From Flavihumibacter soli (GTDB lineage Bacteria > Bacteroidota > Bacteroidia > Sphingobacteriales > Sphingobacteriaceae): a stretch of 64,000 bases of DNA. The stretch spans positions 124,001 through 188,000 of the forward strand of contig NZ_JAAFZB010000091.1 of NCBI RefSeq assembly GCF_010692725.1, given 5' to 3'. The translations under genes were made by a program, and so were the position numbers. Below the pieces are notes generated by a model. The model saw only the letters and a program-made list of their open reading frames with translations. It had not been told where the DNA came from and searched no databases. This document shows positions 1 to 64,000 of the stretch, piece by piece (the first letter of the stretch is position 1; each line of letters begins with the position of its first letter).

Positions 1-2
1 TG

Positions 3-170
3 GAAATCACGCTTGAAAAATTTAAATTGGGAAGTGTTGCACCGCTTGAATTCCGTGAAGCGCAACGGAACTATATTGATGCAAATACGCGCTTTACCAA
101 TGCCCAATTTGTAGCTAAGCTTGCTGAAATTAACCTGAAGCAAATCGCCGGGGCTCTTCCATTGAAATAA
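3..170 (+). CDS. C-terminal end of a TolC-family outer membrane efflux protein (5' truncated by window)
   Basis: An open frame enters from the left edge and stops at TAA 168-170, giving about 55 residues. The helical text with EKFKLGSVAPLEFREAQRNY followed by an alanine/asparagine-rich helix is typical of the last coiled-coil repeat of TolC/OprM-type outer membrane channels, which export substrates together with an inner-membrane pump and a periplasmic adaptor. The pump genes would lie left of the window. Only the tail is visible, so the subfamily and substrate cannot be stated. Confidence 0.7.
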   Translation, partial: EITLEKFKLGSVAPLEFREAQRNYIDANTRFTNAQFVAKLAEINLKQIAGALPLK

Positions 171-325
171 ATTTCATACTTTAAGGTCTTATTATCAACA
201 CCTTAGAAATTAGCAAGCCAGCGCTCAAAATAAATTGTCATTTTACTTAAAATTCAGAACAAAAAAACGTTTACTCCGTATAAATTCAGATAAAGGATTA
301 AACCCTGGAAACTTTGAACTCACAG

Positions 326-718
326 ATGCAAGTATATAAGCATAAGACAGCACTTTTAATTGATGACAGCTACATTGACAATCTGATAAATCAAAAGATC
401 TTACAGAGCGATAATTATGCTGAGAACATCAAAGTGATTGACTATCCCAAAATTGCTATACAATTTGTGAAAGAAAGTATTATTAGCGGAAAGAATACTC
501 CCGATGTTATCTTCCTTGACCTTCGGATGCCGGAGATGAATGGTTTTGAGTTTTTAAAGGCTCTGGAGAGTATTCCTGAATTAAAACCTGATCAAATCAA
601 AATTTATGTTCTATCTTCATCTCTCGATCCGAGTGATCTGAGAAAAATCAAGGCAAATAAGCTGGTGGCCAAATTTATTGGCAAGCCACTTACACGCCAG
701 ATGTTGTGTGATATTTAA
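326..718 (+). CDS. Single-domain response regulator (CheY-like receiver)
   Basis: About 130 residues that form only a receiver domain. The acidic pair is in LLIDDS (residues 10-15), the phospho-acceptor Asp is D65 in VIFLDLRMPEMNG, and the conserved Lys is in the GKPL motif near the C terminus. There is no output domain, so it probably acts by protein-protein contact or in a phosphorelay. I chose ATG 326; an in-frame TTG at 314 would add four residues. No histidine kinase is adjacent, so its partner is unknown. The next gene starts 8 bases downstream, which suggests co-transcription. Confidence 0.8.
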   Translation: MQVYKHKTALLIDDSYIDNLINQKILQSDNYAENIKVIDYPKIAIQFVKESIISGKNTPDVIFLDLRMPEMNGFEFLKALESIPELKPDQIKIYVLSSSLDPSDLRKIKANKLVAKFIGKPLTRQMLCDI

Positions 719-726
719 AGATCTGA

Positions 727-1590
727 ATGTTTTTAATTGCTGATAGTGGCTCATCAAAAGCTGATTGGGTATTAACAGGTTCAAACTCAGGAACTCTTCT
801 GGAATTCCGAACCAACGGAATCAACCCGTTTTTCCTCTCCGAAAAAGAGATCACAAAGATCCTGCTGAACATCCCGGAATTACAACCCTACCTTAAAGAA
901 GTTAAGGAAATCTATTTCTTCGGAGCGGGATGCTCAAGCCCGGACCGCAGGGAAGTGGTATCGAATGCCTTATCACAGATCTTCAAAAACGCTTTCGTCA
1001 ATGTAGAGAATGACCTGGCCGCAGCGGTTTATGCCACATGTGGCAACAAGGAAGGCTTGAGCTGTATCCTGGGAACCGGGTCTAATATCACCTATTTTGA
1101 TGGTAAGGAAATACATCCAGGCAATCATGGCCTCGGTTATGTCCTCGGCGATGAGGGTTCCGGAACTTATTTCGGGAAAAAGCTGATAACCTCTTACCTT
1201 TACGGAACTTTGCCTCTGCACTTGCATAAAGCCTTCCAGGAAGCATATAATTTAACAAAGACTTCCGTAATTAAGCAGGTTTACGAAAATCCGTCACCTA
1301 ACTTCTATTTAGCATCGTTTGCTCATTTCATGAGCAGCTTTAAAACCGATCCGTTTATCGTTGACCTGCTGACAGCTGGTTTCGACGAATTCATACAAAC
1401 GAACATTAAGGCTTATCCGAATTATAACAGGTTAACCTGCCATTTTATCGGTTCAATCGCTTATCACTTTCAGGACACTCTAAAAGAGGTTTGCAGGGTA
1501 AACAATATCCGTACGGGTAAAATTCTGAAGCACCCGATCGAAGAACTGAATAAGTTTATCCTCGAAAGAGAGATGAAAGATTTAGCGTAA
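727..1590 (+). CDS. BadF/BadG/BcrA/BcrD-type ATPase, probable N-acetylglucosamine kinase
   Basis: 287 residues of the ASKHA (actin/hexokinase-like) fold. The N-terminal phosphate loop is DSGSSKADW (residues 6-14), followed by a second phosphate-binding stretch, LGTGSNITYFDG, and an adenosine-region GDEGSGTYFGKKL motif. Bacteroidota homologues are generally annotated as N-acetylglucosamine kinases that phosphorylate amino sugars from peptidoglycan or chitin turnover. The exact substrate cannot be read from sequence. The gene lies 8 bases after the receiver-domain gene and faces the convergent T9SS genes with only 31 bases between stops. Confidence 0.8.
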   Translation: MFLIADSGSSKADWVLTGSNSGTLLEFRTNGINPFFLSEKEITKILLNIPELQPYLKEVKEIYFFGAGCSSPDRREVVSNALSQIFKNAFVNVENDLAAAVYATCGNKEGLSCILGTGSNITYFDGKEIHPGNHGLGYVLGDEGSGTYFGKKLITSYLYGTLPLHLHKAFQEAYNLTKTSVIKQVYENPSPNFYLASFAHFMSSFKTDPFIVDLLTAGFDEFIQTNIKAYPNYNRLTCHFIGSIAYHFQDTLKEVCRVNNIRTGKILKHPIEELNKFILEREMKDLA

Positions 1591-1621
1591 AGCAGATTAC
1601 ACACCAATTCCTGTCACAATC

Positions 1622-4192
1622 TTAGTGTTTAATAAACCGGGTTTCACCCAACGATTTTCCATCTTTTACTGACCTGAATCTTGCAATGTAAATGCCCGGA
1701 GATAGCCAGCTTACATCAACAGTGTTTTTGTTGCCTTTGCTAACAGTGCCCCCTTTTTCCTTCCGTCCATGTATATCGAAGATCAATACCTGAACCGGAG
1801 ATTCTGCTAGTGCTTCTAAATTAAAGAACAACTCATTCATAACCGGGTTAGGATAGATTGGTACTGAAGAGATTGCACTTTCCGGAGTGCTGATCTTTTC
1901 CTTTAACCTAAAAATTAAAGACAAGCGTTTTTCACCAAATGATGCAGGGTTATTCTTATCAATTTGAAAGCAGTAAGATGATTTCCCTCTTACTTCAGTT
2001 AATTCATTCTGACGATAGGCATCCTTCAAAAAGACCGACATGGGCGATTCAGAAATATCTTTAAAGTTTAGGCTGTAAGTACCTGAAGCAGCAGCATTAA
2101 TAGATAAAGGTATTTCGCTTACCTCGGCAATATCCGGCATAAAGTTTATAGCAACATTTTGTCCATCATTAGTCAGGGTAGATAGTGACACTGAACTCCC
2201 AGCAAAATAAACGGCGTCACCTGATCCGTATTTTGAATCAAAACCCTGGTCAAATACAATTATGGCTTCATCTGCATTAGTATTATCGCTTAACTCGATA
2301 CGAATATGATTTTGCATTCGCGAATCTTTCACTATATGACCAGAAGAACCCTTGGATAACTCATTTTTTTTTGTCGGCTCGCTCAATAAGCGCGCAGGTA
2401 AAGACAATACGCTTTTGCAACTTTCTGTGAAAGTGACTGTTCCTCCACCCGGTTTGGCCCTAACGTAAAATCCCTGGCCTGTTTGTATATTTGGTAAACC
2501 AGATTCAACACTGTTGTCACTCGATGTCGAAGTGCTTTTAGGTCCTCCATTGGTTACATAGCCATTGCTATATGTAATCATTCCGCCGCCAGGCTTGATT
2601 ATAGAAACAATATTTTCCATGTTAATCTTATCCACAAGTTCCCAATTAATAGTAGAAGGATAGGGATTACCGATCAAATGATAACCGTTATAAGCTGCGT
2701 CTTTGCTGTCCTCTGTTCTGTTAGTATAAGTTAGAATGGATGCGGGGATGATGACATCACCTTTGTTTATTGGTCCGGTATATGTTACCGCAAAGCTTTC
2801 AGGTATGGCATAGGGAGGATTAAGTTTGTTGAATATATTAGTTGTCCGGTCTCCCCTGAAATTCAAAAAGAAACCTGATCCCGGAGATACAGGTTTACTA
2901 AGATCCATAATAGCAGTAAACTGGGCAGCCGATCCATCCTTAATACTAGCCAGTTCATTATATTGGAACAAGGCTGGTGCAGAACCGGGATAATCAAACT
3001 CACCAATTCCGCTACCTGTAATAAATACATATTTCTGCAATTGCTTAAAAAACGGCAGTGAAGCACCGGTGGTAACCGGGGAGGAAAGAGTTCGGGTACC
3101 GCGCATGCCTATGCCTCCTGTAAAGAAAGTTTGCACATTAACATCCCCCAAAACGTCGCCTGACGATTTAAGCGTATTGATCCCGGCATTTTTATCAGAC
3201 GTACTTATCAGGGTAAGAAAACCATTTGAACTCATTTTACCGGATATTACATTTAGCTGTTCCGTAATATTCAATGAATTGGCGAGAGTAATGGTACGGC
3301 CTGAAGTCCTGTTAAGATACAGGTATTTTAATGACCGTTGATCCTCATCTCCGTACGGATTAAACCGTAGCGTAGCATCCCCTCCTGATCCCTTAATATA
3401 CAACTCCGATTGACCGGACCCCGTGATAAAACCTACTGGGTTGATGGTAATTCTTGCATTTAGATAAAGTTTCCCACCATTAATATTTAAAGAATTATCA
3501 GCTCTGATATCTAACGAACCGCTTAATGCAATTGAGTGACCGGAAGGAATTGTTACCGGGCCGGCACCAGCAGCCCTGACAATATCTAAATCCTGCAGCG
3601 TATAATTTGAAGAGTCGCTTTGTGAAAAACTTAAATAAACCGGTGCACTATCGTTTCCTCGGAGTGTAAGGCTTGACGATGTCCCGCTGAACATTAAGCC
3701 ATGGCAGACAAGCTTCCCTGGCGTCGGGGTAATTCCGTTTTGACCAATTGTCATTGTCGCATCAGACGGTAATGTTATTTTTGACCCCGTCTCAATATAA
3801 AGCTCTTTTAACACTGTAAAGGAATTTTGAAAAACTACTCCTGATGATCTCGTAACATTAATTGCCCTGAAGTGGGTTAGGTTTTTAAACCGCAGCGAAT
3901 TGATTGGCTCGCCAAAGCCACTGATCAGCAGATCAGAATTATCAGAGCCAGCCAGAGATCCGTCCCCAAACAGGTCCTGACTAATCTCCAGGGAATTATA
4001 AGGTCCAAGATCAAGTATGTCGGTATTTTTTAATATGGTGATTGTCCCAGTAATGGAAACCGTATTTGAACTGGAAGAACTACTCATCGCCACTGTTTTG
4101 AGATCTGGTTTATCAATAACCAGGGCGGGATAAATATACCTGGCGCCATCAGCCGGGAGAACAGCACTCTCCGATCCATTAAATACAAACAA
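1622..4192 (-). CDS. T9SS type A sorting domain protein, downstream fragment of a frameshifted gene
   Basis: Main part (about 856 residues) of a secreted protein. It holds beta-solenoid-like filler, a module beginning GTRTLSSPV and continuing through YHLIGNPYPSTINWE and NVAINFMPDIAEVSEI, and a C-terminal T9SS type A sorting domain with YPNP, VLIFDIHGR and LSPGIYIARF, ending ETRFIKH. The sorting domain directs export across the outer membrane by the type IX system, with cleavage and often A-LPS anchoring. The apparent start MFVFNG is not a real N terminus: the same frame reads back as SSFNTNNRRSNTLFVFNG and joins the upstream fragment if one C is added at 4232-4236. The restored gene would be 1030 residues. 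Unlike its two neighbours, it lacks the FnIII-like EIERSxDG segment before the sorting domain. Confidence 0.75.
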   Translation of the reverse strand: MFVFNGSESAVLPADGARYIYPALVIDKPDLKTVAMSSSSSSNTVSITGTITILKNTDILDLGPYNSLEISQDLFGDGSLAGSDNSDLLISGFGEPINSLRFKNLTHFRAINVTRSSGVVFQNSFTVLKELYIETGSKITLPSDATMTIGQNGITPTPGKLVCHGLMFSGTSSSLTLRGNDSAPVYLSFSQSDSSNYTLQDLDIVRAAGAGPVTIPSGHSIALSGSLDIRADNSLNINGGKLYLNARITINPVGFITGSGQSELYIKGSGGDATLRFNPYGDEDQRSLKYLYLNRTSGRTITLANSLNITEQLNVISGKMSSNGFLTLISTSDKNAGINTLKSSGDVLGDVNVQTFFTGGIGMRGTRTLSSPVTTGASLPFFKQLQKYVFITGSGIGEFDYPGSAPALFQYNELASIKDGSAAQFTAIMDLSKPVSPGSGFFLNFRGDRTTNIFNKLNPPYAIPESFAVTYTGPINKGDVIIPASILTYTNRTEDSKDAAYNGYHLIGNPYPSTINWELVDKINMENIVSIIKPGGGMITYSNGYVTNGGPKSTSTSSDNSVESGLPNIQTGQGFYVRAKPGGGTVTFTESCKSVLSLPARLLSEPTKKNELSKGSSGHIVKDSRMQNHIRIELSDNTNADEAIIVFDQGFDSKYGSGDAVYFAGSSVSLSTLTNDGQNVAINFMPDIAEVSEIPLSINAAASGTYSLNFKDISESPMSVFLKDAYRQNELTEVRGKSSYCFQIDKNNPASFGEKRLSLIFRLKEKISTPESAISSVPIYPNPVMNELFFNLEALAESPVQVLIFDIHGRKEKGGTVSKGNKNTVDVSWLSPGIYIARFRSVKDGKSLGETRFIKH

Positions 4193-4713
4193 AGTATTGC
4201 TTCGCCGATTGTTGGTGTTAAATGAGGAGGCGGGGGTGTACCGCTGATGTTGCCGGCAATATTGAAAGACAAGTTATCTTCGAATTCCCAGTTGAAATCA
4301 TTTAAACTGATAGCACCCAAATTCCAGATACCGCTTCCTGACCAATAGCTGTTGCCGTGTAGAAACAGCGTCCCCTTAAGGCCATTATTTACCCAGGTAG
4401 TTAACTCTCCATCATTTATTATATTTTGCGATAAATGAATTGCCGAGCCATTAACTGTGACGATTAATTTTGCTCCGTTTTGAATAGTTAAACTTGCGAT
4501 GGAACTGGCAGTTGTTTGATTTAGATTAACTGAATGATTGGCCTTAATAATTACGTGATCACCCGCTTGTGGTGAACCTCCACCCCAGGTTACACTGTTA
4601 CTCCAGTTACCATTAGTCTGACTCGCGATAGTTGCAGAAATAGCGCTTTGACGCTGGCAACTTGCCCACGCGAGTATGAAAATCACTTTAAGTATACATG
4701 TTGTCCGTAGCAT
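4084..4713 (-). CDS. N-terminal fragment of the frameshifted T9SS cargo gene
   Basis: This piece carries the start codon, a hydrophobic export segment (CILKVIFILAWASC) and the first beta-rich domain (NGNWSNSVTWGGGSPQAGDHVII), a G-W-P-type module common at the start of Bacteroidota T9SS cargo. Reading is convincing up to NISGTPPPP, after which the frame turns into unrelated text. Adding one C in the C5 tract (plus-strand G run 4232-4236) gives ISGTPPASSFNTNNRR and joins the downstream frame. The gene is therefore either a recent pseudogene, phase-variable at this tract, or carries a sequencing indel. It overlaps the downstream fragment only in the out-of-frame tail. Confidence 0.7.
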   Translation of the reverse strand: MLRTTCILKVIFILAWASCQRQSAISATIASQTNGNWSNSVTWGGGSPQAGDHVIIKANHSVNLNQTTASSIASLTIQNGAKLIVTVNGSAIHLSQNIINDGELTTWVNNGLKGTLFLHGNSYWSGSGIWNLGAISLNDFNWEFEDNLSFNIAGNISGTPPPPHLTPTIGEAILCLYLMDRRVLFSRLMAPGIFIPPWLLINQISKQWR

Positions 4714-4772
4714 GCTTAAATACTTAAGTAATAATACTGAGACCTCACTATTGAGTGACGCCTTAGTTCATG

Positions 4773-4794
4773 ATATCGCTATGGTTACGATATC
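4773..4794. repeat. Small inverted repeat upstream of the frameshifted T9SS gene
   Basis: ATATCG and CGATATC arms around a 9-base loop (full arms GATATCG 4772-4778 and CGATATC 4788-4794). A run of A follows on the plus strand, so it does not look like a terminator in either direction. It could be an operator or a chance palindrome in the 172-base gap between the PID-CTERM gene and the T9SS gene. Confidence 0.35.
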
Positions 4795-4885
4795 AAAAAA
4801 GAAAAATATTTATTTGAGACATTAAAAAGACTGGCGATTAGAACTCAATAGCCAGAAACATAAAGTAATATACTAATTTTTACAA

Positions 4886-5149
4886 TTAGCTTTTCCGGGA
4901 AATAATATTTTCTCGCAATTTTTTGCAGCCATAGACAGCACCCGCAAAAATTAAAATTCCTACGCCTCCATCCAAGGGAATCGGTTCTTCGCAGAAAGGA
5001 TCCAGATGGGGGTCACACTGCGCAAACGTGTTGAAGGTTGCCCCAAGAATTAAAAGACAACAAAGGACAACAATCAAATAAATTCTATTGAATCTATCAG
5101 TTCTTAAAAAACTTGGCTCTGCCAATAATTTCTTTGGTCTTTGCATCAC
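4886..5149 (-). CDS. Small PID-CTERM sorting-domain protein
   Basis: 87 residues. A hydrophobic export segment (IYLIVVLCCLLILGATFNTFAQ) is followed by a short Cys-containing stretch, CDPHLDPFCEEP, and then the tripartite C terminus IPLDGGVGILIFAGAVYG with basic CKKLRE. This matches the Bacteroidota PID-CTERM pattern (P-[IL]-D-G-G, hydrophobic helix, basic tail), a putative sorting signal like PEP-CTERM. Almost nothing lies between the two signals, so the mature protein would be tiny. The ATG at 5149 lies inside the end of the upstream T9SS gene, overlapping by 53 bases and suggesting translational coupling; a shorter TTG start within the hydrophobic segment is possible but would lose the basic N terminus. 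Function unknown. Confidence 0.7.
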   Translation of the reverse strand: MMQRPKKLLAEPSFLRTDRFNRIYLIVVLCCLLILGATFNTFAQCDPHLDPFCEEPIPLDGGVGILIFAGAVYGCKKLRENIISRKS

Positions 5150-8100
5150 TTACTTCCAAAATATAAAGGCCCGTAGTTAAATTAATAAGGTCTGCAGTTG
5201 CGATCTTACCCGGATTGCTTTCCACTTGTTTTACCTTTTCTCCTGTGGCCTTAAAGATAGTGATAAGCAATTTATTATTTTGAGACGTTTGTAAATTCAC
5301 ATGTATTTCGTCTGACGCAGGGTTCGGGTAAACTTCGATTTGCATCGCATTCTTGAAATTCTGAGGTTTGTTTATATCATAGTTTATCATTAAGGTTTCC
5401 GAGTATTCGAAATCACCTTTGATATCAATTTGTTTCAGCCGGTAATAATTAGTGCCCGTCAGAGGTTGTTTATCTAAATAGCTGTACGATAACAATATCT
5501 GTGAATTCATTGCCCCTTTAACCTGACCTATTGATGTAAAAGTTTTCCCATCAGATGATCTTTCTATTTCAAAACGATCATTATTACTTTCCCTTTTGGT
5601 AACCCAGTTCAGATTAGAAGCATTATTTTTTAATTTGATATCAAAATCCGCAATTTCAACAGGCGGCGGTAATGGAGGAAGAAACAGGATCTTAAACCGG
5701 TTAGCTCCATAACTTAGCTGATTGCTCTTATCGATATCAAAGCTATATTCCGGATTCGCCTTCACGTCTATTTTTCTATCGAGAAAATTATCCTGAAGAA
5801 ATACTCTGAATTTTCCGGCTGCCTTGAGATCAGTAAACTTCAATTTCACTGGCCCGCTAACCGAACTACCAACCACCAAACGAATTTCAGAAATGTCTTC
5901 TAAGCCAGGCATAAAATTGATAGCGACGTTTTGGTCATCAACAGTTAATGTAGATAAAGCAACAGTACTGCCTGCAAAATAAGTGGCATCATTGGCTCCA
6001 TATCCCGGATCATTACCTTCATTAAAGACAATAGCAGTTTCCTCTTTATTATTTTTATCACTCAATTCAAAATATATAGCCTTAGGAAGATCTTCATAGA
6101 CCGCATTTGAACCTAAGCTGGAAATTCTGTTGCTAGTTCCATCGATTGTCGACAAGGGAATATTCAACAAACGAGCTGGTGATGTAATTGTCCCATCCGG
6201 TAAAGAGACTGCTTTCGCCGCCTCCGTGAAGGTGATAGTTTGACCCGCAGCCCGTGCCCTTACGTAAAAGCCCTGACCTGGCTGAATATAGAAAGAGGTA
6301 CTTGGCGTATTGACCGGCACAGCTGCTCCTGCTGGCAGAGCTGCCGTTCCACCGTTTACCACATATCCGCCGCTATAAGTCGTCATTCCCCCGCCAGGCT
6401 TGATGATCGAAACCATATTATCGACGTTAGCCGTTCGCGTAACTTTTGCCCAATCAATAGTCGCTGGATATGGATTACCGATGAGATTAAAGCCATTGTA
6501 AGCGCCATCGTTCAGTCCGGTATTTACGGTATAACTTAAATTTATTGGAAGAAGTGTACCTTGATTTATTTGACCTTGATAGGTTATCGCAAAACTCTCC
6601 GGAGTTGCATAAGTAGATCCACTTAGCGGAGTTAACTTACCTAACGATGGAGTACGGCTTCCTCTAAAATATAGAAAAAAACCTTGGCCGTTCGTTAATC
6701 TCGTAGATAAGCTAGTTATCGGTGTATATTGGCCAGCTGCGCCATCGGCGTACTTGGCAGATTCCTTATAAGTTAATAATGTAGCAGAACTTCCATTATT
6801 GTCGAATTCTGAATCCCCTGAACCAGTAATAAACATATAATTCTTCAGTTGCTTATAAACAGGAACCAAAGAAGTTAAGTCATTGATTGGCGAGCTAAGA
6901 GTTCTGGTGCCGCGATTGGCATTACTTGATACAGAATTCGATGCACTTCCACCGGTGATCCAGGATTCAACTTTAACTTCTCCGGTAATACTAGCATTTG
7001 CAGGAAGGGAAGCCACATTAGCAAATGAGGTTGAAGTAGACAAAAGCCGTAAATAAGCATTGCTCCCAGAGGCTAACACAGCGTTGGTCCCGGTTAACTT
7101 TAATAAACTTAAAACCTGTAAAGATTCCACTAAAGTAACCGTTGCATTGCGGCTTTGAGTATAATTTTTTAATGTACGAGTATCTGCGCTTGCTTGGTTA
7201 AATCCAAGATTAAGATTCCCCGTGCCGCCAATGACAAGTTCTGAGTTAGCAGACCCTACAAGACCATTTGTTGCGTTTGTACCGCCAATACTTCCATTCA
7301 GCGTCAAAATATTAGAGCCGATATTCAACTTTCCAGTAATATTTAAAGTTCCATTAACCGCAATCGGCATGGACAGACTAACTCCGGAAGCATTATTTAT
7401 AGTTAGGTTATTGCAAGTTTGAGCTGTCGGACTAGTCGTGAATAACCCTGTATTTGCTCCCCGAAACTCATAGTTAGCGGCACTGCTAAAGGTTCTATTG
7501 CCCGTTAAAGCAATAGATCCTCCTGGTCCAATCCCAGATGGATGTGATGTTATAAGAGTACCGCCGCTATTCAGATTGAATGCGCCCAAACCGGAAATCT
7601 GATTCACCCCACAATCTAACGTTCCGGAAACATCCAAAATTGTTGCAGCCTTCGGAAGCGCTAACGCAGGCATACCTGCGACAATATGAGCCTGCATTAT
7701 AGTAATTTTCAGGGCAGCTCCGTTAGGAACAATATTAGCAGAATGGAATGTGACATTATCCCAGGAAATTTGCCAAGTAGATATTGAGTTCCATGATCCT
7801 GTATTAGTAGTCCTAAAATAACTTGCGTTGATATAAATATTATCAAGAGAGCCTGGCGTAATTGTACCGGCTCCCGGGTTAGTGAATTGCCCGCTAACTA
7901 AAATAGAACCGGTACCAGTTACATCTATTAATCTGGTATCATAATTTCCCGGGCCGGTCCATGTAAAACCAAAATCACCAGCAACATTAACGGTCCCTGA
8001 CGATACCGTTAATTCTCCCTGCTGACCGTTACCATTTCCAGAGATTAAAACATTCCCCCCAATATTTATGGTTCCCCCACCTACAGCCAGAACATTATCA

Positions 8101-8411
8101 GGTTTTCCATCTGTAATATTCAAATTACCTACAACATTAAGTGTATTGGTACCACTAATAGTTAAATTCGATGATTTTTGGGAACTGGATTCAAAGTCTA
8201 TTGATGCACAAGTAGCACTAACCATATCCATGATTACAGTTGATCCACTTTTAATAGTAACTGGATCTACTGATGTGGGAACGCCAACGGGAGACCAATT
8301 CGATGCGAGGCTCCAATTTCCAGTTCCGGTAAAGGTCTTTGGAACGGGAGCTGCAATCGCTGAAATCGAATAAATGAAAAAAAGAGAAAACAGTCTTGTA
8401 AAAATCCGCAT
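5097..8411 (-). CDS. T9SS type A sorting domain protein (large secreted protein)
   Basis: 1104 residues from ATG 8411, chosen because MRIFTRLFSLFFIYSISAIA is a normal signal peptide; the frame extends 16 codons further upstream without one. Order: signal peptide, GNWSLASNWSPVGVPTS domain, glycine/asparagine-rich beta-solenoid-like repeats, the NRGTRTLSSPI module with GFNLIGNPYPATIDW and NVAINFMPGLEDISEI, an FnIII-like segment (NDRFEIERSSDGKTF ... NYYRLKQID) and the C-terminal sorting domain (VYPNPASDEI, LTTGLYILEV). It is a paralogue of the genes on both sides. Likely a cell-surface or released protein exported by the type IX system; ligand unknown. Confidence 0.85.
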   Translation of the reverse strand: MRIFTRLFSLFFIYSISAIAAPVPKTFTGTGNWSLASNWSPVGVPTSVDPVTIKSGSTVIMDMVSATCASIDFESSSQKSSNLTISGTNTLNVVGNLNITDGKPDNVLAVGGGTINIGGNVLISGNGNGQQGELTVSSGTVNVAGDFGFTWTGPGNYDTRLIDVTGTGSILVSGQFTNPGAGTITPGSLDNIYINASYFRTTNTGSWNSISTWQISWDNVTFHSANIVPNGAALKITIMQAHIVAGMPALALPKAATILDVSGTLDCGVNQISGLGAFNLNSGGTLITSHPSGIGPGGSIALTGNRTFSSAANYEFRGANTGLFTTSPTAQTCNNLTINNASGVSLSMPIAVNGTLNITGKLNIGSNILTLNGSIGGTNATNGLVGSANSELVIGGTGNLNLGFNQASADTRTLKNYTQSRNATVTLVESLQVLSLLKLTGTNAVLASGSNAYLRLLSTSTSFANVASLPANASITGEVKVESWITGGSASNSVSSNANRGTRTLSSPINDLTSLVPVYKQLKNYMFITGSGDSEFDNNGSSATLLTYKESAKYADGAAGQYTPITSLSTRLTNGQGFFLYFRGSRTPSLGKLTPLSGSTYATPESFAITYQGQINQGTLLPINLSYTVNTGLNDGAYNGFNLIGNPYPATIDWAKVTRTANVDNMVSIIKPGGGMTTYSGGYVVNGGTAALPAGAAVPVNTPSTSFYIQPGQGFYVRARAAGQTITFTEAAKAVSLPDGTITSPARLLNIPLSTIDGTSNRISSLGSNAVYEDLPKAIYFELSDKNNKEETAIVFNEGNDPGYGANDATYFAGSTVALSTLTVDDQNVAINFMPGLEDISEIRLVVGSSVSGPVKLKFTDLKAAGKFRVFLQDNFLDRKIDVKANPEYSFDIDKSNQLSYGANRFKILFLPPLPPPVEIADFDIKLKNNASNLNWVTKRESNNDRFEIERSSDGKTFTSIGQVKGAMNSQILLSYSYLDKQPLTGTNYYRLKQIDIKGDFEYSETLMINYDINKPQNFKNAMQIEVYPNPASDEIHVNLQTSQNNKLLITIFKATGEKVKQVESNPGKIATADLINLTTGLYILEVSDAKTKEIIGRAKFFKN

Positions 8412-8502
8412 AGGCAAAGTTAATTGCTCGTAAATTGCAATTTTTACGCCATCTAACACTTTTTGTTCGCAAGAATAATAAAACTTAAGTTAGGAGAGGT
8501 TG

Positions 8503-8521
8503 GAAGGCCTTATGGGCCTTC
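8503..8521. repeat. Short hairpin in the leader between giant genes
   Basis: GAAGGCC and GGCCTTC arms around a small loop, about 90 bases upstream of ATG 8411 on the minus strand. No T-run follows on the minus strand, so it may be a leader structure rather than a terminator. The rest of the 302-base gap (8412-8713) shows nothing I can name. Confidence 0.35.
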
Positions 8522-8713
8522 ATTTTAAATCTCGGGGACTTCACAGATTATAAATCTGAGCAATAATCGCCACACATGAGAAATAGAATACACACTTTTC
8601 TAAATCTGCCATCTCCGCCCCTCATCAAATCATCAGACAAATCCTCTGATTCTTAATTAATAAACTGTGAAAACCCCTATCCTCTCTAAATTATACAATT
8701 AGTCTGCCATCAA

Positions 8714-11700
8714 TTATTGCTTAATCAATTTCAACCGATGCAAAATTGCCTTATTGCTGACACCTACAACCTCTACAATGTAAACACCACTGAGCAACTC
8801 GGAGATATCCTGGGTTATTACAGCCGAATAATTAGTAAATGTCTGTGACTTTATTTTTTGACTTTTAACATCATATATATTAATTTGAAGGGGTTGATTA
8901 TCAGCAAAATCGACCTTTAGGCTAAAGTCGTTACTCGCTGGATTCGGATACAAAAAAATACCCCTGCTAGTTATTTTAACGTAGTTAAGGGATATGACTT
9001 CGGAATAAGTGAATTCGCATTGATCATTAACTTGTTTTAATCGATAATAGTTGATTCCTGTTTTGGGTGTTTCATCCGAAAATAGGTAATCGAGTTTTTT
9101 TGAGGATGTTCCCCCTCCATCAGTAGTTCCTATTTTGGCGAAAGACACTCCGTCCTGCGAGCGTTCAATTTCGAAATAATCATTATCAACCTCCCCCCCG
9201 GTACTCCATTTCAACTGAGAACCTTTTTCAACCACCACACCGGTGAAGCTTAGATATTTTACAGCAGGAACTTTTTCAAATACAAGCTTGAAACGGTTTG
9301 CTCCGAAGGTTAGAGCATTGGAGCGATCAACTGCAAATTCATAGATCGGTTTTTCCTTTAGGTTTGTCAGGCTGTTAAGTAAACTATCCTTCAATAAAAT
9401 GCGATAATTATCTATTGAGTTGATGCCGGTAAAACTCATTTTTAGAGTCCCGTTTGCATTAGAATTTACAGTCAGCCCTATTTCCTTAACTTCCTTAATA
9501 TCCGGCATGAAGTTAATTGCGACATTCTTACCGTCGCTGGTCTGGCTTGACATGGAAACAGAACTTCCGGCCAGGTAAGTGGCATCTAACCGTCCAAATT
9601 TGGCATCAAACCCCTCCATAAATACGATCGCTGTTTCATCAGCATTAAACTTATCCTCCAATTTTACTCGCAAGACCTTAGTTTCTGATGAACTTTGATT
9701 TAAGGGGCCACTCGTTAACAATCGCGGCGATGGAAGAACCGCAGAAATGGCTTTGGCATTCTCCTGAAATCTTATAAACGAGCCTGTACCTCTTGTTCTG
9801 ACATAAAATCCTTGTCCAGGCTGAATATAGAATGGCGTTTCCGGTGTACTGTTAGGGTTAGCAATGCTTGTTCCTGCTGGCAAAGCTCCCAGTCCACCGT
9901 TAGTAACAATCCCGCCGCTGTAGGTAAGCATACTACCACCCGGTCTGATTATTGCAACCATATTCTCGACGACCGAATTATCGGATCTAATAACCTGGGT
10001 CCAGTCAATTATTGATGGATACGGGTTTCCCACCAAATTAAAACCGTTATATTCAACATCCCTGAGACCAGCATTCGGGGTATATGACAGGTCCGTTCTT
10101 ATATCTCCATAATTTATTGCCCCTTTATATGTTATGGCCATGCTTTCAGGCGTGTCGTAAGGAGCTACAACTTTTGAACCTGTTGCTGTATTATTATCAG
10201 ACCTGTCACCGCGATAGAAAAGGAAAAAGCCAATACCTGGAATCATGTTGTTATTAATATCTGAAACAGGATTATATTGGGCTAAAGCTCCCTGATCAAA
10301 TCTCGCTGCCTCCTTATATGTATATAGTGTTTCCGAAGAAGGATCCGGAGCAAACACATCAAATCCCCCGGTTCCTGAACCGTTAATAAACATATTACTT
10401 TGCAGTTGCTTAAAGCTAGCGTCGACTACCGGAGAAGACATGGTTCTGGTCCCTCTGTTAGCGTTTGTAGAAACGGAATTTGTAGCAGGTCCACCAGTGA
10501 TCCATGATTCGACGTTAACTATACCGCTCACAGCTGCTCCCGCGAAAAGGCTTCCGATATTGGATGTGGTTGTTGCTGTTGAAACCATTGTTAAAAAACC
10601 ATTTGAAGCCAATGTACCTGCGGTTGGAATAATATTACCGATCACATTTAGAGTGTTGGCCAGATCGATTGTTTTCCCCGCACAATCAAAAGTCAGATTC
10701 TTCAGCGCGTTCGAAATCCTCGGTAAAGTCGGATCAAACTTTAACGAGGTGGTAAAGGAACCATGTACTATCAGCTCGCTATTTGGGCTGCCGATTATAG
10801 AGCCATTCATTGTGATGACGGATGAGACTGAATTACCCAGGGTTAAAGTTCTTCCATTCAAGTCAATCGTTGCATTGCCTTGAAGATCAAAATTATTCGA
10901 TCTAAAATCCACGTCCAATCTTGGGAAATTTCCATTGCCCACCTGTGGAATGATCACACTTGCATCGTTTGGCGGTATTCCACAAAGCCAGTTTGCCGCA
11001 TTATTCCAATTATTATTAGGAGCGCCGGCTCCGCCTGTCCATACATATCCACTTTTTATATAAAGCAGGAGAGTATTATTCGCGGCCGGATTTATCGAAC
11101 AGCTCACAGAATTAGCAGTCACTGTTATGCTGTTAATGACCAGCGACTGCCCGTCATTTGCTGCTGTTACCGGCGCCTGGAAACTTCCGGCACCGACGGC
11201 ATCGGCGGATATGTTAACCGTTACAGGCGAACCACCGCCGATCTGGTATACCACTGTTGTTATACTGTTCGCCAGCAGACCGCTTACATTAGCCGTGAGA
11301 TTCATTGTTCCGGTTACATTGCAGAGCGGCGAAGACGAAATAGAGCCCAGGGTTGGCCGCGGGTTTACAATTAATGTTGTTGAGTTATTCGTCGAAAAGT
11401 TTTGACTGCACCCAGGTCCACCATTGATGCTACTGCTAATGGTGGTTATCGTTAAAAGTTTGCCGTTATCTGCAAATGTTACCGGAATTTTAAAACTGCC
11501 GGTTGTTCCAACTGAGGTAACACTGGCTGTGCCACCAACACCGTTGATATTATAGGTTATTGTTGAAATGCTATTATTGAGTAAGCCATTTAACGTAATT
11601 GTAGAGTTTGAACCGCTGCATACAATATCCGATGAGACGCCGCTTAATGTCGCCAGCGGATTCACAGTGACCGTAATTTGGGCCGTTTTGGTACATGCGG

Positions 11701-14700
11701 GTCCGCTGGTGGCAGTTGCCGTAACTGTATAAGTGGTTGTGACCAGAGGATTAGCTGTCACTGTATTTCCCGTTGTAGAAGATAAACCAGTAGAAGGGCT
11801 CCAGGAGTACGTATATGATACGTCACTTGATGCAGTTAAAACCGTACTGCTTCCTATGCAAATGTTATTAATACTTGATCCAAATGTTATTGCCGATGTT
11901 CCTAGAACCAAATCTTTTGCTTTTCCCTTATCAGGATAGGTATAGCTACATCCTCCGGATGAGATTGTTAATGTATAACAATTACCTTCACTTCCGACAG
12001 GAACGATATAAGTAGGCTGGTTTGAAACACCCGGCGCAAAATGCGGATTACCACAATTTCCTATTGACTCATTCCATTGATAAGTAAAATTCCCATCCCC
12101 ACCGGTTGGAGTGCCCGTTGCTTGTAACATAATACCACTTCCTGAACAAGTGGGAACTGCAATCCAGGTGCTGGTATTCGGAACAATGGCCGCACCTATA
12201 GAAACTGTAGTTGATGTAGTAAATATTGAGCAGCCGCCTGCAGCTGCTATAGTATAAGTTATTGTGTAAACACCCCCTGTGCTGGTACTCGGTGTAATTG
12301 CACCCGTGGCACTGCTCAACGTCAGTCCAACAGGACTTGCGTTATATGTTCCGCCGGCAGTTCCTGTCCTGGTAACCGGGGCAGTTCCAATAAAGCTTGA
12401 CTTGCAAAATGGTCCTGCATAACTTATTGTCGCTGTCGGTTGTGCAGTAACTGTTATAGTACCGGTTAATGAATTATTGACACAGGGGCTGGAAGTGGTA
12501 ACAGTATAGTTAAATGTACCCGATGCGGTGGGTGTCCCGCTGATCGTAAATACACCCGCGCTGAAAGTACCGGTAACTCCTGCAGGCAATGCCCCTGCGG
12601 TAATGGAAGCACCTGTTCCTCCGCCTCCTATTGCATAAGTAATATTTGTTATGGCTGTATTAATGCATTTGGTCTGAACATTTGTCCCAGCTGCTGATGA
12701 TAATGAAATAGTAGAATTGGGGGTAACTGTAAGAGAGCCGCTTACTGAATTACTAATACAGGGGCCTGTAGCGGTAACAGTGTAGTTAAATGTTCCTGAT
12801 GCGCTCGGCGTTCCACTAATCGTAAATACGCCGGCATTGTAGGAGCCGGTAACACCCGCAGGTAATGCACCCGCTGTAATGGATGCTCCTGTACCACCGA
12901 TTGCATAAGTAATATTTGTTACGGCCGTATTGATACATTTAGTCTGAGCATCTGTTCCCACTGCTGACGATAACACAATGGTTGCGTTCGGATTAACGGT
13001 AATAGTTCCGGTTATTGAATTATTAACGCAAGGACCCATAGTGGTAACAGTATAACTAAATATTCCCGATGCACTGGGTGTTCCGCTGATCGTAAATACA
13101 CCCCCGCTGAAAGTACCGGTAATTCCTGCGGGCAATGCCCCCGCGGTAATGGAAGCACCTGTTCCTCCACCTCCTATTGCATAAGTAATATTTGTAATGG
13201 CCGTATTGACACATCTGGTCTGAGCATCTGTTCCGGGTGCTGATGATAATAAGATAGTAGAATTGGGAGTAACTGTAAGAGAGCCGCTTACTGAATTACT
13301 AACACAGGGGCCTGTAGCGGTGACAGTGTAGTTAAATGTTCCTGATGCGCTCGGCGTGCCGCTGATCGTAAACACACCGGCATTGTAGGAGCCGGTAACA
13401 CCCGCAGGTAATGCACCCCCTGTAATGGATGCTCCTGTGCCACCGATTGTATAAGTAATATTTGTTATGGCCGTATTGATACATTTAGTCTGGGCATCTG
13501 TTCCGGCTGCTGACGATAACACAATGGTTGCATTAGGATTAACGGTGATAGTTCCGGTTATCAAATTGTTAATACAAGGGGATCCTGTAGTAGTAACGGT
13601 GTAGTTAAATACTCCCGATGATGTTGGTGTTCCACTGATCGTAAATACACCCGCATTGAATGAACCCGTAACACCCGCCGGTAACGACCCGGCCGTAATG
13701 GAGGCGCCTGTCCCACCGCCCGCGATGGAATAGGTAATATTTGTTATAGCATTAGCTATACAAACTGTTTGTGTACTTGTACCCGCAGCTGATGATAAAG
13801 TGATCGTGGAATTGTCATTAACAGTTATGGTTCCGGATATAGAACTATTATTACATGGCCCGGTAGTGGTAACGGTGTAATTAAATATCCCCGGAGCTGT
13901 AGGCGTTCCGCTAATAGTAAAGACACCGGCGCTGTAAGCACCGGTAACACCAGCCGGTAGGACGCCCGCTGTAATGGATGCTCCTGTACCACCTCCAATT
14001 GCATAAGTAATATTTGTTATGGCCGTATTGATACATTTGGTTTGGGCATTTGTTCCGGCTGCTGATGATAACACAATGGTGGAATTAGCATTAACGGTTA
14101 AAATTGCAGCATTAGACAACACCTGTGAACAGCTTCCACCAGTACCGCTGACCACTACATCATAATTACCTGAATTGGCTGTTGAAGAACCGGTAATAGT
14201 TAAGGTTGCCGTGTTTGCGCCTGAAAAATTCCCTCCTGAAACCGGAATACCATTTCTTCTCCACACATAACTGGCAATACTCCCGGATGCCGCTACTGTG
14301 AAGCTCACATTGGAGCCTTCACAGAGAGTTTGAGAAATTGGCTGTGTGGTAATGGTTAGGCTTTGATTAACTGTCAATTGGGCATTCGCAGAAGTGACCG
14401 GGCTACAGGGCGCAGCCCCGGTTACTACTACGGTATAAATACCGGACTGCGATACAGCTGCCTGGCTTATGTTTAATGTGGCCGAAGTGACACCGGAAAT
14501 GACTCCTGGGATATTAGACAAAGGATTTCCATCCTGATACCATTGATAGGTTAAACCCGTGCCGGTTGCTACGACTGAAAAACTAACCGGAAAACTTGAA
14601 CAAACCGATTGAGAAGCTGCGGGCTGTGTGGTTATTGCAACCACCTGATTTACAACCAGGGCCACCTCTGAAGAAGTTACAGGTGCACACGGACCAATGC

Positions 14701-17700
14701 CGGTTACTAAAACACTGTACATGCCAGCGTCTGCTCCTGTAACACTATTAAGCGTCAACGTTGTTGATGTGGCGCCAGCAATATTAGCACCACCCTTTCT
14801 CCATTGATAGGTTAGTCCCGTACCAGTGGCTGCCACACTAAATGTCGCCGTACTTCCTGCGCATAAAGTTTGAGTAACTGGCTGATTGCTAATGGCAACA
14901 ACCTCGTTCACTACCAAAGCCGCATTTGAGGAGGTGACAGGAGCACAAGGGCCCGTGCCCGTAACTACTACATTATAATCGCTGGCAGCATCGCCAACGG
15001 TAACGGGATTAAGCGTCAACGTCGCTGCCGTTGCTCCGGCAATATTGGTTGTTCCTTTCCGCCATTGATAGGTAAGTCCGGTACCTGTTGCCGCGACAGT
15101 AAAACTTACTGTGCTACCTGAACAGGTTGTTTGAGATGCTACCGGCTGAGCGGTAATAGCTACCACCTGGTTAACGACCAATGCTGACGTTTGGGAAGTA
15201 ACCGGTGTACAAGGACCAATGCCGGTCACCACAACAGTATAATTACCCGCATCTGCTGTTGTTATGTTATTAAGTGTCAATGTAGCGGATGTGGCTCCGG
15301 GAATATTAACACCCGCTCTTCTCCATTGGTAACTAAGCCCGGTACCCGTAGCTGTAACGCTAAAGGAGGCAGTACTACCTGAACACAACGTTTGAGTGGC
15401 GACGGGTTGATTGGTAATGGCAACAACTTCATTGACTACCAAAACCGCATTACTTGAAGTAAGCGGCGTACATGGACCAGTACCTGAAATGACCACATTA
15501 TAGTCAGTTCCTGAATCCGCTACTGTAGCGGAATTAATGGTTAATGTTGCCGAGGTAGCTCCGGGAATATTGGTTGTCCCCCGTCTCCATTGATAAGTTA
15601 GTCCCGTCCCGGTAGCAGCCACCGTGAAATTCACCGCGCTTCCGGAACAAACGGTTTGTGTAGCTATTGGCTGAGTCGAGATGGCAACAGCCTGATTAAC
15701 AATCAATGCGGCGGCAGATGAGGTCACGGGAGTACAGGGGCTTGTGCCACTCACTGTTACTGTGTAATTGCCGGCATCGCCTGTGGTAATATTATTGAGA
15801 GTGAGTATAGATGAAGTGGCCCCGGGTATATTAATCCCGGCTTTTTGCCATTGATAGCTAAGGCCTGTTCCTGTAGCGGCAACACTGAATGTCGCAGCAC
15901 TTCCAGAGCATAAAGTTTGGGTGGCGACGGGCTGACTGGTAATTATCGGTACTTGATTCACAGTTACGGTGAGCTGTGCCGTTCCGGCCACAGCTGGTGT
16001 ACAATTACCGGCTGGCAGATTTGTAGTTACAAGAAGATTGACATTCCCATTTAATATCGTTGGAGTATAAGTGGCACTTACAGTAATTGGATTAGTGCCG
16101 GCTGTAACTATGTTGGAGAAAGAACCGCTTGGCGCACTCCATACAGCGCTAGTAGCATTGCCGGTCAATGTGGCTACTACGTTTATTGATTGACCGGAAC
16201 ATATTGATTGGTTTGATCCGACAGTTACACCTGCAAATCTATTCACACTAATACCGAAAGTCTGCGATACAGCACTGTTGCCGCATGGATTAGAAGCTAC
16301 AACCGTAACAGGTTGATTATTTGAAATACTTGCTGCTGCTGTTATATTAACCGTTACTTGATTTCCTGATTGGGAGGCAATTACAAATCCCGGGGGGAAT
16401 GTCCAGGTATAGCTCGTTGCAATCCCGCTTGAAAGATTTCCAGCAGTATAAGTTTGAGATGTGACAGGACAAACTGAATTATTTCCACTAATCCTTCCTT
16501 GGCTCCCATTGGAAAAACTGGGCGCACCTGTATAAACAGTCATGGCTACAATATTACTTGTAGCAGTGGCTGGAGAAGCACAAGGAGCGTTGGATGTTAG
16601 AACAACTGATATTGATGACGGGTTACCTAAAGAACTGGTAGTATACGTTGCCCCTGTCGCTCCCAAAATATTAACTCCATTCCGTTGCCATTGGTATGTG
16701 GGCATAGTACCTCCGTTTGTAGGCGTAGCCGTAAAGGTTACCGGTGTCCCGGAACTGGCACATATCGATGTCGAGGATGCGGATATCGTCACCGAAGGTA
16801 CCAGTACAGGATTGACCACCACAGAGGTGGCTCCTGCTAAACTCGTACACCCATTCACTGTGATCGTTACACTGTATGTTCCAGCCATCGCTGCTGTTGC
16901 ATTGTTAATTACCGGAGTCCGGGCAGAACTGTTAAATCCATTCGGCCCGGTCCAGGAATAAGTAGCTCCGGCTACAGTGGGGGTAGTTAAATTAATAGAG
17001 CTACCTTGACAAACAGGAGTATTACTGCTCGCCGTCGGTGTCGCCGGAATTGGATTGACTACAACAGTGGTTGTGCCAGCCGGGCTAGTACAACCATTTA
17101 CGGTTATGGTTAAACTATACACCCCGGCCATTGCAGCCGTTGAACTAGCGATTGTGGGATTCTGCAGGGTACTACTAAAACCATTTGGCCCGCTCCAGCC
17201 GTATGTAGCGCCAGCAACTGCCGCCGTCGAAAGATTAATCGTCCCACCCGCACAGACCGCACTATTACTGCTGGCAACCGGTGTTGCCGGCACTGCATTG
17301 ACAACAACGGTTGTTGTGCCTGCGGCGCTTGTACAACCATTTACAGTGATTGAAACACTATAAACCCCCGCCATTGCAGTCGTAGCATTTGAGATCACGG
17401 GATTCTGAACCGTACTTACGAAACTATTTGGCCCGGTCCATGAGTAAGTCGCTCCTGTAATAGCGGCCGTCGATAAATTAATGGTACTGCCCACACAAGC
17501 CGGACCGCTACTATTTGCTGTTGGTGTGGCTGGAATGGCATTAACCACCACGTTTGTCGTCCCCGCCAGGCTGGTACAGCCATCTAAGGTTATGGTGACA
17601 CTATATACACCAGCCATGGCTGTTGTCGAAGCTGGAATAACAGGATTCTGATCGGAACTGGTGAAGCTATTAGGCCCGGTCCAGGAATAGGTAGCGCCGG

Positions 17701-19150
17701 CTACTGTAGGAGTGCTTAAGCTAATTGCACTACCTGCGCAGATTGCACCGGAATTTGAAGCCGTCGGTGTTGGCGGTAAAGAATTTACGATAACGGAAGT
17801 GGTCCCTGGCAAGCTTGCACAGCCGTTTACTGTTACGGTCACACTATAATCGCCGGCCATTGCAGAAGCTGCGTTGACAATCGCTGGATTTTGAAGAGCA
17901 CTGGTAAAACCGTTTGGTCCGGACCATAAATAGGTAGCGCCGGCTACAGCTGGTGTAGTTAAGTTAATTATGCTGCCTGCGCAGACCGGTCCGTTGTTGC
18001 TAGCCGTTGGAGTTGCAGGAATTGGATTTACTACAACTGTAGTAATTCCTGCTGTACTTGTACAACCATTTACCGTTATCGTCACCCTATAAACGCCGGC
18101 CATTGCAGACGTTGAGTTTAAAATAGAAGGGTTCTGATCAGCACTGCTGAAGCCGGCCGGCCCAGTCCAGGAATAAGTAGCGCCTGCCACTGCAGGCGTG
18201 CTCAAATTAATTGTACTGCCCTCACAGATCGGGCCGCTATTTGACGCTGTTGGCGTTGCAGGGATATCGTTTACTGTTACGGCGACTGAATTGCTTGTGG
18301 CCAGGCTAGTTGTAGTACAAGGAGCATTCGATGTTAAAACCACCGTAACAACACTACCGTTTGTTAAGTCGGAAGCGGTAAAAGTAGAGCTATTTGCTCC
18401 CGTAACGTTTAGGCCATTGATCTGCCATTGATATAAAGGAGCTGACCCTTCATTGGTGGCTGAGGCAGTGAAGGTAACCGGGCTCCCCGCACAAACCGGC
18501 CCAGCAGGGTTTGCCGAGATATTTACAGTTGGAGTCAAAGCCGCAAACAATGACAGGGAACCAAAATTTGTACTTGCCGTTATACCATTAAATCCGCTTG
18601 AACTACTTGAGGTTATATCACCGCTTGCTGATGTTGAGGTCGTTGCCTGAACCTGTAGCCCAATAATCGTGAATGCATCCAAAGCATTGACGTTGGCACC
18701 TGATACATTAATTGTTAAGGATGAAGAAGTTAAGCCGCCAGCAGCTGTGGTAACCGAAGTGATATCAGTTCCGGATGAGGAATATGCAAGAGTGGACGAT
18801 GTATTAAATTGCCAACCGGCCGGTGCATTGAGTGTTAATATTAAATCCGTACCGGTAAATGCAAAGTCACCGTCGGCTGTTTCAGCGATTACTATGTTAC
18901 CCAGAGTTGTATAGCCTGCTGCACTCCCTCCTACTACCAGATTGCTGCAAATGGACGTTCCGTTCGTTGGTGCTGTAACGGTCGTTTGGCCAACCGCTGA
19001 AAAAGCGGATGAAATGAGAACTAATACTAAAAGGAATAGCTTACCAAAGAAATTAAACTTCTCCAAAGCTTGAAACCCAAAAAATCCTGATAAAGACAGG
19101 TTTTTATTGGAAGTGCCGTATAATTTGAAAAGTGGTGTAGAAATTTCCAT
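8714..19150 (-). CDS. Giant T9SS type A sorting domain protein with Ig-like and putative-Ig tandem repeats
   Basis: 3478 residues, the largest complete gene here. A long N terminus leads into a hydrophobic export segment (KLFLLVLVLISSAFSAVG, about residues 37-55). Then follow: a unique beta domain; six about 81-residue repeats (PATPTASNSGPICEGSTINL type); a unique region; seven Ig-like repeats of about 87 residues (ITxQPVATQTLCSGS ... SYQWRR); six He_PIG-like repeats of about 91 residues (NSTIVLSSAAGT ... FTISGTP ... FNYTVTTTGPC); further Ig-like units; a GYVWTGGAGAPNNNW domain near residue 2700; the NRGTRTMSSPV module shared with the two neighbours; an FnIII-like segment (DYFEIERSQDG); and the sorting domain (LYPNPASNDF, LLSGVYIVEV). 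Each Ig-type repeat carries one or two Cys. Likely a surface filament or adhesin. The exact start is uncertain. Confidence 0.85.
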   Translation of the reverse strand: MEISTPLFKLYGTSNKNLSLSGFFGFQALEKFNFFGKLFLLVLVLISSAFSAVGQTTVTAPTNGTSICSNLVVGGSAAGYTTLGNIVIAETADGDFAFTGTDLILTLNAPAGWQFNTSSTLAYSSSGTDITSVTTAAGGLTSSSLTINVSGANVNALDAFTIIGLQVQATTSTSASGDITSSSSSGFNGITASTNFGSLSLFAALTPTVNISANPAGPVCAGSPVTFTASATNEGSAPLYQWQINGLNVTGANSSTFTASDLTNGSVVTVVLTSNAPCTTTSLATSNSVAVTVNDIPATPTASNSGPICEGSTINLSTPAVAGATYSWTGPAGFSSADQNPSILNSTSAMAGVYRVTITVNGCTSTAGITTVVVNPIPATPTASNNGPVCAGSIINLTTPAVAGATYLWSGPNGFTSALQNPAIVNAASAMAGDYSVTVTVNGCASLPGTTSVIVNSLPPTPTASNSGAICAGSAISLSTPTVAGATYSWTGPNSFTSSDQNPVIPASTTAMAGVYSVTITLDGCTSLAGTTNVVVNAIPATPTANSSGPACVGSTINLSTAAITGATYSWTGPNSFVSTVQNPVISNATTAMAGVYSVSITVNGCTSAAGTTTVVVNAVPATPVASSNSAVCAGGTINLSTAAVAGATYGWSGPNGFSSTLQNPTIASSTAAMAGVYSLTITVNGCTSPAGTTTVVVNPIPATPTASSNTPVCQGSSINLTTPTVAGATYSWTGPNGFNSSARTPVINNATAAMAGTYSVTITVNGCTSLAGATSVVVNPVLVPSVTISASSTSICASSGTPVTFTATPTNGGTMPTYQWQRNGVNILGATGATYTTSSLGNPSSISVVLTSNAPCASPATATSNIVAMTVYTGAPSFSNGSQGRISGNNSVCPVTSQTYTAGNLSSGIATSYTWTFPPGFVIASQSGNQVTVNITAAASISNNQPVTVVASNPCGNSAVSQTFGISVNRFAGVTVGSNQSICSGQSINVVATLTGNATSAVWSAPSGSFSNIVTAGTNPITVSATYTPTILNGNVNLLVTTNLPAGNCTPAVAGTAQLTVTVNQVPIITSQPVATQTLCSGSAATFSVAATGTGLSYQWQKAGINIPGATSSILTLNNITTGDAGNYTVTVSGTSPCTPVTSSAAALIVNQAVAISTQPIATQTVCSGSAVNFTVAATGTGLTYQWRRGTTNIPGATSATLTINSATVADSGTDYNVVISGTGPCTPLTSSNAVLVVNEVVAITNQPVATQTLCSGSTASFSVTATGTGLSYQWRRAGVNIPGATSATLTLNNITTADAGNYTVVVTGIGPCTPVTSQTSALVVNQVVAITAQPVASQTTCSGSTVSFTVAATGTGLTYQWRKGTTNIAGATAATLTLNPVTVGDAASDYNVVVTGTGPCAPVTSSNAALVVNEVVAISNQPVTQTLCAGSTATFSVAATGTGLTYQWRKGGANIAGATSTTLTLNSVTGADAGMYSVLVTGIGPCAPVTSSEVALVVNQVVAITTQPAASQSVCSSFPVSFSVVATGTGLTYQWYQDGNPLSNIPGVISGVTSATLNISQAAVSQSGIYTVVVTGAAPCSPVTSANAQLTVNQSLTITTQPISQTLCEGSNVSFTVAASGSIASYVWRRNGIPVSGGNFSGANTATLTITGSSTANSGNYDVVVSGTGGSCSQVLSNAAILTVNANSTIVLSSAAGTNAQTKCINTAITNITYAIGGGTGASITAGVLPAGVTGAYSAGVFTISGTPTAPGIFNYTVTTTGPCNNSSISGTITVNDNSTITLSSAAGTSTQTVCIANAITNITYSIAGGGTGASITAGSLPAGVTGSFNAGVFTISGTPTSSGVFNYTVTTTGSPCINNLITGTITVNPNATIVLSSAAGTDAQTKCINTAITNITYTIGGTGASITGGALPAGVTGSYNAGVFTISGTPSASGTFNYTVTATGPCVSNSVSGSLTVTPNSTILLSSAPGTDAQTRCVNTAITNITYAIGGGGTGASITAGALPAGITGTFSGGVFTISGTPSASGIFSYTVTTMGPCVNNSITGTITVNPNATIVLSSAVGTDAQTKCINTAVTNITYAIGGTGASITAGALPAGVTGSYNAGVFTISGTPSASGTFNYTVTATGPCISNSVSGSLTVTPNSTISLSSAAGTNVQTKCINTAITNITYAIGGGGTGASITAGALPAGVTGTFSAGVFTISGTPTASGTFNYTVTTSSPCVNNSLTGTITVTAQPTATISYAGPFCKSSFIGTAPVTRTGTAGGTYNASPVGLTLSSATGAITPSTSTGGVYTITYTIAAAGGCSIFTTSTTVSIGAAIVPNTSTWIAVPTCSGSGIMLQATGTPTGGDGNFTYQWNESIGNCGNPHFAPGVSNQPTYIVPVGSEGNCYTLTISSGGCSYTYPDKGKAKDLVLGTSAITFGSSINNICIGSSTVLTASSDVSYTYSWSPSTGLSSTTGNTVTANPLVTTTYTVTATATSGPACTKTAQITVTVNPLATLSGVSSDIVCSGSNSTITLNGLLNNSISTITYNINGVGGTASVTSVGTTGSFKIPVTFADNGKLLTITTISSSINGGPGCSQNFSTNNSTTLIVNPRPTLGSISSSPLCNVTGTMNLTANVSGLLANSITTVVYQIGGGSPVTVNISADAVGAGSFQAPVTAANDGQSLVINSITVTANSVSCSINPAANNTLLLYIKSGYVWTGGAGAPNNNWNNAANWLCGIPPNDASVIIPQVGNGNFPRLDVDFRSNNFDLQGNATIDLNGRTLTLGNSVSSVITMNGSIIGSPNSELIVHGSFTTSLKFDPTLPRISNALKNLTFDCAGKTIDLANTLNVIGNIIPTAGTLASNGFLTMVSTATTTSNIGSLFAGAAVSGIVNVESWITGGPATNSVSTNANRGTRTMSSPVVDASFKQLQSNMFINGSGTGGFDVFAPDPSSETLYTYKEAARFDQGALAQYNPVSDINNNMIPGIGFFLFYRGDRSDNNTATGSKVVAPYDTPESMAITYKGAINYGDIRTDLSYTPNAGLRDVEYNGFNLVGNPYPSIIDWTQVIRSDNSVVENMVAIIRPGGSMLTYSGGIVTNGGLGALPAGTSIANPNSTPETPFYIQPGQGFYVRTRGTGSFIRFQENAKAISAVLPSPRLLTSGPLNQSSSETKVLRVKLEDKFNADETAIVFMEGFDAKFGRLDATYLAGSSVSMSSQTSDGKNVAINFMPDIKEVKEIGLTVNSNANGTLKMSFTGINSIDNYRILLKDSLLNSLTNLKEKPIYEFAVDRSNALTFGANRFKLVFEKVPAVKYLSFTGVVVEKGSQLKWSTGGEVDNDYFEIERSQDGVSFAKIGTTDGGGTSSKKLDYLFSDETPKTGINYYRLKQVNDQCEFTYSEVISLNYVKITSRGIFLYPNPASNDFSLKVDFADNQPLQINIYDVKSQKIKSQTFTNYSAVITQDISELLSGVYIVEVVGVSNKAILHRLKLIKQ
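12441..14092 (-). repeat. Six tandem He_PIG-like repeats inside the giant T9SS gene
   Basis: Six units of about 270-280 bp encode the pattern LSSAAGT-QTKC-INTAITNITY-GTGASITAG-LPAGVTG-FTISGTP-NYTV-GPC. The last four form two near-identical two-unit blocks: the phrase AACTGTAAGAGAGCCGCTTA occurs at 12725 and again at 13271, a 546-base (182-codon) period. Confidence 0.85.
14093..15957 (-). repeat. Seven tandem Ig-like repeats inside the giant T9SS gene
   Basis: Seven units of about 258-280 bp encode ITxQPVATQTLCSGS ... TGTGLTYQWRR ... GATSATLTLN ... YTVVVTGTGPCTPVTS. Units alternate: the second and fourth share GTTNI and DYNVV, while the first, third and fifth share DAGNYTV or DAGMYSV, indicating duplication of a two-unit block. 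Confidence 0.8.
16810..18268 (-). repeat. Six tandem 243-bp Ig-like repeats inside the giant T9SS gene
   Basis: Six consecutive 81-codon units, close to 6 x 243 bp in total, encode IPATPTASNSGPICEGS ... AGATYSWTGPNGF ... AMAGVYSVTITVNGCTS ... TTVVVN. Their regular length and high identity mark expansion by unequal recombination or slippage. Confidence 0.85.
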
Positions 19151-19633
19151 AATTCAAAATCAGGTAAATGAAATCCGTTCATCACAACTCATGCATTATG
19201 CCATTAGCCCCAAAGCGTCAGGGAATTACGTTCGACAGCGTTCCACCAGCAGGGGCATTCAGCCGCCCATTCCTCAGCGTTTGAGTGAGTCTTAAAATAT
19301 TAGGTTGTACTTGTAGAGTAGACGTAGTTCGTGCTATCGGTAGACAGCGCTTATTAAATAAAAGGAAAGCATTTTACCTTAAAGAGTAGCACACTCTAAT
19401 ATATTTAAAATATTAGAAACAATCCAGGGTAAACTGTGGTGCTTGAGTATACAATTTAATTTGTATGAAAGCAGTTTAATCACAGAATGCGTGAAAACGC
19501 TACACAATTTTTAATGGCAGTCGGGAAACCCGACGCGCGAACACAATAAACCCGGAAGCAGTCATCTAATGCAGGGCGGGAAATGTATGTCCACACTAAA
19601 AAAGGTGGGATGTACAGGGAAAGAAATGACCCA
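19151..19633. other. Long intergenic region with two palindromes, no gene recognised
   Basis: 483 bases upstream of the giant gene. I see an AT-rich palindrome (TCTAATAT / ATATTAGA, 19395-19417) and a tight hairpin (GTCGGG-AAA-CCCGAC, 19520-19534). No convincing coding frame, tRNA or clear TAnnTTTG promoter was found. It should hold the promoter of the giant gene on the minus strand. Confidence 0.4.
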
Positions 19634-19927
19634 TTATTCAACGGCCAGTTGAGGATTCACAATAAGCGAATCTTCATAGGCTTTACTAAGGTCTTTAACA
19701 GAATTCACCTCGAACTCATCTCCCCAGGGGTTCCAGGAAATAAACTTTAATCGTTTGTTTCCATCAACTTTGTTTTTGGATTCAGAGATCTCTTCGTAGA
19801 TACCGAAGTTGCCCAGATTATAGTAATTTATACGGGTATATTTACTATTTAATATGTGGGATTTAACCAGCTCGAAACCCATGGATTCAATCCAGTTCTT
19901 TATGGCGGCGATTTGTTTTCTGGGCAT
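19634..19927 (-). CDS. Hypothetical protein, 97 residues
   Basis: A soluble charged protein without signal peptide or membrane segment. It starts MPRKQIAAIKNWIESMGFEL and holds aromatic-rich strands (YTRINYYNLGNFGIYEE, RLKFISWNPWGDEFEV). The composition is protein-like and the N-terminal helix (KNWIESMGFE) is plausible, but I recognise no family. It stands alone, divergent from the element at 20167 and separated from the giant gene by 483 bases. Probably a real small gene; function unknown. Confidence 0.55.
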   Translation of the reverse strand: MPRKQIAAIKNWIESMGFELVKSHILNSKYTRINYYNLGNFGIYEEISESKNKVDGNKRLKFISWNPWGDEFEVNSVKDLSKAYEDSLIVNPQLAVE

Positions 19928-20166
19928 AACTAAGGTGATTTAGAACACATTAGACTAACGAAAAAACGAACCGCTGGTTTTTACAGATTTAAAAAAACTG
20001 AAAATTTTTTAAAAATTTCTTAATCATCCAGGTGGAAAATACTTGGAAAGCCAAAACCCATGTCAGTATATCACACATTATTCTCACTGATCGCCGATAG
20101 GAGGTTCGCTCATGCGCCTTAACGTTTTTGACCCGGTTTACTTAGGACTTGCTTAGACCAAGTTAA

Positions 20167-20214
20167 GGTTAGTCCACTAATTTAGCGGACTAACCACTAG
20201 CTGACCTAAACAAG
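20167..20214 (+). other. Hairpin element A with conserved CTGACCTAAAC tail
   Basis: GGTTAGTCC (20167-20175) and GGACTAACC (20187-20195) form a perfect 9-bp stem with an 11-base loop, followed by ACTAG and CTGACCTAAACAAG. A second copy at 43836-43883 keeps AGTCC/GGACT, AATT in the loop and the CTGACCTAAAC tail while changing both stem ends together. The sequence ends 8 bases before the ATG at 20223. Nature unknown. Confidence 0.5.
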
Positions 20215-20222
20215 AGCACTCC

Positions 20223-20564
20223 ATGATACTAACAGTTCGGTTAACAACTACTGCTTCGGTTCAGACCCTCATGGCCTTTGGGGAAGGGAACTTTTTGGAC
20301 CCAATTTTCGTAATAAAAATTAGGGCTCTCTACCGAAGCCTCCCTGCATTTATGGAAAACATTATTGAAACCCTGGTTATAAGTTACGGTACCGGCTCAT
20401 GGCACCATACAGGCAACTTTACCACGAACGAAAGTGGTTCGAAACAATTTCTAGTAAAATATCCTGATTCTCACGGTCCGCAGGAAGAGTATGATGTTCG
20501 CGTTAGCACTCATAATTACGGGGATACAACGGCCTATGAGATTTCACCTGGAATCCGACTGTAG
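20223..20564 (+). CDS. Possible small hypothetical protein
   Basis: An open frame of 113 codons from ATG 20223. An inner ATG at 20352 would give 70 residues (start MENIIETLVISYGTGSWHHT), which reads more like a protein: mixed charged and polar, with GSKQFLVKYPDSHGPQEEYD. The first 43 codons look unconvincing. No family is recognised, and no ribosome binding site is clear, which is common in this phylum. It directly follows hairpin element A. It may be a real small gene with the inner start, or chance. Confidence 0.3.
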   Translation: MILTVRLTTTASVQTLMAFGEGNFLDPIFVIKIRALYRSLPAFMENIIETLVISYGTGSWHHTGNFTTNESGSKQFLVKYPDSHGPQEEYDVRVSTHNYGDTTAYEISPGIRL

Positions 20565-20667
20565 CAGAGAAAATATTATTGCAAGCACCCCCTTAAACCG
20601 ACAGCACAGCTCATTGTTGAAAGATTTTGCAATTGGGTTGCTCTGAATTAGCTTAGCTAAACTGTAG

Positions 20668-20742
20668 TGGGAGTTACTGGGCTCGAACCAGCGACCCTTA
20701 CCTTGTCGAGGTAATGCTCTAAACCAACTGAGCTAAACTCCC
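20668..20742 (-). tRNA. tRNA-Val (anticodon GAC), with C at position 33
   Basis: A full cloverleaf reads on the minus strand: acceptor GGGAGTT/AACTCCC, D stem GCTC/GAGC, anticodon stem TTACC/GGTAA, T arm GCTGG-TTCGAGC-CCAGT, discriminator A, no encoded CCA, 75 bases. The seven-base loop is TCGACAA, so the anticodon is GAC (valine), and the base before it is C instead of the nearly universal U33. It lies 34 bases downstream of a second tRNA-Val, with a terminator-like hairpin between. Confidence 0.9.
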
Positions 20743-20749
20743 GGGATAC

Positions 20750-20775
20750 AAAAAAATCCCGACGAGTCGGGATTT
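20750..20775 (-). terminator. Rho-independent terminator between two tRNA-Val genes
   Basis: On the minus strand AAATCCCGAC and GTCGGGATTT pair and run into a T7 tract. It would end transcripts that start at the tRNA-Val(TAC) promoter, unless readthrough supplies the downstream tRNA. Confidence 0.75.
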
Positions 20776-20776
20776 G

Positions 20777-20851
20777 TGGGAGATACTGGGTTCGAACCAG
20801 TGACCCTCTGCTTGTAAGGCAGATGCTCTGAACCAGCTGAGCTAATCTCCC
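20777..20851 (-). tRNA. tRNA-Val (anticodon TAC)
   Basis: A clean cloverleaf on the minus strand: acceptor GGGAGAT/ATCTCCC, D stem GCTC/GAGC, anticodon stem TCTGC/GCAGA with loop CTTACAA (anticodon TAC, valine, normal T33), T loop TTCGAAC, discriminator A, no encoded CCA, 75 bases. A consensus Bacteroidota promoter lies just upstream. Confidence 0.95.
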
Positions 20852-20865
20852 TGCGTTTGGGACTG

Positions 20866-20896
20866 CAAATATATGCCTCGAAAACAATTTCGCAAA
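20866..20896 (-). promoter_or_regulatory. Consensus Bacteroidota promoter for the tRNA-Val genes
   Basis: On the minus strand TTTG (20893-20896), a 19-base spacer and TATATTTG (20866-20873) match the phylum's -33/-7 consensus exactly. The -7 box ends 14 bases before the tRNA 5' end, as expected for a short leader. Confidence 0.75.
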
Positions 20897-20911
20897 ATAA
20901 TTTTCATTTTT

Positions 20912-21637
20912 TTAGCTAAGTACCTCTTCCAGAACCAAATGTGATTTTATCTGGCCGAAGCTTTCGATGTGCAAACGGTAGTATTCAAGTATTTTAGCCA
21001 GAATGATGCGCCTGTCGGTGGTAGAAATATGCAATAAATGTAAGTTGTCAAAGTTGCTTTGCATAAGTTTTATCCAGATGTCGGTTAAAGGCTGGTCGAT
21101 AATTGATGTATGCGGCGGTATCTGCCGGGCGAAATTTCCATCCGTCAGATCGAAATATGAGGCGCCGGCCGCATGGGTCATATCCGGATAGAACCCGAGG
21201 AACCTGGTGAGACGCAAAAGAAAATATAAATGAAAATTCATCACGCCGCCTTCCATCCTGTCGAGGATTTCGATTGCGCGAAACAGGAATTCGAAAAGCA
21301 CATCGTCAGCCGTCTGCTGTCGGATGGCCTTATACAGTACCTCGTTCAGGAACATCACGAGTGAGCTCTTGACAATATCATAGGGAATGGCCATGAAAAC
21401 CGGCTGTTGTCTCACTTCAGCAACACGCTGGATATTGCCGCTCGGCTTATGGTAAACGACCATTTCCAGCAGGTGGAGCGGCTGGAGAATGTTCATGCTG
21501 ATTTTCGCTTTTGGTTTCTTAACTCCGTTGATGAGGTACGACTGAAGTCCGAACTTTTCGGTAAAAACCTGTACCACCACGCTGCTTTCAGAATAGCTGG
21601 TGGTTTTAAAGACGATGCCGAGCGTTTTATGAAGCAT
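20912..21637 (-). CDS. recO: DNA repair protein RecO
   Basis: 241 residues, the normal RecO length. The N-terminal OB fold is clear (LGIVFKTTSYSESSVVVQVFTEKFG), followed by NGVKKPKAK and the helical C-terminal domain (FLFRAIEILDR, FHLYFLLRLTRFLGFYPD). RecO works with RecF/RecR to load RecA on SSB-coated gaps and anneals single strands. The zinc-binding Cys cluster found in some RecO proteins is absent, as is usual in Bacteroidota. The start lies 3 bases after the stop of the upstream kinase gene, so the two form an operon. Confidence 0.93.
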   Translation of the reverse strand: MLHKTLGIVFKTTSYSESSVVVQVFTEKFGLQSYLINGVKKPKAKISMNILQPLHLLEMVVYHKPSGNIQRVAEVRQQPVFMAIPYDIVKSSLVMFLNEVLYKAIRQQTADDVLFEFLFRAIEILDRMEGGVMNFHLYFLLRLTRFLGFYPDMTHAAGASYFDLTDGNFARQIPPHTSIIDQPLTDIWIKLMQSNFDNLHLLHISTTDRRIILAKILEYYRLHIESFGQIKSHLVLEEVLS

Positions 21638-21640
21638 GTC

Positions 21641-21988
21641 CTAAAATAGTTTCGGCAAAAACACCATCATTCCGATCGCGATAGACAGCAAAGCAGTGAT
21701 CAGAACCGCCGCTGCCGATACATCCTTGACGACCCCGGCTTTCGGATGATATTCCGGCGAGACCAGGTCGACGAGTACTTCCAGTGCCGTGTTAAAAAGC
21801 TCTGCTGTTAAAACAAGGCCAATAGCGAGGAAGATCCAAAGCCAGTCGTGCTTACCTATGTTTAGCCAGTACCCGAGAGCTATTGCTGACAATGCGGAAA
21901 TGCTGTGCACCTTAAAATTAAGCTGGGTACGAAAGGCGTATTGCAGGCCTTTGAACGCATAGGTGAAACTGAAAAGAAATTTTTTCAT
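21641..21988 (-). CDS. DgkA-family diacylglycerol/undecaprenol kinase
   Basis: 115 residues, a small integral membrane kinase. The basic N terminus MKKFLFSFTYAFKGLQYAFRT is followed by helices carrying the diagnostic AELFNTALEVLVDL motif and HPKAGVVKDVSAAAVLI, matching the DgkA catalytic Glu and Asp region. In organisms without the E. coli lipid cycle these enzymes usually phosphorylate undecaprenol to feed peptidoglycan synthesis. A TACCTTTG -7 box lies upstream at 22031-22038, and recO follows with a 3-base gap. Confidence 0.9.
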   Translation of the reverse strand: MKKFLFSFTYAFKGLQYAFRTQLNFKVHSISALSAIALGYWLNIGKHDWLWIFLAIGLVLTAELFNTALEVLVDLVSPEYHPKAGVVKDVSAAAVLITALLSIAIGMMVFLPKLF

Positions 21989-22030
21989 TCAATAACATTT
22001 AGCCGCAGGAAATTGTGTCCCGGGCAGGAA

Positions 22031-22038
22031 CAAAGGTA
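22031..22038 (-). promoter_or_regulatory. Probable -7 box (TACCTTTG) for the dgkA-like/recO operon
   Basis: A perfect TAnnTTTG match on the minus strand, 42 bases upstream of the kinase ATG. No good TTTG is seen at the expected -33 distance. Confidence 0.4.
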
Positions 22039-22149
22039 ATAAAGAAGCGTATAGCTTTGCAGCTGCCAACAGGGGCTGAATACATCGGAGGTGACTTGAT
22101 TGAAGACAGTATCTTCAACTATCATCCGAATAATTTCGCGGGGTTTTTA

Positions 22150-22222
22150 CTTTAAAAGATAGCTCAGTTGGTTTACATCCCGACTTACATCGGGAGGGTC
22201 GCTTTTTCGAATCCACTAACCA
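22150..22222 (+). pseudogene. Decayed tRNA-Val fossil
   Basis: The plus strand keeps TAGCTCAGTTGGTTTA, an anticodon-arm match (TCCCGA-CTTACAT-CGGGA, anticodon TAC with T33), the GAGGGTC variable region and TTCGAATCCA. The GAG of the D stem 3' side is missing, and neither the T stem nor the acceptor arm pairs. It is therefore a remnant of a valine tRNA, not a working gene. Confidence 0.6.
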
Positions 22223-22283
22223 TTTGCCAGAGTCATTCAAAGAGTTTTGCAGAGCGCTTAGCCTTTTTACTAATTTAAATTCG

Positions 22284-22541
22284 CTAGGGTAAATCCGGTC
22301 TGCCATTATGCCGCTCTTCCTCCTCTTCCTTTTCGGCCCTCTCTTCCAACAGTGCGCTTCGGTCGATTTTACGAATCAGGCTGTAAATAATATACAAGAC
22401 CCCGGCTCCGAAGGCAAGATACCCGATGATCATCGCCCAGCCATATTTCATCAGTTCGGTATCTTTTAAATAGTAACCTAACAAGATCAGCGCGACCCCG
22501 GCTATCACGAGCAGAAACCCGCGTTTCATGTATTTATTCAT
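22284..22541 (-). CDS. Small two-helix membrane protein, unknown function
   Basis: 85 residues with two hydrophobic helices (GFLLVIAGVALILLGYYL and WAMIIGYLAFGAGVLYIIYSL), then a basic hinge (IRKID) and an acidic coiled tail rich in Glu (LEERAEKEEEEERH). Conserved short membrane proteins of this shape are common in Sphingobacteriia, but I recognise no named family. It is divergent from ileS, with about 230 bases between the starts, and the tRNA fossil lies behind it. Confidence 0.7.
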   Translation of the reverse strand: MNKYMKRGFLLVIAGVALILLGYYLKDTELMKYGWAMIIGYLAFGAGVLYIIYSLIRKIDRSALLEERAEKEEEEERHNGRPDLP

Positions 22542-22732
22542 AATAAGGATTTGATATTAACAAACGTAGTCATTAAAGTTTCCAGAGTGCCGGAGACCAT
22601 AGCGATTTGGATTGCTGAATGCCTGTAAGCCAAGATCATTCCACGAATATTTAAAACGCCTTTCTCATCGAGCTGCACGCAATAAAAACTGACTATTCAC
22701 ACAATATACTAAGATTTCAGGCTTTATTTTCA

Positions 22733-22740
22733 TAACTTTG
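22733..22740 (+). promoter_or_regulatory. Probable -7 box (TAACTTTG) for ileS
   Basis: A perfect TAnnTTTG match, 30 bases before the ileS ATG at 22771. The -33 region is weak (TTTC at 22715). Confidence 0.5.
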
Positions 22741-22770
22741 CAACCTTAATTTTTGAGAGATAAAGCCCTG

Positions 22771-25700
22771 ATGTACAAAGAATATAAGCAACTGAACTTA
22801 TCGCAAACCGGGAAAGAAATTCTTGAGTATTGGAAAGCTCATGGGATCTTTGAAAAAAGTATCGCTAACCGTCCTGCTTCCAAACCTTATACATTCTACG
22901 AAGGCCCGCCTTCGGCAAACGGCATGCCGGGCATACATCATGTGATGTCCCGTTCTATTAAAGATATTTTCTGCCGCTATAAAACCCTTAAAGGCTACCA
23001 GGTAAAGCGTAAAGGCGGCTGGGATACACATGGCCTCCCCATCGAGCTGGCAGTTGAGAAAAAACTGGGAATAACCAAAGATGATATCGGTAAGAAGATC
23101 TCTGTTGAAGACTACAACGCAGCCTGCCGGACAGAAGTCATGAAGTATACCGACATCTGGAATGACCTGACTGAAAAGATGGGCTACTGGGTCGACCTCG
23201 AGAAACCGTATATCACTTATCAAAATGAATATATCGAAACTCTTTGGTGGATACTGAAGGAGTTCTACAATAAAGGCCTGCTGTACAAAGGGTATACGGT
23301 TCAGCCGTATTCACCTGCCGCGGGAACTGGTTTGAGTTCGCATGAGCTCAATCAGCCGGGAACTTACCGTATGCTGAAGGACACTTCCATCGTGGCAGAG
23401 TTCAGGTTGAAAAAAGACCAGGTGCATCCCCTTATACCGGTATTATTCGAAGATGATGCTGAGGATACTGCGATCCTGGCCTGGACAACTACCCCCTGGA
23501 CCTTGCCTGCCAACTGTGCGTTAGCTGTCGGTGAAAAGATAGACTATGTAAAGATCAGGACTTTTAACCAGTATACTTATGCACCCGTAAGCGTGGTGCT
23601 GGCAAAAGAACTGGTTTCTAAATACTTCAAAAAAGAAGCAGAGAATGCTTCGTTCACAGATTACAAAGGCGGCGACAAGCTTATTCCATGGCAAATATCA
23701 GCAGAATTTAAGGGCCGCGATCTTCTGAACCTGCGTTATTACCAGCTGATGCCTTACGTGAGCAATGAGAACCTGGAAAAGAATGCGTTTCGCGTTATTC
23801 CTGCAGACTTTGTTACGACCGAGGACGGAACCGGAATCGTTCATACAGCTTCGGTTTTTGGAGCCGATGACTTCCGGGTTTGTCGTGAGAATAACGTGCC
23901 TTCCGTGATGGTTACTGACGAGAAAGGAAATGAATACCCGCTGGTTGACAGGCAGGGGAAATTCGTTGATGAAGTAACTGACTTTGCCGGCCGTTTTGTC
24001 AAGGAAGAATATTATAGTGATGAAGAGCGCAAGGACCCAGATTTTAAGCCAACAGATGTATTAATCGCGATCAAGCTTAAAGAGGATAATAAAGCTTTCG
24101 ATGTAAAGAAATATGAGCATAGTTACCCGCATTGCTGGAGAACTGATAAACCGGTGTTGTATTATCCGCTCGACAGCTGGTTCATTAAAACCACCGCGGT
24201 AAAGGAGCGGATGGTGGAATTAAATAAGACCATCAACTGGAAACCGGAATCGACAGGCACCGGACGCTTTGGCAACTGGCTTGAAAACCTGGTTGACTGG
24301 AATTTATCCCGTTCACGCTATTGGGGAACTCCCTTACCGATATGGCGGACTGAGGACGGGTCTGAAGAACTCTGTATCGGTTCGATAGGCGAACTGAGAT
24401 CAGGAATTCAACGATCAGTTGAAGCAGGATTTATGGAAGCCGGATTCGAGATCAATGATATGCACCGGCCTTACGTGGATGATGTGATCCTGGTATCACC
24501 ATCCGGAAAGAGAATGTTCCGCGAAGCCGATCTGATAGACGTTTGGTTTGATTCAGGCGCAATGCCTTATGCTCAATGGCATTTCCCGTTTGAAAATAAG
24601 GAAGAGTTTAAGAACGCCTACCCGGCAGATTTCATCGCCGAAGGCGTCGATCAGACCAGGGGCTGGTTCTTTACCCTTCACGCGATTGCAGTGATGCTTA
24701 GCGAAACAAGCGATGAGATCAGGGCGGTGAATGAGGAGATCGTTAACGGAGGTATCGCCTTCAAAAACGTTGTCTCCAATGGACTTGTACTGGACAAGAA
24801 CGGCAATAAAATGTCTAAGCGCCTTGGCAATGGCGTTGACCCGTTTGAAACAATTGATAAGTATAGTGCCGACGCAACCCGCTGGTACATGATAAGTAAT
24901 GCCTCACCCTGGGATAACCTGAAGTTCAATCTGGAAGGACTGGACGAAGTGCGGCGCAAGTTTTTCGGAACTCTCTATAACACATATGCGTTCTTCTCGC
25001 TATACGCGAATATTGACGGTTTCAGTTATAAGGAAGAGGATATTGCCCTTTCAGAACGTCCGGAGATCGATCGCTGGATCATCTCCCTTCTAAACTCGCT
25101 TACCCGCGAAGTTGACGGCTACTATGCCGACTTCGAACCAACGAAAGCGACCCGAGCAGTCCAGAACTTCGTCGACGAAAACCTGAGTAACTGGTATGTC
25201 CGTTTATGCCGCCGCCGCTTCTGGAAAGGCGAATATTCGACTGATAAAATTTCAGCGTATCAAACACTGTACACTTGTCTGACGACTATTGCTAAATTGA
25301 TGTCGCCGGTGGCGCCATTCTTCAGCGATCGCTTATTTCTTGATCTAAACTCCGTAACAGGCAAAGAGGACTTTGAATCAGTACACCTGGCAGATTTTCC
25401 TGCCTACCGTATTGATCTGGTTGACGAGGCGCTGGAAGAACGAATGACACTGGCCCAGGATATTTCATCCATGATCCTGTCTTTGAGGAAAAAGTCAGGC
25501 ATCAATGTCCGCCAGCCGCTTTCTAAGGCACTGTTGCCCGTATTAGATGATAAGTTTGGCATCAAAGTAGAGATGGTAAAGGATCTGATCTTATCAGAAA
25601 CGAATATCAAGGAAATCGAGTTCGTATCGGATACTGCCGGAATAATCAGCAAAAAGATCAAGCCTAACTTTAAGGCTCTTGGTGCAAAGGTTGGCAAGGA

Positions 25701-26175
25701 TATGAAGATGGTTACCGCTGCTATAAACGCCTTCAGCCAGGAAGATATCAATCGCCTGGAAGCGAACGGTTCAATTGAGATCATGGGCACCGCGTATTCC
25801 ATACAACTTGCCGATGTCGAAATACTTGCAGAAGATGTTCCGGGCTGGCAGGTGACGAGTATGGGAAGGCTAACAGTGGCCCTGGATGTAACTCTTACAG
25901 ATGAACTGTTACAGGAAGGAATCTCAAGGGAACTGGTAAACCGGATTCAGAATCTTCGTAAAGAAATGGATTTTGAGGTAACTGACAAGATCAAAGTCCG
26001 TATACAGAATCACCCTTATATCACACAGGCGGTAAGAAATAATTTATCATATATTTGCGCCGAAATACTTGCAGATTCCTTAATAGTTGATAATGAAGCT
26101 GCTGAAGGAAAGAAAATTGTCATAGATGACAAGGAAATAATGATTTTAATAACCAAAGCCAAAGATGGAGAATAA
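22771..26175 (+). CDS. ileS: Isoleucyl-tRNA synthetase
   Basis: 1134 residues from ATG 22771; an upstream in-frame TTG at 22753 is less likely because MYKEYKQLNLSQ matches the family N terminus. Class I synthetase: the HIGH-type motif is GIHH in PSANGMPGIHHV (about residue 58), a CP1 editing domain has TTPWTLPANCAL, and the second catalytic motif is KMSKRLGN. The C terminus holds the anticodon-binding domain (WIISLLNSL ... NWYVRLCRRRFW). It charges tRNA-Ile and hydrolyses Val-tRNA-Ile. The downstream TraR-like gene overlaps its end by 11 bases. Confidence 0.97.
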   Translation: MYKEYKQLNLSQTGKEILEYWKAHGIFEKSIANRPASKPYTFYEGPPSANGMPGIHHVMSRSIKDIFCRYKTLKGYQVKRKGGWDTHGLPIELAVEKKLGITKDDIGKKISVEDYNAACRTEVMKYTDIWNDLTEKMGYWVDLEKPYITYQNEYIETLWWILKEFYNKGLLYKGYTVQPYSPAAGTGLSSHELNQPGTYRMLKDTSIVAEFRLKKDQVHPLIPVLFEDDAEDTAILAWTTTPWTLPANCALAVGEKIDYVKIRTFNQYTYAPVSVVLAKELVSKYFKKEAENASFTDYKGGDKLIPWQISAEFKGRDLLNLRYYQLMPYVSNENLEKNAFRVIPADFVTTEDGTGIVHTASVFGADDFRVCRENNVPSVMVTDEKGNEYPLVDRQGKFVDEVTDFAGRFVKEEYYSDEERKDPDFKPTDVLIAIKLKEDNKAFDVKKYEHSYPHCWRTDKPVLYYPLDSWFIKTTAVKERMVELNKTINWKPESTGTGRFGNWLENLVDWNLSRSRYWGTPLPIWRTEDGSEELCIGSIGELRSGIQRSVEAGFMEAGFEINDMHRPYVDDVILVSPSGKRMFREADLIDVWFDSGAMPYAQWHFPFENKEEFKNAYPADFIAEGVDQTRGWFFTLHAIAVMLSETSDEIRAVNEEIVNGGIAFKNVVSNGLVLDKNGNKMSKRLGNGVDPFETIDKYSADATRWYMISNASPWDNLKFNLEGLDEVRRKFFGTLYNTYAFFSLYANIDGFSYKEEDIALSERPEIDRWIISLLNSLTREVDGYYADFEPTKATRAVQNFVDENLSNWYVRLCRRRFWKGEYSTDKISAYQTLYTCLTTIAKLMSPVAPFFSDRLFLDLNSVTGKEDFESVHLADFPAYRIDLVDEALEERMTLAQDISSMILSLRKKSGINVRQPLSKALLPVLDDKFGIKVEMVKDLILSETNIKEIEFVSDTAGIISKKIKPNFKALGAKVGKDMKMVTAAINAFSQEDINRLEANGSIEIMGTAYSIQLADVEILAEDVPGWQVTSMGRLTVALDVTLTDELLQEGISRELVNRIQNLRKEMDFEVTDKIKVRIQNHPYITQAVRNNLSYICAEILADSLIVDNEAAEGKKIVIDDKEIMILITKAKDGE

Positions 26176-26575
26176 TAAAGAAATGCTTGATAATAACCCC
26201 CGGGAGAAAACCAGATACGCTGATTCAGAGCTGACGGAATTCAAAGAGATCATCCTTGAAAAACTACGGGTGGCGAAAGAAGAACTGGGCTTATTAACCC
26301 AATCCTTAAGCAGCCCGAACACCAACGGAACAGACGATACTGCAGGTACATATAAAACATTAGAAGACGGATCAGCTACCTTAGAGAAGGAATCTATCAA
26401 TCAACTGGCTTCACGTCAGAAAAAATTCATTGAGAATCTTGAAAGCGCGCTGGTACGTATTGAAAATAAAACATATGGCGTTTGCCGTGAGACTGGTAAG
26501 CTGATACCTAAAGAACGCCTGCGTGCAGTACCGCATGCAACTCTAAGTATGGAAGCAAAATTGAAGCAGGGATAA
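26165..26575 (+). CDS. TraR/DksA-like zinc-finger family protein
   Basis: 136 residues: a charged coiled-coil N terminus (ELTEFKEIILEKLRVAKEEL), then LEKESINQLASRQKKFIENLESAL, and the DksA-like C-terminal YGVCRETGKLIPKERLRAVPHA. Only one of the four zinc Cys remains, which is usual for the Bacteroidota version. DksA-type proteins bind RNA polymerase through the secondary channel; for this branch that role is inference. It overlaps ileS by 11 bases and abuts lspA, forming a tight operon. Confidence 0.88.
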   Translation: MENNKEMLDNNPREKTRYADSELTEFKEIILEKLRVAKEELGLLTQSLSSPNTNGTDDTAGTYKTLEDGSATLEKESINQLASRQKKFIENLESALVRIENKTYGVCRETGKLIPKERLRAVPHATLSMEAKLKQG

Positions 26576-27226
26576 ATGAAGGGATATACCAAACCGTTTT
26601 TGACGGTTATTCTTATTTTAATTGCCGACCAGGTACTGAAATTCTGGGTGAAACTGAATATGTCGCTCGGCCAGGAGTTCAAACTCATTGGCGACCGGGT
26701 AATGATCCATTTTACCGAGAATAACGGAATGGCTTTCGGGATGGAATTTGGCGGCGAGGCCGGGAAGCTTGCGCTTACGCTTTTTAGAATTGCCGCGGTC
26801 TGCGCTATCGGTTACGGGGTGGTTTACATGGTGAAAAAGAAATATCACCGCGGACTTATCCTGAACGTTTCACTCATCTTCGCGGGAGCAATGGGTAACA
26901 TAATAGACTCTTCATTTTACGGGCTGATTTTCAGCGAAAGCAGTTTTTATGAACCTGCCGTTTTATTTCCACCCGATGGTGGTTATGCAGGGCTTTTCCA
27001 CGGAAAGGTTGTTGACATGTTTTATTTCCCGATCCTGCAGGGGATATATCCCACCTGGTTTCCTTTTTGGGGAGGTCAGGAATTTATCTTCTTTCGTCCT
27101 GTCTTCAATATAGCCGATTCAGCGATATCAATTGGGGTCATTTTGATCTTGATCTTCCAGAAGAAATACTTTAAGGAGGAGAAAAAAGAAGAGATCTATC
27201 CACACAGCGAAGTAATAGAAGAATAA
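26576..27226 (+). CDS. lspA: Lipoprotein signal peptidase (signal peptidase II)
   Basis: 216 residues with four membrane helices (LTVILILIADQVLKFWV, FRIAAVCAIGYGVVYMV, LILNVSLIFAGAMGNIID, ISIGVILILIF). The catalytic Asp pair is in VVDMFYFP and FNIADSAI, and ENNGMAFG is the conserved substrate-loop motif. It cleaves prolipoproteins before the lipidated Cys in the inner membrane. It is longer than the usual 160-170 residues because of an insert before VVDM, as commonly seen in this phylum. The ATG follows directly on the stop of the TraR-like gene; a strong terminator follows. Confidence 0.95.
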   Translation: MKGYTKPFLTVILILIADQVLKFWVKLNMSLGQEFKLIGDRVMIHFTENNGMAFGMEFGGEAGKLALTLFRIAAVCAIGYGVVYMVKKKYHRGLILNVSLIFAGAMGNIIDSSFYGLIFSESSFYEPAVLFPPDGGYAGLFHGKVVDMFYFPILQGIYPTWFPFWGGQEFIFFRPVFNIADSAISIGVILILIFQKKYFKEEKKEEIYPHSEVIEE

Positions 27227-27250
27227 TCAAAAAAGAAGTCTTATTAAATA

Positions 27251-27287
27251 AAAACACCCTGTCTTATCTAAGCAGGGTGTTTTTTTC
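27251..27287 (+). terminator. Terminator of the ileS-lspA operon
   Basis: AAAACACCCTG and CAGGGTGTTTT form an 11-bp stem followed by a T-run, 24 bases after the lspA stop. Confidence 0.9.
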
Positions 27288-27420
27288 GTTAACAACCTGT
27301 TGTAATAAAGCTCTATCAACCTCAAGGGTTCATTTCAGGAGCTAGCCCAGGCGATTGATTTATGGAATTGGCATGGAATTTACATCTTTAAGAAAATTCA
27401 AAGATCATAACTTATACACC

Positions 27421-28122
27421 ATGAAAAAAATATTAGCCTTTGCCCTGTTAAGTGTCCTTAGCTTCACAGCTTTCTCTCAGAACGTCGACACCCGCCGAAA
27501 GATTGAAGTGACAGGCTCCGCCGAGACAGAAGTTACCCCGGATATAATTTATATCTCAATCTCACTGAAGGAATATTTCAAGGACAACAGCAACCGAAAG
27601 AAGGTAGCGATCGACGAACTTGAGCAACAACTTCAGACCGCCGTGCTTAATGCAGGAATCCCTAAAGAAAACTTTACAATAAATAATATTTCCAGCTATA
27701 CTGACTACTGGAACAAAAAGAAGGATCCTAATTTTTTGGCGAGCAAGCAATACAGGATCAAAGTTTCTGATCTCACAAAGCTGAATACGATCATTGCGGG
27801 GGTAGATTCAAAAGGAATCGCATACAGCAATATTGACGGTTACGACTATTCGAAAATGGAATCGTTAAAGAAAGATCTCAAAGTCAGGGCTCTTTTAGCC
27901 GCAAAGGAAAAGGCTACCTACCTGACTGCAGCACTCGGGCAGAAAGTTGGTCAGCCAATTGAGATACAGGAGATCAATAATGAGTACTACCCGCAGCCGA
28001 TGTACCGAAATGCTAACATGGAAATGAAAGCACAATCAGTCGAGGTTGCTGATATGCCGGATATCGATTTTAAGAAGATAAAACTTAATTACCAGATGCG
28101 TACGATATTTGAGATCGAGTAG
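27421..28122 (+). CDS. SIMPL (DUF541) domain protein, exported
   Basis: 233 residues from ATG 27421, chosen because MKKILAFALLSVLSFTAFSQ is a clean signal peptide; an upstream in-frame ATG would bury it. The mature part begins RRKIEVTGSAETEVTPDIIYISI, the typical SIMPL opening, and continues with a YRIKVSDLTKLNTIIAGVDSKGI stretch and RALLAAKEKATYLTAALGQ. SIMPL proteins (BP26/OMP28-like) are periplasmic or outer-membrane associated and of uncertain function. It stands alone between terminators. Confidence 0.88.
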   Translation: MKKILAFALLSVLSFTAFSQNVDTRRKIEVTGSAETEVTPDIIYISISLKEYFKDNSNRKKVAIDELEQQLQTAVLNAGIPKENFTINNISSYTDYWNKKKDPNFLASKQYRIKVSDLTKLNTIIAGVDSKGIAYSNIDGYDYSKMESLKKDLKVRALLAAKEKATYLTAALGQKVGQPIEIQEINNEYYPQPMYRNANMEMKAQSVEVADMPDIDFKKIKLNYQMRTIFEIE

Positions 28123-28145
28123 ATAAAGGCATTTTAGAATGGAAG

Positions 28146-28178
28146 AGCCCTTTGCAAAAACGCAATGGGCTTTTTTTA
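28146..28178 (+). terminator. Terminator after the SIMPL gene
   Basis: AGCCC-TTGC and GCAA-GGGCT pair around a loop of AAAAAC with one T/T mismatch, then a T7 tract. Confidence 0.8.
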
Positions 28179-28222
28179 TTTGGGACCTGTTAGATTGAAA
28201 TCAGCTATATTAGGAAGACTTT

Positions 28223-29290
28223 ATGGATCTGCTGACTGAACCACGTAATGATGTCCCGTCAAAAAAGAAGCTGTTTTACAGCATCCGGTCTGAGTTGCGT
28301 GATTATCTGCTTAAATGGGATCGGGAAGTAAGATTACCGGTTCAATATTCCGATCTACTGCGCTTTAATCTTAAAACTCCCCTGCGCGATAAAGAAGGAA
28401 GGGATACCCTATGGCACACCGTGTACTATGATGAACGGGAGATGTCGGAACTTTTTCCAAATCTCACGTATATCTATGCCATATTAAATACAGATGGCGA
28501 TATAAAAGTCATGGAACACCTTTCGGTGGCCCGCATTGACTATTGTGTGTTTGGCAACTCTAAACCTTTCCGGATCCGGATAATTAACCGACTGAATGAC
28601 AACTATGATCACTTCTACGTCAAGGTGGCTGACGCTTCCAGAGTCTACGGACTTGAACTTGAGCATATCCTATCACCTAACCGTATCACCTATTTAACGG
28701 ACAACAATACGCTGATCGAAGAGCATATCCCGGGATTGCCGGGGGATGTGTTTATCGACCATCATATCAGCAACCAATCCAAGTTCAACCAGATCCGCAT
28801 CAGCAAAGAATTCGTGAAATTTAATGAGCGCTGCTTTATTCGTTTGCTCGGTGATATGCGTTCATATAATTTCGTGGCTGATATTACTCCGGACATTGAA
28901 GGCAATCAGTACCGTATCAGGGCGATTGATTTCGATCAGCAGTCTTACGAGGGGAAATTAAAGCTCTACCTGCCGCATTTTTTTAAGGAGAATCTGAAGC
29001 TTGTACAGCTGGGAATGCAGCATCTAAACGAGACGACCATGCGGCAGTACCAGGAAGAGGAGCGCACCCTGATCGCCCACCGCGTACGGTCTGCGCATTA
29101 CCGTCTGAATGATCTGTTCAACGTCATGTGTATCGATCGTATCTCACCGGAAACTAAAGTTAAACAACTGGGTGCTGAGCTTTCGCATCATCACTCTTTG
29201 CCCATATTTGCGCATTGCGATACGATGGGACAAATTGTTTATGAGTTGCTGAACCTGATTGTCGGAAAGCGATTTAGCAGCCCGCTATAG
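28223..29290 (+). CDS. Conserved-looking protein of unknown function, 355 residues
   Basis: A soluble protein without signal peptide or membrane helix. N-terminal part: KKLFYSIRSELRDYLLKWDREVRLP, then DTLWHTVYYDEREM. The middle has LIEEHIPGLPGDVFIDHH and RCFIRLLGDMRSYNFVADI, then YRIRAIDFDQQSYEGKLKLYLPHFF. The order of HIPG-like hinge, GDMRSYNFV and IDFDQ faintly recalls the hinge, catalytic loop and DFG region of kinase-like phosphotransferases, but no standard motif is complete. The C terminus is helical with a histidine cluster (LSHHHSLP). It follows the SIMPL terminator and has its own transcription unit. Confidence 0.7.
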   Translation: MDLLTEPRNDVPSKKKLFYSIRSELRDYLLKWDREVRLPVQYSDLLRFNLKTPLRDKEGRDTLWHTVYYDEREMSELFPNLTYIYAILNTDGDIKVMEHLSVARIDYCVFGNSKPFRIRIINRLNDNYDHFYVKVADASRVYGLELEHILSPNRITYLTDNNTLIEEHIPGLPGDVFIDHHISNQSKFNQIRISKEFVKFNERCFIRLLGDMRSYNFVADITPDIEGNQYRIRAIDFDQQSYEGKLKLYLPHFFKENLKLVQLGMQHLNETTMRQYQEEERTLIAHRVRSAHYRLNDLFNVMCIDRISPETKVKQLGAELSHHHSLPIFAHCDTMGQIVYELLNLIVGKRFSSPL

Positions 29291-29542
29291 AGTAATCCGA
29301 ACCTAGGTTCCTTCCGCTGACACAATCATTTTAGCCGGGGGAACGTCTGCAGCAACTCCCGTTGGGACTCTGATGTATTCTTTTTTGCGTATCCAAACAA
29401 TTTATCCATCGCATCCACAGCACAGCACCTCGTCTTTCTGCAATTTGGCTTTATTATTGAAAATAACAATTCAACAAAACGCTTAAATGTGGTAATCAGC
29501 GGGAACCGCTGGTTATGTTTAACATAAAAACCTTAAAAATTT

Positions 29543-30004
29543 ATGCAAACAGCCAGCAACTCGAAGATCCGGTGGGTAGAATGGGTTTCGCATCTCATGG
29601 ACGAGCAGTTCCGGATTCCGGGAACCAATTTCCGATTTGGTCTTGACCCCATTTTAAATCTCATACCTGTTGTTGGTGACCTGTCGGGCTTTGCAGTTTC
29701 GGCGGCGCTTGTTGCAACGATGGCCAAACACGGTGCAAGTGGGAAGGTCCTAACGCTAATGATCCTCAACATCATACTTGATGCAACGATAGGCGCCATT
29801 CCTATTCTGGGCCAGATATTCGATTTTACTTATAAAGCCAATAGCCGTAACATCAGACTTTTACGATCTCACTACTCAGAGGGGAAATATAAAGGCAGTG
29901 GAAAGGGGGTGATTACGATAATTGTGGTGGTTTTATTCGTGGTGTTCTTAGCGTTAACATTTCTTATCTGGAAGATGCTCGAATGGTTAATGGGTCTGTT
30001 TTAA
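29543..30004 (+). CDS. DUF4112 membrane protein
   Basis: 153 residues matching the DUF4112 pattern: WVSHLMDEQFRIPGTNFRFGLDPILNLIPVVGD opens the domain, then LVATMAKHGASGKVLTLMILNIILDATIGAIPILGQIFD, FTYKANSRNIRLL and a C-terminal hydrophobic helix (TIIVVVLFVVFLALTFLIW). The repeated P-x-x-GD/GQ turns between helices are the family signature. Function is unknown. The stop codon lies within the first arm of a bidirectional terminator. Upstream, 29291-29542 holds only a short hairpin (AATCAGCGG/CCGCTGGTT near 29505). Confidence 0.85.
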   Translation: MQTASNSKIRWVEWVSHLMDEQFRIPGTNFRFGLDPILNLIPVVGDLSGFAVSAALVATMAKHGASGKVLTLMILNIILDATIGAIPILGQIFDFTYKANSRNIRLLRSHYSEGKYKGSGKGVITIIVVVLFVVFLALTFLIWKMLEWLMGLF

Positions 30005-30048
30005 ACTAAAAAAAGCCATCGATTTCTATCAGTGGCTTTTTTAGTTTA
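30003..30048. terminator. Bidirectional terminator between convergent genes
   Basis: AAACTAAAAAAAGCCA and TGGCTTTTTTAGTTT pair over about 15 bp, with T-runs in the stem in both directions. It serves the DUF4112 gene and the minus-strand gene ending at 30063. Confidence 0.85.
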
Positions 30049-30062
30049 AGGCAGAGTAGAAT

Positions 30063-30383
30063 TTAGAACGCATAGCTTCCTTTGCTCATATTTTCTTCTG
30101 CGCCATCTTGGTGAAAACGGTTTTTAGATTGTTTTAAATCCAGGCTGATGTAAACCTCGGTATCATCAATTCCACACGCCATCTGCATAGGTTCCCTGGT
30201 TATTTTAAAATACGTGTCATATCCCGAAGGCATATTTTCCAGTTGTGGTTTAACTTTAACAGGAGTTAAAGTAATACTGACAGTTGCGTCCGTCTTTGAC
30301 ACGACCTGCGTCTTCGCAAGACAATGTGTGTAGCCTCTTTCAATTAGAAAGCCGAGCAAATGGGGGGTCAAGATTGTTTTCAT
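30063..30383 (-). CDS. Hypothetical protein, 106 residues
   Basis: A small soluble protein starting MKTILTPHLLGFLIERGYTH, followed by alternating strand-like segments (QVVSKTDATVSITLTPVKV, DTYFKITREPMQMA, DTEVYISLDLKQS). It has no signal peptide and no membrane helix, and I recognise no family. The protein-like composition and shared terminator suggest a real gene. Its upstream region (30384-30765) lies back to back with the histidine kinase gene. Confidence 0.55.
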   Translation of the reverse strand: MKTILTPHLLGFLIERGYTHCLAKTQVVSKTDATVSITLTPVKVKPQLENMPSGYDTYFKITREPMQMACGIDDTEVYISLDLKQSKNRFHQDGAEENMSKGSYAF

Positions 30384-30765
30384 ATTGTATGGTTTTAGGT
30401 TTTAAGCTCAGGTTAAAAGTATTCCATTTATATCCATATGTAAAGAGTGTTAATACTCAAACGGATTGCGGAAACTACGGTAAATTAAGTTAAACAATCT
30501 TACAATCAGCACATTAACTTAAAGTAAATTCTGTATTAAATATCGAAATAACCTGATAGGTTTTCGAATATTGCATTGAAAAGTCTCAAACGCAATACCT
30601 TATTAAATGTAAGTATAAAGTTTTCAGAAACCAAAATGGTGTTTGAAGCGGTATTACTTTTTCGACTATTATTTGTTAACTTGATATCTACATACCTCAT
30701 TCGCTTTCCATGTCAAATGCAGGTATCGATCCGGAATCTTCGAATATTTCATTGCCGAAAAAACT
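30384..30765. other. Divergent intergenic region, no further gene recognised
   Basis: 382 AT-rich bases between a small minus-strand gene and the histidine kinase. It should contain promoters for both. I see TTTG near 30671 and loose TA-rich boxes but no confident TAnnTTTG. Short frames here lack protein-like composition. Confidence 0.4.
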
Positions 30766-32277
30766 ATGGCTGGACGAGAGTTGGAAATATTGAATCTTGA
30801 ACTCAATGAACAGAGGCAATTAGTAGAAGAATTGTCGTTGGTACAAAAGGTACTGTCCACATTATGCCATGTTTCGTTATACCAGATAAGCATATATGAG
30901 GCGATCAGAAATAAGGCCGGGATAATAATTGATTTCAACGTTCAGAAGGTAAATATTAACGACGAACTCATAAAAATAGAGGCGGATAATACGACCAGGG
31001 CTTTGAATATTAATGAAAAGGTCATCGACCAGTTTAGCCAGTCTCCGAAACCCGATTCCTCAGAATACGAATTCAGCGACGAGGACGAAGATGGCAAAAA
31101 GCGGTGGTTCGTAACCAAGCTCGCGGTCATTAAAAGAACTGACGATGGCAGCGCACAGCAGTTAATAGCCATTACCCAGGATATTACCCAAAAAAAGGCA
31201 GCGGAACTCACATCACTCGAGGAACAGCATATTATCAACAGCGTAACTGATGCTTCACCAGACATTCTTTTTGTTATGAACCTGCCCTCCCTGGCGATGA
31301 TCTATACAAACAAGGCTGTGAACGATATCTTTCATTACACTCCCCGTCAAATCGCTGAAATGGGAAGCGGATTTATGAACACTCACACACATCCGGAAGA
31401 CAGGGACAAGATTATTGACTATTTTGAATCTGTATCGAAACAAAAAGACTTCCCTCTTAAAGAACTTCATTATAAGATGAAAGATGCTTTTGGTGAATGG
31501 CATGCTATCCGTTGCCGCCAATCAATTTTCAGGACGGATAAGAATGGCCTTCCCGTGCAGCTGATTGGCGTAAAACAGGACATCACGGAATTTAAGAGGG
31601 TACAGGAAAAGCGGATGCGTACAAAGATCAAGCGGCAGCAGGATATCTCCAGAGCTATTGTTCAAACCCAGGAAGAGGAAAGGAAGCGGATCGCAGAAGT
31701 CCTTCATAACAGTCTTGGCCAGGTTCTGTATGGCATTAAGCTAAAATTGAATTTCCTCGACATCGTCCAAAATGATCCGGCTAAAGATAATGAAGAAATA
31801 AAGGCGGACATCTCCGACCTGATAGATAATGCCATAAAAGAAACGCGCACTATCTCCTTCGAGCTTATGCCGGCAACTCTTGAAGACTTTGGACTAGAAA
31901 TAGCGATTAAAGATATTTTAAGAAAGAAATTGGATAGGTCCCCGATCAAATTCCGGGTATTTATTTCAGGACTTAAAAACAGGCTTCCTTCCGGAATAGA
32001 AATTGCGATCTTTCGGATTGTTCAGGAACTGATCAACAACCTTATCAAACACTCTGAGGCTACAAAGGCAGAGGTGGATGTGAACAGGGGTGCTGATTAT
32101 ATCATTATTAAAGTAAGTGATAATGGCAAGGGATTTTCGCCTGAAGAGGTAAATTCTGCAGGAAAAGGTTTTGGACTAAGGAGTATTATTAACAGGGTAA
32201 AATTCCTTAGCGGCAAAATAACTTTCCATTGTGCAGCAAATAAAGGGGCGGTAATAATTGTAGATATTCCCCTATGA
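30766..32277 (+). CDS. PAS-domain sensor histidine kinase (HisKA_3/NarX-DegS type)
   Basis: 503 residues, no membrane helix, so cytoplasmic. Two PAS-like regions: the first ends in QQLIAITQDITQKKAAE (near residue 145), the second runs from EEQHIINSVTDASPDILFVMN to VQLIGVKQDITEFKRVQ. The dimerisation box is QEEERKRIAEVLHNSLGQVLYG with His314 as phospho-acceptor. The HATPase has FRIVQELINNLIKHSEATKA (N box), DNGKGFSPEE (G1) and GFGLRSIINRV (G2). Its class pairs with LuxR/NarL regulators, and one lies convergent directly downstream, so they are very likely partners. The signal is unknown. Confidence 0.93.
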   Translation: MAGRELEILNLELNEQRQLVEELSLVQKVLSTLCHVSLYQISIYEAIRNKAGIIIDFNVQKVNINDELIKIEADNTTRALNINEKVIDQFSQSPKPDSSEYEFSDEDEDGKKRWFVTKLAVIKRTDDGSAQQLIAITQDITQKKAAELTSLEEQHIINSVTDASPDILFVMNLPSLAMIYTNKAVNDIFHYTPRQIAEMGSGFMNTHTHPEDRDKIIDYFESVSKQKDFPLKELHYKMKDAFGEWHAIRCRQSIFRTDKNGLPVQLIGVKQDITEFKRVQEKRMRTKIKRQQDISRAIVQTQEEERKRIAEVLHNSLGQVLYGIKLKLNFLDIVQNDPAKDNEEIKADISDLIDNAIKETRTISFELMPATLEDFGLEIAIKDILRKKLDRSPIKFRVFISGLKNRLPSGIEIAIFRIVQELINNLIKHSEATKAEVDVNRGADYIIIKVSDNGKGFSPEEVNSAGKGFGLRSIINRVKFLSGKITFHCAANKGAVIIVDIPL

Positions 32278-32925
32278 CTATTTAATGATCCCGTTCCTGA
32301 AGGCGTGCATGATTAAAGAGGCAGAGTTGGACACGCCTGTTTTTTCAATTAAACTTTGGCGGTGGCCTTCTACAGTTCTTCTGCTGGTAAACAGTTTCTC
32401 AGCTATTTCATTATTGGTAAAGCCTTCTGCAATTAGTTTTAGCACTTCCAGCTCGCGTTTTGTAAAATCTGCAAATCCATCGGGTTCCGCTTGAGCTACT
32501 TCATGACTTGATATTTTAGCCAGCATGCGCAGGCTTAGTTCAGAACAGATGTATTGCCCCCCTACCATCAGGTGCTTGACGGCAAACACGAGTTCATCTT
32601 TGCTTACATTTTTTAACAGGTAGCCATCAGCACCAGCATTAAAAGACTCGGAAACATATTTTTCATGATCTGACATGGAGAGTATCAGTATCTTCAGATC
32701 CTTAAAATTCGAGCTTATATATTTAATCAACTCGCTGCCGGCAATTCCGGGCATATTAAGGTCTAAGATGATCAGGTTTACCGGTGTATTCTCTTCTAAG
32801 ACACGTATAGCTTCCTTGCCATTAGCCGCCTCGCCCATTACCTTGATATCCGATTCGCTATCCAATAACGACCTTATACCGTTTCTAACAATATTATGAT
32901 CTTCCGCTAATAAAACCCTTATCAA
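32278..32925 (-). CDS. NarL/FixJ-family response regulator (receiver + LuxR HTH)
   Basis: 215 residues. Receiver: IRVLLAEDHNIVRNGIRSLL with the acidic pocket, phospho-acceptor in LIILDLNMPGIAG (about residue 56), then LSMSDHEKYVSESFNAGADGYLLK. The C-terminal LuxR-type helix-turn-helix is FTKRELEVLKLIAEGFTNNEIAEKLFTSRRTVEGH. It is a DNA-binding regulator, likely partner of the adjacent histidine kinase. The two stop codons are directly adjacent (32277 and 32278) with no intergenic base, so the mRNA 3' ends must overlap. Confidence 0.95.
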   Translation of the reverse strand: MIRVLLAEDHNIVRNGIRSLLDSESDIKVMGEAANGKEAIRVLEENTPVNLIILDLNMPGIAGSELIKYISSNFKDLKILILSMSDHEKYVSESFNAGADGYLLKNVSKDELVFAVKHLMVGGQYICSELSLRMLAKISSHEVAQAEPDGFADFTKRELEVLKLIAEGFTNNEIAEKLFTSRRTVEGHRQSLIEKTGVSNSASLIMHAFRNGIIK

Positions 32926-33207
32926 AATATCTCCAATTAGTTATGAGTCTAATTTGTGTCTTGTGTTCAAATAAGTAATCTGGTGTAAACACTTTAGTAA
33001 ACTCGCAGCAAATATCAGATTCTTTAATATACCACCGATATGTATTTATACGTATTTAAGCAAGAATACTACTTATCTTTTCATTAAACAAGCAGGCACC
33101 GCGTAGATAATAAGTCGGGTAGACAGGCGTACTTTAATAAAACTTAAATCAGCGATTTAAGTTTCAAAAGATTGCGCGGTTTCTGCACAGTCAATAAACT
33201 TTAACCA
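32926..33207. other. Intergenic region between response regulator and serS
   Basis: 282 AT-rich bases. It should contain the promoter of the regulator (minus strand, leaving leftward) and the 3' end of serS. The only structure I see is the palindrome at 33140-33164. Confidence 0.4.
33140..33164 (-). terminator. AT-rich terminator-like palindrome after serS
   Basis: AAACTTAAATC and GATTTAAGTTT are perfect 11-bp arms with a 3-base loop, followed on the minus strand by TTATT. It lies 44 bases after the serS stop. The low GC content makes termination uncertain; it could also be an operator. Confidence 0.5.
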
Positions 33208-34476
33208 TTAAATGTATTCAAATCCGGTGTAGGGAACCAGTACCGACGGTATTTTAATTCCCTTATCCGTCTGATTATTCTCGAGCAGCGATGCAACGAT
33301 CCGTGGCAAAGCTAATGCACTGCCATTTAAAGTATGCGCCAGTTGAGCTTTACCTTCTTTGCCTTTATAGCGAAGTTTCAGCCTGTTGCTTTGATAGGTT
33401 TCGAAATTTGAAACGGAGGATACTTCCAGCCATCGGGCCTGAGCTGCGCACCAAGCCTCCATATCATAGGTTTTTGCTGAAGTAAAACTCATATCACCAC
33501 TGCATAAACTTAACACACGGTAAGGTAGCTCCAGGGCCTGCAACAGAGACTGCACATAGCTGCTCATCTCTTCGAGAACTTCATATGAGCTGTCAGGGTG
33601 AACTACCTGCACGATCTCCACCTTATCAAACTGATGCAAACGGTTCAATCCTCTTACATGTGCGCCGTAGGAACCAGCTTCACGGCGGAAGCAGGGAGTA
33701 TATGCACAGTTTTTCACCGGCAGTTCATCTTCCTTCACTATAACATCCCGGTAAAGGTTAGTAATTGGCACCTCGGCAGTAGGGATTAAATAAAGATTAT
33801 CGCCTGTAATGTGATACATCTGCCCTTCTTTGTCCGGCAGTTGTCCCGTTCCAAAGCCTGATGCTTCGTTAACTACAATCGGCGGCTGCATCTCGCGGTA
33901 GCCGGCGATTTCTGCCTGGTCCAAAAAGAAATTGATCAGTGCGCGCTGCAGTTTCGCACCTTTACCCTTATACACCGGAAAGCCCGCACCGGCAATCTTA
34001 TTCCCTAGTTCAAAATCAATTATATCATACTTACTCGCAAGCTCCCAGTGTGGCAGGGCATTTTCAGGCAATAAAGGGAACTCGCCATGCTCGAATACAG
34101 TGACATTCTCTTCAGGCGTTGAACCTTCCGGCACCGACTGATGTGGAAGATTAGGAAACTGTACCAGGTAATTATGCAGCTGGGTTTCCATTTCTGCTAA
34201 CCTATCCGCCAGTACTTTCGTTTGCTCCTTGCTGGAGGACGTCTTAGCCTTTAAGGCTTCCGCTTCCTGCTTGAGGCCTTGCCGCATCAGATCACCTATT
34301 TGTTTTGCTCCGGCATTTGCTTCCGCAACCAGCGACTCCAATTGCGTTTGAGTAGATCTGCGTTGTTCATCCAGCGAAATAACCTGATCGATTAACTCCG
34401 GCTGTTTGAACCGTTTAAAAGCCAATCGTTCTAAAACCTTATCTCTATTTTCGCGGATATAACTAACTTGCAGCAT
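33208..34476 (-). CDS. serS: Seryl-tRNA synthetase
   Basis: 422 residues, class II synthetase. The N-terminal tRNA-binding coiled coil runs from about residue 30 to 105 (LDEQRRSTQTQLESLVAEAN ... LADRLAEMETQL). Motif 2 is CFRREAGSYGAHVRGLNRLHQF and motif 3 is LNGSALALPRIVASLLEN. It charges tRNA-Ser and the tRNA for selenocysteine where present. A TATCTTTG -7 box lies 18 bases upstream. It is divergent from rsmI across a 102-base gap containing TTTGGAGTTTG-type repeats. Confidence 0.97.
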   Translation of the reverse strand: MLQVSYIRENRDKVLERLAFKRFKQPELIDQVISLDEQRRSTQTQLESLVAEANAGAKQIGDLMRQGLKQEAEALKAKTSSSKEQTKVLADRLAEMETQLHNYLVQFPNLPHQSVPEGSTPEENVTVFEHGEFPLLPENALPHWELASKYDIIDFELGNKIAGAGFPVYKGKGAKLQRALINFFLDQAEIAGYREMQPPIVVNEASGFGTGQLPDKEGQMYHITGDNLYLIPTAEVPITNLYRDVIVKEDELPVKNCAYTPCFRREAGSYGAHVRGLNRLHQFDKVEIVQVVHPDSSYEVLEEMSSYVQSLLQALELPYRVLSLCSGDMSFTSAKTYDMEAWCAAQARWLEVSSVSNFETYQSNRLKLRYKGKEGKAQLAHTLNGSALALPRIVASLLENNQTDKGIKIPSVLVPYTGFEYI

Positions 34477-34493
34477 TTGATTTTTGATTTTGA

Positions 34494-34501
34494 CAAAGAT
34501 A
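34494..34501 (-). promoter_or_regulatory. Probable -7 box (TATCTTTG) for serS
   Basis: A perfect TAnnTTTG on the minus strand, 17 bases before the serS start, implying a very short leader. No clear -33 TTTG at 19 bases. Confidence 0.4.
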
Positions 34502-34578
34502 TAAACAGTTTGGAGTTTGAAGTTTAGTTTGGACTTTTTTACCCGCGCCTTTATTCCATACCCAACACCTGATACTCA

Positions 34579-35286
34579 ATGATTGGCAAACTTTATCTTG
34601 TACCTACTCCTATCGGTAACCTGGAGGACATGACTTTCAGAGCCATACGCATTTTAAAGGACGCTGATCTCATACTAGCTGAGGATACCCGCACCAGTGC
34701 GCCATTATTAAAGCATTTCGGGATTGAAAAGAAGGTTTTTTCCCATCACCAGCATAATGAACATAAATCTGTCACGGAGATCATCCGCTTCTTAAAAGAG
34801 GGACAACAGGTTGCCTTAATTTCAGATGCCGGAACACCGGCAATCTCAGATCCCGGATTCCTGCTGGTACGTGAGGCGATCAAGAACAATCTTCCTGTAG
34901 AATGCCTTCCCGGTGCCACAGCGTTTGTACCAGCCCTTGTTAATTCCGGGCTTTCCGCAGACCGCTTTACATTCGAAGGCTTTCTTCCTGTAAAAAAAGG
35001 TCGGCAAACACGCCTGAAGAGCTTGTCGGAAGAAGAGCGTACAATGATCTTCTACGAATCTCCTCACAGACTGTTAAAGACACTTGAAGAGTTCGCCCAA
35101 TATTTTGGAGCGGAACGCCAGGCCTCCGTATCGCGCGAACTCACCAAGATGTTTGAAGAAACAGTCAGGGGAACACTGGAAAGCATAAAATTACACTTCG
35201 AAACACATACCTTGAAGGGAGAATTCGTAATTTGTGTCGACGGAGGAGTGAAGAGTAAGGAACAAAGAGTAAGGAACAAAGAGTAA
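34579..35286 (+). CDS. rsmI: 16S rRNA (cytidine-1402-2'-O)-methyltransferase RsmI
   Basis: 235 residues of the tetrapyrrole-methylase fold. GKLYLVPTPIGNLEDMTFRAIRIL opens the domain, followed by LAEDTRTSAPLLKHFGI, VALISDAGTPAISDPGFLLV and ECLPGATAFVPALVNSGLS. It 2'-O-methylates C1402 of 16S rRNA in the decoding centre using SAM. The final eleven residues (KSKEQRVRNKE) and the stop codon lie within a 14-bp minisatellite, so the end is probably not ancestral. The start is ATG 34579. Confidence 0.95.
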   Translation: MIGKLYLVPTPIGNLEDMTFRAIRILKDADLILAEDTRTSAPLLKHFGIEKKVFSHHQHNEHKSVTEIIRFLKEGQQVALISDAGTPAISDPGFLLVREAIKNNLPVECLPGATAFVPALVNSGLSADRFTFEGFLPVKKGRQTRLKSLSEEERTMIFYESPHRLLKTLEEFAQYFGAERQASVSRELTKMFEETVRGTLESIKLHFETHTLKGEFVICVDGGVKSKEQRVRNKE

Positions 35287-35315
35287 GGAACAAGGAGTAA
35301 GGAACAAGGAGTAAG
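35253..35315 (+). repeat. 14-bp minisatellite crossing the rsmI stop codon
   Basis: Four units of GAGTAAGGAACAAA/G plus a partial fifth, starting 35253, 35267, 35281 and 35295. The rsmI stop TAA (35284-35286) is in the third unit. TTTGGAATTTGGAG-like and ATCTAATGTCT-like repeats continue to 35395. Confidence 0.9.
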
Positions 35316-35401
35316 GAGTTTGGAATTTGGAGTTTGGAGTAGAGGAGCTAACATCTAATGTCTCATATCTAATGTCTAACATCTAATATTTAATCAAAAA
35401 A

Positions 35402-36046
35402 ATGCTCATAGAACAATATTTAACAGACGATCAGGATCCTAAAACCGCTGAAAAGGTACTGGGTAAATTACGTGACATGCTTACCTCCGGGGAAGCAATT
35501 GTCTATCTGGCTATCCAAAAAAAGCCTGCTGTTACCCTGATACCGGATTGCATAGCCGTAACAAACAAGCGGCTTTTCTTTTGCCTTCCCGGAAACCTGG
35601 GCCTTACAACAAATTTCGTCACCTTCACCTGGGACGATATCAAGGAAGTATCTTTCAAGGAAGAGTTTTTTGGCAGTAAGTTTATCGCTGTCCCTCAGCG
35701 TGGCGAGAATGTAGCGATTGATTACATTCCGAAGGTTCAGGCCAGGAAGCTTTACCAGTTCTGTAACGAGCAGCTTGAAAAGAAAAAAGAACTTGAACGG
35801 AATCGCAGCTTCGATGAGAAAATACCCTCAGAATCGTCGGATTCTGAATCTGATTATGCTTCGTACACAGAAATAGAAGAAGACTCTATCCCCTACATCT
35901 CCCCAACCAGCCGGCCTGAAGCTGCCCCCGAACAAGAGGACGAAGTCACTTTAAAGTTGAAAAAACTGAAAGTTTTATTTGAAAAACAGCTTATCACACA
36001 GGAAGAATACGAATCGAAGAAAGCAGATATCCTTTCACAACTATAA
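35402..36046 (+). CDS. PH-domain and SHOCT-domain protein
   Basis: 214 residues. The N-terminal half (about 30-125) resembles bacterial PH-like domains: LTSGEAIVYLAIQKKP, DCIAVTNKRLFFCLPG, VTFTWDDIKEVSFKEEFFG and FIAVPQRGENVAIDYIPKVQA. A charged acidic linker (SESSDSESDY, EEDSIPY) leads to a C-terminal SHOCT motif (KLKKLKVLFEKQLITQEEYESKKADILSQL), a short helical oligomerisation-type element. No signal peptide. Function unknown. It starts 115 bases after rsmI behind short-word repeats, and the lnt start is 8 bases downstream, suggesting one operon. Confidence 0.8.
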   Translation: MLIEQYLTDDQDPKTAEKVLGKLRDMLTSGEAIVYLAIQKKPAVTLIPDCIAVTNKRLFFCLPGNLGLTTNFVTFTWDDIKEVSFKEEFFGSKFIAVPQRGENVAIDYIPKVQARKLYQFCNEQLEKKKELERNRSFDEKIPSESSDSESDYASYTEIEEDSIPYISPTSRPEAAPEQEDEVTLKLKKLKVLFEKQLITQEEYESKKADILSQL

Positions 36047-36054
36047 TCCATCCT

Positions 36055-37707
36055 TTGAAAAATAACTACATCCTGGGATTGGTGAGCGCCGGACTGCTGT
36101 GGCTTGCCTGGCCTCCCCTGCCTTTCCTTTCGTCGCTGCTTTTCATTGCACTGGTTCCCATACTGCTTGCCGTCGAAAATATCATAAATAGCGACATCCG
36201 AAGGAAAGGAGCACAGGTTTTCCGGGTCAGCTTCCTGTGCTTTGTAATCTGGAATACGGGCTGCATCTACTGGGTGTTTAATTCCCTGAATGCGGTGATG
36301 CCTGCGTGGATGGCATCTATAATCTCAATTATTCCTTTCGGACTGGGAGCACTACTGATGTCTGTGGCCTTCTGGCTTTATTACCGGATCCGCCTGGTCA
36401 CAACCCGCTGGTGGAGTTACATTGCACTGGTTTGCTTCTGGATCGGCTACGAATATCTGCATCAGACATGGGACTTATCCTTCCCCTGGATGAACCTTGG
36501 GAATGGCTTCGCAGGCGATCACATGCTGGTGCAGTGGTATGAATATACAGGTGTGTACGGCGGTACCTACTGGGTGCTGATGTCTAACATACTGGCGTTT
36601 GAAACATGGCGGGCATATAAAACAGCTCCGGCAAATAAGGTTGTTGAAGTGAAAAAACAGCTGCAGCTTGTAATTCGCACCATTGCACATATCCTTATCC
36701 CAATAATTGTATCCCTGATAATTTATTACGGCTACGAGGAAAAGATCAATCCTGCCAACGTTATCGTTGTCCAGCCCAATATTGATCCCTACGCCAAATT
36801 CGGGTCTTTACCTGCCTCAGAACAGGTTAAGATACTGACCCGCCTGTCAGATTCGCTTGCACAACCCAATACGGAATACTTTATCTGGCCGGAAACAGCG
36901 ATTGCAAAGGATACCGATGAAGACGCTATCCGCACCGATTCAAATTACCAGACCGTACAATCTTTTTTAAATAAGTATAAAAACGGCAACGTCTTGACCG
37001 GTATCGAAAGCTATGCCGTTTATTCATCTGCAAAAACAGAAACCGCACGCCTGGATGAAGCAAGTGGAAGCTACTTTGACGTTTTCAATGCCGCCATACA
37101 GATCGAGAACTCGCCAAAAGTTCAGTTTTATCATAAGTCAAAACTAGTACCGGGGGTTGAACAAACACCTTTTTCTTCCAGTCTATCTTTCCTGAAACCC
37201 GCTTTCAAAGCCTTTGGTGGCTCCGCTGGCGGATACGGCAGGCAGGATAGACCGTCAGTATTTTATTCACAAAATGGGATCGGGGCTGCCCCCGTTATTT
37301 GCTATGAATCAATCTGGGGAGAGTACGTCGCCGATTATGTCCAGCAGGGCGCACAATTCATCGCGGTGATCACCAATGACGGCTGGTGGGGAAATACGGC
37401 CGGCAAAGATCAGCACCTGTTATACGCGAAGTTGAGAGCTATTGAAACCCGGCGCTGGGTGGCACGCTCGGCGAATACCGGAATATCAGCATTCATAAAT
37501 CAACGCGGAGATATTGTCCAGAGATCCGGTTGGTGGGAAAGAACCGCCCTTAAGGCTGACCTAAATCTAAATGATGAACTGACATTTTATGTAAAGCACC
37601 AGGATTTTATTGCTTTGATCGCATGTGCTGGAAGTGGCGCCTTCGGAATATTTTTAATCATTAGCCTGTTTAAACGGAGAAAAACAAGGGCCCTAACTAA
37701 TAATTAG
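36055..37707 (+). CDS. lnt: Apolipoprotein N-acyltransferase
   Basis: 550 residues starting with TTG 36055 (MKNNYILGLVSAGLLWLAWPPLPF). Several membrane helices come first, then a periplasmic carbon-nitrogen hydrolase domain. The catalytic triad can be placed: Glu in WPETAIA, Lys in YHKSKLVPGVEQ and Cys in VICYESIWGE. A final helix (FIALIACAGSGAFGIFLIISLF) anchors the C terminus. It adds the third acyl chain to the lipoprotein N-terminal Cys. It fits functionally with lspA and the lipoproteins in the window. Confidence 0.95.
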   Translation: MKNNYILGLVSAGLLWLAWPPLPFLSSLLFIALVPILLAVENIINSDIRRKGAQVFRVSFLCFVIWNTGCIYWVFNSLNAVMPAWMASIISIIPFGLGALLMSVAFWLYYRIRLVTTRWWSYIALVCFWIGYEYLHQTWDLSFPWMNLGNGFAGDHMLVQWYEYTGVYGGTYWVLMSNILAFETWRAYKTAPANKVVEVKKQLQLVIRTIAHILIPIIVSLIIYYGYEEKINPANVIVVQPNIDPYAKFGSLPASEQVKILTRLSDSLAQPNTEYFIWPETAIAKDTDEDAIRTDSNYQTVQSFLNKYKNGNVLTGIESYAVYSSAKTETARLDEASGSYFDVFNAAIQIENSPKVQFYHKSKLVPGVEQTPFSSSLSFLKPAFKAFGGSAGGYGRQDRPSVFYSQNGIGAAPVICYESIWGEYVADYVQQGAQFIAVITNDGWWGNTAGKDQHLLYAKLRAIETRRWVARSANTGISAFINQRGDIVQRSGWWERTALKADLNLNDELTFYVKHQDFIALIACAGSGAFGIFLIISLFKRRKTRALTNN

Positions 37708-37760
37708 ATCCATTGTTGTAAATTAATCTGTTAATTAACCAATTAAGCTTTCCTGATCAT

Positions 37761-38732
37761 ATGAAAAACGACCGCCGTAGATTTTTGCAGCACCTGACTG
37801 GCATCGCTGGTATAGCCCTCCTTCCGTCAGTTCTTACTTCCTGTTCATCCAAGGTAAAAGGACAGCCCCTCAGCAACGACCCCAGCAAGCTATTCTTCGA
37901 CATCTCCCTTGCCCAATGGTCATTGCATAAGGCATTCTTTGCTAAAGAACTGGATCCTCTTGATTTTCCTGTGATTGCGAGAAAGCAATTCAACATCGGT
38001 GCTGTAGAATATGTCAATGCCTTTTACAAGGACAGAGCGAAGGATACTGCCTACCTTAACGAACTGTTGAAACGCTGTAAAGACAATGACGTGAAAAATC
38101 ACCTGATCATGTGTGACGGCGAAGGTAATCTTGGAGAGCCTGATGATACAAAAAGACTTCTTGCAGTAGAAAATCATTATAAATGGGTGGATACGGCAAA
38201 ATATCTAGGCTGTGCTACCATCCGGGTGAATGCATTTGGAGTAGGAAGCCGCGAAGATGTTCACCACGCCGCTGTTGATGGCCTGAGCCGCTTAAGCGAG
38301 TATGCCGGCAAAGAGAACATCAATGTCATTGTCGAGAATCACGGCAGTTTCAGTTCAGACGGGATGTGGTTGTCTTCTGTTATGAGAGAAGTCAACAAAC
38401 CGAATGTGGGTACGCTGCCTGATTTCAATAACTTTTGCGTTGAACGTGACAACGGTAAAGAATGGGGAGGAAATTGTATCAAAGAGTACGACCGTTATAA
38501 GGGAACTTTAGAAATGATGCCTTTTGCAAAAGGTGTCAGCGCAAAAACAATTGATTTTGACGAACAGGGAAACTGCGTCGAGACCGATTACAATAAGATG
38601 CTGAAGATTGTTAAAGATGCCGGCTTCAAAGGTTATATGGGAATTGAATACGAAGGCGAGAAACTTTCGGAAGTTGAAGGGATCAGAAAAACAAAAGAAC
38701 TCATTCAAAGGGTTGGAGCGAGCTTATCTTAA
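37761..38732 (+). CDS. Tat-exported sugar phosphate isomerase/epimerase-like lipoprotein
   Basis: 323 residues. The N terminus has a twin-arginine signal (DRRRFLQHLTGIAGIALL) ending in a lipobox (VLTSC), so it is likely a folded lipoprotein exported by Tat. The rest is a TIM barrel of the xylose isomerase-like/AP endonuclease 2 superfamily: FFDISLAQWSLHKAFF, IRVNAFGVGSREDVHH, INVIVENHGSFSSDG and GYMGIEYEGEKLSEVEG, with Glu/His/Asp metal ligands. Substrate unknown, probably a carbohydrate derivative. A strong hairpin follows. Confidence 0.88.
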   Translation: MKNDRRRFLQHLTGIAGIALLPSVLTSCSSKVKGQPLSNDPSKLFFDISLAQWSLHKAFFAKELDPLDFPVIARKQFNIGAVEYVNAFYKDRAKDTAYLNELLKRCKDNDVKNHLIMCDGEGNLGEPDDTKRLLAVENHYKWVDTAKYLGCATIRVNAFGVGSREDVHHAAVDGLSRLSEYAGKENINVIVENHGSFSSDGMWLSSVMREVNKPNVGTLPDFNNFCVERDNGKEWGGNCIKEYDRYKGTLEMMPFAKGVSAKTIDFDEQGNCVETDYNKMLKIVKDAGFKGYMGIEYEGEKLSEVEGIRKTKELIQRVGASLS

Positions 38733-38754
38733 AAACCGTTTCTTCCAAATGCAT

Positions 38755-38790
38755 AAACAGAAGGGCTGCAAGCATGCAGCCCTTCTGTTT
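38755..38790. terminator. Terminator hairpin between convergent genes
   Basis: AAACAGAAGGGCTGC and GCAGCCCTTCTGTTT are perfect 15-bp arms around a 6-base loop. It sits between the isomerase-like gene and nadE; T-runs are short, so it may act as a bidirectional terminator or mRNA stabiliser. Confidence 0.75.
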
Positions 38791-38845
38791 ATAAAGAATT
38801 GTAATGATCAGCGATCTACCGCTTCTCTTAAACGACAATAAATAA

Positions 38846-40486
38846 TTAACTCAGGTACTTTCCAACGATTGGAATTCGCCGCCCCATACCGAAAGCCTTT
38901 GGCGAGACACGCAGGATCGGGGGAGCCTGCTTACGCTTGAATTCAGCAATATTCACCATTTTCAGAACCCGGCGTACCAGGCTCTCATCAAAGCCTTGCG
39001 CGATAATAGCGGCGGAGCTCTTTTTCAGCTCGATATACTGGAACAACAGCCTGTCTAAAACATCATACTCCGGCAATGAATCAGAGTCCTTTTGCCCGGG
39101 CCGAAGTTCGGCAGAAGGAGGTTTTATTATGCTGTTCTCAGGGATGATCTCCCTTTCACGGTTGATATAGTTAGCGAGTTTGTAACACTGCGTTTTATAC
39201 ACATCCCCGAGCACTCCGATCGCACCGGCCATATCACCGTATAACGTCCCATAGCCTACTGCACATTCGCTCTTGTTCGAAGTATTCAATAAAATATAGC
39301 CGAACTTATTTGACATGGCCATCACGACGATTGCCCGGCAACGCGCCTGAATATTCTCCTCGGCGACATTAAACGGCAAGTCATTGAACACCGGTCTCAT
39401 CATGTTTTCAAAAGCCGTCGCTGCTTCCTTTATAGGAATTATCTCATGCTTGCAGCCGACATTCCTCACCAGGTCCAAAGCATCCTTTATTGAATGATCC
39501 GTGGAATATTCTGAAGGCATTAAAACGGCCATCACATTCTCAGGGCCCAGGGCTTTAGCTGCCAGCGCGCAGACCAATGCCGAATCAATCCCGCCCGAAA
39601 GGCCAAGCACCGCCTTACTGAAGCCCGACTTGGTAAAATAGTCTTTAATGCCCATCACCAGGGCATCATGAATTTGTTCAATATCGTTTTGCGGGTTGTG
39701 AACCACAGGGGTATAGCTTTGAACTTTACCATCCACAAAATCATAGATCTTTATCTCTTCCCGGAAGTAAGCCATCTCATCGAGCAATGCACCCTCCTCA
39801 TCAAATACAAGAGACCCACCATCAAAAATAATCTCTGTCTGTGCTCCTACATGGTTCACATAGAACAATGGCAGATTATATTTCCGGCAGTTATCGCTCA
39901 GAATCAGTACTCTTTCCTCATCATGGTTATATGCGAAAGGTGAAGCCGCGATATTGATCATCAACGAGGGACTCTCCTTGATAAGCGCTTCCATAGGTTC
40001 AGCAAGGTACAGCGGATTATCATTGATGTTCCACAAATCCTCGCATATCGTTAACGCAATTTTTTGATCTTTAAATTCTATACAGCTGAATTTAGTGGCT
40101 GGCTCAAAATATCGGTATTCATCAAACACATCGTAATTAGGCAATAAGGCTTTATGCACCACTGCCTTTACATGCCCATTTTCAATAAACAGGGCTGAAT
40201 TAAAGAGGTCTTTGCCCTGAACTTTAGGATTGGGTGTGGGTAATCCGATTATACAGGCGATATCCTGGCATGACTCAGTGATCTGTTCAGCCGATAGTCT
40301 GCATAATTCAACGAATTCTGTAAACTCCAGCAAGTCAATAGCCGGATAGCCACATACAGAAAGCTCAGGGAAGACAACAAGATCTGCCCCCTGCTCTTTA
40401 GCATCCTGTATCGCAGCAATTATCTTTTTCGTATTAGAATCGAAATTGCCAATATGGAAGTTTAATTGTGCCAGGGCGATTTTCAT
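38846..40486 (-). CDS. nadE: Glutamine-dependent NAD+ synthetase
   Basis: 546 residues in two domains. The N-terminal nitrilase-type glutaminase has Glu in FPELSVCGYP, Lys in VHKALLPNYDVFDEYRYFEP and Cys in LTICEDLWN. The C-terminal synthetase has the P-loop LGLSGGIDSALVCALAAK, then LLNTSNKSECAVGYGTLYGD and PPSAELRPGQKDSDSLPEYD. It converts nicotinate adenine dinucleotide to NAD+ with ammonia tunnelled from glutamine. The leader carries AGTATTTAGTA, a word also found upstream of atpG. Confidence 0.97.
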   Translation of the reverse strand: MKIALAQLNFHIGNFDSNTKKIIAAIQDAKEQGADLVVFPELSVCGYPAIDLLEFTEFVELCRLSAEQITESCQDIACIIGLPTPNPKVQGKDLFNSALFIENGHVKAVVHKALLPNYDVFDEYRYFEPATKFSCIEFKDQKIALTICEDLWNINDNPLYLAEPMEALIKESPSLMINIAASPFAYNHDEERVLILSDNCRKYNLPLFYVNHVGAQTEIIFDGGSLVFDEEGALLDEMAYFREEIKIYDFVDGKVQSYTPVVHNPQNDIEQIHDALVMGIKDYFTKSGFSKAVLGLSGGIDSALVCALAAKALGPENVMAVLMPSEYSTDHSIKDALDLVRNVGCKHEIIPIKEAATAFENMMRPVFNDLPFNVAEENIQARCRAIVVMAMSNKFGYILLNTSNKSECAVGYGTLYGDMAGAIGVLGDVYKTQCYKLANYINREREIIPENSIIKPPSAELRPGQKDSDSLPEYDVLDRLLFQYIELKKSSAAIIAQGFDESLVRRVLKMVNIAEFKRKQAPPILRVSPKAFGMGRRIPIVGKYLS

Positions 40487-40489
40487 AAT

Positions 40490-40508
40490 AGTATTTAGTA
40501 ATTAGTAC
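40490..40508 (-). repeat. Short-word repeat in nadE leader
   Basis: AGTATTTAGTA at 40490-40500 followed by ATTAGTAC; the same 11-mer recurs at 44972 in the leader of atpG. Confidence 0.5.
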
Positions 40509-40535
40509 TTAGACAAGAAGCAAAACCTAGGAACC

Positions 40536-41183
40536 TTAAAAGAAGATTCCAAGGTTCAAAGCAATATAAGAATTCTTCGCCTGGGCGTCTCCATCTAAAA
40601 CGTCTGCAAAACCGTTGCTGTAAGATAAGCCGGTCATCAGGCTCATATTCTCACCCATCTTCCACTCGGCGCCACCACCCAGCAGTAGTCCAGCTCTGAA
40701 AGTATTGATCAGGTCGCCAATGTCCTTATTCTTTTCGTCCGGTGTTCCACTGTTTGTATACATGATGTCCTGCTTGCTGCCGATGTTGATGCCGGTATTT
40801 AAGCCGAACTGCCCATAAAAACGTCTGTTCATTATATCATTGCTTTTCAGCTTAAGAGTCAGGGGCACTTCGAGGTATTGCAGTTTATAGATCGAAGTAT
40901 TTGCACCTGAAGTAGTACTCCCTGCCACATTAGCCTTTGCATTTAGGGTACTAACAGTCAATGCAGTTGAGAAATAGTAATTTTCTGAAAACGGGATATC
41001 AGCAAGTACCCCATAGGAAAAACCGGTTCGCATGCCATCGGATTCTGCCTCCGGAGTCTGACCTGAAGGGAAAGTCAGCCAGCCAAATGTGGGTGAAGCT
41101 GTAAACCCGAGTTGGGATTTGTATTGAGCGGTCGCAAGTAAGGGAGCCAGAAAAACGGCTAGTAGCAATAATTTGAATTTCAT
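40536..41183 (-). CDS. Outer membrane beta-barrel protein (PorT-like fold)
   Basis: 215 residues with a signal peptide (MKFKLLLLAVFLAPLLATAQ). Alternating amphipathic strands follow (LGFTASPTFGWLTFPSG, GFSYGVLADIPFSENYYFSTAL, KLQYLEVPLTLKLKSN, FYGQFGLNTGINIG, AGLLLGGGAEWKMGENMSLM) and the protein ends in a phenylalanine (LNLGIFF), as expected for a BAM substrate. It belongs to the broad Bacteroidota outer-membrane beta-barrel group; role unknown. Its stop is 49 bases from the nadE start. Confidence 0.85.
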   Translation of the reverse strand: MKFKLLLLAVFLAPLLATAQYKSQLGFTASPTFGWLTFPSGQTPEAESDGMRTGFSYGVLADIPFSENYYFSTALTVSTLNAKANVAGSTTSGANTSIYKLQYLEVPLTLKLKSNDIMNRRFYGQFGLNTGINIGSKQDIMYTNSGTPDEKNKDIGDLINTFRAGLLLGGGAEWKMGENMSLMTGLSYSNGFADVLDGDAQAKNSYIALNLGIFF

Positions 41184-41255
41184 GTAATGAGATTAATAAT
41201 ATGTAAACAGCTTGAAAAAATTTTATGTAATGCCTTATCCTTTAACATCGTTTCC

Positions 41256-41263
41256 TACTTTCG
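41256..41263 (+). promoter_or_regulatory. Possible -7 box (TACTTTCG) for gldB
   Basis: Seven of eight match TAnnTTTG, 17 bases before the gldB ATG. No clear -33 box at the usual distance. Confidence 0.3.
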
Positions 41264-41280
41264 CTTCTTAAACAGAAACA

Positions 41281-42312
41281 ATGGATTTACAAAGACGCCC
41301 GCGAATCTACCTGATTTTTTTAATAAGCCTTTTCTCAACTTCATGTGTAGACAAGAAAGAAGCAGATGTGAGCCATATCAAGGTTGACTTGACAATTGAA
41401 CGCTTTGATAAAGAACTTTCTGCATTACAGCCCGCAGAGATTTCTGCAAAAGCACCGCAGCTAAAGCAAAAATATGGCCACTTCTATGCCGACTATATGG
41501 AAAGCATTTTAGGAGTAGGATCCGCAACCGACACTTCTTACTACCAGCAATTGCGTACCGTCCTTAACAACCCGGATTACAAGGCACTTGCCGACGAAGT
41601 AAATTCCAAACTTCCTGACCTCAGCGAACAGCAGGATCAATTGAAGGATGCCTTCAAACATATCAAGTATTATTACCCGGAAACGAAAGTGCCCCGCCTG
41701 ATCTCATTCTTTTCGGGATTTTCAGTCCAGACGCCGGTAGGCAACGACTATATCGGCATTGGTCTCGATATGTTCTTAGGACGCGATTCCAAATTCTATC
41801 CGGCATTAGTGCAGAGCATTCCGCAATACATTTCCAGGAGATTCACACCCGAGAATATTACCCCCCGGGTTATCGAAGGTTTTATTCGGGAAGACATGTT
41901 CACAGAAAACGATGCCGATCGATCGCTATTGTCCAAAATGATTTATAACGGTAAAATCCTTTATATGATGGACATGGCGATGCCCGAACTGGCGGACAGT
42001 TTAAAAATTGGCTATACCACCGAACAAATGGCATGGGCTGAAACTAACGAGCCGGAAGTGTGGGCTTACTTCCTCGAGAATGATCTGCTTTATGAAACAG
42101 ACTATATGAAGATCCAGAAATACCTGACAGAAGCGCCATTCACTCCCGGTATTGGCGCAGACTCAAAATCAGCACCAAAGCTGGGTGTTTATATAGGCTG
42201 GAAGATTGTAAAAAAATATATGGAGCGTAACCCGACTCTGGATCCCCCAGGACTAATGAAGGAGACGGATCCCCAAAAGATCTTAACCGGATCCAAATAT
42301 AAACCCCGTTAA
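41281..42312 (+). CDS. gldB: Gliding motility lipoprotein GldB
   Basis: 343 residues. A basic N terminus, a hydrophobic segment (IYLIFLISLFSTSC) and a lipobox Cys mark a lipoprotein. The body matches GldB: DLTIERFDKELSAL, YGHFYADYMESILGVG, VPRLISFFSGFSVQTPVGNDYIGIGLDMFLGRDSKFYP and YIGWKIVKKYMERNP. In gliding Flavobacteriia GldB is required for motility; here motility itself is not demonstrated. The usual neighbour gldC is not next to it. Confidence 0.92.
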   Translation: MDLQRRPRIYLIFLISLFSTSCVDKKEADVSHIKVDLTIERFDKELSALQPAEISAKAPQLKQKYGHFYADYMESILGVGSATDTSYYQQLRTVLNNPDYKALADEVNSKLPDLSEQQDQLKDAFKHIKYYYPETKVPRLISFFSGFSVQTPVGNDYIGIGLDMFLGRDSKFYPALVQSIPQYISRRFTPENITPRVIEGFIREDMFTENDADRSLLSKMIYNGKILYMMDMAMPELADSLKIGYTTEQMAWAETNEPEVWAYFLENDLLYETDYMKIQKYLTEAPFTPGIGADSKSAPKLGVYIGWKIVKKYMERNPTLDPPGLMKETDPQKILTGSKYKPR

Positions 42313-42333
42313 GGATTTACGAACATAATAGAA

Positions 42334-42365
42334 AAGGCTCATCGTGCATACGCATGATGAGCCTT
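42334..42365. terminator. Bidirectional terminator after gldB
   Basis: AAGGCTCATC and GATGAGCCTT pair over 10 bp (with further pairing inside the loop). The hairpin lies between the convergent gldB and the small minus-strand gene. Confidence 0.8.
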
Positions 42366-42387
42366 CTTATTTTGAAATAAAGAGTAA

Positions 42388-42606
42388 TTATTTTAAGACA
42401 TCGAGAACAGCTTTTACACTGATCACTATACCGATCACGAAAATTATGTTGGAAACCATATCAATAAATTCCCATGTACCCGCGAAACGAAGCATTACAC
42501 CTACAAGCCCAACAACTATTCCGATAGTCATTAATTTATAATGACTGATATCATTAGCATTGTTATCCTGAGCACTTTTCTGATATGTTTCTTTTAAATT
42601 TTCCAT
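42388..42606 (-). CDS. Small two-helix membrane protein, unknown
   Basis: 72 residues: a polar N terminus (MENLKETYQKSAQDNNANDI), then two hydrophobic helices (LMTIGIVVGLVGVMLRFAG and MVSNIIFVIGIVISVKAVL). It resembles many short Sphingobacteriia membrane proteins annotated only as hypothetical. It lies 70 bases upstream of the formyltransferase gene's stop, in the direction of its own end facing gldB. Confidence 0.7.
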   Translation of the reverse strand: MENLKETYQKSAQDNNANDISHYKLMTIGIVVGLVGVMLRFAGTWEFIDMVSNIIFVIGIVISVKAVLDVLK

Positions 42607-42676
42607 GTCCTGTTTTTGATGGCGCTAAATTACAAATCTTTTTAAAAACTTATAACAGAATATAGCAGGCTTTAAA

Positions 42677-43498
42677 CTACTCCTGCTTAGCTATTTCGAA
42701 TTCCGTAACTAAAATATTCTGATCAGAACATTTTAAAATCCATTCACCTTCCATACTAGGGTCCGTTAAAATAGATACATCTTTTACCAGAATGCGTCGT
42801 CCCTTCCTTTCCAGATACACACCGGGCCGCGGCGAAAACGCCCGCACCCTGCGTTGAAGTTCTAAAGCAGTCTGTTCAAGATCAAACTCACAAAGTTCCA
42901 CTGGAACCTGCCCACGGTAACCGGACTTTGAAACATTGCCATCTTGTTCCTCATAATCATCCGCATAATTTTCGTCAAAGAAACAGGGTATTATACGGGC
43001 AGTCTCCTGGGCAATTTTGTTAAATAAAGATTCAGAAGTTTCTTCGCTATCTATTGGAATAATTTTTCGGAAGAAAACCTTGCCCTCATCAACCCTCTCC
43101 GTCATTTGATGTATCGTAATCCCCGTGAACGGTTTATCCTCATACACCGCCCATTTCCAGGGAATAGGCCCCCTTTCCTCGGGCAATAATCCGCCATGAC
43201 AATTAATGGTGCCCATTCCGGCAAGTTCCAACAAGCTTTTTGGAAATATCTGATGATATCCTGTCACAATTATCCGGTCAATTGAACAGTCCCTTAGTTC
43301 GTCAATGAATGATCCTTCCTTAACTGAAGACGGACGAATATATTTGATCTTATTCCTCTCGCATATCTGGGATGCCAAACGATGATATGGAGAATCAAAA
43401 GGCGGAAATATTACGACCTCCGGAAAGATGCCCTTATCCTCAAGTTCAGTTAAACTGTCACTCAATAATTTATGAATACCAAACAGGGCTACTCTCAT
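42677..43498 (-). CDS. Formyltransferase-family protein
   Basis: 273 residues from ATG 43498 (MRVALFGIHKLLSDSL); an upstream in-frame start at 43555 adds 19 poor residues. The formyltransferase N-terminal domain is clear: RIIVTGYHQIFPKSLLEL, then INCHGGLLPEERGPIPWKWAV with the Asn and His of the catalytic set, and ITIHQMTERVDEGKVFF with the Asp. The C-terminal domain has RRVRAFSPRPGVYLERKGRRILV as in Fmt and ArnA. The loop is unlike Fmt itself (HGGLLPEERG instead of HASLLPRWRG), so a sugar or other amine acceptor is plausible. It is alone, with no sugar cluster. Confidence 0.82.
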   Translation of the reverse strand: MRVALFGIHKLLSDSLTELEDKGIFPEVVIFPPFDSPYHRLASQICERNKIKYIRPSSVKEGSFIDELRDCSIDRIIVTGYHQIFPKSLLELAGMGTINCHGGLLPEERGPIPWKWAVYEDKPFTGITIHQMTERVDEGKVFFRKIIPIDSEETSESLFNKIAQETARIIPCFFDENYADDYEEQDGNVSKSGYRGQVPVELCEFDLEQTALELQRRVRAFSPRPGVYLERKGRRILVKDVSILTDPSMEGEWILKCSDQNILVTEFEIAKQE

Positions 43499-43588
43499 TT
43501 TGTAAACATAATGAATGTTTGCAGTAACACCTTTTAAAGTGAATTGTGTTTCCAAAGAAAATGAGATTCACCAATAAATCTAATCGCC

Positions 43589-43765
43589 ATGGCAAAATAC
43601 TCAAAAAAAGCACAGGACAAAGTGGAGGAAAACATGCACGAGATGAAAGAAGGTAAATTAAAAACCGGGAGCGGGAAAAAGGTGACCAACCCCAAGCAGG
43701 CTGTTGCTATCGGTCTCAGCGAAGCCCGGAAGGAAGGTGCCAAAGTACCAAAGAAGAAAGACTAA
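43589..43765 (+). CDS. Small DUF6496-type protein, 58 residues
   Basis: 58 residues from ATG 43589 to TAA 43763-43765. Sequence: a lysine-rich N terminus (MAKYSKKAQDKVEENMHEMK), EGKLKTGSGKKVTNPKQAVA, then IGLSEARKEGAKVPKKKD. The motif MHEMKEGKLKTGSGKKVTNPKQAVAI (given here in parts) matches the small basic DUF6496 family of Bacteroidota and Proteobacteria; function unknown, likely nucleic-acid related from its charge. It is divergent from the formyltransferase with 90 bases between starts. Confidence 0.85.
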   Translation: MAKYSKKAQDKVEENMHEMKEGKLKTGSGKKVTNPKQAVAIGLSEARKEGAKVPKKKD

Positions 43766-44009
43766 CGGTATCTAAGCCGGGGCTCAGGCCATCAAAGGCC
43801 TGAACTTTACTACAAATGGTTCATACCATGTTCGGGTCAAGTCCATGAATTAATGGACTTGACTACTACCTGACCTAAACGAGTCCCCAGCATGGCTAAT
43901 TATTTTTTACTTTTTACAATAAGGATCTTTAGACTATCCAAAACATTTATACGCAGGACGATAGCATAAATATGTTACTCGCCTGGCGATCCGTGTTCCC
44001 CGAACTCAT
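43766..44009 (+). other. Intergenic stretch with hairpins, no larger gene
   Basis: It holds a short hairpin (CAGGCC/GGCCTG near 43785-43802), element B (43836-43883) and a run of AT-rich sequence. A 25-codon frame (start MANYFLLFTIRIF at 43892) follows element B but has no supporting evidence of being real. Confidence 0.4.
43836..43883 (+). other. Hairpin element B with conserved CTGACCTAAAC tail
   Basis: GTCAAGTCCAT (43836-43846) and ATGGACTTGAC (43853-43863) form a perfect 11-bp stem with loop GAATTA, followed by TACTACCTGACCTAAACGAG. The tail and stem core match element A at 20167, but the stem ends differ in both strands (GTCA/TGAC versus GGTT/AACC). Confidence 0.5.
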
Positions 44010-44046
44010 TAAAAAATAAAGCCTCTTACCGTTTTAGGTAAGAGGC
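44010..44046 (-). terminator. Terminator of the ATP synthase operon
   Basis: GCCTCTTACC and GGTAAGAGGC form a 10-bp stem with loop TAAAAC (minus strand), followed by TTTATTTTTT. It lies 31 bases after the atpG stop. Confidence 0.9.
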
Positions 44047-44076
44047 TCTTAATAAGTGTTGAATATTGAAAAACGA

Positions 44077-44958
44077 CTAGCCGTTAGACAGTGCTGCTGC
44101 ACCACTTACGATTTCCGTAAGTTCGGTCGTAATAGCCGCCTGACGCGCCTGGTTGTATGAAAGCTTTAATGCTTTCAAAAGATCACCGGCATTCTCAGTA
44201 GCTTTATCCATTGCAGTCATCCGGGCGCCATGCTCGGAAGCGTGAGAATCAAGAATAGCCTTATACACCTGGATCTTGATAGATTTCGGTATTAGCTGTT
44301 CAACGATCTGCTCTTGCGAAGGTTCAAAAATATAGTCTGTTTGTTTTGATGTATCCACCTGGCTGTTTGACCGAGGTACAGGCAGTAACTGCTCCGTTTG
44401 AAGGATCTGTACTGCTGCATTCTTAAACTGGTTATACACCAGTTCAACGCGATCATAATCACCATTCGCAAATCCGTTCATCACATCTTCAATGATCCGG
44501 GAAGCATTAGCAAAGGTCAGGTTGCTGTAAAGCTCGTTATTGTTACCAATAACGGTGTAATTACGCTTTTCGTAAAAATCCTGAACTTTCTTACCGATAG
44601 CAACGATCTTCACATTACCCTTGCGCAATTGCTCAGGATATTTTTCAGCGATCAGGTTGTTGGCCGCCTTGATCACGTTCATGTTAAATGCACCGGCCAA
44701 ACCACGGTTTGATGAAACCGCAATTATTAGCACCCGCACAGGCTCACGTTCCTGGATAAAAGGTGAATTGGATTCTTCCAGGCTGGCTGAAAGATTAGCC
44801 AGCATCTCCTTCATCTTATTGGCATACGGACGCAACTGAATAATTGCATTAGTAGCCCGCTTCAACTTCGCTGCCGAAACCATTTTCATGGCCTTGGTTA
44901 TCTGCTGAGTGGATGTTACAGATGCAATGCGGTTTCTTACTTCTTTTAAATTAGCCAT
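44077..44958 (-). CDS. atpG: F1 ATP synthase gamma subunit
   Basis: 293 residues. Start MANLKEVRNRIASVTSTQQITKAMKMVSAAKLKRA is the classic gamma N-terminal helix, and the C-terminal helix is MTAMDKATENAGDLLKALKLSYNQARQAAITTELTEIVSGAAAL. The middle Rossmann-like part has VLIIAVSSNRGLAGAFN. Gamma is the rotating shaft that couples proton flow to catalysis. It is the last gene of the operon and is preceded by a 78-base spacer made of repeated words (44959-45036). Confidence 0.97.
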   Translation of the reverse strand: MANLKEVRNRIASVTSTQQITKAMKMVSAAKLKRATNAIIQLRPYANKMKEMLANLSASLEESNSPFIQEREPVRVLIIAVSSNRGLAGAFNMNVIKAANNLIAEKYPEQLRKGNVKIVAIGKKVQDFYEKRNYTVIGNNNELYSNLTFANASRIIEDVMNGFANGDYDRVELVYNQFKNAAVQILQTEQLLPVPRSNSQVDTSKQTDYIFEPSQEQIVEQLIPKSIKIQVYKAILDSHASEHGARMTAMDKATENAGDLLKALKLSYNQARQAAITTELTEIVSGAAALSNG

Positions 44959-44970
44959 CTTTTAAGTACG

Positions 44971-45020
44971 AAGTATTTAGTATCTAGTATCTAGACTTTT
45001 GATCTAAATACTAAATACTT
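44971..45020 (-). repeat. Inverted repeat of short words between atpA and atpG
   Basis: AAGTATTTAGTAT (44971-44983) and ATACTAAATACTT (45008-45020) are perfect 13-bp arms; the loop holds TATCTAG copies. Located in the mRNA spacer just before atpG. Confidence 0.7.
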
Positions 45021-45036
45021 AATACTAATATCTCAT

Positions 45037-46611
<1,575 letters not shown>

Positions 46612-46657
46612 AGTTTTTATTTATGAGTATTATGTTGTTGTAATTCTTTGTTATTAT

Positions 46658-47206
46658 TTAGAGTATTCCCTTTTGAGAGAATTCCTTTTTAAGTTTGTTC
46701 AATTGAGTAGAAATACTTGTATCAAACTGCTTGTCGCCAACCTTTAACACAAATCCGCCGATAAGGGAAGGATCAACTTTGGCAGTCAGAATGATCTCGC
46801 CTTTTGTTGACTGCTTGATCACATCCTCTACCTGCTTAATATTTTCCTTACTTAACGGGGCAGCACTTGTAACAGTGGCCTTAATTATATTCTTGCGAAT
46901 ATTGTAAGCATTGATAAATTCCTTCGCCGTTTCAAACAGTATTTCGGAACGGCCTTTTCTTACCACGATAGCGAAAAACGTCATGATCATGGGATGCAGA
47001 CGGGAACCGAAAAGTTGCGTGAGAATTCCGGATTTTTTATCAGGCCCAAGTATTGGGTTTCTTAAAACAGCTTTCAGGGTCGGGTTCTCGCGAAGTGTAC
47101 GAAGAAAGAATTCAATATCTGTCCTTACCGCTTCCAGAGCATTCTGCTCTTCGGCAAGGTCGATCAATGATTTTGCGTAACGCGATGCTACTTGTATTTC
47201 AGACAT
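46658..47206 (-). CDS. atpH: F1 ATP synthase delta subunit
   Basis: 182 residues. The N-terminal six-helix part begins VASRYAKSLIDLAEEQNALEAVRTDIEFFL, a typical delta/OSCP start, with LRNPILGPDKKSGIL and VVRKGRSEILFETAKEF. The C-terminal part (VDPSLIGGFVLKVGDKQFDTSISTQLNKLKKEF) is also diagnostic. Delta joins the F1 head to the b-subunit stalk. Its 91-base upstream spacer is filled with words like AATTTGTC that form an inverted repeat. Confidence 0.95.
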   Translation of the reverse strand: MSEIQVASRYAKSLIDLAEEQNALEAVRTDIEFFLRTLRENPTLKAVLRNPILGPDKKSGILTQLFGSRLHPMIMTFFAIVVRKGRSEILFETAKEFINAYNIRKNIIKATVTSAAPLSKENIKQVEDVIKQSTKGEIILTAKVDPSLIGGFVLKVGDKQFDTSISTQLNKLKKEFSQKGIL

Positions 47207-47227
47207 ATTTCAATTTGTCGATTGTTC

Positions 47228-47287
47228 AATTTGTCAATTTGTCGATTCATTAATTTGCCATTCTATACATTGACAAATTGGCAAATT
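47228..47287 (-). repeat. Inverted repeat of short words between atpF and atpH
   Basis: AATTTGTCAATTTGTC (47228-47243) and GACAAATTGGCAAATT (47272-47287) pair 15 of 16. Further AATTTG words fill the 91-base spacer. Confidence 0.7.
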
Positions 47288-47297
47288 AACTAATTGC

Positions 47298-47807
47298 CTA
47301 ATTCAGTTTCACTTCTTTCAACAGATCACTTACTAAAGCATCCTGTTTGTTTTGATCTTCAAATTGCTTACGCAATACTTTTTCGGCTATTTGAAGGGAC
47401 AAGGTAGCTACCTGGTTCTTTACTTCAGCCATGGCCGCAACCTTTTGATTCTCGATCTCGTGTCTTGCTTTCTCGATCATTTTAGCGCCTTCTGTTTGTG
47501 CAGAAGTTTTCGCATCACTAACAATCTGATCTTTCAGTTCTTTCGCTTCCTTTAAAATAGCATCACGCTCAATACGTGCCTGCTTTAAAAGCTGCTCATT
47601 CTCGTTAGTAAGTTTGGCCATTTCTTCCTTAGCCATCTCCGCTTTTGCTAAAGCATCTTCGATCGAACGCTCACGCTCGTCCAAAGCTTTAACAATCGGC
47701 TTCCAGGCATACTTGCTTAGTAAAAAGAATAAAATCAGGAAAGCTACTGTTGACCAGATCAACAAGCCCGGATCAGGGCTTACTAATGGGTTTAATGCTA
47801 ATAACAT
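47298..47807 (-). CDS. atpF: FO ATP synthase b subunit
   Basis: 169 residues. One N-terminal membrane helix (PGLLIWSTVAFLILFFLLSKYAW) and a long charged coiled coil (ALAKAEMAKEEMAKLTNENEQLLKQARIERDAILKEAKELKDQIVSDA) define the b subunit, which forms the peripheral stalk against the rotating ring. The C terminus (LSLQIAEKVLRKQF) contacts delta. It lies between atpE (72 bases) and atpH. Confidence 0.95.
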   Translation of the reverse strand: MLLALNPLVSPDPGLLIWSTVAFLILFFLLSKYAWKPIVKALDERERSIEDALAKAEMAKEEMAKLTNENEQLLKQARIERDAILKEAKELKDQIVSDAKTSAQTEGAKMIEKARHEIENQKVAAMAEVKNQVATLSLQIAEKVLRKQFEDQNKQDALVSDLLKEVKLN

Positions 47808-47879
47808 TTATATCGTGTTTTTGAGTTTAATCAGATAAAGTAAAAAATGGGCTGTTGCCAATCGCAACAGCCATTTTTA

Positions 47880-48140
<261 letters not shown>

Positions 48141-48144
48141 TCAA

Positions 48145-49296
48145 TTAATGTTCGGCGTGCTCTTCTACTGCCATACCAATAAACAAGGCAGAAAGAATAG
48201 TGAATATGAACGCCTGTATAAATCCTACCACCAGCTCTATTACACTGATAAAGATGACGAATGGCACTGCCACTCCCGCTACAAACACTGATTTAAGAAT
48301 AAAGATCAGGGAGATCAAGCTCAGGATCAGAATGTGACCAGCTGTGATGTTCGCAAAAAGCCGGATCATTAAAGCAATAGGCTTTGTGAATAATCCAATG
48401 ATCTCAACAGGGATCATCAGGGGATATAGCCACCATGGTACATGCGGCTTGAATACGTGTCCCCAGTAGTTTTTGTTTCCATTAACGGTGGTCAGCACGA
48501 AAGTACAAACAGCAAGCATCATTGTTACCGCTATATTTCCGGTTACGTTGGCACCTCCTGGAAAAAACGGCACCAGACCCATCAGATTATTTAACCAAAC
48601 GAAGAAAAACACGGTCAAAAGGTAAGGCATAAATGCCGCGTAGCGGTAACCTAATTGCGGTTTAGCGATATCATCGCGCACAAACAGAATTATGGGCTCC
48701 AGCATCGATTGCAATCCTTTTGGCGCTTTCCCAACACGGGTTTTATAGGCGTTGGCAACACTAATAAAGACAATCAGTAAAACAGCAGCTGATATTAGTA
48801 AGGAAACGACGTTTTTTGTGATCGAAAGATCCAATGGCTTGGCATTAACAACTTCATTAGCTTTATCTACCTCTATATATTCGCCATGCGCGTTAGGTTG
48901 CGCAGAAGCATAGAAGAACTTTCCGTGAAAGTTCACCAAATTCTGACCGTTCTCGGTAAACACGGTTTTCGCGTGCTCATCTTTGTCATGCTTGCTATAT
49001 AGAAAGGAAACGGGTCCGTTGTTGGTCCATAATATTACCGGGAGCGGTAACGATACTTTATGCTCGTCATGTCCCCAGAAATGCCACTCGTGCGAGTCGG
49101 CAATATGGTGCAAAATCGTCTGTGAAATACTTTCTTCTTTTTCCCCTTCAGGAGCATGTTCGACCTTTGCAGCAGAGATCGAATCGGCTTCAGCCTGCTG
49201 TTGAGCGGAGGCATTAACACTTATGACGGAGAGAAAAACGGCAGAAATTAGGGTGACTGCTGTTTTTTTTAAATTGAAAATATGGCTTAAATCCAT
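48145..49296 (-). CDS. atpB: FO ATP synthase a subunit
   Basis: 383 residues. The N terminus looks like a signal peptide (LKKTAVTLISAVFLSVISVNASA) and a roughly 130-residue periplasmic-side extension with His-rich HHIADSHEWHFWGHDEHK, a Bacteroidota trait. The membrane part has MALLVMIRLFANITAGHILILSL-type sequence: IALMIRLFANITAGHILILSL with the essential Arg, and VELVVGFIQAFIFTILSALFIGMAV near the end. It forms the proton half-channels against the c ring. Confidence 0.95.
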   Translation of the reverse strand: MDLSHIFNLKKTAVTLISAVFLSVISVNASAQQQAEADSISAAKVEHAPEGEKEESISQTILHHIADSHEWHFWGHDEHKVSLPLPVILWTNNGPVSFLYSKHDKDEHAKTVFTENGQNLVNFHGKFFYASAQPNAHGEYIEVDKANEVVNAKPLDLSITKNVVSLLISAAVLLIVFISVANAYKTRVGKAPKGLQSMLEPIILFVRDDIAKPQLGYRYAAFMPYLLTVFFFVWLNNLMGLVPFFPGGANVTGNIAVTMMLAVCTFVLTTVNGNKNYWGHVFKPHVPWWLYPLMIPVEIIGLFTKPIALMIRLFANITAGHILILSLISLIFILKSVFVAGVAVPFVIFISVIELVVGFIQAFIFTILSALFIGMAVEEHAEH

Positions 49297-49310
49297 TTAT
49301 TGTGAGGATA

Positions 49311-49700
49311 TTACTTTGTATTTTGGTTGCGCAAGTTACGCAACAAACAATATATTTCAAACACAGTATTAAAGAAATACAGATAAAAAAAATTGATCAA
49401 AAACTTCAGCGGTTCTACCCTGAAATTACTGATATAAACAAGGGCGATAATCATGCAAAAAAGGAATCGGATTGTAATTCCCCCCAGGAGCGCCTGACCG
49501 GATGCTTTGTTGCTGATCCGGGCCATTAAGAAGGCCGTCAGAAAAATAATGAGGGTCAATCCCGAAAAAAAAGCAAACAGTACCCAGAAATTCGGGATCA
49601 GCAAATCCATTGTAGGGTAGAAGTAATCAATAGCTAATGGAACCGCTGCCAGAACAATTGTAAAAACGATGAAGAGTAGGAAGAAACGTTGTAAACTCAC
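49311..49700 (-). CDS. Membrane protein of the atp operon, unknown
   Basis: 129 residues from GTG 49700, which overlaps the preceding atpI-like stop as GTGA (4 bases); a longer frame upstream overlaps atpI more and reads badly. Four hydrophobic helices: FFLLFIVFTIVLAAVPLAIDYF, FWVLFAFFSGLTLIIFLTAFLMA, GGITIRFLFCMIIALVYI and FLINFFYLYFFNTVFEIYCLL. Position between atpI-like and atpB and its helical layout suggest an AtpI/UncI-like accessory role, but I cannot confirm the family. Confidence 0.75.
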   Translation of the reverse strand: MSLQRFFLLFIVFTIVLAAVPLAIDYFYPTMDLLIPNFWVLFAFFSGLTLIIFLTAFLMARISNKASGQALLGGITIRFLFCMIIALVYISNFRVEPLKFLINFFYLYFFNTVFEIYCLLRNLRNQNTK

Positions 49701-49939
49701 GCCTTTAATTGTCTGATGGTTTGATAAATAGATGCGCAGACACCAATCACGCAGCTTAAGGCGGTTACCCACTGTACCTGATGATTGAAGTACTTATCGA
49801 TCTTGTAGCCGATAAAGGCACAAAGACCAATGATCGCCATCATCTGAAAGGCGACGCCGGTGTACTTAGCATAACCGGTTAGGGCTTTCTTTTCGTCTTT
49901 CAGGTCATTTTCCTGATTCTCGGGGTTTTCTGTTTCCAT
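49697..49939 (-). CDS. AtpZ/AtpI-family protein
   Basis: 80 residues: a polar N terminus, YAKYTGVAFQMMAIIGLCAFIGYKIDKYF and a second helix VQWVTALSCVIGVCASIYQTIR. This two-helix arrangement with a G-x-x-x-D/G turn is the AtpZ/AtpI pattern. These small proteins help assemble the c ring or bind magnesium. It is the first gene of the operon. Confidence 0.9.
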   Translation of the reverse strand: METENPENQENDLKDEKKALTGYAKYTGVAFQMMAIIGLCAFIGYKIDKYFNHQVQWVTALSCVIGVCASIYQTIRQLKA

Positions 49940-49958
49940 AGAGGAATTATTGCTGCCG

Positions 49959-49989
49959 TAAAAGTATCATTTTTTAGTAAGCGAATAAA
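49959..49989 (-). promoter_or_regulatory. Possible promoter of the ATP synthase operon
   Basis: On the minus strand TACTTTTA (49959-49966) with a TTTA at 49986-49989, 19 bases upstream, resembles the TTTG-N19-TAnnTTTG pattern with one mismatch in each box. Confidence 0.4.
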
Positions 49990-50077
49990 ACAGACCTCTC
50001 TGGCGACCGCTGCAGAGACATCGCTTAACTGAAATCGAAATACTATATTTACAGGACGCCTTTTATATTAAATAGAA

Positions 50078-50085
50078 TATTTTTG
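50078..50085 (+). promoter_or_regulatory. Possible -7 box (TATTTTTG) for porW
   Basis: A perfect TAnnTTTG match 28 bases before the TTG start of the lipoprotein gene. No -33 match at the usual spacing. Confidence 0.35.
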
Positions 50086-50113
50086 CGCTTATATTGTAAT
50101 TCAAATCATTCCA

Positions 50114-52867
50114 TTGAAATCTGCCCTGAAAATTCACTTATACAGATGCTGCATTATTTTCACATGGTTACTGGCCGCATGCAGTTCTCAGAATGAGAGC
50201 GTGACGAGCCGGGGAATGCAGAATCTAACCGCACGCTATAACATTTTATATAACGCCCGTGAACTGTTAAAGGAAAGCGAACGTAACATAGAGCTTTCCT
50301 ACCAGGATAATTATGACATCCTGATTTCTGCGTATAAGGAACCTAATGAAGCTCTTTCTCAACCCGAGTTAAAAAAGCTCGATGACGTCATTCTGAAATC
50401 CAATTCCATCATTAATGATAAATCACAAAGCAAATATGTGGCTGATGCCTATTTTCTGATAGCGAGGGCAAATTTTCTAAAGTCCAATTTTTATAACGCC
50501 ACTGAGTTTTTCTCTTATATATATAGTTCGTACCCTAAACAGGCAGAGCTTAAGCAAGCTGCCCTTGCATATAAGGCCCGGTCACTGATGAACTCTGAAC
50601 GCTTTTCGGAAGCCCAAACGACTCTTGACACGGCATTTAAATATATTGATACTGAAAAAAGATCTGTAGCGGACCTGTATGCAACAAGCGCTCAACTGGC
50701 AATCTACAGGCGTGAAGACCCAAAAGCTGCCTCTTTACTCGAAAAGGCTATAAGCGCATCCGGGAAAGGGCAAAAGCAGATCCGGTGGATATATTTACTT
50801 GCTCAGCTACAGCAGTTGGCCGGCAATAAGGATGCAGCGCTGCAGAACTATACGAGAGTCGAAAAAAGCAATGCCCCGTTTGATATGGCATTTAATGCCA
50901 CATTGAACAGCCTGAGTATCCGCGATGAACAGAGCGGTCGAATGGCGGATCGTCCTGCGCAGTTATTAGCACTGTTAAAAGACGATAACAACCTTGATTT
51001 CGCAGACCAGGTCTATTATGAAATCGCAAACATTCATTCTGAAAACGGTGAGGTCGACAAAGCAATAGTGAACTACAGCTTTTCCATTCAAAAGAGTACG
51101 CGAAATGCCCATCAAAAAGGACTATCCTATCTCTCACTGGCAGACATATACTTCAAGCTGGGTGACTATGCAAAATCGAAGACATACTATGATAGCACCC
51201 TCAATTCATTATCTCCCCAGTACAGAGACTTTGAACTGATTCGGAAAAAAGCGAACAGTCTTGAACTGCTTGCCAGCCGGCTTGCCATCATAGCTAGAGA
51301 AGACACCTTACAAATGCTGGCCCGTCTTCCGGAAGCTGAGCGTAAGGTACGTATCGGTGAACTGACACGTCGCCAGGCACAGAAGGCCATCACACTCAAT
51401 GAAGGATCAACTGTCCCCCAAGGTTCACCTGGTGCTTTACAGCAAGCTGCTTTGAGAAATACCGGGTCAGAGAAATTCTACTTTAACAATCCAATAGCAT
51501 TGAGCCAGGGTCTTTCGGATTTTAAAAGGATTTGGGGGAACAGAAAGCTTGAAGACAACTGGAGAAGAAGCCAGCGTTCATCATCCGATCTTACCAATGC
51601 AGCTATAAACGGCAATGCCGGTTTAGGCATCCCTTTAAATCCCGATGAAGCCCCGTTAAATCCGCTGGACCTGAGTTCTACGACTTTAAATTCGATCCCC
51701 CTTACGCCGGAGTTAATGGCAGAATCGAATCATCGTATCCTTTCAGCTTATTATGATATCGGGAATTATTATCGGGAGGTTCTGAATGATGAAGCTGAAG
51801 CTATCAAAACCTATGAAACCATGCTTGCACGCTTTCCCGACAACGAGCTTAAACTTCCTCTATATTATAATCTGTACCGTCTGTATACTAAACATGATCC
51901 AAAGAAATCGGAAGACTATAAGAATATCCTTCTGACTCAGTACCCGGCCTCTGCTTTTGCACGGGCAATCAGGAGTCCGAGTTCACAGGGTCAGTCAGAT
52001 GAACAGGAGGCAGCATTGCATAACTTTTATAATAAAGTTTATGAAAGCTACGTTCAACAAAATTATCCTGAAGTACTCAGGCTTACAACTGAAGCTAAGC
52101 AGTCCTTTGAAGTGAACAAACTTTCACCTCAGCTCGCCTACCTTCATGCCCTGGCGTTGGGACATACTCAAAATGTCGCCGTCCTTGATAGTTCCTTCAG
52201 GCAAATTGTCAACGAATTTCCGGACGAGAAATTGATTGTACCGTTGGTTCAGCAGCATTTGAGATATATTGATTCCAACAGGATTGCGATGAGTAAACGG
52301 CAGTACGCTCTTGTGGACTTTGATCCCAATGAGCCCCGCTTCGTGGAAGAACCGGAAATTCAGCCTTTGATCCGGGCTGATGTTGGAACTATCAATCCCG
52401 GTGAACCTGTTGCTAAAACAACCGAAGCAAGGCCTCCAACAGCTGAAAGTCCTCAACTTCAGGTTTCAGCTCCAGCTTTAACGGAGAACAGCATGTTTTC
52501 CACTGAGGGCTCCAGAGAGTTCTACTTTGTAGTCAATGTGACTGATCCGTCGGTTAATTTGAGCTCTTCAAGGTTTGGAATCGGGCAGTTCAACCGGGCG
52601 AATTTTTCAGGAGATGGAATAAAGCATCAGTTAAAATCGGTTAATAACCAAAATCAACTGATATTTGTAGGCGTGTTCTCTTCGAAGGACGCTGTTGCTG
52701 ACTATACCAGGAATATCGATCCACTGATGAAAAACATCATGAAAGTGCCCGTGGAGAAGTTTGGAACGTTTTTTATAAGCAAAGAGAACCTGGATAAACT
52801 AACTGATCGCGACACGATTAATAAATACATAGAATTTTACCGGCAGCATATAAACCGGAGCGAATAA
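50114..52867 (+). CDS. porW: Type IX secretion system lipoprotein PorW/SprE (TPR protein)
   Basis: 917 residues from TTG 50114. A hydrophobic N terminus and lipobox (WLLAAC) mark a lipoprotein. Then MQNLTARYNILYNARELLKESERNIELSYQDNYDILI, typical of PorW/SprE, and many TPR-like helical pairs (YVADAYFLIARANFLKSNFYNATEFFSYI, AYYDIGNYYREVLNDEAEAIKTYETMLARFPDNE). The C terminus has a globular domain (FYFVVNVTDPSVNLSSSRFGIGQFNR). PorW links outer-membrane T9SS parts to the motor ring in Porphyromonas; SprE is needed for gliding and secretion in Flavobacterium. PBP1A follows 5 bases downstream, hinting at one transcription unit. Confidence 0.92.
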   Translation: MKSALKIHLYRCCIIFTWLLAACSSQNESVTSRGMQNLTARYNILYNARELLKESERNIELSYQDNYDILISAYKEPNEALSQPELKKLDDVILKSNSIINDKSQSKYVADAYFLIARANFLKSNFYNATEFFSYIYSSYPKQAELKQAALAYKARSLMNSERFSEAQTTLDTAFKYIDTEKRSVADLYATSAQLAIYRREDPKAASLLEKAISASGKGQKQIRWIYLLAQLQQLAGNKDAALQNYTRVEKSNAPFDMAFNATLNSLSIRDEQSGRMADRPAQLLALLKDDNNLDFADQVYYEIANIHSENGEVDKAIVNYSFSIQKSTRNAHQKGLSYLSLADIYFKLGDYAKSKTYYDSTLNSLSPQYRDFELIRKKANSLELLASRLAIIAREDTLQMLARLPEAERKVRIGELTRRQAQKAITLNEGSTVPQGSPGALQQAALRNTGSEKFYFNNPIALSQGLSDFKRIWGNRKLEDNWRRSQRSSSDLTNAAINGNAGLGIPLNPDEAPLNPLDLSSTTLNSIPLTPELMAESNHRILSAYYDIGNYYREVLNDEAEAIKTYETMLARFPDNELKLPLYYNLYRLYTKHDPKKSEDYKNILLTQYPASAFARAIRSPSSQGQSDEQEAALHNFYNKVYESYVQQNYPEVLRLTTEAKQSFEVNKLSPQLAYLHALALGHTQNVAVLDSSFRQIVNEFPDEKLIVPLVQQHLRYIDSNRIAMSKRQYALVDFDPNEPRFVEEPEIQPLIRADVGTINPGEPVAKTTEARPPTAESPQLQVSAPALTENSMFSTEGSREFYFVVNVTDPSVNLSSSRFGIGQFNRANFSGDGIKHQLKSVNNQNQLIFVGVFSSKDAVADYTRNIDPLMKNIMKVPVEKFGTFFISKENLDKLTDRDTINKYIEFYRQHINRSE

Positions 52868-52872
52868 TAAAT

Positions 52873-55092
52873 ATGAACAATAAATTATCTCAACAAGACC
52901 TTAGCCGCTATACAATAAACTTTTGGAAATGGATTATAGGTATTATAGCCTTCGGCGCAATTATCATTTTCAGTATCGGATTAGGACTATTTGGGACACT
53001 ACCATCTTTCCGCGATCTAGAAAACCCGAAAAGCAACCAGGCATCGGAAGTGATATCCGATGACAACGTCGTCTTAGGAACTTACTACATTCAAAACAGG
53101 ACGAATGTCCGTTACGACGAGCTTTCTCCGAACGTGATCAATGCCCTGATCTCAACGGAAGACAAACGGTTCTACAATCATTCCGGAATCGATTTCAAGC
53201 GAAGCTTCGCTATCCTGTTTAAAAACCTGATTGGGAAAAAAGAAGGTGCCAGTACGATCACACAGCAACTTGCCTTAAACCTCTTCTCAAAAGAAGGACG
53301 GGCGAAAAATAGCGTTAAAAGGATCATTCAGAAATTGCAGGAGCTTATTCTTGCGGTAAAACTGGAGCGTCAGTACACCAAAGAGGAAATAATCACGATG
53401 TATTTGAATACGGTAGATTATGGTTCTTACAATACCTACGGTATCAAATCGGCAGCCAGGACTTACTTTAGCACCACACCTGAAAAATTGAAGCCGCATC
53501 AGGCAGCCATTTTAATTGGCATGTTAAAAGGACCCTCTTATTATAATCCATTAAGAAATCCGGAAAGGGCTTTAGCGCGAAGGAATACTGTCCTTGAGAA
53601 TATGCGAAGTGCAAGCTACCTGAGTGATGAAGAAGCTGAGCGGCTTAAAGAATTACCACTTGGACTTACTTTTAATCCTTCCGATCATAATGACGGGTCG
53701 GCAGCTTACTTTCGGGCTGTGTTAAAAAAAGATATACAGAAGACCTTCGAAGAAAACTCTATTACGAAAGCCGATGGTACGCCGTATGATCTTGACAGAG
53801 ATGGTTTGAAAATTTACACAACTATTAATTCGCGCATGCAGAATTATGCGGAAACAGCACAAAGAACATATTTGAGAGATCTGCAGCGACAGTTTAATAC
53901 GCAGTTTCGCGGGCGTAACCCGTTCAAAAGTGAGGAGGGGAAGGCTATAATAGATCAGGGGATCAAGAGATCGGATCGTTATCAACAGTTAAAAGCCGAT
54001 GGAAAGTCGCAGGAAGAGATTATGGAGGACTTTCAAAGACCGGTCAAAATGACAATTTTCAGCTGGCGCGGAGATATTGATACAGTAATGAGACCCATTG
54101 ATTCGATCCGGTATTATAAGATGATATTAAGGAATGCGGTTATGTCAATGGAGCCGCAGACTGGTTATGTCCGCGCATGGGTTGGAGGCACGAGTTTCGA
54201 ATATTTTAAATATGACCAGGTCAAAATGGGAACACGGCAGGTCGGCTCGACAGCAAAGCCATTTACGTATGCGGCAGCTATAAATGCCGGCTTCTCCCCT
54301 TGTTACACTGTGCCGAATGAGCCAGTTACGATTGATGGCTGGACACCCGGGGCTTACAAACCAATTCCCGGCTACCTGACGATTAAAAAAGCTCTGGCAA
54401 ACTCACAAAACTTTGTGACTGCCCGGATGATGAATGAAGTTGGACCAACAGCTGTGTCGACGCTCACTAAAAACCTGGGTATAAACAGCGATGTTCCTGC
54501 ACTCCCTTCAATTTGTCTTGGCACCTTCGATGCTTCGGTTTACGACATGGTTGGCGCGTACTCAACATTCGTGAATCATGGAATATGGACAGAGCCACTT
54601 TACCTGTTACGGATAGAGGATAAGAATGGGAATGTGATATACGAACGGAAACCACGCGTTAAGGTAGCACTGAATCCTCAAACCGCCTATGTGATGACGA
54701 ATATGCTTAAGGCGGTTGTTACTGAAGGAACCGGTCAGAGATTACGCTGGAAATATTCATTATTGAATCCAATCGGCGGGAAAACCGGAACTACACAAAA
54801 CAACTCCGATGGCTGGTTCATCGGTATTACCCCGCAATTAGTGACCGGTGTATGGACGGGTGCTGAAGACCGGATGATCCATTTTGCATCGACTGATCAG
54901 GGTGAAGGGGCAAATTCGGCGCTGCCTATTTTTGGGCTATATATGAAAAGCGTTTACGCCGACAAGGCCTTATCATACACAAAAGGAGACTTCGAGCTTC
55001 CCAAAGGCGGCGTCAATGTAACTCTCGATTGCGGAGCCTATACTCAACAGCAATCAGGACAAACGGAAGTAGATGAAAAACTTGGGTTTTAA
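52873..55092 (+). CDS. Class A penicillin-binding protein (PBP1A-type)
   Basis: 739 residues. One N-terminal membrane helix (WIIGIIAFGAIIIFSIGLGLF). Glycosyltransferase (GT51): catalytic Glu96 in STEDKRFYNHSGIDF, GASTITQQLALNLFS, and VKLERQYTKEEIITMYLNTV. Transpeptidase: Ser459-Lys462 in GSTAKPF, SQN motif in ANSQNFVT, and KTGTTQNN. It polymerises and crosslinks peptidoglycan. Unusual: it sits directly after porW. Confidence 0.95.
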   Translation: MNNKLSQQDLSRYTINFWKWIIGIIAFGAIIIFSIGLGLFGTLPSFRDLENPKSNQASEVISDDNVVLGTYYIQNRTNVRYDELSPNVINALISTEDKRFYNHSGIDFKRSFAILFKNLIGKKEGASTITQQLALNLFSKEGRAKNSVKRIIQKLQELILAVKLERQYTKEEIITMYLNTVDYGSYNTYGIKSAARTYFSTTPEKLKPHQAAILIGMLKGPSYYNPLRNPERALARRNTVLENMRSASYLSDEEAERLKELPLGLTFNPSDHNDGSAAYFRAVLKKDIQKTFEENSITKADGTPYDLDRDGLKIYTTINSRMQNYAETAQRTYLRDLQRQFNTQFRGRNPFKSEEGKAIIDQGIKRSDRYQQLKADGKSQEEIMEDFQRPVKMTIFSWRGDIDTVMRPIDSIRYYKMILRNAVMSMEPQTGYVRAWVGGTSFEYFKYDQVKMGTRQVGSTAKPFTYAAAINAGFSPCYTVPNEPVTIDGWTPGAYKPIPGYLTIKKALANSQNFVTARMMNEVGPTAVSTLTKNLGINSDVPALPSICLGTFDASVYDMVGAYSTFVNHGIWTEPLYLLRIEDKNGNVIYERKPRVKVALNPQTAYVMTNMLKAVVTEGTGQRLRWKYSLLNPIGGKTGTTQNNSDGWFIGITPQLVTGVWTGAEDRMIHFASTDQGEGANSALPIFGLYMKSVYADKALSYTKGDFELPKGGVNVTLDCGAYTQQQSGQTEVDEKLGF

Positions 55093-55153
55093 GAAAGAGA
55101 AGAAATAAGCCAGATATCACTCCAGGTATCTTATTTCGTTCGGCGCGTCTGTC

Positions 55154-56953
55154 ATGGAAAATTTTGATCATCGGTCAGCATTAAAAAAGATCCCGGGAAG
55201 ACCGGGTGTATATCAGTTTTATGATGTCGGCGGCGAGCTTATCTATATCGGTAAAGCTAAAAATCTGAAGAACCGGGTCGGGTCCTACTTCAATAAGGAT
55301 ACCTATAAGATTAATGCAAAGACACGGGTACTTGTCAGCAAAATACAGAACATAACTTTCACGATCGTTGATACGGAAATTGATGCCTGGTTGCTTGAGA
55401 ACAGCCTTATCAAAAAGCATCAGCCGCGGTATAACGTATTATTGAAGGATGACAAGACCTACCCATGGATTGTGATCAAGCATGAACGTTTTCCCCGGAT
55501 CTACTGGACCCGTAATCTTATAAAGGATGGCTCAACGTATTTTGGTCCTTATGCTTCCGTAAGCATGATGCATACTATTTTAGGTATGGTCAAGGAGATC
55601 TATCCCTTAAGAACCTGCAATCTGCCGCTCACCCCCGCGAATATTGAATCCGGAAAGTTCCGGGTTTGCCTGGAGTACCAAATTGGAAACTGTAAGGGTC
55701 CCTGCCAGGCTTTTCAGACAGAAGAAGACTACCATCAGAATATTGAGGAGATAAAAGATATCCTTAATGGCAAGACCGGCGCGATCATCCGCAGGCTAAA
55801 GAATGAACTTGACCAGTCGATCGCTGATCTGAACTTTGAATTGGCGCACCGGCTCAAAAGGAAATATGAACTCCTTGAAAAATATCAGAGCAAATCAACG
55901 ATCGTTAATTCTTCCATATCTGACGTTGATGTCTTCAGTATTGCATCCGATGAAAAGCATGCATTCATAAATTATCTGAAGGTCATGAACGGAACAGTAA
56001 CGACCACTCAGACTCTTGAACTGAAGAAACGGGTTGAGGAAAGCGATGTAGACCTTTTAACAATAGCGATCTCGGAATTCCGAACAAGGTTTAACAGTCA
56101 TTCCCGCGAGATCATTGTGCCTTTTGAAATAGATTGGGTCGATACAGGAATTAAATTCACGGTTCCGAAGCTGGGGGAAAAGAAAAAGCTTCTTGACCTT
56201 TCTCAGAAAAATGTGGCTTTCTTCAAAAGGGAAAAGCTGGAGCACTATGAAAAGTTGAACCCTGAAGTACGCACCGAGCGGCTGCTGAATCAGATGATGA
56301 CGGATCTCAGACTTAATCAGCTACCAAGGCATATTGAATGTTTTGACAACTCGAACTTCCAGGGCAAATTTCCTGTTTCTTCAATAGTAGTCTTCAAGGA
56401 TACTAAACCATCTAAAAAGGATTACAGGCATTTTAATGTAAAAACGGTTGAAGGTCCGAATGACTTTGCTACCATGGAAGAAGCGGTTCACCGGCGTTAC
56501 CGCCGGATGCTTGAAGAGGGCGAGACCTTGCCTCAGCTTATAGTTATAGACGGCGGTAAGGGACAACTGTCTTCGGCAATGAAGAGCCTGAAATTACTCG
56601 GAATAGAAACCCAGGTGACCGTAATTGGAATTGCCAAGCGCTTGGAGGAGATCTATTATCCTAATGACCCTTACCCCTTGTATCTTGATAAAAAGTCGGA
56701 ATCTCTAAAGATCATTCAGCAACTCCGGGATGAAGCTCACCGGTTCGGTATCACCTTTCATCGCCTGAAGCGTAATAAAGCGACGCTTGCCACCGAACTG
56801 GAAAGTATTCCCGGGGTTGGCAGGACATCCGCCGATAAACTACTTCGGAAATTTAAGTCTGTAAAAAATATCCGACTGGCTTCCGAAACCCAACTGTTAG
56901 AGGTCCTGAATATAAAACAGGTAAAGGCCCTGACCGACTACTTTCAAAAATAG
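55154..56953 (+). CDS. uvrC: Excinuclease ABC subunit C
   Basis: 599 residues. The N-terminal GIY-YIG nuclease is PGVYQFYDVGGELIYIGKAKNLKNRVGSYF, the UVR motif is LNFELAHRLKRKYELL, the RNase H-like second nuclease holds IECFDNSNFQGKFPVSSIVVF and IVIDGGKGQLSSA, and the HhH domain is LESIPGVGRTSADKLLRKFKSVKNI. It makes both incisions in nucleotide excision repair after UvrAB loading. A 61-base gap follows PBP1A. The 168-base gap before the last gene has only a weak GCTCC/GGAGC hairpin near 56962. Confidence 0.97.
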   Translation: MENFDHRSALKKIPGRPGVYQFYDVGGELIYIGKAKNLKNRVGSYFNKDTYKINAKTRVLVSKIQNITFTIVDTEIDAWLLENSLIKKHQPRYNVLLKDDKTYPWIVIKHERFPRIYWTRNLIKDGSTYFGPYASVSMMHTILGMVKEIYPLRTCNLPLTPANIESGKFRVCLEYQIGNCKGPCQAFQTEEDYHQNIEEIKDILNGKTGAIIRRLKNELDQSIADLNFELAHRLKRKYELLEKYQSKSTIVNSSISDVDVFSIASDEKHAFINYLKVMNGTVTTTQTLELKKRVEESDVDLLTIAISEFRTRFNSHSREIIVPFEIDWVDTGIKFTVPKLGEKKKLLDLSQKNVAFFKREKLEHYEKLNPEVRTERLLNQMMTDLRLNQLPRHIECFDNSNFQGKFPVSSIVVFKDTKPSKKDYRHFNVKTVEGPNDFATMEEAVHRRYRRMLEEGETLPQLIVIDGGKGQLSSAMKSLKLLGIETQVTVIGIAKRLEEIYYPNDPYPLYLDKKSESLKIIQQLRDEAHRFGITFHRLKRNKATLATELESIPGVGRTSADKLLRKFKSVKNIRLASETQLLEVLNIKQVKALTDYFQK

Positions 56954-57121
56954 CCTTTCCTGCTCCCTTTTGGAGCGTTACCCATCAGTGGTACAGTCAC
57001 TTAATTTTGAAGATAACTTTTTGCTTAAGTCTTCGTACAACGTAAGGAGTGACCGTTTAGTATAAGCTTCAGTCTGACCGATTTCACTAAGCGTTCCGCG
57101 AACCGGGGGTAAATTGTTTAA

Positions 57122-60100
57122 ATGAAAATACTTCTACACTCTAAGTTATTTCGTTTTATTGCTGCAATCACAGGCATCCTGGTATTGGCGTTCACACCCG
57201 GGAATGCCCTTTCCCAATGTTTTACCTATCCTCCAAGTGGAAACACAAGCCCATTCTATGCTTCCTGTAGTGACGGCAGCGGTATAACATTTAATATTAA
57301 TGCTAAAAGCAATATAGATGCTCCGGCAACAGGGCCAAATTATGGCTCATGCAGCGCAAGTCAGAAGAGTGTGCGGGTCAACTCACAATGGATTTTGTTC
57401 AAAGCAACTGATAACGGAAATGTTGATTTGAGCGGAAACATCAATACCGGTAATTTATACCTATGGGTTTGGGGAGGCTTTGATGTCATGCCCACAAATT
57501 GTACGGATTTACAAAGCTTAGTTCACTGCGGTCAGTACGATCATGGTTTCACCGCCTCTACTTTTCCGGTAGTAAAAGATAAATGGTATGTGATGCTTGC
57601 CTCCGGCTTTAAGGGAAGCGATTCATATTTCAGTCTTTCCGGATCCGGGCCAATAGCAATTCCCCCACCTGTAATTCCCAATAAGGCACGTTGCGGAGCG
57701 GGGCCGGTTACTTTCACCGCTTCGGGCGCCTTAACGGGCCAGCTTTACAGGTGGTATGATAGTAATGGTACCCTGGTGCAATCAAGCACTAGTTCTACAT
57801 ATACCACACCTGTTCTAAACGCAAGTGCCACATACTCAGTTGAAATACAGGTACTTGGCGCTAACGGAACAAACTGTGAAAGTGTTCGAACTCCTGTCAC
57901 TGCAACCATAAACGATTTACCTAAAATCATATCTGAGCCAGCAACCACACTGGTTTGTGAAGGTGAAACCGCTAGCTTTACAGTGGGCGCAACCGGCGCC
58001 GGCCTGACATACCAATGGCAGGTGTTCTCTTTGTTCACAGGGTTTACAAACCTGAGCAACGGAGCTAAATACAGCGGAACCAATACACCGACACTAAGCG
58101 TTTCGGGCATAACACCGTCTATTTTACCCACTATTTACCGGGTTATCGTTGGAGGCACCTGCTCTCCCTCAGCGACCAGCAATCCCGCCCTGCTTTGGGT
58201 TATCCCTTCACCGAATAGCTATACAGTCACGGGGGGTGGCAATTACTGTGCTGACGGTACCGGGAAACCGATTGGATTAAGCGATTCACAGATTGGTGTG
58301 AGATATCAGCTTCAGAAAAACGGAATAAATTCAGGGAACCCGGTGGATGGCACCGGATCAGCACTTGATTTTGGGATCAAAACTGATGGAATTTACACCG
58401 TAATAGCTACTAATACGGCCACCGGCTGCCCGGCTCCAATGACCGGCAGCAGGACCATAACGCGTTTGCTACCTATAACAGCGACTGTTGTTGTCAATCC
58501 CCACACCTGTGCCGGTCCTGGTTCTATACAGGTACAAAATGTGACTGGTGGTCTGGCGCCATACAGCTATAGTATTGATGGCGTAACGTTTCAATCAACA
58601 AATGTGTTCCCTGTAGCAAATCCGGGAAGTTATAATATTATCGTTAAAGATGCTGCCGGATGCCTGTTCACAGAAACCCGGGTAGTGACTGCACTTGATC
58701 CGCCGATAGACCTGAACTTCACGGCTACGCAGGTTACCTGCCCGGGACTAACTTCAGATGTAACGCTTTCACCAGTTAAGGGCATCGGGCCCTTCACTTA
58801 CCAGATTACCGCTCCGGCAACTCATACTACTGCAGTTCCATCCGTCAGCACATTTCAAGGTTTGCCTTCCGGCACTTATACCTTCCGGGTAACAGACAGC
58901 AGAGGTTGTTCCTACCAGGAAAATTATACGATAAATCCCATTACACCAATCGATGTGGTTGGGCAGTTAGTGGCTAATGTAACTTGCTTTGATGCTGCTG
59001 ATGGCAAGATACAATATACCGTAAGCGGATTTTCGAACACGTACAGCTATACTGTTGATTTTCTCAGTCAGGCTACCGGTGTTACGACCACTTCCACGGC
59101 AATAACAGGTCAAACCAGTCCAGCGATATCTATTTCCGGGGCCGCTGGAACATACAAGATCAACGTGCGGGATGAAGTCACGAATTGTACTAAGAGTTAC
59201 CAGGTAACGGTACAGCGTCCGGCGGCGCCTTTAACTCTTACAGGTACAGTGCGTCCGCTAACCTGCTTTTCTGATCCTTCAGGGTCAGTCACGGCTATCC
59301 CATCCGGCGGCTGGGGTAGTAACCAATATCACCTGCAATTGCCCGACGGAACCCTGACGCCGAAACAAGGAGGTGTGCAATTTACAGGATTGCTTGCGAG
59401 CGGCAGCTATATCCTTTTCGTAACCGATGGAAACGGATGCCAGGTCCCTTTCCCTTTTTCGCTTTCCGTACCCCCTCCCCCAATTGTAAGCCTTGATGCG
59501 GCATCAGATCTGTGCTTTGACTCGAACCTTGCCAAGCTTGTTATCAACGCAAGCGGCGGCCTGGCGCCATATACCTACAGCATTAACGGAGCTTCGCCTG
59601 TAAACAGTAATATATTTGCGAACCTTATCCCCGGTGATTACACAATTACCGTTATGGGTGCTAATGGATGTCAAACGCAGATCACCCAGACAATTCGCCC
59701 TGAGCTGATTGCCAATGCCAGCCTTATTAAAAACCTTAACTGTACAGCAAGTCCGGAGGCCGCTATTAATGTTGGTATAACCGGCGGCTATGCTCCCTAT
59801 AGTTATGAAGCGCGATATAACGGAGGTGCCTACGGTAGTCCTGTAACATTCACAGGTACTTCCTTTTCTTATGCCGCTCCGACAGCAGGTACATACCAGT
59901 TCCGCATCACAGATGCTAAGGGATGCTCCGATGAGTCGAATATTATAACGGTGGTGGCCGCTGTGCCACCGGTAATTACCCAAGTTTCAGAAATTCAAAA
60001 AATACTTTGCGCCGGGGAAGCAAGTGCAGCCATTAGGGTAATAACAACGCCTGCTACAGGGCTTTCACCATTTACCTATACACTTACTGACGGAATAACA

Positions 60101-63100
60101 TCCATAAGCCAAAGTTCGTCAACCTTCTCCGGACTGAAAGCCGGCAATTACAAAGTAATAGTGACTGATGCGAATGGCTGTAAGGACAGCACTACCATTC
60201 CCCTGGTCGAACCTTCTGTAATATCAGCGGCAGCTATACCAACTCCAATAACCTGTGCGACAGACGGTAGCGGACGTATTTTAGGGAACATTCAGATCGA
60301 CAATAGTTCAGCCGGAGGTAAAGCGCCTTATAGTTACTATATCTATGGCACAAGCGGGCAGCTAAAGGGTTCAAAGCTTGCGACAGCTGATTTAACGTTC
60401 ACTCAGGACAGTCTGGACTTTGGAGGTTATTATGCAATAATCGTAGATGCAAACGGGTGTTCACAACGCATCAACAATATTCAAATCACTACGGTCAATG
60501 ATTTGACCATCGACATTTCACCTCTTACCGCAGATTGTGCGAATGGTGCATCTGTAAAGGTTTCTGTACCTGCCGGCATGGGCGTTGGTCCGTTTAAATT
60601 CAGGATCTTTCCAAATGGAGCCTTTCTTTCTCCAGATACGAATAATCCGCGTGCACACACTTTTACCGGCCTAACTCCGGATGTAACATATTCTTTTGAA
60701 GTTCTCGACGAGAGTACAGGCTGTACTTTCAATAAAGAGGCAACTCCCCTACCGACCTTTTCAAATCTGGCTATTGCCACCACAGCTGCTGCGTCATGCG
60801 GAGTCGATAATGGCAATGTAAGTTTCACATTCAGCAACTGGGAAGCATCGACAAGTTCTATCAGGTATTCTATTTATCCCGAAGGCGCCGACCCCTCGAA
60901 TCCTTTAGATCTACCTGTTCTTACCAATACCATTGCAGTTACGGCAGCCGATTCTCTTACCATTTCAGCAGCGGGCCCATTGGCTCCCGGCGCTTATTTC
61001 GTGTTGCTCACTGAAATCTCAGGCGCAAGCCTTGGTTGTTCTAAAACGGCGGACTTTACAATTGTACAGTCACCCAGTCCCCTGGAATTAACAGCAGGAA
61101 CAGTCAATTCAACATGCAGCACCAAAGGAACAATCACCGCTACCGCGAGATACGGTACTGCACCCTATACATACAGCTATGCTGTTTCGGGCAGTGCTCA
61201 GCCCACAACCTGGAATTCCTTAAATGTTTTTAATGATTTTGCCGGCAGTTATGATGTGTATGTAAAGGATGCCTACGGCTGTATTGAGAAGGCCACAGTT
61301 ACCATTTCCCAGGATCCTACACCCGTGCTCGCGGCGTTGACAGTTGACAACCAATGCGATGTAACAGAAGGCAATTTCGAAATGAGTGTTGCTCTTGCAA
61401 CTCCCGGTGTTGGCCCGCATTCATATAGCATAAACGGTGGTGCTTTTGTAGCTCATCCAGGCGCTTTTGTTTATTCAGGATTAAGTTCAGGAGACTATAC
61501 AGTTTCTGTTCGTGATGCTAATGGTTGTACAAATACTTCGACAATTAAGATCTATCCTCCTACTTACCTGACACCGATCGTTAAACTGCAGCCTACTTGT
61601 GCGGATAATGACGGGAAAGTCCTGGTAGAAGTAACTGGTGGTTCAGGCAATTACAAGTATGATCTAATTAAAATAACAGTTGATGAAACGACGAATGTAA
61701 CTACCAGGACAAGCGTTAGTCCCGGAGGAGTTCCACAATCTTCGAACGTGTTTTCCGGATTAGCCGCGGGTGAATATAGGGCATTGGTGATTGATGTGAT
61801 GAGTCCTTTCTGCGTGGAGGAACAGGGTGTTGAACTCGAACTTCCATCAGAAGTTAGTTTTCAATACTTCCCCTATAATGTATCGTGTCCGGCTGGTGGC
61901 GATGGTTCGATAGTGGTTGTTATGGATCCATCAGTCGCTGATAGTGAAACGCAGCCCGGTGGAGTCAATAATAATCCGCCCTTCATTTATACACTCACTA
62001 ATACGCTTACCAATGCTTCGGTTTCGCAAAGCACACCTGTTTTTGCCGGTTTACCTGCCGGATCATATAAAATCAGGGTTACATCTGAACGAAACTGTTA
62101 TAAAGAGACAGATGCGGATATAATTATCACGGCACCAGATCCAATCACATTAACTGCTACGGCTACAGACTTCGAATGCGATGTTGATAATTCGATCAAG
62201 ACTTCCACAATAACCATCACAGCAGGTGGAGGCACTGCGCCGTTATTGTACAGTATTGATAATGTTAATTTTCAGAGCTCAAACCTGTTTACGGTTATTG
62301 ATAACGGATCGGTGCAGGCCTTTAACATCTTTGTCAGGGATGCTAACGGATGCTCAATTGCCCCTACTCCCATTAGCATATCCCCTTTACCTAAAATTAC
62401 AGCTGTTAATTTTAACAAGTTAAGCGCAATCAATTGCCTGAACAATAAAGAGACTGTAGAGGTAACCGTTACAGGTGGCTCAGGTGATTACAAATTTGAA
62501 TTATTAGGGACGACAACTTCCCTTAGTCCGGGTGCTAACATCGACAGTGCAAGCTTTGACCTAGCTGACCCCGGCAGCTATACTTTCCGAATTACTGACA
62601 ATGTTACCGGATGCTACTTTATCAGCTTACCATATACAGTAGCACCTTATAGACTACTGGAAGCAGTTGCATCTGTTCAATCAAATGTAACATGTAATGG
62701 TGGTTCCGACGGAACTCTCAGTATTCTGGTCAGCGGATACACCGGTAATTTTGACTATGAAATTCTGAATTCTGCCGGACTTAAAGTTTTAGAGGGATCT
62801 GAAAATACAAGCACCAGTCCGCTCCTGGTATCCGGGCTGGCTGCAGGTAATTATACTGTCCTGATTACAGAAACGGATGCACCTTTTTGCTCAATCGTTT
62901 CAAATTCAGTAACAGTAACACAGCCCGATTCCATAAGCCTTGCAAGTGCGGCAGTTACCGAGCCTGTTGTTTGTTTCGGTGGTAACGCAAGCGTGGTGTT
63001 GGTGGCTGATGGAGGAACAGCTCCCTTATCATATAAACTCGAAAAACTACCGGTTGCCGCAGGCTCACTCACCTTTACCAACTCAGATGGAAATTTCACA

Positions 63101-64000
63101 AACTTAGTGCCTGCTGGCTCTTACGCTTATACGATAACGGATGTTAATAATTGTACACCCGTAACTGGAATATTTGATATCGCTCAGCCGGACAAACTTG
63201 AGTTAAGCTTTCAAAAGACTGAAGACGTGAGCTGCTTCGGAGGACAGGATGGTTTGGCTGAACTAAGGATCACCGGAGGAACGGCACCTTATAACTATGT
63301 CTGGACAAAAGATGGCGTGGTGATTTCCGCGCCTCAATTGAATGCGCTTTCAGCAGGTACTTATAAAGTAGTTATAAAAGATGCTGGTGATTGTGGCCCG
63401 GTTGAAGCAGAGGTTGTTATTACTGAACCTGCAGCTGTTGTCCCTTCTCTCACAATCGATCCTATCCTGTGTTATGGAGGCACTACAACTGCTACAGTTA
63501 CGGCAATTGGCGGAGTCGGATCATACACATACACATTCAATGGCGTAGTTAATACAACCGGGATATTTGACAATATTCCGGCTGGTACCTATTTCTATAG
63601 CGCGGATGATGGTAACAGCTGCGGAGCAGTTTACGGCTCCATAACCATTGAACAACCCATATGGAATATTACAAAAGCGCTCGTTACATCAAATTACAAC
63701 GGAGCACAATTAAGCTGTCCTACTGCTACTGATGGTGAAATCACGGTCGAAGCGAACGTAACAGTTCCCGATGGCACTACCCGCAATGTAGCCTATTCTA
63801 TAGACGGTCAACCGTACGTAGCGTCCGGTATTTTTAATAATCTGGGAGCAGGTAATCATGTTATTTCTTTAAAAGACGAGCAGGGATGTCTTCAGGCATT
63901 TAGTGTTTATGTCTACCCGCCTGCCGAAATTATAGCAACTGCCTCTGTAACATCAGCTGCGGCCTGTGCTGGCTCAAATAGCGGCGAAATAACCGTTGCC
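57122..64000 (+). CDS. Giant secreted protein with SprB-type repeats (3' end outside window)
   Basis: An open frame from ATG 57122 that runs without a stop to the window edge, 2293 codons so far. N terminus: signal peptide (LFRFIAAITGILVLAFTPGNALSQ). Then a unique domain with several Cys (CFTYPPSGNTSPFYASCSDG, VNSQWILFKATDNGNVDL), two or three Ig-like units (AGLTYQWQV, CADGTGKPIGLSD) and, from about 58480, many SprB-like repeats of about 80-95 residues (GGLAPYSYSIDGVTFQSTNVF, NPGSYNIIVKDAAGC, SGTYTFRVTDSRGCSY). Such proteins usually end in a T9SS type B (gliding-associated) domain, which would lie right of the window. It is probably a surface adhesin or gliding-type filament. Confidence 0.88.
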   Translation, partial: MKILLHSKLFRFIAAITGILVLAFTPGNALSQCFTYPPSGNTSPFYASCSDGSGITFNINAKSNIDAPATGPNYGSCSASQKSVRVNSQWILFKATDNGNVDLSGNINTGNLYLWVWGGFDVMPTNCTDLQSLVHCGQYDHGFTASTFPVVKDKWYVMLASGFKGSDSYFSLSGSGPIAIPPPVIPNKARCGAGPVTFTASGALTGQLYRWYDSNGTLVQSSTSSTYTTPVLNASATYSVEIQVLGANGTNCESVRTPVTATINDLPKIISEPATTLVCEGETASFTVGATGAGLTYQWQVFSLFTGFTNLSNGAKYSGTNTPTLSVSGITPSILPTIYRVIVGGTCSPSATSNPALLWVIPSPNSYTVTGGGNYCADGTGKPIGLSDSQIGVRYQLQKNGINSGNPVDGTGSALDFGIKTDGIYTVIATNTATGCPAPMTGSRTITRLLPITATVVVNPHTCAGPGSIQVQNVTGGLAPYSYSIDGVTFQSTNVFPVANPGSYNIIVKDAAGCLFTETRVVTALDPPIDLNFTATQVTCPGLTSDVTLSPVKGIGPFTYQITAPATHTTAVPSVSTFQGLPSGTYTFRVTDSRGCSYQENYTINPITPIDVVGQLVANVTCFDAADGKIQYTVSGFSNTYSYTVDFLSQATGVTTTSTAITGQTSPAISISGAAGTYKINVRDEVTNCTKSYQVTVQRPAAPLTLTGTVRPLTCFSDPSGSVTAIPSGGWGSNQYHLQLPDGTLTPKQGGVQFTGLLASGSYILFVTDGNGCQVPFPFSLSVPPPPIVSLDAASDLCFDSNLAKLVINASGGLAPYTYSINGASPVNSNIFANLIPGDYTITVMGANGCQTQITQTIRPELIANASLIKNLNCTASPEAAINVGITGGYAPYSYEARYNGGAYGSPVTFTGTSFSYAAPTAGTYQFRITDAKGCSDESNIITVVAAVPPVITQVSEIQKILCAGEASAAIRVITTPATGLSPFTYTLTDGITSISQSSSTFSGLKAGNYKVIVTDANGCKDSTTIPLVEPSVISAAAIPTPITCATDGSGRILGNIQIDNSSAGGKAPYSYYIYGTSGQLKGSKLATADLTFTQDSLDFGGYYAIIVDANGCSQRINNIQITTVNDLTIDISPLTADCANGASVKVSVPAGMGVGPFKFRIFPNGAFLSPDTNNPRAHTFTGLTPDVTYSFEVLDESTGCTFNKEATPLPTFSNLAIATTAAASCGVDNGNVSFTFSNWEASTSSIRYSIYPEGADPSNPLDLPVLTNTIAVTAADSLTISAAGPLAPGAYFVLLTEISGASLGCSKTADFTIVQSPSPLELTAGTVNSTCSTKGTITATARYGTAPYTYSYAVSGSAQPTTWNSLNVFNDFAGSYDVYVKDAYGCIEKATVTISQDPTPVLAALTVDNQCDVTEGNFEMSVALATPGVGPHSYSINGGAFVAHPGAFVYSGLSSGDYTVSVRDANGCTNTSTIKIYPPTYLTPIVKLQPTCADNDGKVLVEVTGGSGNYKYDLIKITVDETTNVTTRTSVSPGGVPQSSNVFSGLAAGEYRALVIDVMSPFCVEEQGVELELPSEVSFQYFPYNVSCPAGGDGSIVVVMDPSVADSETQPGGVNNNPPFIYTLTNTLTNASVSQSTPVFAGLPAGSYKIRVTSERNCYKETDADIIITAPDPITLTATATDFECDVDNSIKTSTITITAGGGTAPLLYSIDNVNFQSSNLFTVIDNGSVQAFNIFVRDANGCSIAPTPISISPLPKITAVNFNKLSAINCLNNKETVEVTVTGGSGDYKFELLGTTTSLSPGANIDSASFDLADPGSYTFRITDNVTGCYFISLPYTVAPYRLLEAVASVQSNVTCNGGSDGTLSILVSGYTGNFDYEILNSAGLKVLEGSENTSTSPLLVSGLAAGNYTVLITETDAPFCSIVSNSVTVTQPDSISLASAAVTEPVVCFGGNASVVLVADGGTAPLSYKLEKLPVAAGSLTFTNSDGNFTNLVPAGSYAYTITDVNNCTPVTGIFDIAQPDKLELSFQKTEDVSCFGGQDGLAELRITGGTAPYNYVWTKDGVVISAPQLNALSAGTYKVVIKDAGDCGPVEAEVVITEPAAVVPSLTIDPILCYGGTTTATVTAIGGVGSYTYTFNGVVNTTGIFDNIPAGTYFYSADDGNSCGAVYGSITIEQPIWNITKALVTSNYNGAQLSCPTATDGEITVEANVTVPDGTTRNVAYSIDGQPYVASGIFNNLGAGNHVISLKDEQGCLQAFSVYVYPPAEIIATASVTSAAACAGSNSGEITVA
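58480..64000 (+). repeat. Array of SprB-type repeats in the giant secreted protein
   Basis: Repeated units of about 240-290 bp encode a pattern with PY-Y-I-NG or PFTY in the first half, F-GL-G-Y-V-V-D-GC in the second and a following T-P. Units are divergent, unlike the near-identical repeats of the gene at 8714-19150. Boundaries are approximate. Confidence 0.7.

Follow-up and report, generated by a model that had tools for sequence, protein, structure and literature searches.

A palindromic repeat family with inverted 11-bp word arrays in Flavihumibacter soli and its association with a gene for an unannotated protein

The analyzed window comprises 64,000 nucleotides of the Flavihumibacter soli genome (assembly GCF_010692725.1, contig NZ_JAAFZB010000091.1, positions 124,001 to 188,000 of the forward strand). 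It hosts two related hairpin elements, A and B, with the following parts (window positions; model matches refer to the covariance model of the repeat described below).

20139..20223, + strand: element A, whole match to the 85-column repeat model (89.9 bits on the + strand, 67 bits on the - strand)
20145..20166, + strand: element A, two left 11-bp words
20167..20195, + strand: centre of hairpin A, GGTT-AGTCC...GGACT-AACC, from sequence and folding (GGTT 20167-20170, core AGTCC...GGACT 20171-20191, AACC 20192-20195)
20196..20217, + strand: element A, two right 11-bp words, including the tail noted in the initial annotation
43807..43892, + strand: element B (B subtype), whole repeat-model match (42.8 bits; E 5.8e-7 in the genome)
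43814..43835, + strand: element B, two left 11-bp words
43836..43863, + strand: centre of hairpin B, GTCA-AGTCC...GGACT-TGAC, from sequence and folding (GTCA 43836-43839, core 43840-43859, TGAC 43860-43863)
43864..43885, + strand: element B, two right 11-bp words, containing CTGACCTAAAC

The model matches on both strands identify element A as a palindrome. The initial annotation had described A and B as similar hairpins, and both were recovered at these positions with folding exceeding that of dinucleotide shuffles (A: z -4.67, 0 of 200 shuffles as good; B: z -3.79, 1 of 200). The tail CTGACCTAAAC follows both hairpins and, allowing at most one mismatch, occurs four times in the window compared with 0.95 expected, a number reached in 0 of 100 shuffles. 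Its exact form was found four times in the whole genome, namely at A, at B, in an inverted setting at a further copy (L003) and at L004, where no palindrome adjoins. Matches to the repeat model up to an E-value of 10 were restricted to A and B within the window. Since this model, built from A-type copies including A and leaving out B, retrieved B at E 5.8e-7, the two elements are homologous and their reported similarity is not due to chance. Beside element A lies a minus-strand ORF of 3478 aa (8714-19150), and a putative 113-aa ORF (20223-20564) begins at its right end; no relationship of the latter to the linked protein introduced below was found.

Extension of the analysis to the whole genome yielded 52 sites of the pattern AGTCCN{8,14}GGACT and 96 sites of its backwards control, so that this count alone is no evidence. 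The A group pattern AGTCC[AG]CTAA[AT]TTAG[CT]GGACT was present in 25 exact genome copies, with 0 for the control and 0 in 59 relatives, and the B group follows AGTCCAT-N6-ATGGACT. Alignment of 26 A-type and 10 B-type copies revealed a repeat larger than the hairpin, carrying on each side two to three consecutive 11-bp words drawn from a small vocabulary including TTAACATGACC, TAAACAAGACC, ACTAGCAGACC, TTTACCTGAGT GCTACATGACC and others, with lag-11 identities of 0.41 and 0.46. A and B are two subtypes of one palindromic repeat family, each with flanking inverted 11-bp word arrays, and the outer-stem exchange of GGTT/AACC for GTCA/TGAC sets these two subfamilies apart. Among the A copies, the word CTAG opens one half in 24 of 26 (right half in 11, left half in 13, with the loop oriented AATTT), and therefore loop and arm orientation look independent of each other. 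One stem mismatch, A.C on one strand and G.T on the other, is kept in 21 of the 26.

The covariance model search and copy count proposed in the initial annotation were performed with 37 A-type copies over 85 columns, resulting in 133 genome matches at E<=0.01, which correspond by hand count to at least 73 distinct loci. Of 849 candidates, 150 were scored with rough E-values, and a gene-linked copy (L083) is missing from the matches, hence the 73 loci are likely a lower bound. The claim of more than chance twins holds accordingly, the contrary outcome of no further copies anywhere not having occurred. The repeat model gave no match in 200 other genomes of the family, searched with stricter filters and 22 candidates scored per genome, leaving the own genome as the only one out of 201. 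The copies are intergenic, 34 of 36 being clear of ORF calls of at least 90 aa and two B copies (L027, L037) touching one, and they reside in 20 tandem, 8 convergent and 7 divergent gene gaps (35 classifiable, own tally). The best mutual matches of solo copies extend approximately 30-60 bp from the core in both directions, i.e., their homology ends with the palindrome.

Four loci (L003, L026, L039, L046) share sequence up to ~250 bp beyond the palindrome, consisting of a leader and the 5' end of a gene that opens with MAIQLNT.Y.GRIED.IYYERLGDYLIRT. This gene encodes an unannotated protein of ~230 aa and is present in four full copies in the genome, the others being 59, 54, and 35% identical to the first, as well as in one 31-codon fragment spanning profile positions 1-30 in a profile search of the own loci. 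All four full genes and the 5' remnant (L080-L084) possess one palindrome each, whose end lies 75-95 bp upstream of the start codon. The palindrome of the divergent copy L083 is B-like (28 bits, E 1e-4), those of the other gene copies are A-type. At one locus (L052/L081), a second, C-terminal fragment of the linked family (profile positions 195-230) was observed behind the full gene.

A profile of the four own proteins matched 106 of 301 genomes of the family (own genome included) in 13 of 25 genera. The homologue loci were collected from the profile search (29), by position (40, with L171 lacking an ORF) and from 21 named loci of Pedobacter, Desertivirga, Pararcticibacter, Parapedobacter, Arcticibacter and one Sphingobacteriales MAG; on the named contigs, searching with the four own proteins yielded no relative, whereas searching with 16 homologues gave these 21 loci. 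Removal of duplicates, proteins below 150 aa and rows without a start reduced 93 entries to 70. A strict AGTCC...GGACT hairpin within 600 bp upstream was detected for 26 of 48 genes of the YR subfamily, two of six unclassified genes and one of the four own genes, the rule being too strict for the own variants, and for none of ten genes of the MARQ/MTKQ subfamily. It was missing upstream of the remaining 22 YR genes, some of which have variant caps, e.g., AGCCC, TGTCC, or AGTCT. Downstream flanks contained no strict hairpin (0 of 19 for YR, 0 of 35 across all subfamilies). The profile of the four own proteins also recovered a sister subfamily with the signature MARQ...IIKLKGTIGD (L118, L124, L125, L132, L134, L136, L140-L142), which is without the AGTCC hairpin (0 of the ten MARQ/MTKQ genes).

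The 11-bp periodicity recurs in 28 gene-linked elements (26 YR and two unclassified), with lag-11 identities of 0.43 on the left (z 13.7) and 0.39 on the right (z 10.4) and a lag-22 identity of 0.38 on the left (z 9.1), the z values being inflated by near-identical elements kept in the set; a control region farther upstream reached 0.26 at lag 11. For the arm comparison, elements more than 70% identical were removed, reducing 26 to 20. The left arms agreed better with the reverse-complemented right arm of the same element than with those of other elements, with 0.605 vs 0.441 for 11-mer 1, 0.477 vs 0.362 for 11-mer 2, 0.450 vs 0.353 for 11-mer 3 (p 0.003) and 0.595 vs 0.448 for 11-mer 4, and none of 5000 permutations reached the values for 11-mers 1, 2, and 4. 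A better match within the element was likewise seen for the five inner bases (0.71 vs 0.495), which are slightly favoured by the hairpin choice. The compensatory change proposed for A and B is thereby strongly borne out across genera, where the arms covary within an element, and only weakly inside the own genome. There, GGTT/AACC is nearly fixed in the 37 A copies and double changes appear at three core pairs (5, 5, and 2 copies), the two fives being the same AGGCC...GGCCT copies and thus perhaps one event. Over the 41-pair palindrome, pairing amounted to 64.2% in comparison to 64.1% after shuffling the 3' letters among copies (234 of 500 shuffles as high), and the covariation score was reached by 54 of 500 shuffles. 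This pairing, no better than shuffled, counts against a strong covariation within the genome.

Comparison of close paralogues within six genomes allowed the edges of the palindrome-plus-gene unit to be placed by hand. The shared blocks measure ~1.07-1.75 kb. Their left edge lies ~35-55 bp outside the core in most paralogue sets (the arm being 44 bp), ~74 bp outside in three copies of genome G105 and 123 bp outside in a 98%-identical Desertivirga pair, and their right edge ranges from ~120 bp before to ~420 bp after the stop codon. By eye, no target-site duplication was evident at these edges. Among 18 genus relatives with the atpG locus, the 3' flank was visible in 17, one ending at the contig end; these flanks (330 nt) are not syntenic with the window and showed no such palindrome by eye, and as a consequence they prove neither insertion nor loss and provide no empty site. 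In G105, noncoding tandem repeats of varying number were found directly behind near-identical gene copies (L247, L248, L250), at about 2620-3150 of the oriented sequence.

Arcticibacter pallidicorallinus, like the window's genome a member of the Sphingobacteriaceae, possesses a scattered set of its own that is independent of the one in the window's genome, with 40 AGTCCN{19,21}GGACT sites, 36 of which keep at least three of the next four pairs. The backwards control gave 34 sites, and hence the palindromic fraction rather than the count is the evidence. Among the matches listed, the corresponding numbers of sites and palindromic sites were 12 and 10 in G122, 12 and 8 in G072, and 10 and 5 in G025, compared with 13 and 4 in all for six genomes without a homologue in the profile search. 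Twenty of the 40 A. pallidicorallinus sites, all on contigs C1-C6, were fetched; two loci already known to bear the gene, family-unlike or contig-end sites and later contigs were excluded. Seven of them adjoin a full gene, one a 5' remnant (profile positions 1-30) and 12 neither, i.e., no homologue within 1.5 kb. Conservation of these elements fades ~45-60 bp from the core, and both arms carry TTATATG/CATATAA. Sphingobacteriaceae harbour a gene-linked palindrome class of conserved design, the solo copies of which occur in at least two genera, the window's among them; in two genera, solo copies coexist with gene-bearing and 5'-remnant ones. A general dispersal across gene-bearing genomes was considered and dropped, since 400-kb samples of two such genomes contained 0 (G105) and 1 (G092) AGTCC hairpins, making solo spread a property of some genomes only. 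The 5' remnants of F. soli (L084/L026) and A. pallidicorallinus (L299) both end at about profile position 30, which may reflect chance or a preferred break point.

The linked protein gave only sub-cut-off matches in Pfam and NCBIfam, no match at E<=1 in PHROGs and PADLOC, and no sequence match in the PDB. For the homologue from P. puniceum, an AlphaFold2 model computed together with 20 relatives (pLDDT 75, pTM 0.70) predicts N-terminal strands and helices followed by a beta-sandwich. With this model, Foldseek returned no hit at E<=0.001 against the PDB and viral models, and in a DALI-like search the Z-scores did not exceed 5.5, the matches being assorted beta-sandwiches. The structure matches gave no clear pointer to a transposase or nuclease fold, although, being weak or absent, they do not exclude one. 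The RDxHD motif seen in the long homologues was considered as possibly catalytic and discarded, inspection by eye showing it not to be conserved among the short proteins of the own genome. A description of the A/B repeats or of the linked protein family was not found in the open-licence literature.

Based on these data, we regard A and B as probably being solo copies of a dispersed, non-autonomous element derived from a palindrome-plus-gene mobile unit. The gene-bearing form would comprise the palindrome, a leader and the gene for the unannotated protein of ~230-400 aa, the palindrome itself being designed as a central hairpin capped by AGTCC/GGACT with inverted 11-bp word arrays on its flanks. 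Copies would have arisen by transposition-like copying, with the hairpin possibly acting as extruded or single-stranded DNA that is recognised during replication or by a recombinase, a mode of action suggested for REP/REPIN. As partner of the palindrome, the linked protein might bind its arms or be cargo, rather than being the cutting enzyme. This reading is favoured by at least 73 own loci compared with none found in 200 other family genomes, by the palindromes upstream of all four full own genes and of 26 of 48 YR genes, and by the periodicity, the arm covariation and the A. pallidicorallinus site counts. It is weakened by the lack of duplications by eye and of an empty site, by the 22 YR genes without a strict hairpin, by the sparse hairpins of G105 and G092, and by own-genome arms not covarying beyond the core. 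That no mobilising enzyme for the A/B palindromes was found likewise counts against it. A farther-reaching and rather doubtful version is a new mobile system, in which the unannotated protein would recognise the 11-bp arrays and drive or license a host enzyme to copy units and solo palindromes, resembling REP with a partner other than a Y1 (HUH) transposase.

REP/REPIN palindromes, which go with RAYT genes (REPtrons), are described as short, intergenic, species-specific and scattered, with subtypes and with copies beside the associated gene (PMC3116915, PMC6006769, PMC3733652). The A/B elements share this way of life, including scattered intergenic placement, subtypes and copies beside a gene, and the REP-like character suggested in the initial annotation stands in this respect. 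A classical REP/REPIN family mobilised by a Y1 (RAYT/TnpAREP) transposase of the own genome would also fit the conserved stem mismatch (21 of 26) and the one-sided CTAG (24 of 26 A copies), reminiscent of REP feet and bulges, as well as the three Y1 genes of the genome:

G000:C92:26810: Y1 (RAYT-like) gene (L020)
C96:384800: Y1 (RAYT-like) gene (L021)
C96:914354: Y1 (RAYT-like) gene (L022)

However, these are single genes, each surrounded by its own distinct palindromes (GTTCCTAACGGAAC, GCCCCTACGGGGC, CTCCGCCTTTTAAGGCGGAG), and no A/B element was detected at the three loci up to E 10 with the repeat model, for which reason the reading as recognition hairpin of an IS200/RAYT element was rejected. 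Furthermore, GT[AG]G at the 5' foot of the hairpin, typical of REP, is not conserved in the 26 A and 10 B copies; GTAG occurs on the minus strand of the window's B, and the other B copies lack it. The elements thus live in a REP-like manner, yet both the GT[AG]G foot and a Y1 gene with the same palindrome are missing, rendering this explanation quite improbable. Instead of the foot they possess the AGTCC/GGACT cap and the 11-bp word arrays, and their linked gene is no recognised Y1 transposase and is multi-copy together with the palindrome, whereas REPtrons are stated not to move as a unit (PMC6006769). An element acting at the RNA level, with a transcript hairpin that terminates, stabilises or regulates and might also control the linked gene through its leader, would agree with the strong folding and with the palindromes upstream of linked genes in several genera, but is unlikely given that most own copies have no linked gene and that Rfam, applied to the window and 12 tested loci, returned at gathering score two tRNAs only. 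Copies occupy tandem, convergent and divergent gaps alike, and without an orientation bias in the 35 gaps a terminator was set aside; the proposal of a small RNA or fixed cis-regulator is accordingly not upheld.

The 11-bp phased inverted words on both sides of the palindrome could alternatively be read once per helical turn by a chromosomal DNA-binding protein in the manner of parS or matS sites. This is just as improbable as Y1-driven mobilisation, considering that each genome has its own set of copies, that other gene-bearing genomes contain few or none, and that the gene-linked edges behave like those of a copied unit. MITE-like derivatives of an ordinary DDE insertion sequence ending in the A/B palindrome, with the linked gene as captured cargo, would account for the excess of solo copies over genes (73 loci vs four full genes) and for TTATATG/CATATAA on both arms in A. 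pallidicorallinus. The linkage of the palindrome to the same gene family in several genera speaks against them, and they are the least likely explanation. In common with MITEs, the A/B elements are small and non-coding, contain inverted repeats and could stem from a larger unit with a gene; they differ in being almost wholly palindromic, in showing no target duplication by eye and in a parent gene without a recognised transposase family. Integron attC sites are imperfect palindromes in which certain positions stay unpaired, each gene having one such site, and the A/B elements resemble them in these features, but the end boxes of attC were not seen. A gene-cassette array was set aside, given that the palindrome lies upstream of the gene and that its copies occur singly and dispersed instead of in arrays.

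REP-type palindromes are usually ascribed to Y1 transposases, and families without one, e.g., the CGTC-tagged repeats, form a standing puzzle; the CGTC-tagged repeats are reported also from Bacteroidetes, with no dedicated transposase found for them (PMC3733652). The A/B elements are palindromic like these repeats and differ from them by a consensus without the CGTC tag and by a specific linked gene family. They tie a palindrome class across several genera to one uncharacterised protein family, offering a defined protein and its DNA counterpart for assays of binding and mobility, and would represent a new kind of system if the linked protein proves to be the mobilising partner. In addition, the AGTCC cap, the inverted 11-bp word arrays and the linked gene together define the class by sequence and can be used for annotating unlabelled repeats and multi-copy genes of Sphingobacteriaceae. 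The backwards control pattern TCAGGN..CCTGA, with 96 sites in the own genome and 32-62 in four genus relatives, is perhaps another abundant inverted repeat.
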